Origin: Strigops habroptila
Taxonomy: Eukaryota > Chordata > Aves > Psittaciformes > Psittacidae
DNA: 64,000 nucleotides
Reading direction: 5' to 3'
Assembly (NCBI RefSeq): GCF_004027225.2
Contig: NC_044298.2
Span: 917,537 to 981,536, forward strand
Under the pieces are notes generated by a model that worked only from the letters and a program-made list of their open reading frames with translations, searched no databases and was not told where the DNA came from. This document shows positions 1 to 64,000 of this stretch, in pieces (the first letter of the stretch is position 1; each line of letters starts with the position of its first letter). A program made the position numbers and the translations under genes.

Positions 1-157
1 CATGGGCCATCCCGGTGTGTGTCCCCCCCCCCCGGCCCCACATGGGCCATCCCGCAGCGCCCCCCCCCCCCCGCCTCCTTCCCGCCTCCCGCCACGGCGG
101 GTGGCTGCTCCCCGTCTCCACGGCAACCGCCGGGCGGGGCGGGGCGGGGCGGGGAAG

Positions 158-165
158 TGACGTCA
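158..165 (+). promoter_or_regulatory. TPM3: CRE and GC boxes before the TPM3 short-isoform exon
   Basis: A perfect palindromic CRE (TGACGTCA) lies about 63 bases before the TPM3 exon 1b start codon. Directly upstream (about 133-155) is a run of overlapping GGGGCGGGG Sp1-type boxes and there is no TATA box. This is the expected make-up of a constitutive CpG-island promoter for the non-muscle tropomyosin transcript. Factor binding is inferred from the motifs only. Confidence 0.6.
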
Positions 166-227
166 GCGGCGGTCGGTGGGGCCGCGGCGGTGCGTTCCGG
201 GGTGTCGGGGCGCGGCGGGGCCGGAGC

Positions 228-14519
<14,292 letters not shown>

Positions 14520-15577
14520 TGGATCCCCACCACTGCCTCTGCCACGCCATGCCCGCGCCGGCCCAGCCGCTGCTGGCCTCTAACCCTTGCGCCCAGAGTT
14601 TACTTCTTGTTGCCAACTTGACCAAACGCAGCTCTTCCCCCTGGCCTCAGGGTTAAAGGCCATCATCAGGTTGGGCAGAGCTTCAAACGACGTTATTAAG
14701 GGAAATGAGCAATGCAATAATGTTTGGGAGCATGTTTTGAGATGTACACATTTTGTAAGTACCTTTTCTTTTTGTAGTAACCAGTGTGAACATTCCAAGT
14801 AACCAGTGAGGCTGCTGAGCTGCACTCAAAGCTCTTGGCTTTACAATTGGGTATTAACCTCCTGTTAACCAGCTCTGGGCCACCCTGCCTTGGCCAGGGA
14901 GGAAGGAGGGGGTGGCGCATGGCTCCGGCTGTGGGCCACCCCATGGGAGCAGCTGGGATAGGGATGCGAGCCTGTTGGGAGAACTTCCTTTCCAGGAGCC
15001 TGTTTGCCAAAAGAGCAGTTCAGTTTCTCAGCTTTAAGGGTAACTCTCTGTTGTGGAGAAGCAACCTGGGTGGAAGGAGCCGCCTTTTACAGCCAGGCTG
15101 TTCCCTGAGCGGCTGAACCTTCACAGGGGTTGTTTCTCTTCCCCCTCACTGTTGGCCACTTCCCCTTGGAGAAGCCACGGCCCCTCTAACCCGTTGCTAC
15201 ACAGGAGCTGAACTTGCCTTCACCGAGTGCTGACGCACCAAGCTTCAGCGCTCGGTGCTGGCTGGCGCTCAGCAGCTTGACTACAACAGCCTTGTTCTCT
15301 TGGAGAAGCTCTTTTTGCCTACCCCAAGGGAGGGAACCGAGGCCTTCCCCCCTGGCCAGGAGTGCTCTTAGTGTCTTAATAAGGTACAAGCCATCTTGCT
15401 GTGCATTGCTGACGTGTCGCTGTGAGGTGTGAGTGTGGAGACGTGTCAGGCTCACGGTGTGTAGCTTCTCGTGTGAGCATGCTGCCTGGTTGTAGCCGGT
15501 TTAGGGGCCAAGCCGGAGAAAAGAACCTTATCAAGTGTTTTGATACTAAATGGAACAATTGTCTTACTGTCTTTTGA

Positions 15578-15583
15578 AATAAA
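15578..15583 (+). terminator. TPM3: Poly(A) signal of TPM3 (distal)
   Basis: AATAAA after the 9d exon. From here to the DCST1 poly(A) signal (15584-15948) there is only G-rich spacer with no recognised feature. Confidence 0.8.
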
Positions 15584-15948
15584 CCCCCTCCCTCCACACT
15601 GCCGTGGGGATTCCCTGGGGGGGGGAACCAGGGTGCAGGGAAGGTGAGGCCGAGCTCATCTGCTCCTCTGTTGCCTTTAGGGGTGAGTTCTCCCCCTTAG
15701 GGCCGAGGTGGTGTCGCTGCCTTCAGCTTGAGCAGGGGCTGCTGCTCCTGTTGTCTCTGGTGAACAAGGGAGTGGTGGGGGGGGAAAAGGCTGGGGGGAG
15801 TGTTGAGAAGGGGGGGAACAGGGGCTAAGGGAGGGGGTAGGGAGGGGCTTGGAACGGGATGAGCTTTGAGGTCCCCCTTCCAGCGCCTTTCCTCCCTCCC
15901 TCCCCTGGACCCCACTCGCGCTGCACCCGCGGGGGGGGTCTCACACAC

Positions 15949-15954
15949 TTTATT
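15949..15954 (-). terminator. DCST1: Poly(A) signal of DCST1
   Basis: AATAAA on the minus strand only 11 bases beyond the DCST1 stop codon, implying a very short 3'UTR. Confidence 0.75.
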
Positions 15955-15965
15955 GCCTCAGGCCC

Positions 15966-18900
15966 TCAGCCCGCGTACCCCGCGCCCTCGTCGCTGCTGT
16001 CGGCGTCGAGGCCGTGCTCCGGGGGGGCGCAGGCCAGGCAGCCGCGGCCCGCCTCGCGCCAGCACTGCCGGCAGTACGGGGCGGCGCAGGCGGGCGCGGG
16101 GCAGGCAGGCTCGGGGGGCCCCACACGCACCCCGCACACGGTGCAGCTCCGGCGCGTCCAGCGGCGCAGCCACGGCCAGCGGCGGCAGCACCAGCGCGCC
16201 AGCACCGTGCCCTGCGGATGGAGCCGTGTGGGGCTGAGCCCCACGGCGGAACAGACCCCTGCGGGGTCGGGGAGGGGGACACGGTGAAGCCCCACTCACC
16301 AAGCCCGGGGGCTGCCGTGCCCGCTGGACGACGCGCTTCCGCTGGCGCCGGATGAAGTCCAGGCGCTGCTGCAGCAGCTTGTTGTAGAGGTAGAGCACGC
16401 GGCTCTTCTCCCGCTGCCAACACCATGAGCCCACCCCAAGGTTAGGGTCTAGGTTATGGGCTCACCCCAAAACCCGCCCCCCGCACCGAGGGGCTGCCGT
16501 TCACCTTGGGGAAGTAGAAGGCGGCGATGGCGCGGCGCAGGCGGTACGTGTAGACCTGGGCCAGGCAGAGCAGCGCCAGCACGGCCAGGGGCAGGCAGCT
16601 GCCCACGTACTGCTGCTGGCTCATGCTGCGGGGCCGCGGCAGGCACACTGGGGACACGCAGCGGCGCTGAGCCCCCTGCTCAGGCCGTGGAGCTGGGATG
16701 GGCGAGGGGGGGTCCATCCCCCTGAGGAGGGCGGCTCACCCAAGTTGGACGTCTCCAGCAGGGTGTCGGAGGAGGTGTTGAGGGCCCCGATGGTGCTGCG
16801 CAGGAGCCGGGCCATCAGGGACTTGCCCATAACGTGGATGGACAAGTGGTGGCTGCCTGTGAGAGCACGTGGAGCTGTGGAGGGACACGCACACCACACA
16901 CCACACACCCCCCCTTGCGTTGCTGTGGGCACGGTGGGGCTGGGGGCTCACTGTGGAAGGAGTATTGCACGAAGGAGTGCTGCTGGATGGTGCTGAGCAT
17001 GCTGACCAGCACGTGGTCCATGCCGCAGGCCAGCAGGAGGAAGAGCAGGGGCGGGATGCACTCCAGCAGCTCCAGCACCTGCGGGGAGCAGCATCTGCCG
17101 CAGCCTGTCCTGCAGCCCCCCCCCTCCCCGGCTGCCCCGGACCACCCCCCCCCAGCCCCTCACCATGTTCTGCAGCTCCAGCGGCTGCACCATGGGCCGG
17201 CACGGGAAGATGAAGGCCGAGGCCTCCGCACGGAGCAGCGGCAGCAGCATCCGCTTGTGCTGGGGAAGGGGCCGGGGCAGCTCAGTGCAGCCCCCACGGC
17301 CCCCACGGCCCCGGTGCGGGGCCACCCGCATCCCCCCCTCACCTCCTTCCTGCGGCGGGCGTCGATCTGGCGGAAGTAGGTGGTGATGTAGAGGTTGTCG
17401 TAGGAGATGTCCTGGCAGTACCGCTTGGTGTAGGAGAAAGCCCTGGCAAGAGAGGGGGGGTCCAGGGACCGGCTCTCCAGGACCCCCCCCTTGTCCTCGT
17501 GCCTTTCCCCCCACCCCAGACCTGCTGCCAAAAGAAGACCCTGCCCCCTCGGTGCCTGAACCCCGCGTGCCCCCCACGCCAAGGCTCACGCGATGAAGAC
17601 GAGGATGAAGGAGAAGGAGAGCAGCAGCCGGAAGATGGAGAAGGTCTGGCCCAGGCGGGCGCTGTGCTCCTGGAGGTGCGAGGTCACCTCCTCCATCAGC
17701 TGCTCCGCTGACACGTTGGTGGTGACCGACAGCATCTCGCGGTGCTCCTCCTGCAGCGCGGGGGCTGTGGGTCCAGCCGGGTCCCAGCCCAGCCTGGCCC
17801 CATGCGGAGGGGACGCAGCACCCACCTGGAAGACCACGCTGGCGCTGAACTCCTGGCTGAGGTTGCTGACTGAGTTGTTCACCATGTCGTATGTCTGCCC
17901 GAAGTTGCCCTCCACGGGGATCTTGTCCCTGCACCAGCTATTCATAACTGTGGGACACAGCGGGGTGATGCTGGCACTGCCTCAACACAGGGTGACCAGG
18001 GCAGGGGTCCCCCACGCCACCCACCCTTCACAATGTGGCAGAGGAACTTAAACTTCATGGGCAGGCAGAGGAGGTGGTTGATGAGGGGCACGAATATCAG
18101 TGCCATGCAAGCATCGTACTTGGTGTCGAACCAGTCCCGGCAGCGCTGCATGCCCAGCTCGATCACACCTGACGGGCAGGAGCCTGAGCTGATGCAGCCC
18201 CAGCCCCACCATCCCGGACACCACGTGTGGTGCCCGGTAAGGCTGGTGCCAGGGGGTGCAGCGCCCATTCCCCTGCTCACTGTCGCAGCGCAGTTTGGTC
18301 TTGGTCTCATAGAGCTGCTGGGTGCTGGGTGCCGGCTGCGGCTCGGCGCGCCGGGACTGCCGCAGGTCGTACCCGGCCTCGCTGGCCACCTCCTCATTGA
18401 GCCCCACGAAGGCGTGTGAGATGTTCTGCACCTCGGAGTTCAGTGTCTGCCCGCTCCGCTGCCGTAAGGGGGGGACACACAGAGGCTTGACCCGGCTCCG
18501 CGCAGCCCCCCGCCGCCCGCCCCAGCACCCTGCCTCACCGCCATGTCCTCCATCACCTTGCGCAGGGGTGCCGTGGACACGTGCCACAGCATGCGGCTGT
18601 GGTTGACCTGCAGCTCCGCCACGCAGCCCAGCGAGCGCGTCACCTCCTCCAGGTTGTGCCAGATGTTGGCCACAGGCCCTGGCGCCGGCAAGCGGGGGGC
18701 TCAGACCCCTTGGGACCCTATGGGGGGGACGGGGATGCAGTGGGGGGACCTACCGTTGTAGATGGCAGCGAGGACGAGGGAGAGGACGTAGACCCGACCC
18801 TCCTTGCCGACGAATTTGGGGGCCACGAGCAGGCTGGCGCAGCGGAAGTGGGGGGACGTGGCCCAGCCCAAGGCAGTCACCCCTGCGGGAGCGTGGAGCT

Positions 18901-19425
18901 GTCCCCATGGTCCCATAGAGAACCCCCCCGGGGCTCCCAATGGTGCCCATCACCCCAGAAAGTGCCTCCCGGCCCCATCCTCACCTGCCAGCCCGTAGGA
19001 GAGCTGCATCTTGCGTGTCTCCGTGATGTTCATGGGGATGATGAGGAGCTGGCAGAGCCCTGGAACAGCCGCGGATGCTCCCTGAGCCCCCGGTGCGACC
19101 GGCTCCCCGCCGCGCCTGGCACCGGGAGCACTCACCGAGGCCGAGGAGGGTCCCGACGCCAGCGCCCAGGAAGAACTTGCTGCAGCGGTGCTGGTCCGGC
19201 CGGCTCCAGAGGAACCGGCTGCACGGGGCCGGCAGCAGCGAGACCACCGCTCGCTGCAGGGCTGGGTGGGGAGGGAGGCGTCAGCCCGGCCCCCTCCCGG
19301 TGCCCGCGGGCAGCCCTGGCCGGGAGCGGGGCGGGAGGGATCTCACTCGTGTTGGGCGGCTTCTGCCTCCTGCGCGCCTCTGCCCCAGCCCAGCGCTCTC
19401 GCCCGGGGGCCTTCCCCGGCTCCAT
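15966..19425 (-). CDS. DCST1: DC-STAMP domain-containing protein 1
   Basis: Multi-pass membrane protein of the DC-STAMP family, linked to sperm-egg fusion and to ubiquitin-ligase activity in mammals. Sixteen exons, all in phase: 19425-19347, 19261-19136, 19059-18985, 18882-18754, 18678-18539, 18458-18281, 18168-18025, 17947-17826, 17750-17590, 17442-17343, 17259-17164, 17078-16952, 16856-16740, 16647-16505, 16413-16300, 16211-15966. The total is 698 residues (human about 706). Diagnostic stretches are [31 protein letters not shown] and [14 protein letters not shown], which match DCST1 better than DCST2. The C-terminus has a RING-like cysteine cluster (C-x2-C pairs) and ends GYAG as in mammals. 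Hydrophobic helices are visible in exons 9, 12 and 14. The gene lies tail to tail with TPM3 and head to head with NEU1. Confidence 0.95.
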
Positions 19426-19454
19426 GGCTCCGTGCCCCGTCCTGGCGGCAGAGG

Positions 19455-19690
19455 GATGCTCCCCCGGTACCGACAACAGCGGGATGCTGCCTGGTACCGA
19501 CAACAGCGGGATGCTGCCCCGGTACCGACAACAGCGGGATGCTGCCCCGGTACCGACAACAGCGGGATGCTGCCCTGGTACCGACAGTAGCGGGATGCTG
19601 CCCCGGTACCGACAACAGTGGGATGCTCTTCTAGAACCAACAACGGTGGAATGCTCGCCTGGCACCGACAACAGTGAGGTGCTCCCCTGG
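19455..19690 (+). repeat. 28-bp minisatellite between DCST1 and NEU1
   Basis: About eight tandem copies of a unit of roughly 28 bases containing CGGTACCGACAACAGCGGGA, drifting towards the 3' side. It sits immediately upstream of the DCST1 start codon. The rest of the spacer, 19691-20152, shows no other gene. Confidence 0.9.
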
Positions 19691-20152
19691 AACCAGCACA
19701 CTGAGCTGCTCGTTCAGCCTGCTGTATCCCTGTGCCTGGAGCCTGAGAGAGCCCCAGGAGCCTGGGGGAGCGCAGCCCAGCATGGGGCTGGTCTCATGGC
19801 TGGGCCGGAGCGGCCAGGGCCGGAGCACTTGGGCTCTGTCAGCGGTTTAGGAAGCAAAGGGGTGCAGTGTGAGCCTCGTGGCTAAATGGGTGTCCCTTAT
19901 TCCGTTGTATTTTCAGTCTCTATACACATAATATCAATTAAATTCTGGATAAAACACTTAATCCCAATCCTGCACAAACATTCCCGATTCAGCCGGTTTA
20001 AACCTTGGCTCTGCGGCCCCACTCCCCGGCCGTTGCCGCTTTAAGGCTCGGGGCCGCTCGCTCCAGCCGAGTGTTGCCCTTTTAATGTTTAGTCCCCGCC
20101 CCCCCTGCGGGGCGGTGTCCGGTGACTCCGGCAGCGCCTTAAAGGGGCCGCG

Positions 20153-23100
20153 ATGGGTCCGGGCCGGCTCCTCCCGGGGCTGCTCCTCGCGATCGGCGCC
20201 GCCGCGCGCTGGGTCGCGACCCCCGACACGGTAACGAGGGGGCGGGGCTATGGCAGGACCCGCCCACTCCCCCCGTGCCCCGCCCACATCCTGGGGTTCC
20301 CCCGCACCCCCTTTGTCCCCCATAATTGCCCCCCCCCATTGCCCCCAGGACCCCTCTTTCCCCCATTAATGCCCTCCTGACCCCCCGAAGTTCCTTCCCC
20401 CCCCCCTTGACCCCCCCAATACCCCCAGCACACCCCAGGGCCCCCCAATACCCACCATTGTCCTCTTGCTTCCATTAAAACCCCGCTTCCCATCGCCGAC
20501 CCCCCAAATCCCCCTCTCGGGACCCCCAACTCCCTGCTTTACCCCCCTTTATTTTCCCCCATGAACCCCCCCCGAGACCCCATAACCCTCCTTGTTCCCC
20601 CCATAACTCCCCTTGCGCCACCCATGAACCCCCCCGACCCTGCCAATACCCCCAATGTCCCCCTATAGCCCCCCAACACTCTTCTTTCCCCCATTAACGC
20701 CTTCCCGACCCCTCCAAAACTCCTTGACCCCCCCCAATACCCCCTGCAGACCCCCCCTATTGCCCTTTTCACCCCTCTTGCTCCCCATTAGACCCCCCCC
20801 CTCCCGACCCCATTTGTGTGTCCCCCCCCCAGGTGCGGCCGCGGGTGGTGCGGGAGCAGCTGCTGTGGGTGAGCGGGGAAGGGCACGGGGGGGTCCACAC
20901 GTTCCGGGTGCCTCTCGTGGCCGCCACCCGCGGGGGGGCGCTGCTGGCCTGCGCCGAGGGTCGCAAGCGCTCGGCCGCCGACGTGGGGGCCAAGTTCATC
21001 GCCTGCCGCCACTCCCCCGATGGAGGTGGGCCGGGGGGGGGGGGACACCACAAGAGGTTGTTGGGGGGGATTTGGGGGGGTCTGAGGGGGAATGGTGGGG
21101 GGGGAAAAGGAGTTTTGGAGGGGTCGGGGGAGCATTGATGCGGGGGAAAGAGGGGTGTTGGGGGGCTATAGGGGGTATTGGCAGGGTCAAGGTGGTTAAT
21201 GGGGGGGCACAAGGGAGGTTGTGGGGGGGACAAGATGGTTGTGGGGTCTCGGGGGGGTTCAGTGGGGGGTCTAAGAGGTTGCTGGGAGGGGGGCTGAAGG
21301 AGATTTAGGGGGTCTGAGACATCCTTGGGGGGTTCTGAGGGTTCCTGAGGGGGGGGATCTGGGGGGTGTTGGAGAGAACTTGGGTGGGGAGGACTGAGAG
21401 CTCCCTGGGGGGGGTCTGGGGGCGCTTGGGGTCGCCTGGAGGGTTTTGGGTCCTTGGGGGATCATGGGGCTTGGGGGGCATTCAGGGGGGGTCCGACCAT
21501 GTCTCCCCCCCCCCCCCCAGGTGCGACGTGGGGCCCAACGCGGGTGGCAGCGGATGATGGCTCGGCAGCGGATGGGCTGAACCTGGGGGCGCTGGCGGTG
21601 GCAGGGGACGAGGTGCTGCTGCTGTTCGCCCGCTGCGCCCACCCCCCCCAGGCCTGCGGCCCCCCCAGCACCCACCTCCTGCGGAGCCGCGATGGCGGCC
21701 TCTCATGGGGACCCCCCCAGAACCTCTCGGGGGTGGTTGGCAGCGAGGTGTTTGCCCCAGGGCCTGGCTATGGCATCCAGGTACAAGGGGATATGGGGGG
21801 GGTCAAGTGGGGGGATTTGAGGGGACCCAGGCATTAAGGCTTGGGGAAGGGGTTTGGGTGGAACCCTGGGGTGGGGGATGTGGAGCTTTGGGGGGGGGGG
21901 GGGGCGCTTGGGGGGACCCAGGATTCCATCTGGGGTTGGTGCTTGGAGGTTTGGGGCCTGGGGGCACACAGGGATTGGGGGGGGGGGGACGACCTTGGGG
22001 ATGTGTGGGGTGATAACCCCAAAATCCAGGGGTCTGGGGGGACCCCAGTGCCCAGAGAAGGGGTCAGAAGGGACCCAGGCATCGAGGAACAGGGGGGAGC
22101 CGGGGTGCAGGGGGGATGCGGGAGGCAGCACAGGGGCGCACACACAGGGTGTCTGTGCCCCCCCCCCCGCGCAGAAGCAGCATGCGCCGGGCCGCGGGCG
22201 CCTGGTCTTCTGTGGCCACGGGACGCTGGAGAGGGACGGGGTCTCACTGCTGCTGAGTGACGACGGGGGGCTGCGGTGGCGGCGGGGGGGGGCACTGCCC
22301 GCCATCCCCTTCGGGGCCCCCCGCCACCCCCGAGATTTCACCCCCGATGAGTGCCAGGTAGGAGGGAAAGGGCGAAAATGGGGGGGGGGGGAGTGGGGGA
22401 TCCTCATTTTGGGGGGCAGAGGTGGGACCCCACAATTTAAGGGGTAAATGGGGGCCAGCCCCTCTCTTTTGGAGGGTCTTGGGCAGTGACACCCCCCCCC
22501 CCCCCACTTCGTGGCCCCGCAGCCCTATGAGCTGCCCGACGGCTCCATCGCCGTCAACATCCGGAACCAGAACTCGTACCGGTGCCGGTGCCGGATGGTG
22601 GCGCGGAGCTGGGACGGCGGCGAGACCCTGCCCCCCGCAGCCGTCACCTTCGATCCCGCCCTGGTGGACCCCGCGGTGGCCGCCGGGGTCCTGGTCACCG
22701 GGGACCTCGTGTTCTTCAGTAACCCCGCACACGAGAGCCAGCGTGAGTGCGGGGCTTAGGCTGGGGAGGGGGGGGCCTGGCTGCTGAGCGGTGCCCCCCT
22801 TAACGCCCCCCGATGTCCCCCGAGCCCCCCTGCGGGCTCCCCATTGCTGCCATATCTTATTAGCCTCTCTCTAATTCCCCATTAATACTCACCCTAGACT
22901 CCCAAAGTCCCCCCGGGGCCCCTCAGCACCCTCCTTTGCTCCTCTGACACCCCCAAGACCTCACGCTTCTCTTTACCCCCCCTTTCACCCCCAATGGGGG
23001 GCCCCATAGCCCCACAACACCCCTCTTCGCCCCCATTAATGCTCTCCTGACCCCTCCCAAGCTCCTTGTCCCTCACCCACTACCCTCCCTTGACCCCCTC

Positions 23101-23537
23101 TTAATGCCCCCAGCACACCCCAAGGCCCCCCAGTACCCACCACTGCCCCTTGGCCCTCCTCTTCCTTCCCATTAAACCCCTCCCGGGCCCCCCAAGTCCT
23201 TGCTTTACCCCCCCATTGCCTGCAGGGCATGGGGCTGGTGGGCGTGGCTTAGGGGGTGGGCGTGGCTTCGGGGTGGGCGTGGCTTAACAGCTGCTGGCTC
23301 CTCCCCTCCCAACCAGGGGTGAACCTGACCCTGCGCTGGAGCTTCACCAACGGCACCACGTGGTGGGGGCGTGGCCTGCAGGTGTGGGCGGGGCCCAGCG
23401 GGTACTCTTCAATGGCGGCCCCGCCCCCGGACGCTCAGGGACACGCCCCCTTCCTCTACCTCATCTATGAGAAGGGGCGGAGCCTCTCCACCGAGACCAT
23501 CTCATTGGCCACCATCAGCATCGCTGGGGGCCCCTGA
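20153..23537 (+). CDS. NEU1: Lysosomal sialidase (neuraminidase 1)
   Basis: Exo-alpha-sialidase that removes terminal sialic acid from glycoconjugates; in mammals it works in the lysosome bound to cathepsin A. Six exons, phases exact: 20153-20230, 20833-21025, 21521-21780, 22175-22357, 22523-22742, 23317-23537. Length is 384 residues (human 415). There is an N-terminal signal peptide. An FRVP motif (the FRIP arginine motif) follows [10 protein letters not shown], and Asp boxes read [16 protein letters not shown] and [18 protein letters not shown] and [12 protein letters not shown] are nearly identical to human NEU1. N-glycosylation sequons NLS, NLT and NGT are present. The C-terminus ends SIAGGP and lacks the YGTL lysosomal sorting motif of human NEU1. 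NEU1 is an MHC class III gene in human. Homology to NEU2/3/4 is far weaker. Confidence 0.96.
20370..20820 (+). repeat. C-rich degenerate repeat in NEU1 intron 1, related to intron 5
   Basis: Loosely repeated CCCCCATTAATGCCCTCCTGACCCC-like units, each drifted. Recognisably related copies recur in NEU1 intron 5 around 22860-23220, so one minisatellite family seeded two introns of the same gene. Confidence 0.6.
23236..23286 (+). repeat. Three tandem GGGCGTGGCTT motifs
   Basis: Three copies of GGGCGTGGCTT within 50 bases at the end of NEU1 intron 5. The reverse complement AAGCCACGCCC recurs upstream of JTB and once upstream of CYP21. The core CCACGCCC resembles KLF/GC-box sites. Confidence 0.6.
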
Positions 23538-23575
23538 CCACGCCTCTCGGTGCGGCCGCCCTCCCGCCTTTCCTC

Positions 23576-23581
23576 AATAAA
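23576..23581 (+). terminator. NEU1: Poly(A) signal of NEU1
   Basis: AATAAA 38 bases after the NEU1 stop codon. Confidence 0.85.
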
Positions 23582-23693
23582 GCGATCGGCTCAACCCGCG
23601 GCTGCGTCACTGCTTGGGGGGCGTGGCCTCCGTCGCCATAGCGACGGGCTCTTCGTGATGGCTCAAGGACCAGCCGCGGGTCCCCGTCCCGGG

Positions 23694-23719
23694 GGATGGA
23701 TGGATGGATGGATGGATGG
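23694..23719 (+). repeat. (GGAT)n microsatellite
   Basis: Six GGAT units just downstream of NEU1. Confidence 0.85.
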
Positions 23720-23839
23720 AGCCTTCCCCCAGCCCCAGCTTTGGCTTGGGCAGAGGAGTCCCCCCACTGCGGGGCAGGTCTCTGACAGCTTCTGGTCCAG
23801 CGCAGGTCCCAGCTCTGTGCGTTGGACATTGACAGGAGC

Positions 23840-24800
23840 AGCCGAACCAGCCACGGACTCGCTGCTTTTGGCCGAAATACCCTAATAAATCAGTCTTGAT
23901 TACTGCTTCTGAAAGGAATCATCCTCTGATGTGCAGTATCCCGGCTGGTACTGGAGAAGAGAAGCTCATAGCAGCCATCCAGTATCTGAAGGGGGCTACA
24001 AGGATGTTGGGGAGGGACTCTGCATCAGGGACTGGAGTGATAGGACAAGGGGTGATGGGTTCAAACTGAAACAGGGGAAGATGAGGTTTGATATAAGGCA
24101 GAAGCTCTTCCCTGTGAGGGTGCTGAGGCACTGGAATGGGTTGCCCAAAGAAGTTGTGGATGCTCCATCCCTGGCAGTGTTGAAGGCCAGGTTGGATGGA
24201 GTCTTGGGTGACATGGTCTAGCGTGTGGTGTCCCTGCCCACGGCAGGAGGCTTGGAACTAGGTGATGTTTAAGGTCCTTTCCAACCCTAACTATTCTGTG
24301 ATTCTATAATTTGAGTGCGCTTCATGTGCAAAAGGCATTTTCAATGGGCTCTGGCTCTGGTGTCTCAGCATCAGAGGACAAGAGCAGCCCCAGCGCTGCC
24401 CCTGTCTGTCCCACAGAGCTGCTCTGCATGACCTGAGCACCAGCTCATCACAGGCTGCATCCTGTATCTGCATCCAAGCCTCTGCACAAAGCAGCTCCAG
24501 CCAGGAATGGGAGCTGTGGACCACAGCCGGGAGCAGACGCTGTGCTGGGACTCACCAGCAGGGCAAGGTGTGAGACGAGGTGCCTGGTCCCTTCCTGCTG
24601 TGGAGGCTACAGCACGTCCAGGTGGGGCTTTAAGGCCTCAGCTTCCCAAGCAGTGCAGCTGACAGAGGGGAATACACCATCCGAGTGTTGCTTTCTCTGG
24701 GTCTTTCAAAATATCCTTTGGAGCTTTAGGTATCTTTTGGGAATACTCCCCTATTTTAGCTTCGTATGTTCTCCTTCTAAGACGTTAACGGACGGTGGAG
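23840..24800 (-). pseudogene. Decayed tandem copy of the 3' part of the unrecognised membrane-protein gene
   Basis: 23840-23950 matches 24900-25025 (the 3' end and terminal codons of the gene below), and 24306-24800 matches about 25870-26310 (its intron 4). The middle, including the equivalent of the transmembrane exon, is replaced by a CR1 element at 23951-24305. In this copy the equivalent of the TAG stop reads TTTCAG, so the frame runs on. It cannot encode the full tail and is best read as a broken segmental duplicate. Confidence 0.8.
23951..24305 (+). mobile_element. CR1 LINE 3' end (sense)
   Basis: Typical CR1 3' terminal sequence: GGTTCAAACTGAAACAGGGG, then GAGGGTGCTGAGGCACTGG, TTGAAGGCCAGGTTGGATGG and a tail ending AACTATTCTGTGATTCTAT. 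It is 5' truncated and sits inside the decayed tandem copy. Confidence 0.93.
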
Positions 24801-24966
24801 CTCTGTTTGTGCAGAAGAGCCCCAGCACCAGCTTTGTGTCCTGGCTCTTTGGATGTGGGAGCAGGGGCCGCGCGTTCACATTCTCATAGCCATACATGTA
24901 CTTAGAAGCAGCCTTACCAGCCACGGACTCTCTTCTTTTGGCCAAAAATACCAGAATATATAGGTA

Positions 24967-24972
24967 TTTATT
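24967..24972 (-). terminator. Poly(A) signal of the unrecognised membrane-protein gene
   Basis: AATAAA on the minus strand, 7 bases past the predicted TAG stop. If used, the 3'UTR is only a few tens of bases. Confidence 0.6.
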
Positions 24973-24979
24973 GTTGCTT

Positions 24980-27900
24980 CTAAAGGGATTCATCCTCCGA
25001 CGTGCAGTATCCCTGCTGGTACTGGTGGCAGGGGCACCAGAAGGGGTTGATCTGGGGTGAGTCCAGGGAAATCCGGGTCTCCATTGAGGAGGCTCTATCA
25101 GTGATGGAGCGGCTGGGACAGGCGGGCAGAGGGGAGGGCTCTGAGCTCATATTCCTGTACGCTTGGGCGAGCTCCGCTGCAAAGGGCCACGGTGACGGGC
25201 TGGAACCGCTGCTGAACGTCTCATTGTCTTGTTCCACCTTTCTCCTTCCTGATCCTGCTTTGTCTTTATCCCTCTTTTGCTCTTTGTTTCTCTGGGCAGA
25301 GTCAGCGTCTTCTAGCGGTGCTGCTTTGTCTCGCTGGGTCTTTCTATACAAATGGGATACAGAGAAGACTCGTTCATAGGAACTCAGAGGCCATTTAAAG
25401 CATCTTCGAATCATGGAATCGCAGAATGATTTGGGTTGGAAAGCACCTTAAGATCATCTGGTTCCAACCCCCTGCCATGGGCAGGGACACCTCACACTAG
25501 ACCACGTCACCCAACCTGGCCTTGAACACTGCCGTGGATGGAGCATTCACAACTTCCTTGGGCAGCCTGTTCCAGCACCTCACCACCCTCGCAGTAAAGA
25601 ACTTTATATCTAACCCACTGCAAACTCTTCATTGCCAACCGCAGCAATAACAGTGGGGAAAAGCCAACTCACGGGTGTCTCTCCCTCAGCCGTGAAATGA
25701 GGATGCAGGATGCCAAGAGCCCCAGCAGCAGCACAGCCAAGGCGGCTGCCGCTGCCCACAGGTAGAACTTGCGCAGCCCCTTGTGGCCAGCGGCACCGGC
25801 CTCTATCGCAGCCTCCGCCCCTGGAGCAGGAGAGACAAAGACCCGCGTTACTGTCCTCCGTGCGATAACCTCGGCGTGTTTCATGCGCAAAAGGCGTTTT
25901 CAATGGGCTCTGGTTCTGGTGTCTGAGCGTCAGAGGAAAAGCAGAGCCCTTAAGCAGCACTGCCCCTGTCTGTTCCTTGGGGCTGCTGAGCACCACCAGA
26001 GCACAAAGTCATCCCATCCTGCATCCCAGCATCTGCACAAAGCAGCTCCAGCCACTAATGGTACCGCCGGGAGCTGTGGACCACAAGCAGGAGCAGAGCC
26101 TGTGCCGGGGCTCACCAGCAGGGCAAGGTGTGAGATGAGGCGCCTGGTCCCTTCCTGCTGTGGAGGCCTGAGCGTCCCGAGTGGTGCAGCTAAGAGAGGG
26201 GAATACACCACCCGGGGGCTGCTCTCTCCGGGGCTCTCAGCATCTCCTTTGGAACTTTAGGTATCTTTTGGGAGTACTCCCCTACTTTAGCTTTGTATGT
26301 TCTTCTTCTAAGGCATTAACAGAGAGCACGAAGGTAAATTCCACATGAATAAGCTATTAAAGCTGAGAGGTTATGGTGGGCAGTCAATGAAGAGCCAGGA
26401 CTCACCTGTGAGGTGCCAGCTGGGACCCCGCACAAGGTGCTGGAGAGGGTCTGGGATGCTTCTTATTCTGGCCCCATCTGCAACCAAACACCCATGAGAC
26501 ACCAGCATCACCGGAGCAGGACATGGAATGCGGTCACATAATCACACACACACACACAGAGGTCTGTATTCAGGGGGTCCTGGTTGACATTTGGCAGCTC
26601 TCAAAGGAAGTTCGAGTGGGACCCGTTCTCCCTTCCATTCAGGAGCACCTTGGAAGCATTCACCTCGTGCCTGCAGTGGCCCCTGTGCAGGAGCTGCCAG
26701 GAGAAGGGGCTCCATGAAGCTCTAAACCCAAGCCCAATGAGCCCATGGGCTTTGCAGCAGGCACTGGAGGCAGCTTCGCAAGGCAGAGCACTGAGCTGGA
26801 CCCGTTTCCCCTCTGCTCCTGTGCATGGCCAAGCATCAACCAGGGAACTGCAAGCTAAATGCCATGTAAAATGAACATGAAAATGCTTTATCCACTCCCG
26901 GGCCTCACCTATGGGCTCGTGGACAGGCTCAGGTCGAGCAGGGACGGAGCTGCTGCCTACAAGGACGGCTGTAATCAAGCAGAGATGAGAAACATCTCCA
27001 CCACATGCTGTGATCCACCTCCTCCTTAGTGACCTGCAGGCACTGGAAGGGGTTCAGGCCACAACACGGGACCCAGGCACAGACAGAGATTTCCAGAGCT
27101 GCAGGGATCTCCTGGCTGGGAGCAGATGGACCAGCCTGGGGCCTCTCAGGGCATCCTTACCAGGACACAGGAGCAGATGGACCAACCTAAGGGCATCCTT
27201 ACCAGGACACAAAAGGAAGCCCAACACTAAGGTGGGAGCCTTTAGCACCAAAGGAAGGAAAGTTCCTTCACAACTGATGGAGAAGAGCCCGTTGGCCACT
27301 AGAAGGCTGGATTCTGACCACAAAGTATTAACAACCAGCAAATGAAGAGTGAACAACTCTGGGATGTCCCACTAAGCTCAGGATTCCTCCAAGTGTCTCC
27401 ATCAGCACGGACTGCAGGGACCAAACAGCTCCTCAATGCTGAGGACAGTTTCAATGGCATGTTGTGACCTGCTTCTTCTGGAAGGGGCTAGTGACATGGG
27501 ACGCACATAGAGGTGTTCCCAAAGCCAACACGGAACATGGGTGACCTTTGGATGAAGAAATAGTCATGACTTATGTGTGCATCACCCCCAGGGCACAAAG
27601 AGCTCTTGGAAGGGTAAAACTACATGTGAACGACCTGTTCTCCCATAGGTGTTTGTTCCATCGAGCAGACGGATGTTGGCAACTTACTTCTGGGCTCGTA
27701 ACCCCAAGGCTCATAATTGGGATCCAGTTGGGCAGCTTGGTAAGCGCCGACAATGCTGTCACCTGGAACCAAGCACAGATCAGAGATGTTTCCATGCTCA
27801 AAGAGGAAGCCCACGTTAAAGAACAAGAGGAAAAAGAGGTTGCCTGCACTTGGTGTGGGCAGGAGAATGTGAAGGGCTGCACTAGTGTGTTCCCTGAGGC

Positions 27901-28585
27901 CAGGGATCTGCATTGCCAACAAGTACTATGGGCTGCATCGAAAGGAGCAGGTCCAAGGAGGTGATCCTGACCCTCTGCTCTGCTCTGTGAGACCCCACTT
28001 GGATACTGCATCCAGTTCTGGTGTCCTCAGCATAAGGACATTGGAGCAAGGCCAGAGGAGGCCATGAGGATGAGCAGGGGCTGGAGCAGCTCCCGTATGG
28101 AGACAGGCTGAGAACATGGGGGCTGTTCAGCCTGGAGAAGAGAAGCTGCGTGGAGACCTCAGAGCAGCTTCAGTGTCTGAAGGGCGCTACAAGGGTGCTG
28201 GGGAGGGACCTTCATCAGGGACTGGGGTGATGGGACAAGGGGTGATGGGTTCAAACTGAAACAGGGGAGATTTAGGTTGGAGATAAGGCAGAAGTTGTTC
28301 CCTGTGAGGGTGCTGAGGCGCTGGCACAGGGTGCCCAGAGAAGCTGTGGCTGCCCCATCCCTGGCAGTGTTCAAGGCCAGGTTGGACACAGGGGCTTGGA
28401 GCAACCTGCTCTAGTGGAAGGTGTCCCTGCCCGTGGCAGGGGTTGGGACTGGAGGAGCTTTAAGCTCCCTTCCTCCCACCCCACCCCATGACTGTACCCG
28501 CTCTCTGCTGCCGGCCGGTGGCAGCCGGCGCCTCCCGGGCCTGCAGCGGCAGCAGGAGGCAGAGGAGGAGGCGGGTGGGAGCCAT
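24980..28585 (-). CDS. Unrecognised single-pass membrane protein, 264 residues
   Basis: I do not recognise this gene. Six exons fit with exact phases: 28585-28498, 27762-27688, 26956-26909, 26477-26406, 25820-25673, 25343-24980. Exon 1 encodes a signal peptide (MAPTRLLLCLLLPLQ). Three small exons of 75, 48 and 72 bases, each phase 1-1, encode a short cysteine-free ectodomain rich in Pro and Ser (for example DPNYEPWGYEPR). Exon 5 carries a transmembrane helix at about residues 114-137, followed by SRLRERHP. The last exon encodes a basic then acidic tail with KEQKRDKDKAGSGRRK and the end CTSEDESL. Extra exons in the larger introns cannot be excluded. CR1 elements sit in introns 1 and 5. The 3' part is duplicated downstream. 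Confidence 0.6.
25409..25612 (-). mobile_element. CR1 LINE 3' end (antisense)
   Basis: The plus strand reads the reverse complement of a CR1 3' end: CATGGAATCGCAGAATGATT, ACCCCCTGCCATGGGCAGGG, CCTGGCCTTGAACACTGCCG and TTCCAGCACCTCACCACCCT. It is inserted in the last intron of the unrecognised gene. Confidence 0.92.
26543..26560 (+). repeat. Short (CA)n run
   Basis: A run of CA dinucleotides in an intron of the unrecognised gene. Confidence 0.7.
27120..27220 (+). repeat. Imperfect tandem duplication of about 45 bases
   Basis: GGAGCAGATGGACCA followed by AGGGCATCCTTACCAGGACAC occurs twice in succession. Read on the minus strand, each copy ends in a good splice-donor-like CTG/GTAAGG. This could mark a small exon that I could not place in frame. 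Confidence 0.6.
27905..28475 (+). mobile_element. CR1 LINE 3' end (sense, about 570 bp)
   Basis: A longer CR1 fragment. It contains CACTTGGATACTGCATCCAG, CTGTTCAGCCTGGAGAAGAG, GGTTCAAACTGAAACAGGGG and CAGTGTTCAAGGCCAGGTTG, then a GGAGCTTTAAGCTCCCTTCC end. It lies in intron 1 of the unrecognised gene, ending just before the signal-peptide exon. Confidence 0.92.
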
Positions 28586-28799
28586 GGCTGAGCGCGGCGC
28601 TGCCGCCGGGGCGCTGCCTGCGGCCGCTGCCGGAGCGGGGCTCTGTGACCTCACTGCGGCGCACGGACCCGCTGCCCCGGCGCGCACCGGCCCCGCGCTG
28701 CCCGGTGCTACCCGCGCAGGAAGGAGCAGGAGCGGAGAAGGGCTCCTCTTCACACCTCCTGCGGGAGGCAGCGCTGCCGGTGGGAGGGCGCAGGTGCTC

Positions 28800-29230
28800 G
28801 CATCATCGATATCGAAATCGACATCAAAATCGATATAAAAACCAATATAGATATCAATAGCCAAATCCAAATGAATATCGAAATAAATACCCAATTCGAT
28901 ATCCAAATCGATATCCAAATCGATATCAAAACCGATATCAATATCGATCTCAATATCAAAATCAATATCAAAATCAATGTAAAAATCAATATCGATATCA
29001 AAATCACTATCAATATCAAAATCAATATCCATATCGAGATCAAAATCAATATAAAAATCATTATAGGGATTTTTATATTGGAAATCATTATAGGGATTTT
29101 TATATTGATTTCCTATATATTTTATATAGGAAATCAATATCAATATCAAAATCGATATCTAAAGCCACATAAAAATCTATATCAATATAAAAATACGAAA
29201 ATCAGGATCAAAATCAATATCAAAACCCAA
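28800..29230 (+). repeat. AT-rich ATATCA/AAATCA hexamer satellite
   Basis: About 430 bases of ATCAATATCAAAATCGATAT-type sequence, roughly hexameric, including a 40-base internal duplication around 29050-29120. It is a strongly AT-rich island in a GC-rich window. The minus strand gives an open frame of Asp/Ile/Phe repeats, which is an artefact. Confidence 0.93.
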
Positions 29231-29449
29231 ATCAATGTCAGTCACTATCCAAAGCTCTGTGCGACCACTGCAGGAAGAGGCCCATTGCAGGTGCCTTCAC
29301 TTGCACCACCTCTCTCCTGTGCAGCATCCCAAGGAGCAGCATCCCGGGAAGCAGAAAACAAGGAGCTTCCCTTCGGAGCAAGCCCACAGCCTGCTCCTCC
29401 ATGCACAGAGCACCCAGAACAGCCCCTACACTTGGTTCCGCTGCCTACA

Positions 29450-29885
29450 GCTTCCCTACAGCACCCCTATAGCATCCCTAAAGCATCCCAACAGCACCAC
29501 TATAGCATCCCTACAGCACCCCTACAGCATCCCTACAGCACCCCTATAGCATCCCTACAGCACCCCTACAGCATTCCTACAGCACCCCTACAGCACCCCT
29601 ACAGCATCCCTACAGCATCCCTACAGCACCCCTACAGCATCCCTACAGCACCCCTATAGCATCCCTACAGCACCCCTACAGCATCCCTACAGCACCCCTA
29701 TAGCATCCCTACAGCACCCCTACAGCATTCCTACAGCACCCCTACAGCACCCCTACAGCATCCCTACAGCATCCCTACAGCACCCCTACAGCATCCCTAC
29801 AGCACCCCTATAGCATCCCTATAGCATCCCTACAGCACCCCTATAGCATCCCTACGGCACCCCTATAGCATCCCTACAGCATCCC
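29450..29885 (+). repeat. (CCCTACAGCA)n decamer minisatellite
   Basis: About forty copies of a 10-base unit alternating CCCTACAGCA, TCCCTACAGC and CCCTATAGCA, with higher-order blocks of several units repeated (29515-29600 recurs near 29660-29800). Confidence 0.95.
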
Positions 29886-29989
29886 TGGCCCTGACAATAC
29901 ACCTCTTCCCTAAGGGAATATCACGGCACAAAGAAAGAGCCACATCTAAAAGCCTCCTTTTGGAGCTCGAAGCCTTCTTTAGGGCAATT

Positions 29990-30980
29990 CTCCTTCTATG
30001 GTCTCATTTGTGGCTTCCAAAACCTCATTTCCACAGGCTAAACTCTCCATTCCTGGGGCCCAAAGCCCCACTTGTTCCCAAAACCTCATTTTCAGGCTCC
30101 AAAGGGTCGTTTGTAGGATCCAGCCCATCATTTGTCTAAGCCAAACCTTCAGTTTGAGGGCTCAAGGACTCAGTTTTACATCCCAAAGCCTCATCTATAA
30201 CGTCCAAAGTGTAAATTCTGACACCAAAAGCCTGGTTTAAGGTCCAATCCCTCCGGTTTCGGACACAGACTCACGTTTGGAGGGTCCTAATGCTGGTTTT
30301 AGGGTACAAAGCCCTCTTTTAGGGTCACTGGTAGGGTCTAAAGACTCACTTTTGTCTCCAGATCCTCCAGTTTCAGAACACGAAGCATCTGAACGTGCAA
30401 ATCCCGTTTTAAACCCCATTTCTAGGGCCCAAAGCCCCATTTTTTGGGTTCAAAACCTTACTCATAGGGTCCAAATACTGTACTTAGCCCCCATACATCC
30501 CCTTTTGCCCCCTTGACCTCCTTAGTTGCCCCCCTTTGGCCCCTCATAGCCCTCCATAGGCCCCCATAGCACCTCATAGGTCCCCATAAGCTCACCACAG
30601 CCCTCATAGACCCCCATAGACCCCCATAGGTCCCCCAAGGACCCCATAGGCCCCCCAAGACCCTCCATGGCCCCCATAGACACCAAAGACCCCCCCAGGA
30701 CCCCCCCAAGACCTCACCAGAGCCCCCCAAAATGGGTCGGTCATTTCCATTGCATGCCAGGAGAAGAATGATTCTTTTTGTTCCCCAAAACAACCTGAAA
30801 CACCCTAAACCACCCCCAAAACACCCCCAAAATACCCCCAAAACACCCCCAAACCACTCAAAACCACCCCAAAACTCCTGGAAGGACCTCAAACACCCCC
30901 AAAATACCCTCAAAACCCCCATGCCCCCCCCAGACACCCTAAACCCGCCCCCTGGGACCCCCCATGTCCTTGTGTCTCCC
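29990..30980 (+). repeat. Degenerate minisatellite spacer upstream of CYP21
   Basis: 29990-30480 holds drifted units around AGGGTCCAAAGCCTCATTTT. 30500-30720 holds CCCCCATAGGCCCC-like units. 30790-30940 holds CACCCCCAAAATACCCCC-like units. I see no gene here, and none in 30980-31190. Confidence 0.65.
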
Positions 30981-31189
30981 CCCTCCCCTGGCGTGGGTCC
31001 CCCCCATGGCCTTGTCCCTCCCCCGTGACGCAGTGGCCTTGTCCTTGTCCTTGTCCCCTCCCAATTGCCTTGGGTCCCCCCCCCGGTGGTGACGTGGGGT
31101 CCCTTCACCCCCCCCCCGGGGTAGCACTGTCCCCATGTCCCTCATGTCCCCCCATGTCCCCCCATGTCCCCCTGCCTGAGACCCCCTTT

Positions 31190-31665
31190 GTACCCCTCAT
31201 CCTATTGGGGACCCCCACCCGTCCTATACCCCCCACCATGGCACCTCAAAATCCCCACTTTAACCCCCTACAAGACCCCTTATCCTATTGGGCAACTCCC
31301 CCCACGGCACCCCCAAATCCCCCCTTTGATGTCCTATAGAACCCCTTGTCCTTTTGGGTACCCCCCATAGCACCCCCAAATCCCATCTTTGATGTCCTAT
31401 AGAACCCCTTATCCTAATGGTGACCCACCATAGTACCCCAAATCCCCCCCCTTTGACCTCCCCCCATGGGACCTCTTATCCTATAGCACCCCCAAATCTT
31501 CTCTTTGGCGCCCTACAGGACCCCTTACCCTAATGGTGACCCACTATAGCACCCCAAATCCCCCCCTTTGACCTCCCCCCATGGGACCCTTTATCCTATT
31601 GGGAACCTCCCCAAATCCCCCCTTTAACCTCCCTATAGCACCCCTCATCCTATAGGAGCCCCCCC
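31190..31665 (+). repeat. Minisatellite of about 58 bp upstream of CYP21
   Basis: Seven or so drifted tandem units carrying CCTATAGAACCCCTTATCCT and CACCCCAAATCCCCCCTTTG. Confidence 0.8.
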
Positions 31666-31749
31666 CCCATGTCCCCCAATAAATACCCATTGACACCCCC
31701 CCCAAACGGGGGGGGGGGGGCGGTGCTCCAGGGGGGCTGAGCTTGTTGT

Positions 31750-31780
31750 GGGCGTGGCTTCGGGGGTCCCCCCCTATATA
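31750..31780 (+). promoter_or_regulatory. CYP21A1: Core promoter of CYP21: GC-type box and TATA box
   Basis: GGGCGTGGCTT at about 31750 is followed by TATATA at 31775-31780, 36 bases before the CYP21 start codon. This implies a 5'UTR of only a few bases. I did not find a clear SF-1 half-site in the 100 bases upstream. Function is inferred from position. Confidence 0.6.
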
Positions 31781-31815
31781 GGACCCACCGTGTCCCGGGT
31801 TGTGTCCCCCCCCCA

Positions 31816-34800
31816 ATGGCGGCCGCGCTGGTGCCGGTGCTGGCGCTGCTGCTGTTGCTGGTGCTACTGGCCGGCCGCTGGGGGGCGCTGCACCTGCTGC
31901 ACCCGCAGGGGGCGCTGCACCTCGCTCACCTCGCCCGCCGCCGCGGGCCCGTCCTGCGCATGCGCCTGGGGGGGCGCGGTGAGTCCAGGGGGGGGGGGGG
32001 GGGGCACCCCAAAACTGACCCTGACCCCCCCCCTCCCCGGCGCCCCCCTTAAATCACCCCTTGGGGACCCCCCTCAAGGGTTCCCCAAACTCCTCTCACT
32101 CTCTTTTTGGGGTCTCCCCCATTTGGGTTCTCCCCATCCCATTTTGGGGTCCCCCCCATTTGGGTTCCCTCCTCCAGTTTTGGGGTCTCCCCCATTTGGG
32201 TTCCTTTCACCCCAATTTGGGGTCTCCCCCGTTTGGGTTCCCTCCTCCAGTTCTGGGGCTCCCCCCTAGTTTTGGGATCCCCCCCCAGTTGGGTTCCCCC
32301 CCCAATTTGGGGGTTCCACCCCATTTCGGGTCTGTCTCCCACCCTCCCGTTTTGGAGCCTCCCCATCTTCGGGTTACCCCCCTTTTGGGGTACCCCTATC
32401 CCTCATTTGGGTTTCCTTTCCCCTATTTCGGGTCCCCCCCACCCCATTTTGGGTCTGTTTCCCCCCCCGTTTTGTGTCTCTCCCCCCATTTTGGGGTCCC
32501 CCATACTGGGGCGCCCCCAATCTAGGTCCCAGCACCCCCATTTCTCCCCCCCCCAGATGTGCTGGTGCTGAGCTCGGCGGGGACCATCCGGGAGGCGCTG
32601 GCCCGGCACTGGGGGGACTGGTTGGGGCGGCCCCCGAGCTACCTGGGTATGGGGGTGTCTATGGGGCTGGGGGGGCTTTATAGTAGTGCCTATGGGGCTT
32701 GGGGGTAGTTGGGTGGGCTGTGAGGGGGGGTTATGCTGTGGAGGGGTGTCTATGGGGCTGGGGGGTATATGGGGGGCGGGGAGCAGGGTTATGGGGTGAA
32801 GGGGTGTCTATGGGGTGTATGGCTGGGGGGCGTTATAAGAGGGGGGTTGTGGGGTGGAGGGGTGTCTATGGGGCTGGGGGGTACATGGGGGGCTAGGAGA
32901 GGGGTTATGGGGTGGAGGGGTGTCTATGGGGTGTGTGACTGGGGCGGGGTTATAGGAGGGCGGTTTTGGGGTGGGGGGATGTCTATGGGGCTGGGAGGGT
33001 ATATGGGGGACTGGGAGGGGGTTTATGGGGTGGAGGGGTGTCTATGGGGTTGGAGGGTATATGGGGGCTGGGGGGGTTATGAGGTCTATGGAGCTGGGGG
33101 GTATATAGGGGACTGGGAGGGGGGTTATGAGGTGGAGGGTTGTCTATGGGGCTGGGGTGATATATGGGGTCTGGGAGGAGGGCTATGGGGTCTATGGGGC
33201 TGGGGGGTATATGGGGGTCTGGGAGGAGGGCTATGGGGTCTATGGGGCTGGGGGATGTCTGTGGGGCTGGGAGGGGCGTTATGGGTGTGTGGGGCTGAAG
33301 GGGGCGGTGTTGGGGTCCCGGCCCCCCATGGCCCCCCATGGCCCCCCCAGCGCCGCTGGTGTCTCGGGGGGGCCGGGACCTGGCGCTCGGGGTCCCCTCC
33401 CCGGGGTGGCGGCAGCAGCGCGGAGCCACGCGGGGGGCGCTGGCGAGGGCGGGGCCACGGCTGGGGGCGGAGCTTCGGCGCAGGGGGCGTGGCCTGAGGG
33501 AGGTGAGTGACAGCCCCATAGAGCCCCCCAGTACCCCCCATAGAGCCTCCAGGTACCCCCCACAGAGCCCCCCAGTACCCCCCATAGGGCCCCCCAATAT
33601 CCCCCGGACGCCCCAAACCTTCCCATAGAGCCCCCCAATACCCTCCCTGGGCACCCCAAGCCCCCTCCATAAAGCGCCACAGCACCCCCCCAGGACAACC
33701 CAAACCCCCCCACAGAGCCCCCCAGTACCCCCCCGGACACCCCAAACACCCCCATAAAGCCCCCCAATACCCCCCAGGACAACCCAACCCCCCCATGGAG
33801 CCCCCCAATACCTCCCCGGACACCTCAAACCCCCCATAGAGCCCCCCAATACCCCCCCGGACACTCCAAACTCCCCATAGAGCCCCCCAATACCCCCCCG
33901 GACACTCCAAACTCCCCATAGAGCCCTTTAATACCTTCCATAGACCCCACTGACCCCTCTTTGCCCCCCCAGGAGCTCCGTTCCCATGGGGGTGCCCCCC
34001 TGGACCCATTTGAGGTGTTCGCCTTCCACACCTGCAGCACCATCGGGCACCTCATCTTTGGGGATCTGGTATGGGGGGACCCCAATATGGGGGGACCCCG
34101 GGATTTGGGGGTTCCCAGTGCCCAGGGGACCCCAACATGGGGGGGGCGGGGTTTGGGGGTACCCATTGCCCCCCCCCCCTCGCTCCCTCCCCAGCTCCCC
34201 CCCGAGGCCGAGGTTCGAGCCTTCACCCGCTGCGTGCTGGAGCTGCTGGAGGTGTGGGGCCAGGGCTCGCTGCGGGCGCTCGACCTGCTGCCGGCCCTCA
34301 GGGTGAGGGGGGTGTCTATGGGGCTGGGGGGTTCCTATGGGGCTGCGGGGTGTCTATTGGGCTGGAGGGCTCTGGGGCCTTTATGGGGCTAGGCAGTCTA
34401 TGGGTCCCGGGGGGGCTCTGTGTTTCCTATGGGTCTGGGTGCCTCTTTGGGGATGGGGGGTGCCCATGGGTCCCGGAGGGCGCCTATAGGTCCCAGGGGG
34501 TGTCTATGGTTTCCGGGAGGGCTTTATGGGTCGGGGGGGGGCTCTATGGATCCTGGGAGTCCCTATGGGTCCCAGGGAGTCCCTATGGGTCCCGGGGGGT
34601 CTTTATGATTCCTATGGGTCCCAGGGGTGTCTATGGTTCCGGGGGGGTGGCTCTATGAGTCTGGAGGGTCTCTATGGTCCCTATGGGTCCCGGGGGGTCT
34701 CTATGGGGCTGGGGCGTCTCTATGGGTCCATCCGCAGGTGCTGCCCCAGCCAGGGCTGCAGAAGCTGCTGGAGCTCGTGGAGCGTCGCGACGCCTTCGTG

Positions 34801-37430
34801 GGGGCCCAGATCCAGAAGCACGAGGTGGGGGGGACCCCATTGCCTATGGGGGGGGACCCCATTGCCTATGGGGGGACACCCCCCATTGCCCACGGGACCC
34901 ATAGGTGCGAACACGCCGTGTCCCCGCAGGAGTGCGTGTCCCCCCCCCGGGACACGGTGCTGGGGGCCCTGCGGGACCCCGAGACCCCGGGGCCCCCCCT
35001 GAGCCCCCCCCGTCTGCACATGGCCCTGGTCGACCTCTTCATCGGCGGCACTGAGACCACGGCCGCGGCGCTGGCCTGGGCCGTCGCCTTCCTGCTGCAC
35101 CGCCCCGAGGTGCCACACGCGTGTCCCAGCCGTGTCCCCACGCGTGTCCCGTGTGTGCCACATGTGTCCCCCGTGTCCCCATCCCCATGGCCAGCACCAT
35201 TCCCCTGCACTGCCCTGAGGTGCCACATCCGTGCCCACATACCGGGGGTGTCCCATGTCCTGTGTGTCCCCTACGTCCCCATCCCAGTGTCCATCACCAT
35301 CCCCTGCACCACACGCGTGTCACATCCATGTCTGCATCCCCATGGGGCTCCTTGGTCCCTTTATGCCCCCCTATTATCACCGGCTGCCCCCCCCCGCCAT
35401 GACCCACACATCACCCTGGGGGGCAGTGTGCTGCGTGTGACATGCGTATGACATGCGTGTGGCATGTGTGCGATACACGTGTGACGTACAACACGCATTT
35501 GACATGTGACACATGTTACGTGTGTGACGTGTGTGACATGTACGACGTGTGCGCTGCATGTAACACGTATGTAACACGCCTGTGCCATGCCGCGGCAGCT
35601 GCAGGAGCGGCTGCGCGCGGAGCTGCGGCGGGAGCTGCCCCCCGGCGCGGTGCCTCAGGCCGGGGACACGCGGCGCCTGCCCCTGCTCCAGGCCACGGTC
35701 ACCGAGACCCTGCGGCTGCGGCCCCCGGCCCCCCTGGCGCTGCCCCACTGCGCCCGGCGCACCACCAGGTACGGAGCAGCCTGGACCCGTGGGGGCCATG
35801 GGCACCCCCAGTGCCGCCCAGCGTGTCCCAGCAGGTCCCAATAGCCTCTGCAGAGACCAGTAGGTCCCAGTAGATCCCAGTATCCCCAGCAGAGCCCAGT
35901 AGGCTCCAGTAGTACCAGTAGGTCCCAATAGATCCCAGTATCCCCAGCAGAGCCCACTAGACTCCAGTAGCACCAGTAGGTCCCAATAGATCCCAGTATT
36001 CCCAGCAGAGCCCAGTAGGCTCCAGTAGCACCAGTAGGTCCCAATAGATCCCAGTATCCCCAGCAGAGCCCACTAGACTCCAGTAGCACCAGTAGGTCCC
36101 AATAGATCCCAGTATTCCCAGCAGAGCCCAGCAGGCTCCAGTAGCACCAGTAGATCCCAATAGATGCCAGTAGCTGCAATAGGTTCCAGTAGGCTCCAGT
36201 AATCCCCAGTAGGTCCCAGTAGAGGCCAGTACCCCCAGCCGAGCCCAGTATATCCCAGTAGATCCCAGTAGGTGCCAGTAGGCCCCAGAAGATGCCAGCA
36301 GAACCCAGGAGGGCCCCAGCAGACCCCAATAGATCCCCCAAGATCCCAGTATGCCCCAGTAGATCACAGCAGGTCTCAGCACGCTCCAGTAGACCCCATC
36401 AGAGCCCAGTATGTCCCAGTAGAGTACAATAGGGTCCTAGCAGGCTCGAGAAGGTCCTATAGACCCCCAGGAGACCTCAGAGAGCCCCGGCAGAGCCCAG
36501 TGCACCCCAGTGCACCCCAGTGCATCCCAGTCCATCCCAGTGCATCCTGGTCCATCCCAGTGCACCCCAGTGCAGCGTCTCCCTGTCCCTGCAGCGTCGG
36601 GGGTATCTCGGTGCCAGCCGGCTCCATCCTGGTCCCCAACCTCCTGGCTGCCCACCAGGACCCCGACATCTGGCACCACCCCGAGGAATTCCTGCCTGGT
36701 ACGGCCGGACAGTGGGGTCCCCTCAACCCACTGGGGTCCCCTCAACTCACTGGGGTCCCCTCAACCCACTAGGGTCCCCTAAACCCTTGAGGTCCCCTCC
36801 CTGATCTTGGGGTCCCGTCAACCCCTTGGCGTCCCCTCAACCCAATGAGGTCCCCTCCTGGATCCCCTCAACCCATTTGGGTCCCCTCAGCCCATTGGGG
36901 TCCCCAAAGCTCACTGGGGTCCCCTCCTGGGTGCTGGGCTCCCCCAAACGCCCTGGTGTGAGTCCCTTCCTGGGTCCCCTCAACCCATTCGGGTCCCCTC
37001 AACGCACTGGGGTGCCCTCAACCCATTGGGGTCCCCTGAGCCGTGCCCGGGTGGGTTCCTCCTGGATACTGGGGTCCCCTGAACCCTTGGGGTCCCCTCC
37101 CTGAGGTCGGGGTCCCCCAGCCCCTTGGTGTGGGTCCCCGAGCCCCCCGTGGTGTGTTGTGACCCCGCTGCCCCCCCCCCCCCAGAGCGGTTCCTGGCGC
37201 CGGGGGCGCCGCTGCGGGCGCTGCTGCCGTTCGGCTGCGGGGCGCGCTCCTGCCTGGGGGAGGCGCTGGCGCGGGCCGAGCTCTTCGTGTTCCTGGGGCA
37301 GATCCTGCAGGAATTCCGGCTGGAGCCGCCGGCGCCGGGGCTGCTGCCCTCGCTGCGGGTGCGGGCGGGCACGGTCCTGCGCTGCCCGCCCTTCCGCGTG
37401 CGCATGGTGCCCTGCCAGGCCCCGGCCTGA
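31816..37430 (+). CDS. CYP21A1: Steroid 21-hydroxylase cytochrome P450
   Basis: ER-membrane P450 that 21-hydroxylates progesterone and 17-hydroxyprogesterone on the way to gluco- and mineralocorticoids. Ten exons as in mammals, phases exact: 31816-31978, 32557-32646, 33351-33502, 33973-34068, 34195-34302, 34738-34824, 34930-35109, 35599-35768, 36595-36698, 37186-37430. Length is 464 residues (human 495). Visible: N-terminal anchor helix, C-helix WRQQR, I-helix [11 protein letters not shown], ExxR as ETLR, PERF, and the haem loop [12 protein letters not shown] with its cysteine. [11 protein letters not shown] and the haem loop are close to human CYP21A2. The proline-rich hinge after the anchor is missing. 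Intron repeats are exceptionally dense. The symbol follows non-human usage; CYP17 or other class II P450s fit less well. Confidence 0.93.
32085..32545 (+). repeat. CYP21 intron 1 minisatellite
   Basis: Tandem units built on TTTGGGGTCTCCCCCATTTG with TTGGGTTCC, about 40 bases each, drifted. Confidence 0.85.
32645..33300 (+). repeat. CYP21 intron 2 minisatellite
   Basis: G/T-rich units around GGGGTGTCTATGGGGCTGGG and GGTATATGGGGG, more than fifteen copies of variable length. Confidence 0.9.
33515..33955 (+). repeat. CYP21 intron 3 minisatellite
   Basis: C-rich units of about 48 bases carrying CCCCATAGAGCCCCCCAATA and GGACACCCCAAAC. Confidence 0.9.
34310..34735 (+). repeat. CYP21 intron 5 minisatellite
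   Basis: Short units around CTATGGGTCCCGGGGGGTCT, many copies. Confidence 0.85.
35420..35590 (+). repeat. CYP21 intron 7 GTGTGACATG repeats
   Basis: Irregular TGTGACATGTG/ACACGTATG-type units. The upstream half of the intron has CGTGTCCC-type units. Confidence 0.7.
35850..36440 (+). repeat. CYP21 intron 8 minisatellite
   Basis: A higher-order unit of about 57 bases (CCCAGTAGGCTCCAGTAGCA, then CCAGTAGGTCCCAATAGATC) repeated nearly perfectly at 35890-36150 and drifting after that. Confidence 0.93.
36715..37125 (+). repeat. CYP21 intron 9 minisatellite
   Basis: Units around GGGGTCCCCTCAACCCATTG, about 20 bases, roughly twenty copies. Confidence 0.88.
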
Positions 37431-38130
37431 GCGCTCGGCCCTGCCTGAGCCCTGCGCCCTGAGCCCTGTGCCCTGAGCCCTGCGCCCTGAGCCCTGCGCC
37501 CTGAGCCCTGTGCCCTGAGCCCTGAGCCCTGAGCCCTGTGCCCTGAGCCCTGCCTGCACCCTGCCTGCGCCCTGTGCCCTGAGCCCTGCCTGAGCCCTGC
37601 CTGAGCCCTGTGCCCTGAGCCCTGCCCTGCCTGCACCCTGCCTGCACCCTGAGCCCTGTGCCCTGAGCCCTACCCTGCCTGCACCCTGCCTGCGCCCTGC
37701 GCCCTGTGCCCTGAGCCCTGCCTGCGCCCTGCCTGAGCCCTGTGCCCTGAGCCCTGCCCTGCCTGCACCCTGCCTGCGCCCTGCGCCCTGAGCCCTGTGC
37801 CCTGAGCCCTGCCTGCACCCTGCCTGCACCCTGAGCCCTGCCTGTACCCTCAGCCCTGCCTCAGCCCTGCCTGAATCCTGTGCCCTGCCTGCACCCGGCA
37901 CTGCCTGCAACCTGCCTATACCCTGAGCCCTGCCTGAGCCCTGTGCCCTGCCTGCGCCCTGCCTGCACCCAGCTCTGCCTACACCCGGCTCTACCTGAGC
38001 CCTGCCTGTACCCTGCCCGTAGCCTGCACCCTGCCAGGTGCCCGCCTGAGCCCTGTGCCCTGCCTGCACCCTGTCCCCTGCCTGTGCCCCTCCTGCTCCC
38101 TGCCCGCACCCTGCCTGCACCCCGCACTCC
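37431..38130 (+). repeat. (CCCTGAGCCCTG)n minisatellite downstream of CYP21
   Basis: About 700 bases of CCCTGAGCCCTGTGCCCTG and CCCTGCCTGCAC units starting immediately after the CYP21 stop codon. I see no clear poly(A) signal for CYP21 before it, so the array may be in its 3'UTR. Confidence 0.93.
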
Positions 38131-38187
38131 CGGGTGTGTGTCCCCCCCCAGCACTCACTGCACCAGGACAAGAGGTTACAGGCAACG

Positions 38188-38193
38188 TTTATT
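38188..38193 (-). terminator. PYCARD: Candidate poly(A) signal for PYCARD
   Basis: AATAAA on the minus strand, 630 bases beyond the CARD-exon stop. If used, the 3'UTR would include an antisense CR1 copy. Confidence 0.5.
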
Positions 38194-38389
38194 ACACGCA
38201 CCCTCCCCATATAAAAGCTTTGTCTTGGACCCCGTGTCCCCCACCCCAAATCCCGACTCCTTTCTGGAAGCCCCCAGCTCCGTGGGTGCACCCCGACACG
38301 TGGGATCCCCATCTTGGTGGCGGGGATAGAGGGGAGAACCAGGTCCGTCAGGCCCCATAGAGCCCTATAGGCCCCCCCAGACCCTCATC

Positions 38390-38735
38390 ACATTCATTGG
38401 GGTTGGAAGGGACCTGGGGAGATCATTGAGCCCAAGGCAGGGCCACCCAGAGCAGAAACCTGGAGAGGGGCTTTGGACAAGGGACAGGCCAAGGGGAATG
38501 GCTTTAACCTGCCAGAGGGGAGACTGAGATGAGCTCTGAGGCAGAAGCTCTTCCCTGCGAGGGTGGTGGGACACTGGGATGGGTTGAATGGAGAAGGGTT
38601 GGATGAACCATCCCTGGCAGTGTTCAAGGGGATGGGGCTTGGAGCAACCTGCCCTAGCGGAAGGTGTCTCTGCCCGTGGCTTTAGATGAGCTTTAAGCTC
38701 CCTTCCAACACAACCCATTCCATGATTCTATGATC
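38390..38735 (+). mobile_element. CR1 LINE 3' end (sense)
   Basis: Contains GGCAGAAGCTCTTCCCTGCG, CCTGGCAGTGTTCAAGGGGA, TTTAAGCTCCCTTCCAACAC and a tail ending CCATGATTCTATGAT. It lies between CYP21 and PYCARD. Confidence 0.9.
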
Positions 38736-38820
38736 CAGAAGCTCCTTGAGGGCCCCCAAAGGTCGACATGTCATGAAGGGATTTGGTGTGTCCAAGGGGT
38801 CCCGTAGGGCTCTGTGGGGC

Positions 38821-40097
38821 TCAGGGCAGCCCCATCTCCTCCTCCTGGGGGTGCTCACCCAGCTCCTCCATCAGGCAGGGCTGCAGCGCCCGCAGGGCCC
38901 GCAGGAAGCAGCCGTGGCCGCGCCGGCCCCACGCCGGGGCCGTGTCCAGGAGCCGCCGCATCTGCTCCTGCGGGGTGGCCCCGGCGGCCACGGCGGCCGC
39001 GTCCTCGGTGCCGAGCACCCCCCGCGCCTGCAGCCGGTCCAGCAGCGCCGCCACCCCCCGCACCCGCTGCACCAGCTCCGCGCGGTGCCGCCGCACGAAC
39101 CGCTCCTCCGGCGACGGGGCGGCATCCGTGACGTCATCGGTGGCGTCATCGGTGGCGTCATCGGGGGTGCGGTGAGGGGCTGCGGGGGGAAGGGGAAGGG
39201 GGTTGAGGGGATGCTGCCCAATTAGGGGAGGGGCAGCACCTCAACACTTGGGACGACCCTTCCCAACCCATCCCAACCCAGCACATCCCACCCCAGCACA
39301 TCCCAGCCCAACACATCCCAGCCCAACACTTGGCACAACCACCATCACAACCACCACCAAACCCACAGCACAACCCTTAGGACAGCCCTTGGACCAATCC
39401 TTCCCAACCCAACCATTTGCACTACCCTTCTCATCCCATCCCAACCCTTCCCAACCCAACACATCCCATCCCAACCCTTCTCAACCCAACACATCCCATC
39501 CCAACCCTTCCCAACCCAATCATTGGCACAACCCGTCTCAACTCTTCCCATCCCATCCCAACCCAATCATTTGCACTACCCTTCCCTTCCCATCCCAACC
39601 CTTCCCAACCCAACTGTTGGCACAATCCTTCTCAACCCTTCCCAACTCTTCCGAACCCAACACATCCCAAACCAACCACTTGCACTACCCTTCTCATCCC
39701 ATCCCAACCCTTCCCAACCTAACACATCCCATCCCAACCCTACCCAGCCCTTCCCAGCCCAACCCAACCATTCGCTCTACTCTTCCCATCCCTTCCCACC
39801 CCATCCCACCCCTTCCCAACCCCTCTCACCACCATCCTGCAGCAGCCACCCAGCCAGGTCCCTCCGCTGGATGCTCAGCAGCGCCTCACCCATCACCGTC
39901 ACCCCATAGCGCTCCCCATAGTGGCCGACGATGAGGTTGGTGAGGTCGAGGGCATCGGCCTCTTCCATCCTGCCATGGGGCACGGTGCGGTACCCCGCCG
40001 CCACCGGCAGCCGGTTCAGCGCCGCCTTCACGCGCCGCAGCTCCAGCGCCGGCAGCTCCTCCAGCACCCGCAGGATGCGGTCCCAGCCCGTGGCCAT
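38821..40097 (-). CDS. PYCARD: PYCARD / ASC inflammasome adaptor
   Basis: Adaptor that links pyrin-domain sensors to caspase-1 by PYD-PYD and CARD-CARD stacking. The PYD exon runs from 40097 to about 39830; the CARD exon runs 39179-38821. The PYD aligns without gaps to human ASC from residue 1: WDRILRVLEEL, the acidic Glu13, basic 21-22, GY at 35-36, Pro40, and DALDLTN covering Asp48 and Asp51. The CARD has HRAELVQRVRGVAALLDRL and MRRLLDTAPAW, again matching ASC. The linker contains DDAT repeats. The strongest donor (GTGAGA after 39829) leaves phase 2, but the CARD exon needs phase 1. Either GTGGTG after 39833 is used (207 residues in total) or a small linker exon lies in the repeat-filled intron. 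An upstream in-frame ATG at 40136 would add 13 residues. No stop or frameshift breaks either domain. Confidence 0.88.
39195..39830 (+). repeat. Tandem array filling the PYCARD intron
   Basis: Units around CATCCCAACCCTTCCCAACCC with ATTTGCACTACCC, more than twenty copies. It occupies nearly the whole intron between the PYD and CARD exons. Confidence 0.93.
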
Positions 40098-40254
40098 GGC
40101 AGGACCCCCCAAACCACCGCTGCTGGTGGCGGCCATGGCCCGGAAAGGGGCAGGAAGGAAATGGGGGTGGTGGGAGGGGCACATGGGGCTCAACATGGTG
40201 CCGGCGGCATTGTCAGTCATGTCATTGGGGCGCTGGTGGATGGTACAGGGGGGA

Positions 40255-40665
40255 ATGGGGGGCCCCTGCCTGCAGTGGGGCAGGGGATGGGGCTCCTGCC
40301 TGCAATGGGACAGGGGATGGGGGCTGCTGCTGCAATGGGGCAGGGGATGGGGGCCTGGGGCTCCTGCCTGCAATGAGGCAGGGGATGGGGGCTGCTGCTG
40401 CAATGGGGCAGGGGATGGGGGCCTGGGGCTCCTGCCTGCAATGGGGCAGGGGATGGGGGCTGCTGCTGCAATGGGGCAGGGGATGGGGGCCTGGGGCTCC
40501 TGCCTGCAATGGGGCAGGGGATGGGGGCTGCTGCTGCAATGGGGCAGGGGATGGGGGCCTGGGGCTCCTGCCTGCAATGGGGCAGGGGATGGGGGCTCCT
40601 GCCTGCGATGGGGCAGGGGATGGGGGCTCCTGCCAGCGATGGGGCAGGGGATGTGGCCGCTGCCT
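40255..40665 (+). repeat. 66-bp minisatellite upstream of PYCARD
   Basis: Five or so near-perfect units carrying GGGGCAGGGGATGGGGGCTG, CTGCTGCAAT and CTGGGGCTCCTGCCTGCAAT. It lies 120 bases beyond the upstream PYCARD ATG. 40670-42540 holds no gene I can support, though it includes a TATA-like CTCCTTTTAT pair at 41306 and 41335. Confidence 0.93.
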
Positions 40666-42539
40666 GCAGCAGGGGAGCAGCCCCAGGCACTGTGGGGAAG
40701 GCAAAGCTGTGAATATACATGAGGATGCTCGATACAGCCGCTGCCGCTCGCCTTTGCGCAACCAGCGCTGCAATGGAGAACGCTGCTTCCTGGAGCTCCG
40801 CATCGAGCCTGACTTAGCCTGCATTTCTGAGCCCTGAATCTGGCCACATGAGCCCCCAAAACACAGCACTTTGGGGGCTTTGCGTTAGCCGGACAATGGC
40901 TCTACCAAGCCCCCCAAAACCAGGTCCCTTTCTGTGGCCAAGGGAGCCTGGTTTTGAGCCCCCAAAGCGCAGCACTTTGGTTTCTGGTGCTGAGCAGCAA
41001 AGGGCAGGGCTTGGTCTGTGCTTCTGAGCCCAATGAGGCGCCAAGACCTTCATACACGGCCCCAGGACCGGGCTCTTTCGGGGCCCGGAGCCCCCCCGAC
41101 ATCCACGTCCCGGCCCCGCAGCACCGACCGCGGCCGGTCCCCGCTCTGGGCCCGGCTCCGCTGAGCCGCAGCGCCCCAAAGCCCGGGCCCCAGAGCGGCC
41201 CCGGCCCCGAGGTCTGCGGCAGAACCGGCTGCGCCGGGAGCGGCACCACCCGCACCCGGGAAGCCGCGCCCGCTCCTAATATGGGCATCTCCCCGGCCTC
41301 CCTCTCCTTTTATGGTCATGTCTCCGCCCTCCATCTCCTTTTATAGATGTGGCACCGCCCCCTAACTTCACAGGCCACGCCCCGGGTCCTATCGCCCGCC
41401 CGCCCGCTCGTGTCCCCCCCCGCCCCGGCCCGTGGAGTTTTGGGTGGCAAAGCGAGGTACGATGGACAGGTTGGGGGCACCGCGGCAGAGCTCTCCATGT
41501 CCCCCCCATGTCCCCTCTATGTTACCCCGTGTCCCCTATGTCCTACATCCCCCATGTCCCCCATGTCCCCCTGCCCTCCCAGTGCAGGCCGTGCTTGGGG
41601 GGGCTCTCCCAGTACAACTTCCAGCTGCATAAGGGGGGGACACGGACCAGGGACTCCCCAAAACCACCTCCCCCGGGACCAAACACCCCACACACAACCC
41701 GGGAGCTGCTCATGGACCCCCCCGGGCTCCTTCTGGGACCCTCCTCTTGGCACGTACAGACCTTGGGACCCCCCTGGGAACCCTCTGACACCCCCTAGGA
41801 CCCTCTCGGGACCCCCTCCGAGACCCCCAGGATCCCATGAGCTCCCCGCTCACACCTTGGGAATCCCTTGGGGCCCCCCAACACCCCCTTTGGGACCTGA
41901 ACCCCCTTCAAGCCCCCCTGAGACCCTCTTGGGACAGCACAAGACACCCTCTGACCCCCATTTGTGACACCCCTGATACTCCCTTGGGGACCCCCCCCGA
42001 ATTCCCCTTCTAGCCCCCCTGGGACCCTCTTGGGTCCCCCCCCAACAATCTTGGTCCCCCCACCCCAACAGAGGGGAGTCCCCTCAAACCCCCGTGTCCC
42101 CCCCCAGACTCATCATCCGCCCCCCCATCTCCCAGCTCCTTCCTCCCGGGGTTTTCCCCATCGGATTCCCGGTGGGACACAGGAGGGGGGGACACGGGGG
42201 GGTTGCGCAAACCTGCGTCACATTGAGCCGGGTGTTGGGCAATGGGGGGGACCCGGGGCTGCCCCCCCCTCCCCGGCACCTGCCCAAAGGTTTGGGGCTG
42301 GGACCCCGCCATTAACACCCATAATGTCGGGTGAAGGGGGGCGCTGGTGCCTCTTCTCCTCCCCACACCTCACATCGGGGGTTCCGGGGGGGGACACACA
42401 CGAACTGAGCCCCCCCCGATTGGGGGTTCCCCCCCGTGTCCACCCCCCCTCGTCCGGGGGTGACTCACGGGGTGGGGCAGGGCCCAAAATGGGGCAAAAA
42501 CCGCAAAAATGCGGCTGCTTCCCCTCGGCGTGACGGGGC

Positions 42540-42655
42540 GGGGGGACAGGGGCCACTGTGGGGCGGGACGGGGCCACTATGGGGGAGGACAGGGGCCACT
42601 ATGGGGGAGGACAGGGGCAGCTATGGGGGGGACAGGGGCCACCATGGTTGGGGGC
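42540..42655 (+). repeat. 23-bp minisatellite upstream of ECM1
   Basis: About five units of GGGGGAGGACAGGGGCCACT. Confidence 0.88.
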
Positions 42656-42770
42656 ACGATCGTGGCCCTGTTTGGGATGCGGGACCCGCAGTCCCCCCGT
42701 GTCCGTGTGTCCTGTGTCCGCGCGTCCCCCCCCCGTCTTCCCCCATCCCGCCCCACACCACGTCAGGCCG

Positions 42771-42777
42771 TGACTCA
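42771..42777 (+). promoter_or_regulatory. ECM1: AP-1 site in the ECM1 promoter
   Basis: A consensus TGACTCA 75 bases before the ECM1 ATG, followed by a TATA-like CATAAG at about 42791. Role inferred from motif and position. Confidence 0.5.
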
Positions 42778-42851
42778 GGATTCAGCCCTTCATAAGCCCG
42801 GAGCCGGCTCCAGCCCCACAGCGCCGGTTCCAGCCCCACAGCGCCCGCCCC

Positions 42852-45800
42852 ATGGCTGCCCTCAGCATCCTCCTCTTCCTCCTCGGCGCTGGCGGTGAGT
42901 CCCGACCCGCGGCGGGGTTCCCTTCGGGAATGCCGGTTCCCTTCCCGGCCACCTGCGTCCCCTTCCCGGGTATCTGGGTCCCTATTTGGGTGCCCGGGTC
43001 CCATCCCGGACACTGGGTCCCCCTCCTGCACTTGTGGGTCCCCTTCCCGCACTTGTGGGTCCCCTTCCCGACCCCCTGAGCCCCTTTCCCGACTTCCCAA
43101 GTCCCCTCCCCACATCTGTGGGTCCTCTTCCCAGACACTTGAGTCTCCTTCCCGGGTCCCCGGGTCCCCTTCCTGAAGACCTGGGTCCCTATTCGGGTGC
43201 CCGGGTCCCATCCCAGACACGGGGTCCCCTTCCTGAAGGGGGTTCCCAAGTCTCCTTCCCCTGCTCCTGGATCCACTTCCCGAACTCCCGGGTCCCCATT
43301 TGGGTGCCCAGGTCCCACCCCAAACACTGGGTCTCCTTCCTGGATATCTGGGTCCCTCCCCGGATGCCTCTTGTCCCCACCCCGAATGCCTCGGTCACAC
43401 ATCTGGGTCCCCGCCCCACATCTGGGTCCTCGCCCGGCTCACTTGGGTCTCCTCCCCATCATGGGGCTCCAAACCCCATGGGGGCGGGTGAGGGTCCCCC
43501 CATTGACCTCCTGTGTCCGCCACAGTGGTGGCCCCGGAGCCACCCCAACATGTGGTACAGGAGAGCCTGGACCTGCAGCCCCCCCACATCCAGCAGCGTG
43601 AGAGATGGGGACACCCAGGGGTGGGGGTGCGGACGGGGCGGACATGGGGATGGATGGGGTTGGGGACAGAGGGACACGGATAAGGAGGGGACATGGATGG
43701 GGAGATGGGGGTGGACTCCTTGTGATGGGGAGATGGGTGGGGGACATGGGGTCATGGGACATGGATGGGGGGAACAGGGTGATGGGGATGGGGGCAACAC
43801 GTTGGGAGGGGGACACGGGTGAGGGGAACATCCAGGGAGGGGGACAGGGGGGACACGGGGACATGGATGAGGGGACATGGGACATGGATGGGGGGGCATG
43901 GATGAGGGGACATGGGACATGGATGGGGGGGCATGGGGACGTGGCTGAGGGGACATGGATGGGGGGCATGGGGACGTGGATGAGGGGACATGGGACATGG
44001 ATGGGGGGAACAGGGTGACGAAGAGGGGGGCAACACGTTGGGAGGGGGACATGGGTGAGGGGAACATCCAGGGAGGGGGACAGGGGGGACTTGGGGACAT
44101 GGATGAGGGGACATGGGACATGGATGGGGGCAACACCTTGGGATGGGGACATGGATGAGGGGAGCATCCAGGGATGGGGACAGGAGGGACACGGGTGGGG
44201 GGACACGGATGGGGGTCAAGGTGCTGCTGGGGACAAGGGGCACACGGAGCCCCGCGGACACCGCGGAGGGGGGGGGGGGGCGGTGTCAGCCGCGCCCGGC
44301 GATGGGCACCGCAAGCGCCCGCACCCCGCAGTGCTGCAGGAGGAGCTGGTCCTGCGGCTGCCCCCGGACGCGGTGGCCGCAGCCGCCACCGCGGCCCCGT
44401 CCCCGGCGTGGCCCAACACCGTGCCCGGCTTCCCCCCGCCATGGCCCGAGGCCGCCGCCATCACCCAGCGCTGCCGGCACCGCCCGCTGCCCCCCGCGGC
44501 CCCCGCGCTGCCCCCGAGCTCCTTCGGCCACCTCCGGCGCCAGGCGGCGGCGTTGGCCGCGCTCGGGCCCCGCATTGACTCGTGCTGCGGCCGCAACGGG
44601 ACCCTGCCCTGCGCCCGCCGCGCCGTGAGTCAACCGGGGGGGACCGGGGCGGGGGGGACCCCGGGTGCACACGGGGGGGTCCTGACGCCGCTGTCCCGCA
44701 GTGGATGGAGGTGCTGGACGCGTTCTGCGCCGATGAGTTCGGGGTGAAGACGCGGCAGTTCCACTGCTGCCGCCTGCGCGGCGCGGCCCGGCGGCGCTGC
44801 TTCGTGCAGGGCCGCGCCGAGGCCGCCGCTGATGCTGCGGTGGCGGCAGCGCCCCCCCGCGACACGGTCCCGTTCCCCCCCGGGCAACCCACGGCCTCCA
44901 ACATGGGCAACATCTGCGGGTTGCGGGGGCTGCGGCCCGGCCCCTCCGGCCCCTCCGGCCCCATCGCCCGCTTCCAGCTCCGCCTGGAGAGGGACTATGG
45001 GCGCTGCTGCCGCAACGGGAGCCTGGAGTGCGCCCATGATGCCGTGAGTGGTGGGGAGGGGGGGCATGGGGAGACACGGGGGGACATTGGGGGCATGGGG
45101 GGCATGAGGACATGGGGAGCATGGGGGGACATTGGGAACATGGGATCATGGGGCGACATGGGCGTTCTGGAGGGATCGAGGTGTCTGGGGAGCGGATGGA
45201 GGCACCCAGGAAGGGGTTCCTGGTGTTTGGGCTGGGGCGCGGGTACCCCAGGAATGATGCAGTCACACACAGATGGGGGCTGGTGGGACGCGGGGGGGGA
45301 TCCAGGAGGGACCCGGGGATCCCGAGAAGGGACAGAAGGATCCACGAAGAGGATCCAGGTATTGGGGTGGATCCAGGTGCCCCGAGCCCCCTGGACACGC
45401 AGGGGCTGGGGGGGCCGGTTCCCGGGAGGGGGCGCGCAGTGTCCCGCTGACCCCCCCCCGGTCCCGCAGTGGCGCTCGGGGCTGGAGCGGCTGTGCCGGG
45501 AGGAGGCGGCGGTGCCGGCGCGGCAGCAGCGCTGCTGCCGGCGGGGCCCGGGCCCGGCGCAGACCCGCTGCTTCGCGGCGGCCGCCCCGGACCCGGGCTA
45601 CGAGCGGGAGCTGCACAACGTGAGCCTGGCGCGGGCCGGGCCCGCGCTGCTGCGGGCGCTCTGCGGGCCCGCCAGGCTGCTCAGCAGGAGGTGCGCCGCG
45701 GGACCCCCGAGCCCCCGCCCCACCGGGACCCCCAACCAACTGCTCACCCATCCCATTGGGGACCCCCCGCCCCACTGGGGACCCCATCCCATGGCTGCCC

Positions 45801-46758
45801 TCCCCCATCCCATTGCTGAACCCCAAACCATCACTGCCCCCCATCCCATGGGTGCCCCCCATCCCATTGCTGAACTCCAAACCATCACTGCCCCCCATCC
45901 CATTGCTGCCCCCTCTATCCCATGGGCGTCCCCCATCCCATTGCTGCCCCCGTATCCTATGGGTGCCCCCCCCATCCCATGGGTGACTCCCATCCTATGG
46001 GTGCCCCCCATCCCATGGGTGCCCCCTCATCCCGTTGCTGACCCCCCAATCCCATTGCTGCCCCCCCCATCCCATGGGTGCCCTCCATCCCATTGCTGCC
46101 CCCTATCCCATGGGTCCCCCCATCCCATGGGTCCCCCCATGCTATGGGTGCCCCCCCATCCCATTGCTGACCCCCCATGCTATGGGTGCCCCCCCATCCC
46201 ATTGCTGACCCCCCATGCTATGGGTGCCCCCCCATCCCTTGCTGACCCCCTATCCCATGGGTGCCCCCATCCCATTGCTGACCCCCCCATCCCATGGGTG
46301 CCCCCCCATCCCATTGCTGACCCCCCATGCTATGGGTGCCCCCCCATCCCATGGGTGCCCCCATCCCATTGCTGACCCCCCCATCCCATGGGTGCCCCCC
46401 ATGTCCCGCAGGCGGCCGGTGCCGGAGCTGCTGGGGGCCATCACCTCGTGCTGCCCGCGGCCCCCCCAGGAGCAACGCGCCTGCACCGAGGAGCAGGTGA
46501 GTGTCTGGGGGGGTCCCCCCATCCTTTACCCCCCCATCCACCCTGACCCCCCCCCCCCGCTAACACTGCCCCCCCCCGCAGCTGGGCCAGGCCATCACCA
46601 CCCTGTGCAGCGCCCAGGGGGGGCCCTGGCGCGACCCCCAGCGCTGCTGCTCGCGGGGGGACCCCCCCGCCCAGCGCCGCTGCTTCGACGCCACGTACCT
46701 GGCGCGGGTGACGCTGGGGCTGGCCGTGCCCCCCCCGCCCCCCGGCCACGAGGAGTGA
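42852..46758 (+). CDS. ECM1: Extracellular matrix protein 1
   Basis: Secreted glycoprotein of the basement membrane and skin matrix. Seven exons, phases exact: 42852-42894, 43526-43597, 44332-44624, 44702-45043, 45470-45690, 46412-46496, 46582-46758. Length is 410 residues (human 540). A signal peptide (MAALSILLFLLGAG) is followed by a short Pro/Gln segment. Six CC-x(6-10)-C modules, the albumin-like double-loop signature of ECM1, are visible: CCGRNGTLPC, CCRLRGAARRRC, CCRNGSLEC, CCRRGPGPAQTRC, CCPRPPQEQRAC and CCSRGDPPAQRRC. FCADEFGVKTR matches human FCEAEFSVKTR. Three N-glycosylation sequons (NGT, NGS, NVS) are present. The long Gln-rich N-terminal segment of mammals is mostly absent. Introns 1, 2 and 5 are minisatellite. 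Confidence 0.95.
42915..43450 (+). repeat. ECM1 intron 1 minisatellite
   Basis: Units of about 21 bases around GGGTCCCCTTCCCGCACTTG and TGGGTGCCCGGGTCCCATCC. Confidence 0.88.
43600..44225 (+). repeat. ECM1 intron 2 minisatellite
   Basis: Units around GGGGACATGGGACATGGATG. A block of about 240 bases (43750-43990) is repeated at about 43990-44160. Confidence 0.9.
45745..46405 (+). repeat. ECM1 intron 5 minisatellite
   Basis: Units of about 20 bases alternating CCCATCCCATGGGTGCCCCC and CCCATCCCATTGCTGACCCC, over thirty copies. Confidence 0.95.
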
Positions 46759-46776
46759 CCCCCCCGGGGCCACAAC

Positions 46777-46782
46777 AATAAA
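46777..46782 (+). terminator. ECM1: Poly(A) signal of ECM1
   Basis: AATAAA 18 bases after the ECM1 stop codon. Confidence 0.85.
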
Positions 46783-46799
46783 GGTGCTGCGCTGTCACC

Positions 46800-47640
46800 C
46801 CCCACCGCCTCCGTGTCCCCATGGGGTGTGGGGGGGGCCTGTGCATCAGTGTCCCCATGGGGTGTGGGGGGGGCCTGCACCTCAGTGTCCCCATGGGGTG
46901 TATAGGGGGTCCCTGCGCCTCAGTGTCCCCATAAGGGGTGTCCCAGGGTGGCCCCATGGCCCCCCAGTGTCACTGTGCCCCTCATCAGCCTCACGCTGGG
47001 GTGGCCCCATAGCCCCCCAGTGTCACTGTGCCCCACATCGGCCTCATCCCGGGGTGGCCCCATGGCCCCCCAGTGTCACTGTGCCCCACATCGGCCTCAT
47101 CCCGGGGTGGCCCCATGGCCCCCCAGTGTCACTGTGCCCCACATCGGCCTCATCCCGGGGTGGCCCCATGGCCCCCCAGTGTCACTGTGCCCCACATCAG
47201 CCTCACCCTGGGGTGGTCCCATGGCCCCCCAGTGTTACTGTGCCCCACATCGGCCTCATCCCGGGGTGGTCCCATGGCCTTACAGCCCCCATGGCTCCCG
47301 AGGTGTCCCCATATCCCTGCATCCCCCATGATCCCCCAAGCTCCCCAGGGTATGTGTCCCCCCCTGGGATGCCCCTATGTCCCTGGAGGTGTCTCCATGT
47401 CCCTGTGTACTCCATGATGTCCCCAGGCTCCACAGGGCGGGTGTGTCCCCCCCATGGTGTCCCCATGCCCCCCATGTCTCCTGGGGTGTCCCCATGTCCC
47501 CTATGGTCTCCCCAAGCTCCACACTGTGTGTGTCCCCCTCTATGGTGTCTCCACATCCCTATATTCCCCATAGTGTCCCCACGTCTCGGGGGGTGTCCCC
47601 ATGTCCCTACAGCCCCCTTTGGTGGGGGGTCACCCCCCCG
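46800..47640 (+). repeat. Minisatellites between ECM1 and RPS27
   Basis: 46800-46930 has 40-base units (GTGTCCCCATGGGGTGTGGG). 46960-47290 has six near-perfect units of about 60 bases (CCCCCCAGTGTCACTGTGCC, CATCGGCCTCATCCCGGGGT). 47300-47640 has drifted CCCCATGTCCC-type units. 47640-48130 is unique-looking sequence in which I see no gene. Confidence 0.92.
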
Positions 47641-48132
47641 GCCTCCACCATCCCCAGGGAGGCAGCAGCCCCCGCCCCTGCTGTGGGACCCCTATTCCCG
47701 ATCCAACAGCACCCACCACCCCACCCCTCCGCCGGGGGAAGCCTCGGGAGCTGCCCATGATCCCGGGATCCCGCCCGGGCTCCCGCTGGATTCTCCCCCC
47801 CACTCCATTCCTCACAGCCCGTCATTCCCAGCAGCAATTCCCCCCTTTTTAACCTTGGAGACCCCCACCTCCCATTCCCAAGCTTTGGAAAAGCCACTTG
47901 GGAAGGCTGAGAGCTCCCCGATGCCGTCCCCAGGCCATGGATCCCATCCTGCTCCTGATCCACCGCTGCCTGGAGGGATCCACCCCGGGATCGGGCGCTG
48001 CATCCCTGCTCCTTCCTGCCGGGAAGGCTATTCCCACTCGCACGTGGCCGTGCCACGTTCTGGTCTATGAGAAGCAGCATTCCCGGCGGGATCACCCACG
48101 TCCCCATCCATTTCTCCTTATTTTATCCAAAA

Positions 48133-48138
48133 TTTATT
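48133..48138 (-). terminator. RPS27: Poly(A) signal of RPS27
   Basis: AATAAA on the minus strand 47 bases beyond the RPS27 stop. Confidence 0.85.
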
Positions 48139-48185
48139 GGGATCAACACGGAGCCAGGGCGAGGATCCCAGTGGTGCCGCATCCA

Positions 48186-48855
48186 TTAGTGCTGCTTCCG
48201 TCGGAAGGAGCAGCCTGGAAGGGGGGGGGATGATAAAACCTTCCTTAAACCGGGAATTCCCTCGCTCCCAACCCCAATTCCATGGGGAAAACACCCCCTA
48301 AACGCCCAAACGACGGGGTTAAAAGGGATTCTTACCTTCTGTGAGCCGAGCCTTGCCCCCCGTGGGCTGGCACAGGACGGTGGAGCAGCCAACGCAGAGC
48401 ACCACGGTCTGAGCGTGGCTGAACACGGTCGTGATCTTGTAACACCCTGCGGGGACGGCGGCAGCGCTGGCACCGGGACACCGGGACACTGGGATCCCCC
48501 CCGCCATTAGACCCTGCGGGGTTATGTCCTTACCGGGGCACTTGACGTCCATGAAGTAGGAGTTGGGGCTCTGCACCAACCGCTTCTTCTTGTGTTTCCT
48601 CTTCTCCTCCTCGGGCGAGGGGTGCAGCAGGTCCTTGGCGAGCTGCGGGGAGAAGCCGCCTCAGCGCCCGCCGCCATCTTGCGCACCCCGGCGGGGTCCA
48701 TGGCGGCGGGCACGGAGCGACCCGCCCCGCCCCGCAACACCGCGAACACCCCGCGAACACCCCCCCGGGCACCCCCCCGCCGCCCCCCAGCCCCGGCCCC
48801 GGCGGCCGGGGGAGCCGCGGGACGCGCCCGGTGCCGGCGCGGTGCTCACGGGCAT
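48186..48855 (-). CDS. RPS27: 40S ribosomal protein S27 (eS27)
   Basis: Small-subunit ribosomal protein with a C4 zinc finger. Four coding exons in phase: 48855-48850 (only Met-Pro), 48642-48534, 48446-48336, 48214-48186. The 84-residue product appears identical to human RPS27 as I remember it: [20 protein letters not shown], the CPGC and CVGC zinc-ligand pairs, and the end CSFRRKQH. A six-base first coding exon is typical of this gene. A pyrimidine tract typical of TOP mRNAs lies just upstream (about 48880-48888). Intact introns show it is the parent gene rather than a processed copy. It is head to head with RAB13. Confidence 0.97.
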
Positions 48856-48879
48856 GGCGGCGAGCGCGGAGCCGCGGCC

Positions 48880-48888
48880 GGAAAGGGG
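48880..48888 (-). promoter_or_regulatory. RPS27: Putative 5' TOP tract of RPS27
   Basis: Minus strand CCCCTTTCC about 25 bases before the start codon. This is the usual transcription start and translational control element of ribosomal-protein genes. Confidence 0.6.
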
Positions 48889-49039
48889 CCTGAGGGAAGG
48901 CGGGAGGGGTTAAAGCGGCCGCGGGGTTTCCTCGCAAGGGCGGAAGGAGGGGGGTGGCTTCATGGGCGGCGCCATGTTGGGGATGCGGGACGCCATGCTG
49001 GAGGGGTGTGGGCGCCGCCATGTTGGGTGGGTATAGGGT

Positions 49040-49300
49040 CATAGCATAGGGTGGAATGAGTTGGGAAAGAGCTTCTTGGAAGCATGGAATGGGATGAAGG
49101 GAGCTTAAAGCTCATCTAAAGCCATGGGAAGGGACACCTTCCATAGAGCAGGTTGCTCCAAGCCCCTGTGTCCAACACTGCCAGGGATGGTTCATCCAAA
49201 CCTTCTCCAACAACCCATCCCAGTGTCCCACCATCCTCATAGGGATAACTTCCTTATGTCTAAACCATGGAGTCCAACCATTTCCCAGCACTGCCAAGGC
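49040..49300 (-). mobile_element. CR1 LINE 3' end (antisense)
   Basis: The plus strand reads the reverse complement of CR1: GGGAGCTTAAAGCTCATCTA, AGGTTGCTCCAAGCCCCTGT, CACTGCCAGGGATGGTTCAT, then AACCATTTCCCAGCACTGCC. Confidence 0.88.
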
Positions 49301-49590
49301 CACCTTGGCACTGAGGGTGTTAGAACACCTCAAACAAGGTCTAACAAGTGCTGGGTCCTGCAACGCTCCAGGCTTGGGGATGAGGGGCTGGAAACTGCCC
49401 ATGGAAAGGGAACTGGGGTGTGGATTGATGGAGCGGGACATGAGGCAGCCAAGAAGCCAACAGCATGGCCAGCATCATGCCCTGCGCCTCATAGGCATGA
49501 TGGCCACGGCAGTACTGGGTCAACGCTTGGACTTAATGATCTTAAAGGGCTTTTCCAACCCAGTTGATTCCATGATCCTATCCCAGGGCG
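49300..49590 (+). mobile_element. CR1 LINE fragment (sense), internally deleted
   Basis: Contains GCTGGGTCCTGCAACGCTCC, AGGCTTGGGGATGAGGGGCT, CCAAGAAGCCAACAGCATGG and a 3' end GGACTTAATGATCTTAAAGG. With the preceding antisense copy it forms an inverted CR1 pair between RPS27 and RAB13. Confidence 0.85.
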
Positions 49591-49638
49591 ATGATCCCAT
49601 CCCTGCCTGGAGCAGCCTATTCCATTGCCTGGGAAAGG

Positions 49639-49730
49639 GCGGCCATATTGGGAAGGGCGATGGGGGCGGCCATATTGGGAAGGTAATGGGGCCGCCATAT
49701 TGGGACGGGTAATGGGGGCCGCCATATTGG
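49639..49730 (+). promoter_or_regulatory. RAB13: Four tandem YY1-like sites upstream of RAB13
   Basis: GC(G/C)GCCATATTGGG occurs four times at about 49639, 49666, 49691 and 49718, spaced 25-28 bases. The core GCCATATT fits the YY1 consensus. The array lies 90-180 bases before the RAB13 ATG. Binding is inferred from the motif. Confidence 0.6.
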
Positions 49731-49817
49731 GAAGGGCGCAAGTCTCCGCCCCGGGGTGGGGGGGGCCGGGTCCCGGTGTCCGGTCCCGCTGTCGGCAGCC
49801 GGGGCAGGGGGGGGACC

Positions 49818-51197
49818 ATGGCCAAGGCGTACGATCACCTCTTCAAGCTGCTGCTGATCGGGGACAGCGGAGTGGGCAAGACGTGCCTCATCATCCGCCT
49901 GGCCGAGGACAGCTTCAGCAGCACCTACATCTCCACCATCGGTGGGTCCGCGGCGGGGGGACACGTCGGGGGGCGCTCCCACCCCATCCCACCCCATCCC
50001 ATCCCATCCCTCCTCCTCCTCCAAGCCCTCAATGTGCCGATGGAGCCATTCCCTGAGGCTGGAGCAGGAAATATCCAGCCAGGACTCTGTCCTTCCTTTC
50101 TGTCCCGGGAAGCTGGAGGCTGGGATATGGATCAGGGCTGTGGGTGCATCACCAGCCCCACTCTTACTTCCTCCTTCCTTCCTTCCTTCCTAGGGATCGA
50201 CTTCAAAATCCGGATGGTGGACATCGATGGGAAGAAGATCAAGCTGCAGGTCTGGTGAGTGAAAAGGGGGGGGGAAATTGGGGGTTATCCCTCCCCCCCA
50301 ATGTTCCCAATGTTCCCCCCTCATCCTCTGCCTTTCCCACAGGGACACAGCGGGACAAGAGCGCTTCAAAACCATCACCACAGCCTATTTCAGGGGAGCT
50401 GTGGTATGTTGAGAGGGGGGGTACAAGGAAACCCCCCCCAAACCCATGTAGAGGGTCCCTGCCCCACTGACTACCGCATCCCCACAGGGCATCATCCTGG
50501 TGTACGACATCACCGACGAGAAATCCTTTGAGAACATCCAAAACTGGATGAAAAGCATTAAGGAGGTGGGTGTGGGACACGGGGGGGGGATACTGGGGTG
50601 CCGGGGGGGGATCCTGCTCATCCTTTCCTGCCTTCAGAACGCATCTGCCGGGGTTGAGCGTCTCCTCATCGGCAACAAGTGTGACATGGAGGAGAAGCGC
50701 AAAGTGCAGCGGGATGCGGCTGAGAAGGTGGGGGGGCAACTATGTGGCTTGGGGGGGAGATGGGGGGCACCCCCCCCATGGCACTCGGGTCAAAAAGGGT
50801 GATATCCCCTTGCCCCACAGCTGGCGAAGGAACACGGGATCCGCTTCTTTGAGACCAGCGCCAAGTCCAGTGTGAACGTGGAGGAGGTGAGGGGGGGTCT
50901 CCATCCTTTAAGGGGGGTCCCCATATTGGGGGGGGTGCCCCATTGCTGTACGCACTGATTGTGCCCCCCCTTCCCCAGGCCTTCAGCACGCTGGCACGGG
51001 ATATCCTGCAGAAATCCTATCGGAAAGCAGTGAGTGGGGCTGGACGGGGGGGTCCGGAGGGGTGTCCCCCCCCTTCCAATGCTCCAGACCCCCCCCTTGA
51101 CTCATTCCCCTCCCTCTTCCAGGCCCCCAGCAGCGGCCAGCCCCTGTTGGAGCCCGGCCCCCCAAGGAAGACGGGGGGTAAATGCTCCCTGGTGTAG
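49818..51197 (+). CDS. RAB13: Ras-related small GTPase Rab13
   Basis: Rab GTPase that directs vesicle delivery to tight junctions and the leading edge. Eight exons in phase: 49818-49941, 50194-50254, 50343-50403, 50488-50565, 50638-50727, 50821-50886, 50979-51029, 51123-51197. Length is 201 residues (human 203). Motifs: P-loop GDSGVGKT, switch I STIGIDFK, DTAGQE, NKCD and [24 protein letters not shown] and [18 protein letters not shown] separate it from RAB8/RAB10. The C-terminus ends KCSLV, a CaaX-type prenylation box (CSLG in human). The hypervariable tail differs from mammals, as expected. Confidence 0.96.
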
Positions 51198-51303
51198 TGC
51201 CACCGGGACAGCGCGTCTCTGGGGGGGGGAGACACCCGGTTCCAAGGAGGGGAGAAGGGGGGATATGGGGCTAACCCCCCCCTCCCCGGTCCGCACCTCG
51301 TGC

Positions 51304-51309
51304 CATAAA
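51304..51309 (+). terminator. RAB13: Variant poly(A) signal of RAB13
   Basis: CATAAA, a known weak variant, 107 bases after the stop. I see no AATAAA nearby on this strand. Confidence 0.5.
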
Positions 51310-51414
51310 GCCCAGCTTGTGCCTTGCCCCGTCTCCGGTGTCTCTATGGGGGGTGAATGGGGGGACACGGGCCCGGCGGGGGGAACGGGGGACCCGGGGC
51401 GGGCGGGAGGTGCG

Positions 51415-51690
51415 GAAAGCCACGCCCCCTTCGACCTAAACCACGCCTCCTCCGCTGCGAGCCACGCCCATTCCCTATCTCATCTATTAGTGTAAACCAC
51501 GCCACTTCACTGCAAGCCACGCCCCCTTCATAGTAAGGCATTTATTCAATGTAAGCCACGCCCCTATAAACCACGCCCCATTGGCTTAAATATACGCCCC
51601 GCCCAAGCCACGCCTGTTGCCGAGGACACGCCCCTTTCCGCACCAAGCCCCGCCCACACGCCTCCCTAATTAGCCGCAAGCCCCGCCCCT
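51415..51690 (+). repeat. Array of AAGCCACGCCC / AAACCACGCCC motifs upstream of JTB
   Basis: About a dozen CCACGCCC-type motifs (AAGCCACGCCC, AAACCACGCCC) within 275 bases directly upstream of the JTB first exon. Spacing is irregular. They match the KLF/CACCC-box class and are the reverse complement of the GGGCGTGGCTT repeats near NEU1. Confidence 0.7.
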
Positions 51691-51769
51691 CGCGTTCCCG
51701 CCGGCCCAAGATGGCGGCGCGGGGGGCGCTGCGGTAGCTCCGGTGTCCGCGGTGTCCGGTGGCGCCGCG

Positions 51770-52979
51770 ATGGGCCCCGCGCTCTGCGCCGCGCTGGGGC
51801 TCCTGCTCTGCGGCGTCAGGTCAGCGCGGCCCCGCGGCCGGGGGGCGGCTCCGGGGGGCGGCTCCGCCCGCAGCGCGGCGCTCACCCTGTCCCTGTGCTC
51901 TCCGCAGGCCGGCGGCGGCGATGGCGGCGAGTGAGGAGCGGCGCTCGGGTGAGCGCGGCCGGGACCGCGGCTTGGAGCCGGGACCGGGGGGTGGAACCGG
52001 GATCTGAAGCCGGGACCGGGATCTGGAGTCGGGGCTGGGGGCTGGAGCCGCGTTTGGGGCGGGAGACCGGGGCTTGGAGCCGGGAATCGGGAGTTGGAGC
52101 CGGGGTTTGGGGCTGGGGACCGGGCGTTGGAGCCGGGATCCGAAGCCAGGACCGGGATCTGGAGTCGGGGCTGGGGGCTGGAGCCGCGGTTTGGGGCTGG
52201 AGACTGAGGCTTGGAGCCGGGAATCGCGGCTGGGGACCGGGGGCTGGAGCTGGGATCTGGAACTGGGACAGGGGTTTGGAGCCGGGGACCGGGATCTGGA
52301 GCCGGGGTTTGGGGCTGGAGACTGGGGGTTGGAGCCGGGATCTGAAGCCAGGACCGGGGGTTGGAGCCGGGGGCTGGAGCTGGGGATCGGGGGTTGGAGC
52401 CGGGGACCGGGATCTGGAGTCGGGAGCAGGGGCTGGAGCCCGGGCCCCGGCCCCGGTGCTGAGCCCCGGTTCCCCGCAGCGAGCCCGGTGGCGGCCCCGG
52501 CGTGCTGGCGGGTCGAGGACTTCGTGGTGGCGCAGGAGTGCTCCCGCTGCTCCAGCTTCCAGCTGGTGAGTGCGGCAGCACCGGGGCTCCCCCCGGCCCC
52601 CCGCGGCTGCGCTGCCCCATAGCGCAGCCTCCATGGGCCCCTCTCCATTGCAGAAGACAGTGGCCGAGTGCAGCCCCACGGGCTTCGTGGAGCAGATCAG
52701 CTGCACCGCGTCCAAGAGGGACGAGTTCAAGAGGTGGGTGCGGGTTCCGGGGGGGGGGTGGGAAGGGGTGGGATTTGGGGCCGGCATTCCCAGCGGCATT
52801 CCCACCTCTCGCCGTGGCGCAGCTGCCGCTCCGCCGTCATGGAAGCCCACGTGTTCTGGAGGTTCGTGGGCACCATGATGGGTGTCGCTGCCGTGTTTGC
52901 CGTGCTCGTGGTGTGTCGCCAGCGTGTCCTGGACAGGAAAGCTCTGGAGAAGGTGCGGAAGCAAATCGAGTCCATTTGA
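51770..52979 (+). CDS. JTB: Jumping translocation breakpoint protein
   Basis: Small type I membrane protein with a cysteine-rich ectodomain; implicated in mitochondria and cytokinesis in mammals. Five exons in phase: 51770-51819, 51908-51948, 52480-52565, 52654-52733, 52823-52979. Length is 137 residues (human 146). Signal peptide MGPALCAALGLLLCG; ectodomain cysteines in CWRVEDFVVAQECSRCSSF and SCTASKRDEFKSCRSA; one transmembrane helix (VGTMMGVAAVFAVLVV); the tail RKALEKVRKQIESI is the same as human. Intron 2 is a minisatellite. It lies tail to tail with CREB3L4. Confidence 0.95.
51955..52455 (+). repeat. JTB intron 2 minisatellite
   Basis: Units around GGGACCGGGATCTGGAGTCG and GGGGCTGGGGGCTGGAGCCG. 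Confidence 0.93.
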
Positions 52980-53091
52980 CTGCGTTGGAGCCAAGGACTT
53001 TGCTCCCGGATGGAATGAGAACCACGGGATCCTGCCGGAGCTGCCCGCTGCGGTATCCCATGGGATTGGCTGAGGGGTGCCCGGAGCGTGC

Positions 53092-53097
53092 AATAAA
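53092..53097 (+). terminator. JTB: Poly(A) signal of JTB
   Basis: AATAAA 112 bases after the JTB stop. Confidence 0.85.
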
Positions 53098-53134
53098 CCC
53101 TGGTCCTGGGGCACCCACATTGGGTGCAAAGTGG

Positions 53135-53140
53135 TTTATT
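53135..53140 (-). terminator. CREB3L4: Poly(A) signal of CREB3L4
   Basis: AATAAA on the minus strand, 44 bases beyond the CREB3L4 stop and only 37 bases from the JTB signal on the other strand. Confidence 0.8.
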
Positions 53141-53184
53141 TGCCTCTGGGGAGCCCGGGCTGGGTGTCCCCCCCCTGCTCCCGG

Positions 53185-54829
53185 TCACATCTCATCCCCG
53201 TGTCCCTGTATCCCTGTCTCCATGTCCCCCGTTGGGGCCTGGCTGGAGGAGTTGGAGCTCAGGGGGGGCTCCCCATCAGCTCCATCCCCTGCGGGGCCGG
53301 GCTCTTCCATTCCCAGCACTGGGAATGCGGCTTCTCCGGCTGCATCCTGGGTCAGGATGTTCCTGGAGATGACTGTGGGAACACCGGGATGGGCAGTGCT
53401 GGGGGGGGGGGGGGGATGCTGCGGACACCCCGTGCTGCTCCCACAGCCTCCCCATTACCTCCAATGGGCCGGTTGCTCCCTGTATCCCGGCGGAAGGGGC
53501 TGGAGCTGGGGAAGAGGATGAGGCCGAGGGATAGGACCAGGATCTGGGGGGGGAAGGGGGAGCGGTGTGTGCCGGAGCAGCGCCGGCGCTGGCTGCGACC
53601 CCGGTGCTGGGCCCGGTTCCGTACCAGGGCACAGGCGCTGGTCTGGGCGGCCTTTTCCGACGTGGGCTTGAGCAGCGCCCGGAGCTGCCGGAGCAGGGAC
53701 CTGCGGGATGAGGGATCAGCATCCGCCTTATCCCGGCGCCGCCGGAGCCTCGTCCCGGCCCCGCGCTCACCCGTTGAGCTGCTCCAGCTCTTGGACCTTC
53801 CTGCGGAGCTCCCGGTTCTGCGCGGAGCACGCGGCTGCCCTGCGCCGGGGCACACACAGGGATACGGGTGAGGACACACCGGGAACGAGCCGGGATACCG
53901 GGAATGGGCGCCCCCGGCCCCCACCTGCTCTCCAGCCCATCCATGTATTCCTTCTTCCTCCTCCGGCTGTCCTGAGCCGACTGCTTGTTCCGGATCTTCC
54001 TCCTCACCTTCTTCAGCACCCGCTCCTCAGCCTGGGGGGGGCAGTGGGGGGGGGGTCGGGGGGTGGCTTCTGCCCCACATCGCCCCCCCCCACACCCCCT
54101 CCCCATGGACCCACCTGGGTGAGGGGCAGGTTGTGGGGCAGCGTCACCCCCTCCTGTGCCAGCAGCCGCTTCTCCTCCTCGGTCAGGAGCAGCTGCGGAG
54201 AGAGGGGACATGGGGGGACATGGGGAGACATGCACCCATGTGTGGGGCCAGGCCGGGGGGGAGGGATTTGGGACTCACCGTGGGGCTGGGGGCGGGCAGG
54301 GGGGCAGGGGCCAGCTCGATGAGGCAGGAGCCGGGCAGCAGCGTGGGGCACGGCCAGTTGTCTGCGAGGGGGAGGCAGCGATGTCCTGCCCGTCCCCGCA
54401 TGTCCCTGCCCGCTCCTGCGTGTCCCTGCCCTTCCCTGCCTGTCCCTGCCCGTCCCAGCCCGTCCCTGCCCGCTCCTCCCCGCCCGGACCACACTGACCG
54501 AGCTGGCCGGAGCCGGCGCCGCGGGCCGGGGGGGGGGCGCTGAGGTCGCAGATCACCTCGTAGAGGGCAGCAGGAGCGGGGTCGGAGGCCGGGGGGGGCT
54601 CCGGGGCCGTGTCCAGCCCACAGGCGACGTCGGGGTTCACCGTCAGCCGCAGCAGCTCCTCGGCCTTCCCCTCCAGCGCTTCCCCTCCGTTGCCATCACC
54701 GGGGGGCGCCGGGTTCCCGCTTGCCCCGAGCCCCGCGGGGAGCATCCAGCCCGCGGCCGGCGGCTCCGAGCCGGGGGACGGGACATCGGGGAAGAGCCCA
54801 TCCGGGAGCTCCAGCGCCTCCAGCTCCAT
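53185..54829 (-). CDS. CREB3L4: CREB3-like 4, ER-anchored bZIP transcription factor
   Basis: ER/Golgi membrane-bound bZIP factor released by S1P/S2P proteolysis. Eight exons in phase: 54829-54499, 54361-54279, 54192-54115, 54031-53925, 53839-53771, 53700-53625, 53543-53459, 53372-53185. Length is 338 residues (human 395). Order: acidic N-terminus with [22 protein letters not shown]; basic region [20 protein letters not shown]; leucine zipper from VQELEQLNG; transmembrane helix [17 protein letters not shown]; a luminal RNIL as candidate S1P site; C-terminal DEM as in human. An upstream in-frame ATG at 54886 would add 19 residues. The N-terminal activation region is shorter than in mammals. CREB3L3 and CREB3 fit less well, and the neighbours (JTB, SLC39A1) support CREB3L4. 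Confidence 0.94.
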
Positions 54830-55084
54830 CCCTCGCCCTGCGCTCCCGGCACCAGGATCTCCGGGATCCGGGGCCAGCGCGGCCAAGTCCCGCCCCGGAG
54901 CCGGGCACCGGCGGCAAAGGGCCGCCCCTTGGGCACCCCCCCCGAGCCTCTACCGGGGCAGCGGCTGCCCCGGCCCCGCACATCCCGCTCCTGGGGCGCG
55001 CTCGCTGCGGGACGGGCCGGTGCCGCCCCCCCCCCCCCCCCCCCGGTAACGGGGGGTAACGGGAGCGGGACCGGGGGACCGGGA

Positions 55085-55181
55085 CACGTGTGCGCGCCGC
55101 TGCGCGCTCCCGCCGCTGCGCGTTCTCGTTTCCTATTGGCTGACACGCCCGTCATGTAGCGGGTTCCTGCGTCTCTATTGG
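55085..55181 (+). promoter_or_regulatory. E-box and two NF-Y boxes in the CREB3L4/SLC39A1 spacer
   Basis: CACGTG at 55085-55090 is followed by two copies of CTATTGGCTGA (ATTGG at 55135 and 55177), the inverted CCAAT box. They lie about 200-300 bases upstream of the CREB3L4 start on the minus strand. ER-stress promoters often pair NF-Y sites with other elements; no full ERSE spacing was seen. Confidence 0.55.
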
Positions 55182-55264
55182 CTGAGGCCCGCGGGGCTCC
55201 GCCCTCCAGGGCGCGGGGACGGGCGGAGACGATGTAGAGAGCGGTGAGTGCGGGGGGGGCTCAG

Positions 55265-55925
55265 TCCCGGGCCCTGGTCCCGGTCCCGGTCCTTGATCCC
55301 GGCCCCTGGTCCCGTCCTCGATCAGGGATCCCAGCTCGATAGTCCTGGTCCTCCATCCCGGTCCCTGATCCCGGCCCCCGATCCCGGTCCGGGTCCTTTA
55401 TCCCAGCCCTAAGTTCCCGTCTCCGACCCCGGCCCCTGATCCCCGTCCAAGTCCTTTATCCCAATCCCTAGTTCCGCTCCCCGATCCCGGCTCTTTATCC
55501 CTGTCCCAGTCCCCGATCCCGGCCCCTGATCCTGGTCGCAGTCCTTTATCCCGGTGCCTAGTTCCGGCCCCCGATCCCGGCCCCACTCCTTTATCCCAGT
55601 CTCTACTTCCCGTTTCCGATCCTAGTCCTTAATCCCGGTCCCAATCCTCTATCCCAGTCCTAACTTCCCGTCTCCGACCCCGGTCCCTGATCCCAGCCCC
55701 AGTCCTTTATCCCAGTCCCTAGTTCCGGTTTTCGATCCCAGTTCTTGATCCCGGTCCCGGTCCTTCATCCCAGTCCCGAGCCCGGTTCTTGAGCCCGGTC
55801 CCAGCCCTTTATCCCAGTCCCTAGTTCCGGCCCCCGATCCCAGTCCTTCATCCGGATCCCGGTCCGGCTCCCTTATCCCAGTCCTAACTTCCCGTTTCCG
55901 ATCCCGATCCCGGTCCCGGTCCTTA
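55265..55925 (+). repeat. Minisatellite between CREB3L4 and SLC39A1
   Basis: Units around CCTTTATCCCAGTCCCTAGT and CCCGATCCCGGTCCCGG, about 40-60 bases, drifted. It fills the divergent intergenic region up to the SLC39A1 5'UTR. Confidence 0.93.
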
Positions 55926-56068
55926 ATCCCGCTGCGGGTCGGGGCCGGGTGAGTCACCGGGGGCCGGGGTGGGGGGGCCCGTCCCAGCCCCGCTTCACGC
56001 CGGGATGCGCAGCGCGGCGGAGGCGGCGGCGCGGAGCTTCCCCCCGGAGCGCTGAGCTCGGGGCCGCG

Positions 56069-58416
56069 ATGGCGGCGGGTGCCGGAGCCTGGAGCCCCGC
56101 GGCGGAGCTCGCCTGGAGCCCGGGGACGGCGCCGCGGCCCCCGCCGGGGCTGGAGGCGAAACTGGGCTCCTTGGTGCTGCTGCTGCTGCTGCCGCTCGCC
56201 TGCGGGCTGGGGCCGCTCTGCTGCTTCCGGCAGCCCCTCGCGGCCGCCGGTAACGGCGACGGGACGGGATGGGGACGGGGGGGGGGATTAACGGGTTTCG
56301 GGGGGGTTATGGGGAACTTGGGGGGTCCTGAGGGGCTCTGGGATGTATCTGGGGGGGATTTAAGGGGTCTGGGGAGTCCAGGGGGGTCTTAAGGAGTTGG
56401 GGTGGTCCAGGGAAGTTTGGGGGGACCAAGGGGGCTCGGAGGGGTAGTAGTAGTCGTAGGGGTCCTGGGGGTGGATAAGGGGGAGGTTGGAGTATCTTAT
56501 GGGAATCAGGGGGTCTGGGGTGTATTTGGGGTTCTGGGGGGGTCCTCAGGGATTTAAGGGGGCTGAGGGGCCCAGGGGGGTCTTAGGGAGTTGGGGGGGT
56601 CCAGGGGAGTTTGGGGGATCCAATGGGGCTCAGTAGCATGGGGGTGGATAAGGAAGTTAGGGGGTCTTGGGGCGCCAGGGGGGTCTCCATCCCCGCCATC
56701 CCATCCTCTTATCCCATCCCTGTTGTCTTCATCGCCATCATCACACAACGGGGATGTGGGGATCCTATGAGTGCAAGATGTATCCGGGGTTCTTGGGGGT
56801 CCAATGGGATTTGGGGGGTTCCCGGGTGTCCAGGGAGCTGGGGGGACACAGGGGCTGTGCTGTGGGTCCCACGGGGGGGGTCTCAGCCCCGTGTTCCCCC
56901 CCCCAGACGCCCGCAGCCCGGTGCTGAGCCTGGTGAGCTGCTTCGCCGGCGGCGTGTTCCTGGGCACGTGTCTGCTGGACCTGCTGCCCGACTACCTGAG
57001 CAGCATCGGTGCTGCGCTGGAGGGGCTGCGCGTCACCGTGAGTGCCCCGGACCCCCCCGGGACAGGGACACCCCCCCCGGGGCAGGGACACCCCTCCCGG
57101 GGCAGGGACACCCCCAGGGAACCCTGCCTCTGGGATTGGGGTCAGATGGGACGGGAGAGTGGGGATGGGGTGGTGAGGAGGGGGATGAGGGGATGGGATA
57201 ATGGGGACGGGATATGGGGATGGGATGAGAGGATGGGATGAGGGGATGGGGAGGTGGGGATGGAGGCAATGAAGATGGGATAAGGAGATTGGATGGTGGG
57301 GGTGAGGTGGCGGGATGGGATGATGAGGATGGAGACAACGGGGATAGGATGATGGGGATGGGATGATGGAGATGGGATGAGGGAGATGGAGACAACAGGG
57401 ATGGGATGATGGAGATGGGGACAACAGGGATGGGATAATGAGGAGGGAGATGAGAGGTGGGGATGGGACCTGTGGGAATGGGAACATGGGGATGGGGACA
57501 GTGAGGATGGGATGATGATGAGAGAGACGAGAGGATGGGATAATGGGGATGGGGGGTCTGGCACCGTGTGGAGGGGATGGAGAGGAGCAGGATGCGAGAG
57601 TGGGAACAGCAGAGACTGGGCCGGAGGGGACGGGCCTCGTGTCCTGCTGTGACTCATGGAAACATCCTCCCTCCATCCGCTGCTTCCCGGCAGCCGCCAG
57701 CCCCGGCTTCCTTCCCCATGGCGGGCAGGGCGCCGGGCGCAGGCGGGCGGTCTCCACCTCCCTTCACCCCTGTCCCCTTCCAGCTGCAATTCCCGCTCGC
57801 GGAGTTCATCCTGGCCATGGGCTTCTTCCTGGTGCTGGTGCTGGAGCAGATCGCGCTGGCTCAGCGGGACCCGGCGCCTGTCGCGGATGAATCGCGCTCC
57901 CTCCTTCCCTCCGCCTCCATCCAGAGCCCGGCGGCGGCGGCGGCGGCGGGGCCCGGCGGAGCCCGCGGCGCGGTGCGGAGCGCGGCGCTGGTGCTGGCGC
58001 TGGCGCTGCACGCCGTGCTGGAGGGGCTGGCGCTGGGGCTGCAGGAGGCGCAGGGCGCGGTGCTGCGGCTCTGCCTGGCGCTGCTGCTGCACAAGGGCGC
58101 CGTCGCCTTCAGCCTGGCGCTGAAGCTGCTGCGGGGGGGGCTGCGCCCGCCCGCCGTCGCCGCCTCCTTGGTGCTCTTCTCCGTCATGTCGCCGTCGGGG
58201 GTCGCGATAGGGGCGGCGGTGGCGGCGGGCGCGGGCCCGCGGCAGAGGCTGTGCCGGGGGGTGCTGGAGGGGCTGGCGACCGGCACCTTCCTCTACGTCA
58301 CCTTCCTGGAGATCCTGCCGCAGGAGCTGGGGGCGCCGCGGCACCGGGTGCCCAAAGTCATCCTGCTGCTGGCGGGCTTCGCGCTCGTCACCGCCATCCT
58401 CTTCCTCAAGATATGA
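56069..58416 (+). CDS. SLC39A1: Zinc transporter ZIP1
   Basis: Plasma-membrane zinc importer of the ZIP family. Three exons in phase: 56069-56249, 56907-57037, 57784-58416. Length is 314 residues (human 324). EAKLGSLVLLLLLPLACGLG is TM1; LVSCFAGGVFLGTCLLDLLP and FPLAEFILAMGFFLVLVLEQ are TM2-3. The variable cytoplasmic loop is Ala/Gly-rich instead of His-rich. The metal site in TM4 is HAVLEGLALGLQ and TM5 has LLLHKG. The end TFLYVTFLEILPQEL is as in human. The His-rich loop motif HWHD of human ZIP1 is absent. Introns 1 and 2 are G-rich minisatellite. Confidence 0.95.
56260..56900 (+). repeat. SLC39A1 intron 1 G-rich degenerate repeats
   Basis: Drifted units around GGGGGGTCTTAGGGAGTTGG and GGTCCAGGGGAGTTTGGGGG. 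Confidence 0.65.
57150..57560 (+). repeat. SLC39A1 intron 2 minisatellite
   Basis: Units around GGGATGGGATGATGGGGATG, roughly 10-20 bases, many copies. Confidence 0.88.
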
Positions 58417-58434
58417 GACCCCCCGTCCCCCTTC

Positions 58435-59462
58435 CCCCGCCCCCCATTCCCTATTCCTCATTCCCCATTCCTCACTCTCCATTCCCTATTCCCCATTCCC
58501 TATTGCCCGTTCCCCGTTCCTTATTCTCTATTTCCTATTCTCTACTCCCTATTCCCCTTTCCCCATTCCCTATTCCTTATTCCCCATTCCCCATTTGCCA
58601 TTCCCTATTCTCCATTCCCTATTCTCCATTCCTCATTCCCTATTCCCCATTCTTCATTCCCCATTCTCCATTCCCCATTCCCCTTTCCCCATTCCCTATT
58701 CCCTATTCCCCATTCCCCATTCCCTATTCCCCATTCCCCATTCCCCATTCCCTATTCTCCATTCCCTGTTCTCCAGTCCCCATTCCCTATTCCCCATTCC
58801 CTATTCCCCATTCTTCATTCCCCATTCCCCTTTCCCCATTCCCCATTCCCTATTCCCTATTCCCCATTCCCCATTCCCCTTTCCCCATTCCCCATTCCCT
58901 ATTCCCCATTCCCCATTCCCCACTCCCCATTCCCTATTCCCCATTCCCTATTCCCCTTTCCCCACTCCCCATTCCCCACTCCCCATTCCCTATTCCCCAT
59001 TCCCCATTCCCCATTCCCCATTCCCCATTCCCCATTCCCCACTCCCCATTCCCCATTCCCCATTCCCCATTCCCTATTCCCCATTCCCTATTCCCCACTC
59101 CCCATTCCCCATTCCCCATTCCCCATTCCCTATTCCCCATTCCCCATTCCCCACTCCCCATTCCCTATTCCCCATTCCCTATTCCCTTTTCCCCACTCCC
59201 CATTCCCCATTCCCCATTCCCCATTCCCCATTCCCCATTCCCCATTCCCTATTCCCCATTCCCCATTCCCCACTCCCCACTCCCCATTCCCCATTCCCCA
59301 TTCCCTATTCCCCATTCCCCATTCCCCATTCCCCACTCCCCATTCCCCACTCCCCATTCCCTATTCCCCATTCCCCATTCCCCATTCCCCATTCCCCACT
59401 CCCCACTCCCCATTCCCCACTCCCTATTCCCTATTCCCCATTCCCCATTCCCTATTCCCTTC
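58435..59462 (+). repeat. 1 kb (CCCCATT)n heptamer array in the SLC39A1 3'UTR
   Basis: About 145 copies of a 7-base unit (CCCCATT, with CCCTATT and CCCCACT variants) starting 20 bases after the stop codon. The only AATAAA downstream is at 59700, so the array is probably transcribed. It generates a long spurious open frame continuous with shadow frames of the gene. Confidence 0.96.
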
Positions 59463-59699
59463 TGCACCCCCAAGTGCCAAAGGGCCCCCCCTCTATCCCA
59501 AGGGGGCCCCCCAATGTCCCGGCGAGGCTCAGCCCCGTGCCTCAGTTTCCTGCTCCGCACAAGGGGAACGGTGCTGCCCCCTAAGGATGAAGGGGGGGGC
59601 TGAGTGTGTGCCCCCCCCCACATACACACACCCATAAGTGCCTTTATAGTATGGGGGGGCTCAGCCTGACCCCCCCAAGTTGGGGAGAGGTGTTGGATG

Positions 59700-59705
59700 A
59701 ATAAA
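59700..59705 (+). terminator. SLC39A1: Poly(A) signal of SLC39A1
   Basis: AATAAA 1.28 kb after the SLC39A1 stop, beyond the heptamer array. Confidence 0.75.
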
Positions 59706-59754
59706 GGACTTGAGCTGATGGTGCTGCCTCTGCCTGGGGGGGTCACATTGTAAC

Positions 59755-60035
59755 CCCCCCATTGGGTTCTATGGGCTGGGGGGGTCCGGGACCCCCAGTT
59801 TTGTGTATGGGGCTATATGGGAGGGGTCACATTGTGTCCCCCCATAGGGCTCTATGGGCTGGGGGGGGGTCCGAAGCCCCCAGTTTTGTGTATGGGGCTG
59901 TATGGGGGGGGTCACATTGTACCCCCCCCATTGGGCTATATGGGCTGGGGGGGTCCGGGACCCCCATTTTTGTGTATGGGGCTATATGGGGGGGTCACAT
60001 TGTACCCCCCATAGAGCTCTATGGGCCGAGGGGGG
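59755..60035 (+). repeat. Minisatellite between SLC39A1 and CRTC2
   Basis: About three and a half units of roughly 85 bases carrying CTATGGGCTGGGGGGGTCCG, CAGTTTTGTGTATGGGGCT and GTCACATTGT. Confidence 0.92.
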
Positions 60036-60110
60036 GGTGTCAGCTGCCCCCTCTCCCCTCCCTCAGCCCCGCCCTCCGCTGGCCTTGCGCCGCCGCGCAG
60101 TGCACGCCGG

Positions 60111-60202
60111 GAGTTGTAGTCAGTCCCTCCCCGTGCTAGGCCGAGGCCTCATTTCCCATCACCCCTTGCGTGCCCGCCGCGAGGGCTGCCGGGACTTGTA
60201 GT
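60111..60202 (-). promoter_or_regulatory. CRTC2: Pair of ZNF143/THAP11-type ACTACAA motifs at the CRTC2 promoter
   Basis: Minus strand ACTACAACTCCCGGC at about 60120-60106 and ACTACAAGTCCCGGC at about 60202-60188. These match the ACTACAA-TCCC element of ZNF143/Ronin-bound housekeeping promoters. They lie about 100-190 bases before the CRTC2 ATG. Confidence 0.65.
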
Positions 60203-60302
60203 CCTTTCGCCCCCTTTACCCCATCGGCGGCAGCTGCCCTCGGACTCCCTTTCCCAGCGTGCCCCGCGGTGGCGGCGGCGGCGGGGCCTGAGCGGAGGGA
60301 AG

Positions 60303-63300
60303 ATGGCGGCGGCGGCGGGCGCGGGGGCCGGGCCCGGGCCCGGTGCGGGCTCCTCGGCCGGTGGCGGCGGCTCCAACCCGCGGAAGTTCAGCGAGAAGAT
60401 CGCGCTGCAGAAGCAGCGGCAGGCGGAGGAGACCGCGGCCTTCGAGGAGGTGATGATGGAGATCTGCTCCACACGGGTGAGCCCAGCCCGGCCCCGCCGC
60501 ACGCAACGGGCCCGGTGCGCCCCGGGCGCCGGGAAACGGCGTGAAACGGGGTGAAACGGCGTTAAACGGGTGCAACCGGATGCGTTATGGGGCGGGGGGG
60601 GGCCGCAATGTGGGTCTATGGAGGGAAAAGAGGGGGTTCGGGGTGTGTGGGGGGAGGAATGGGGGGGGCCTGGTTGTGGGGCGCAATATAGGGTGCGGGG
60701 GTGCAGGGGTGATGGGGCAGCCCCCTATGGGCTGTGTATGGGGGTACCCCCCCCACTATGGGCTGTGCATTGGGGTACCCCCCCACTATGGGCTGTGCAT
60801 GGGGGTATATACGGGGGGTACCCCCCCATGGGCTCTTTGTGGGGTTCCCCCCCCCCCATGGGCCATATATATTGGTACCCCCCCCACTATGGGCTGTGAA
60901 TGGGGGTACTCCCCCCATGGGCTATATATGGGGGTACCCCCCCCATGGGATGTGAATGGGGGTACCCCCTCCATGGGCTCTATATGGGGGTACCCCCCCA
61001 TGGGCTGTGAATGGGGGTACCCCCTCCATGGACTCTATATGGGGGTACCCCCCATGGGCTGTGAATGGGGGTACCCCCCCCCATGGACTCTATATGGGGG
61101 TACCCCCCATGGGCTGTGAATGGGGGTACCCCCCCCATGGGCTCTATATGGGGGTACCCCCCATGGGCTGTTTCTGGGGTGCAGGGGGGTCCCCAGGCTC
61201 GATGTGGGGCCGTTGCCTTGGCCGTGGGGCTCCGCTTCCCGATGCCCATCCCGGCTGGAATCAGCAGCGGTGATGGGGGGGTCGCGGTGCCCTCGGCTCC
61301 AGGGGTGGATCCCGCCGTATCCCGGCCCCCGGAGACAGGGATGGGGCCGGCATTCCCATGGGAAGCAGCGCATGCTCCGTCCCGCCTTCGCTGGGCTGGA
61401 GCTGTCAAATGCATCCCGTCGGGATGGGGAAGGGGATGGGGGGGTGTTCCATGGGGAATGCTGTGCTTTGGGATATGGGGGGGCCGCCGGGATGGTGCCG
61501 CGAGGAGCATCATGCGGTGGGATTCCCGCTGGAGCAGCGAGGCGCTCGGGGTCGCTGGGAACGGGGGTGTCCGGGTTGGGAATGGCGCTGGAAGGCGGGT
61601 TCCCGCCGGTGCCTCTGGCGGCATTCCCAGCTGGGGCAGCGCATCCCGATGGGAGCGGTGGCGGGAGCCTCCCGCAGGTGTTTGCACAGCAAACAGCTGG
61701 TTAATGTGCAGCGGGCCCCGGTTCCCCGCCCTTCCCAATCCCAATCCCAATCCCAATCCCAATCCCGGGACGCTTCCGCTGGGAGCCGATTCCTCACACA
61801 TGGAACCTAAGGAGGGCTTTAGCCCCCATGGCATCCTTAGGGATGGAGCCGCTGCTCCGCCTTGTGCCTTGGGATTCCCGGTGGGAATTTCGGGATACCA
61901 GGAGCCTGCTTTTCGGCTGGATTTCGCTGGAATGACGCTTGGGAATGTGGTGCTCCCGGCTTTGCCATTCCCAAGCTGCCATCCCAACAGGGATCATGGG
62001 GAGCCTGCGTCCCCCGGGACATTCCCGCCTGTTTGTGCCGCTCCGGGATGTCGGTGGGGCCGGAGCCAGGCGGGAGCTGCCCCCCCCCCCCCCCGCTCCC
62101 GGTTTTCCTTCTCCGGAGGCTTTTCCTCCCCCAGCCCGTTATCTCCCGCCCGGCTCCATCCCGCAGCCTTGAGCAGCGCCCCGGGATGAGCCCCGGCGTT
62201 CCCGGCGCTCCGGGCGGGGGGGCGAGGTCCTGCCTGGAAAAGCTGTTGCCTCCAAGGGAGGGGGCTCCGGGATGCTGGGAATTGCGGGGGGGGGATGTGG
62301 CGCTGGGGGCTCAGCACCGTTCCTGCGCCCATGGAGAGGCTGGAAAATCCCAGCGGAGCCTCCTCCGGGCTCGATGGCTGCGATGTGGGGAGGTGCTGAG
62401 CACATCCTGCCCCATTCCCACCCCATTCCCACCCCATTCCCGCCCCATTCCTGCCCTATTACTGCCCTATTCCTGCCCTTTTCCTAGCCCATTCCTTCCC
62501 CATTCCTTCTTCTATTCGTGCCCCATTCCTTCCTCTATTCCTGCCCTATTCCTGCCCCATTCCTTCCCTTATTCCTGCCTTATTCCTGCCCTATTCCCAT
62601 CTCATTCCTGCCCTATTACTGCCCGATTCCTGCCCCATTCCTTCCTCTATTCCTGCCCTATTCCTTCCCTTATTCCTGCCTTATTCCCACCCTATTCCCA
62701 CTCCATTCCCACGCTATTATTGCCCTATTCCTGTCCCATTCCTTCCTCTATTCTTGCCCTGTTCCTGCCCTATTCCTGCCCTATTCCTACCCCATTCCTT
62801 CCTCTATTCCTGCCCTATTCCTTCACTTATTCCTGCCTTATTCCTGCCCTATTCCCATCTCATTCCCACCCAATTCCTGCCCTATTCCTTCCCGTATTCC
62901 TGCCCCATTCCCACCCCATTCCCGCAGCCGCTGGGGCTGCCCGTGCCTCGCTTCGGCATCACCTCCCGCTGGGCGCTGCAGCAGGGAGCTCATTGAGCTC
63001 ATCCCTGGGGATGGGGCTGGCCGGGATGATCCCGGGACCATCCCAGCATCCCGGATCCCTGCTTCCCTGCCTCTCATCCTGCTTTTCCCCCCCCTCGGCC
63101 CCAGTTGCAGGCGCAGAAGCTGCGGCTGGCGCACAGCCGGGGGCCCTACTACAGCGGCTCCCTCCCCAACGTCAACCAGCTGGGCAGCGGCATTCCCGAC
63201 TTCCAGGTGAGCACCGGGATCGGGCATCGCCGGGGGGCAGATCCATGTGGATAGCGGGGAATGGGCTGCGTTGGGCAGGAGCAACAGGGAGCACGGAGCC

Positions 63301-64000
63301 TTCGGGAGCGCTGGGATAAGAGGGAACAGGCTCAAGCTGCGCCAAGGGGGGGTTGTTGGGAAGAGTTTATCCATCTCAGGGGGGGTCGGGATCGGAATGG
63401 GAATGCTGGAGTCTCCATCCGGGGAAGCGTTCCCGCGCCGCGGGTGTGGGTCCGTTAATGGGAATGGCTGGGGGGTCATTCCCTGGTTCCCTGATCCCTC
63501 GGCCTGGCGCTGGCAGCGGGGGGGGCTCATCCCGGCCCCATCCGGCCCCATCCCTGCCCCATCCAGGCCCCATCCCGGCCCCATCCGGCCCCATCCAGCC
63601 CCATCCCGGCCCCATCCAGGCCCCATCCCAGCCCCATCCCGGCCCCATCCAGCCCCATCCCGGCCCCATCCCGGCCCCATCCCGGCCTCCCGTCCCCGCA
63701 GGGCCCGCTGCATTCCCCGCTGGACTCTGCGCGCAGCACCCGGCACCACGGGCTGGTGGAGCGGGTGCAGCGGGACCCGCGCCGGATGGGATCCCCGCTG
63801 CGGAGATACGTGCGGCAGATATCCTTCAGCACGGGCGGCGTTCCCGCGGGATCAGCGCCCATGGGCAGGCAGCGTTCCCGCGGGATCGGCAGCTAAGGGC
63901 AGGCAGCATTCCCTTGGGATCAGCACCCATGGGCAGGCAGCGTTCCCTTGGGATCAGCACTGATGGCCAGGCAGCATTCCCTTGGGATCAGCACCCATGG
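60303..64000 (+). CDS. CRTC2: CREB-regulated transcription coactivator 2 (5' part)
   Basis: cAMP- and calcium-responsive coactivator that binds the CREB bZIP domain and is controlled by SIK phosphorylation. Three exons are in the window: 60303-60476, 63105-63206, 63702-63818, all phase 0 and together 131 residues; the rest lies beyond the edge. The N-terminal CREB-binding helix [20 protein letters not shown] is near-identical to human CRTC2. [25 protein letters not shown] and [19 protein letters not shown] follow. A Gly/Ala-rich extreme N-terminus is as in CRTC2. Exon 3 ends at RRYVRQ, followed by an ATATCCTT donor. Placement after SLC39A1 matches human order. Confidence 0.95.
60725..61180 (+). 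repeat. CRTC2 intron 1 minisatellite A
   Basis: Units around GGGCTGTGAATGGGGGTACC and CCATGGGCTCTATATGGGGG, about 25-55 bases. Confidence 0.95.
61733..61768 (+). repeat. (AATCCC)n hexamer
   Basis: Five to six tandem AATCCC units in CRTC2 intron 1. Confidence 0.85.
62405..62930 (+). repeat. CRTC2 intron 1 minisatellite B
   Basis: Units of about 10-12 bases such as CCTGCCCTATT, CCTTCCTCTATT and CCCACCCCATT, with higher-order blocks repeated (62520-62690 recurs near 62730-62860). Confidence 0.93.
63525..63692 (+). repeat. CRTC2 intron 2 minisatellite
   Basis: Units of about 10 bases, GGCCCCATCC, directly before the acceptor of exon 3. Confidence 0.93.
63830..64000 (+). repeat. Tandem repeat starting CRTC2 intron 3
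   Basis: About four units of roughly 40 bases carrying GGGATCAGCACCCATGGGCA and GGCAGCATTCCCTT; continues past the window edge. Confidence 0.9.

Follow-up and report, generated by a model that had tools for sequence, protein, structure and literature searches.

In the ASC (PYCARD) family, a pyrin-bearing sensor seeds a filament of ASC pyrin domains, and the ASC CARDs gather caspase-1, which matures IL-1 cytokines and opens a gasdermin. Known dampers, for example POP1, consist of a pyrin domain alone. A 2024 paper reportedly concluded that all birds lost ASC and that NLRP3 was retained. Absence from chicken, and perhaps from birds in general, was also mentioned in the preliminary description of the present locus, in agreement with current published claims: a tBLASTn search recovered no PYCARD from chicken, turkey, or zebra finch (PMC13076529, March 2026), and chickens are described as lacking ASC in PMC12724324 and PMC13185645. 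For the chicken absence PMC12724324 cites ref 35, which by its reference list is the COVID-19 review PMC7248552; the citation seems misplaced, because the text of that review never uses the words chicken, avian, or birds. PMC10948149 gives gasdermin A as the caspase-1 target in birds.

Among titles and the opening lines of abstracts in a collection of largely non-subscription papers, no description of an avian ASC gene was found, and literature searches combining PYCARD with microchromosomes, or PYCARD with avian and parrot, returned nothing. As far as this literature search shows, bird ASC is present in databases yet undescribed in print. On our preferred reading, the window, by which we mean the whole stretch of 64,000 bases analyzed here, very probably contains a bird ASC (PYCARD) gene, most likely from a parrot, that encodes a two-domain adaptor whose mechanism is likely that of the family.

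The gene and its product

A 208-residue protein is encoded by two minus-strand exons (40097..39830 and 39179..38821) across a consensus 650-base intron. The gene and its immediate flanks comprise the following features.

38188..38193, minus strand: AATAAA, possible poly(A) signal, 627 bases beyond the stop
38715..38734, minus strand: CR1-like repeat fragment downstream of ASC, located by motif search
38821..39179, minus strand: ASC coding exon 2 (359 bases), encoding the linker, CARD, and short acidic tail, with a TGA stop
38854..39111, minus strand: CARD, residues 113–198, position derived from the exon map
39118..39164, minus strand: 12-base coding tandem repeat inside exon 2, encoding the Asp-rich ASC linker
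39180..39829, minus strand: single GT...AG intron of 650 bases, with short tandem repeats; the exon 1 frame has stops here
39830..40097, minus strand: ASC coding exon 1 (268 bases), encoding the pyrin domain (residues 1–88) and ending in phase 1
40098..40136, minus strand: possible extension of the N terminus by 13 residues, read from an in-frame ATG farther upstream in a strong start context
40258..40668, no strand assigned: tandem array just upstream of ASC, 68-base unit, 97% matches at 40288–40627

The splice junction is in phase 1 (donor ATGGTG/GTGAGAGG, acceptor CCCGCAG/CCCC, the slash marking the junction), and one GT/AG pair among those tried yields the 208-residue protein. Intron included, the coding region covers 1277 bases of the window, and no stop or frameshift interrupts its 627 coding bases. 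A gene span reaching to 40136 had been proposed, and an in-frame ATG is indeed present there, 13 residues upstream of the Met at 40097. Both contexts are strong, and the assumption that the inner Met is the sole start does not hold. The annotated golden parakeet protein begins at the position matching the upstream ATG and has Leu in place of the inner Met; given this start and the in-frame ATG at 40136, parrot ASC may therefore be 221 residues long. Twelve further aligned rows reach the N terminus, and these begin either at the inner position or at the residue that follows it.

Pfam identified PYRIN (residues 8–82, 1.2e-15) and CARD (residues 116–197, 9.7e-16) in the 208-residue protein and no further family, so that neither a sensor nor an enzyme domain accompanies the pair. 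The best solved-structure match in the PDB is human ASC (query residues 4–196, 2.6e-24). Exon 1 alone matches the ASC pyrin domain first (2.6e-11), followed by POP1 (3.8e-9) and NLRP6 (1.8e-6); exon 2 alone matches ASC first (1.7e-9) and the NLRP1 CARD second (1.8e-8). Scanned in six frames with a bird-ASC profile, the window gave minus-strand matches at 38824–39240 (4e-57) and 39780–40901 (1.1e-46), while the best match of the same profile to the reversed window had an E value of only 0.79. The profile includes P0001, a database protein identical to the window protein, and the independent tests are therefore those with Pfam and the PDB. Chance open frames are ruled out by the Pfam scores and the reversed-window control, and two unrelated domains by the per-exon PDB matches and the single-domain trees described below. 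A second ASC copy within the window was likewise rejected, the six-frame profile scan showing a single one.

Overall, the window protein and human ASC are 35% identical (67 of 189 aligned residues). Over human ASC residues 4–88, the pyrin domain aligns without gaps (31/85 identical), and the CARD is identical at 33 of 80 positions. Among the pyrin positions that are contacts in the human ASC filament, Glu13, Pro40, Asp48, and Asp51 are kept and the basic pair 21–22 is kept as Arg/Arg, whereas Lys26 is replaced by Ala and Arg41 by His. CARD positions 128, 130, 143, and 187 differ from human, which counts against the preferred reading. An intact-looking PYCARD gene at 38821..40136, as set out in the preliminary description, is thus confirmed, with both domains in place and far above chance; so are the gap-free pyrin alignment (over residues 4–88), the list of kept and replaced residues, and the ASC-type CARD that follows.

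The identical 208-residue protein, P0001, was found by protein search on a separate contig of 951 bases. The 1277-base gene, with stops in its intron, is longer than this contig, which is therefore most likely spliced RNA or a copy thereof. Window ASC is most likely transcribed, the RNA nature of the contig being judged from its size, and a transcript joining the pyrin and CARD exons, which had been named as a check on the gene, is in this way indicated. A second protein, P0002, is 86% identical, has the same layout, and lies on a contig of 1041 bases.

The AlphaFold model has a mean pLDDT of 80 and a pTM of 0.45. Ten-residue blocks within the domains score 84–93, with exception of residues 31–40 (65) and 81–90 (78), and the linker (89–108) and tail (199–208) fall below 50. 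In a fold comparison with the PDB, the full-length ASC filament 9wz7 and ASC 2kn6 ranked first. Matches to full-length ASC have TM scores of 0.40–0.44 by query length and rmsd values of 9–14 Å; a low overall TM is expected, because the model consists of two hinged domains. Single-domain ASC chains fit the model at 1.1–1.7 Å.

Conservation and spread among birds

The window protein, P0002, and the golden parakeet (Guaruba guarouba) protein group at 100/98 in the full-protein tree, and all 17 bird rows (these three, 12 further Neoaves rows, ostrich, and kiwi) fall together at 100/99. In single-domain trees, the window groups with all 12 given bird rows (pyrin 99/98, CARD 100/98); the tree tool issued a long-branch warning for the full-protein tree and for both single-domain trees. 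Both domains lie within the same bird ASC clade and not in different families, and the bird source supposed earlier agrees with the position of the window protein inside this clade. A non-bird source is ruled out by the tree with bird ASC rows.

Eleven non-parrot birds share 88 invariant columns, 79 of which the window retains. Asp48, Arg119, Asp134, Glu144, Arg160, and Trp169 are kept in 14 of 14 bird rows and Asp51 in 13 of 14. Human Asp10 is replaced by Arg in 12 bird rows and by Trp in one (13 rows covering the sites), and Lys26 is absent from all 13 bird rows covering that position. His for Arg41 occurs in the window and P0002 only. Both the missing Lys26 and the His count against the preferred reading.

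Three protein searches, which score only candidates sharing short exact words (with a ceiling of about 8000 candidates in the second and third) and had 19, 30, and 54 proteins among the matches listed, revealed ASC-type proteins in at least 18 named bird species, among them kiwi and ostrich. These are Guaruba guarouba, Rhynochetos jubatus, Accipiter gentilis, Accipiter nisus, Morphnus guianensis, Circaetus pectoralis, Harpia harpyja, Phalacrocorax carbo, Morus bassanus, Chunga burmeisteri, Cariama cristata, Sarcoramphus papa, Grus americana, Ciconia boyciana, Phaenicophaeus curvirostris, Struthio camelus, Apteryx mantelli, and Apteryx rowi. Both domains are listed in 17 of the 18 species, Morus bassanus having the pyrin domain alone by Pfam, and the Ciconia, Accipiter nisus, Apteryx rowi, and Struthio entries are partial or odd gene predictions. 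The ostrich entry (P0021) is filed as glutamine-rich protein 2-like and has a long repeated stretch between its domains, possibly intron repeats read as coding sequence. The 10 species whose order was looked up represent 10 orders (Psittaciformes, Eurypygiformes, Cuculiformes, Accipitriformes, Cariamiformes, Gruiformes, Ciconiiformes, Suliformes, Apterygiformes, and Struthioniformes).

Since ASC occurs in Palaeognathae as well as in Neoaves, it was already present in the ancestor of living birds, unless the gene was regained. The proteins of the 18 named birds show that loss of ASC across all birds is wrong; the window gene contradicts the current published generalization, and with relatives in 18 named birds, statements about birds as a whole fail. 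No galliform, waterfowl, or songbird was present among the named matches listed. Human ASC was not returned either, and the missing chicken and songbird matches are therefore weak evidence of absence. The published tBLASTn negatives leave a true loss in chicken, turkey, and zebra finch uncontradicted, and absence from these three species reflects either lineage-specific loss or failed detection. That ASC is simply hidden in birds, as once suggested, is not fully supported: the gene is annotated in at least 18 named birds, and its presence in public databases means that it was not invisible but had escaped notice in print.

Genomic setting and rival explanations

Neighboring genes were assigned by Pfam scans of 20 neighboring open frames, of which 12 matched at E ≤0.001 and eight had no match, and by reading of translations.

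4.3–5.0 kb, plus strand: tropomyosin exon by Pfam, with another at 8.9 kb by eye
17.2–17.6 kb, minus strand: DC-STAMP-like frame, below the curated cut-off
22490–22756, plus strand: sialidase-like frame, BNR_2 match below the curated cut-off
34609–37427, plus strand: cytochrome P450 exons with minisatellites between them, adjoining ASC and convergent with it
48322..48660, minus strand: RPS27 (Ribosomal_S27e, 1.1e-22)
49713..51194, plus strand: RAB13-like Ras GTPase, two exons by Pfam, the rest by reading
52623..52976, plus strand: JTB (JTB, 5.2e-13)
53.3 kb, minus strand: bZIP frame like CREB3L4, by Pfam or translation reading
57.5 kb, plus strand: ZIP transporter, by Pfam or translation reading
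60.1 kb, plus strand: TORC_N domain of a CRTC gene, by Pfam or translation reading

We take these neighbors to include RAB13, CREB3L4, SLC39A1, CRTC2, and TPM3, and the P450 to be CYP2-like. The surroundings of ASC (RPS27, RAB13-like, JTB, CRTC2) presumably resemble human 1q21.3, and the block may lie on the equivalent of chromosome 25.

The two ASC exons have GC contents of 70% and 78%, with 92% at third positions, and CpG observed/expected ratios of 0.76 and 0.87, versus 0.17 in the intron. The ASC sense strand carries nine quadruplex-like motifs, versus approximately 3.5 expected from the strand average (177 in 64000 bases). Exon GC of this order fits a gene that is hard to sequence; it is not proof that ASC lies hidden elsewhere. 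The intron is a patchwork of tandem repeats. The CR1-like motif, which at 38715..38734 we take to mark a CR1 fragment, occurs in the window once exactly and twice with three mismatches, with 0.03 expected. Elsewhere in the otherwise GC-rich window, AT-rich tandem repeats (ATCAAT and AAATCA types) occupy 28805–29235, and a GGAA-type tandem repeat of more than 1.1 kb (757–1928) is strongly strand-biased, the GC skew of positions 1–2000 being 0.51. The intron and upstream repeats of ASC resemble the expansion of repeats within introns that PMC12954441 describes for chicken dot chromosomes. That paper also reports that losses outside dot chromosomes are highest (4–7%) on chromosomes 22, 25, and 33.

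The reported setting of PYCARD in anole and mammals is FUS/TRIM72, and neither a FUS nor a TRIM72 domain occurs among the 20 neighboring frames scanned, a subset of all frames. A synteny search guided by FUS-TRIM72 would look in the wrong place. Either the ASC gene moved or a paralogue replaced PYCARD. We regard it as rather unlikely that the bird gene is an ASC-like paralogue in a 1q21.3-like block, replacing a PYCARD lost at FUS-TRIM72, with sauropsids having several PYD + CARD genes. The differing neighbors speak for such a paralogue, as do the several PYD/CARD entries per turtle species (some possibly isoforms) and the failure of bird, turtle, and mammal ASC to join with good support. In the pyrin tree, birds join turtle proteins weakly at 76/56 with long branches; in the CARD tree, also with long branches, mammal ASC groups with turtle proteins, including NLRP1-like ones (90/92), apart from birds. 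Both trees count against the preferred reading. With a bird CARD profile, the scores of desman, turtle, and human ASC and of turtle NLRP1-like CARDs lie close together (66, 61, 60, and 57 bits). With a bird pyrin profile, in contrast, human and desman ASC reach 72 and 69 bits, more than any turtle protein tested (12–53 bits), each exon matches ASC above any other solved family, and the window has one ASC copy.

Heavy repeats in the intron and upstream, together with a His at interface residue 41, where other birds keep Arg, would also suit a relic, decayed or untranslated, with exons that remain open through recency. This is very improbable, given uninterrupted coding bases, splice sites that fit the consensus, the identical protein on a contig of spliced size (P0001), 79 of 88 bird-invariant columns kept, and a second protein of the same layout (P0002). 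The substitutions at Lys26 and Asp10 in birds, and at Arg41 in the window and P0002, could instead mark a PYD-CARD protein with a rewired pyrin interface that dampens inflammasomes rather than building them. We consider this improbable: both adaptor domains are kept together, whereas known dampers such as POP1 consist of a pyrin domain alone, and Asp48, Arg119, Asp134, Arg160, and Trp169 are retained in every one of the 14 rows, with Asp51 in all but one. A broader reading, to which we give an approximately even chance, is that a GC-rich, repeat-dense block of non-mammalian type preserved ASC from the bird ancestor onward: palaeognaths, parrots, raptors, cranes, and others would have retained it, the galliform and songbird lines would each have lost it independently, and the parrot pyrin interface would have been rewired.

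Proposed function and comparison with known adaptors

Filament or speck formation, partners, outcome, and a role as inflammasome adaptor can be proposed for window ASC by analogy with the family. An activated pyrin-bearing sensor, for instance NLRP3, which birds retain, would recruit the ASC pyrin domain, which would extend into a filament. The CARD would then recruit and activate the CARD-bearing protease caspase-1, which in turn would mature IL-1 family cytokines and cleave gasdermin A. We infer a working adaptor with shifted contacts.

The ASC family is well known and other birds are already annotated, and the window adds another bird ASC. Which birds have ASC-dependent inflammasomes is now directly testable. 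If the survival and separate losses proposed above are true, ASC-positive and ASC-negative living birds form a natural experiment on NLRP3 signaling with and without the adaptor. PMC12503942 describes parrots as companion animals and possible reservoirs of zoonotic disease; this study, on budgerigars, measured NLRP3 and CASP1, and no word in its text starts with "ASC".

The NLRP1 CARD, with sauropsid NLRP1-like proteins, is the next-best CARD match after ASC; Pfam found no NACHT, LRR, or FIIND domain in the window protein, which sets it apart from NLRP1-like proteins. Turtle ASC (Chelydra, Chelonoidis) shares the PYD + CARD layout at 34–36% identity, with several entries per species. Annotated bird ASC (Guaruba guarouba, Accipiter gentilis, Grus americana, Apteryx mantelli, and others) belongs to the same family and has the same layout. 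Local identity to the window is 56–78% for Neoaves entries, with exception of Harpia (45%), and 44% for Apteryx mantelli. A11V, I39V, I126V, E140Q, and A168D are common to the window, P0002, and Guaruba, in contrast to other birds. ASC linker size varies widely among birds, and the Grus and Accipiter proteins also have acidic linkers, of other lengths. Compared with human ASC (PDB entries 2kn6, 9wz4, and 9wz7), the window protein has the same PYD-linker-CARD order, a gap-free pyrin alignment, and similar domain folds, with Glu13, Pro40, Asp48, Asp51, Arg119, Asp134, Arg160, and Trp169 in common; it differs in K26A, R41H, its Asp-rich repeat linker, and its gene neighbors.
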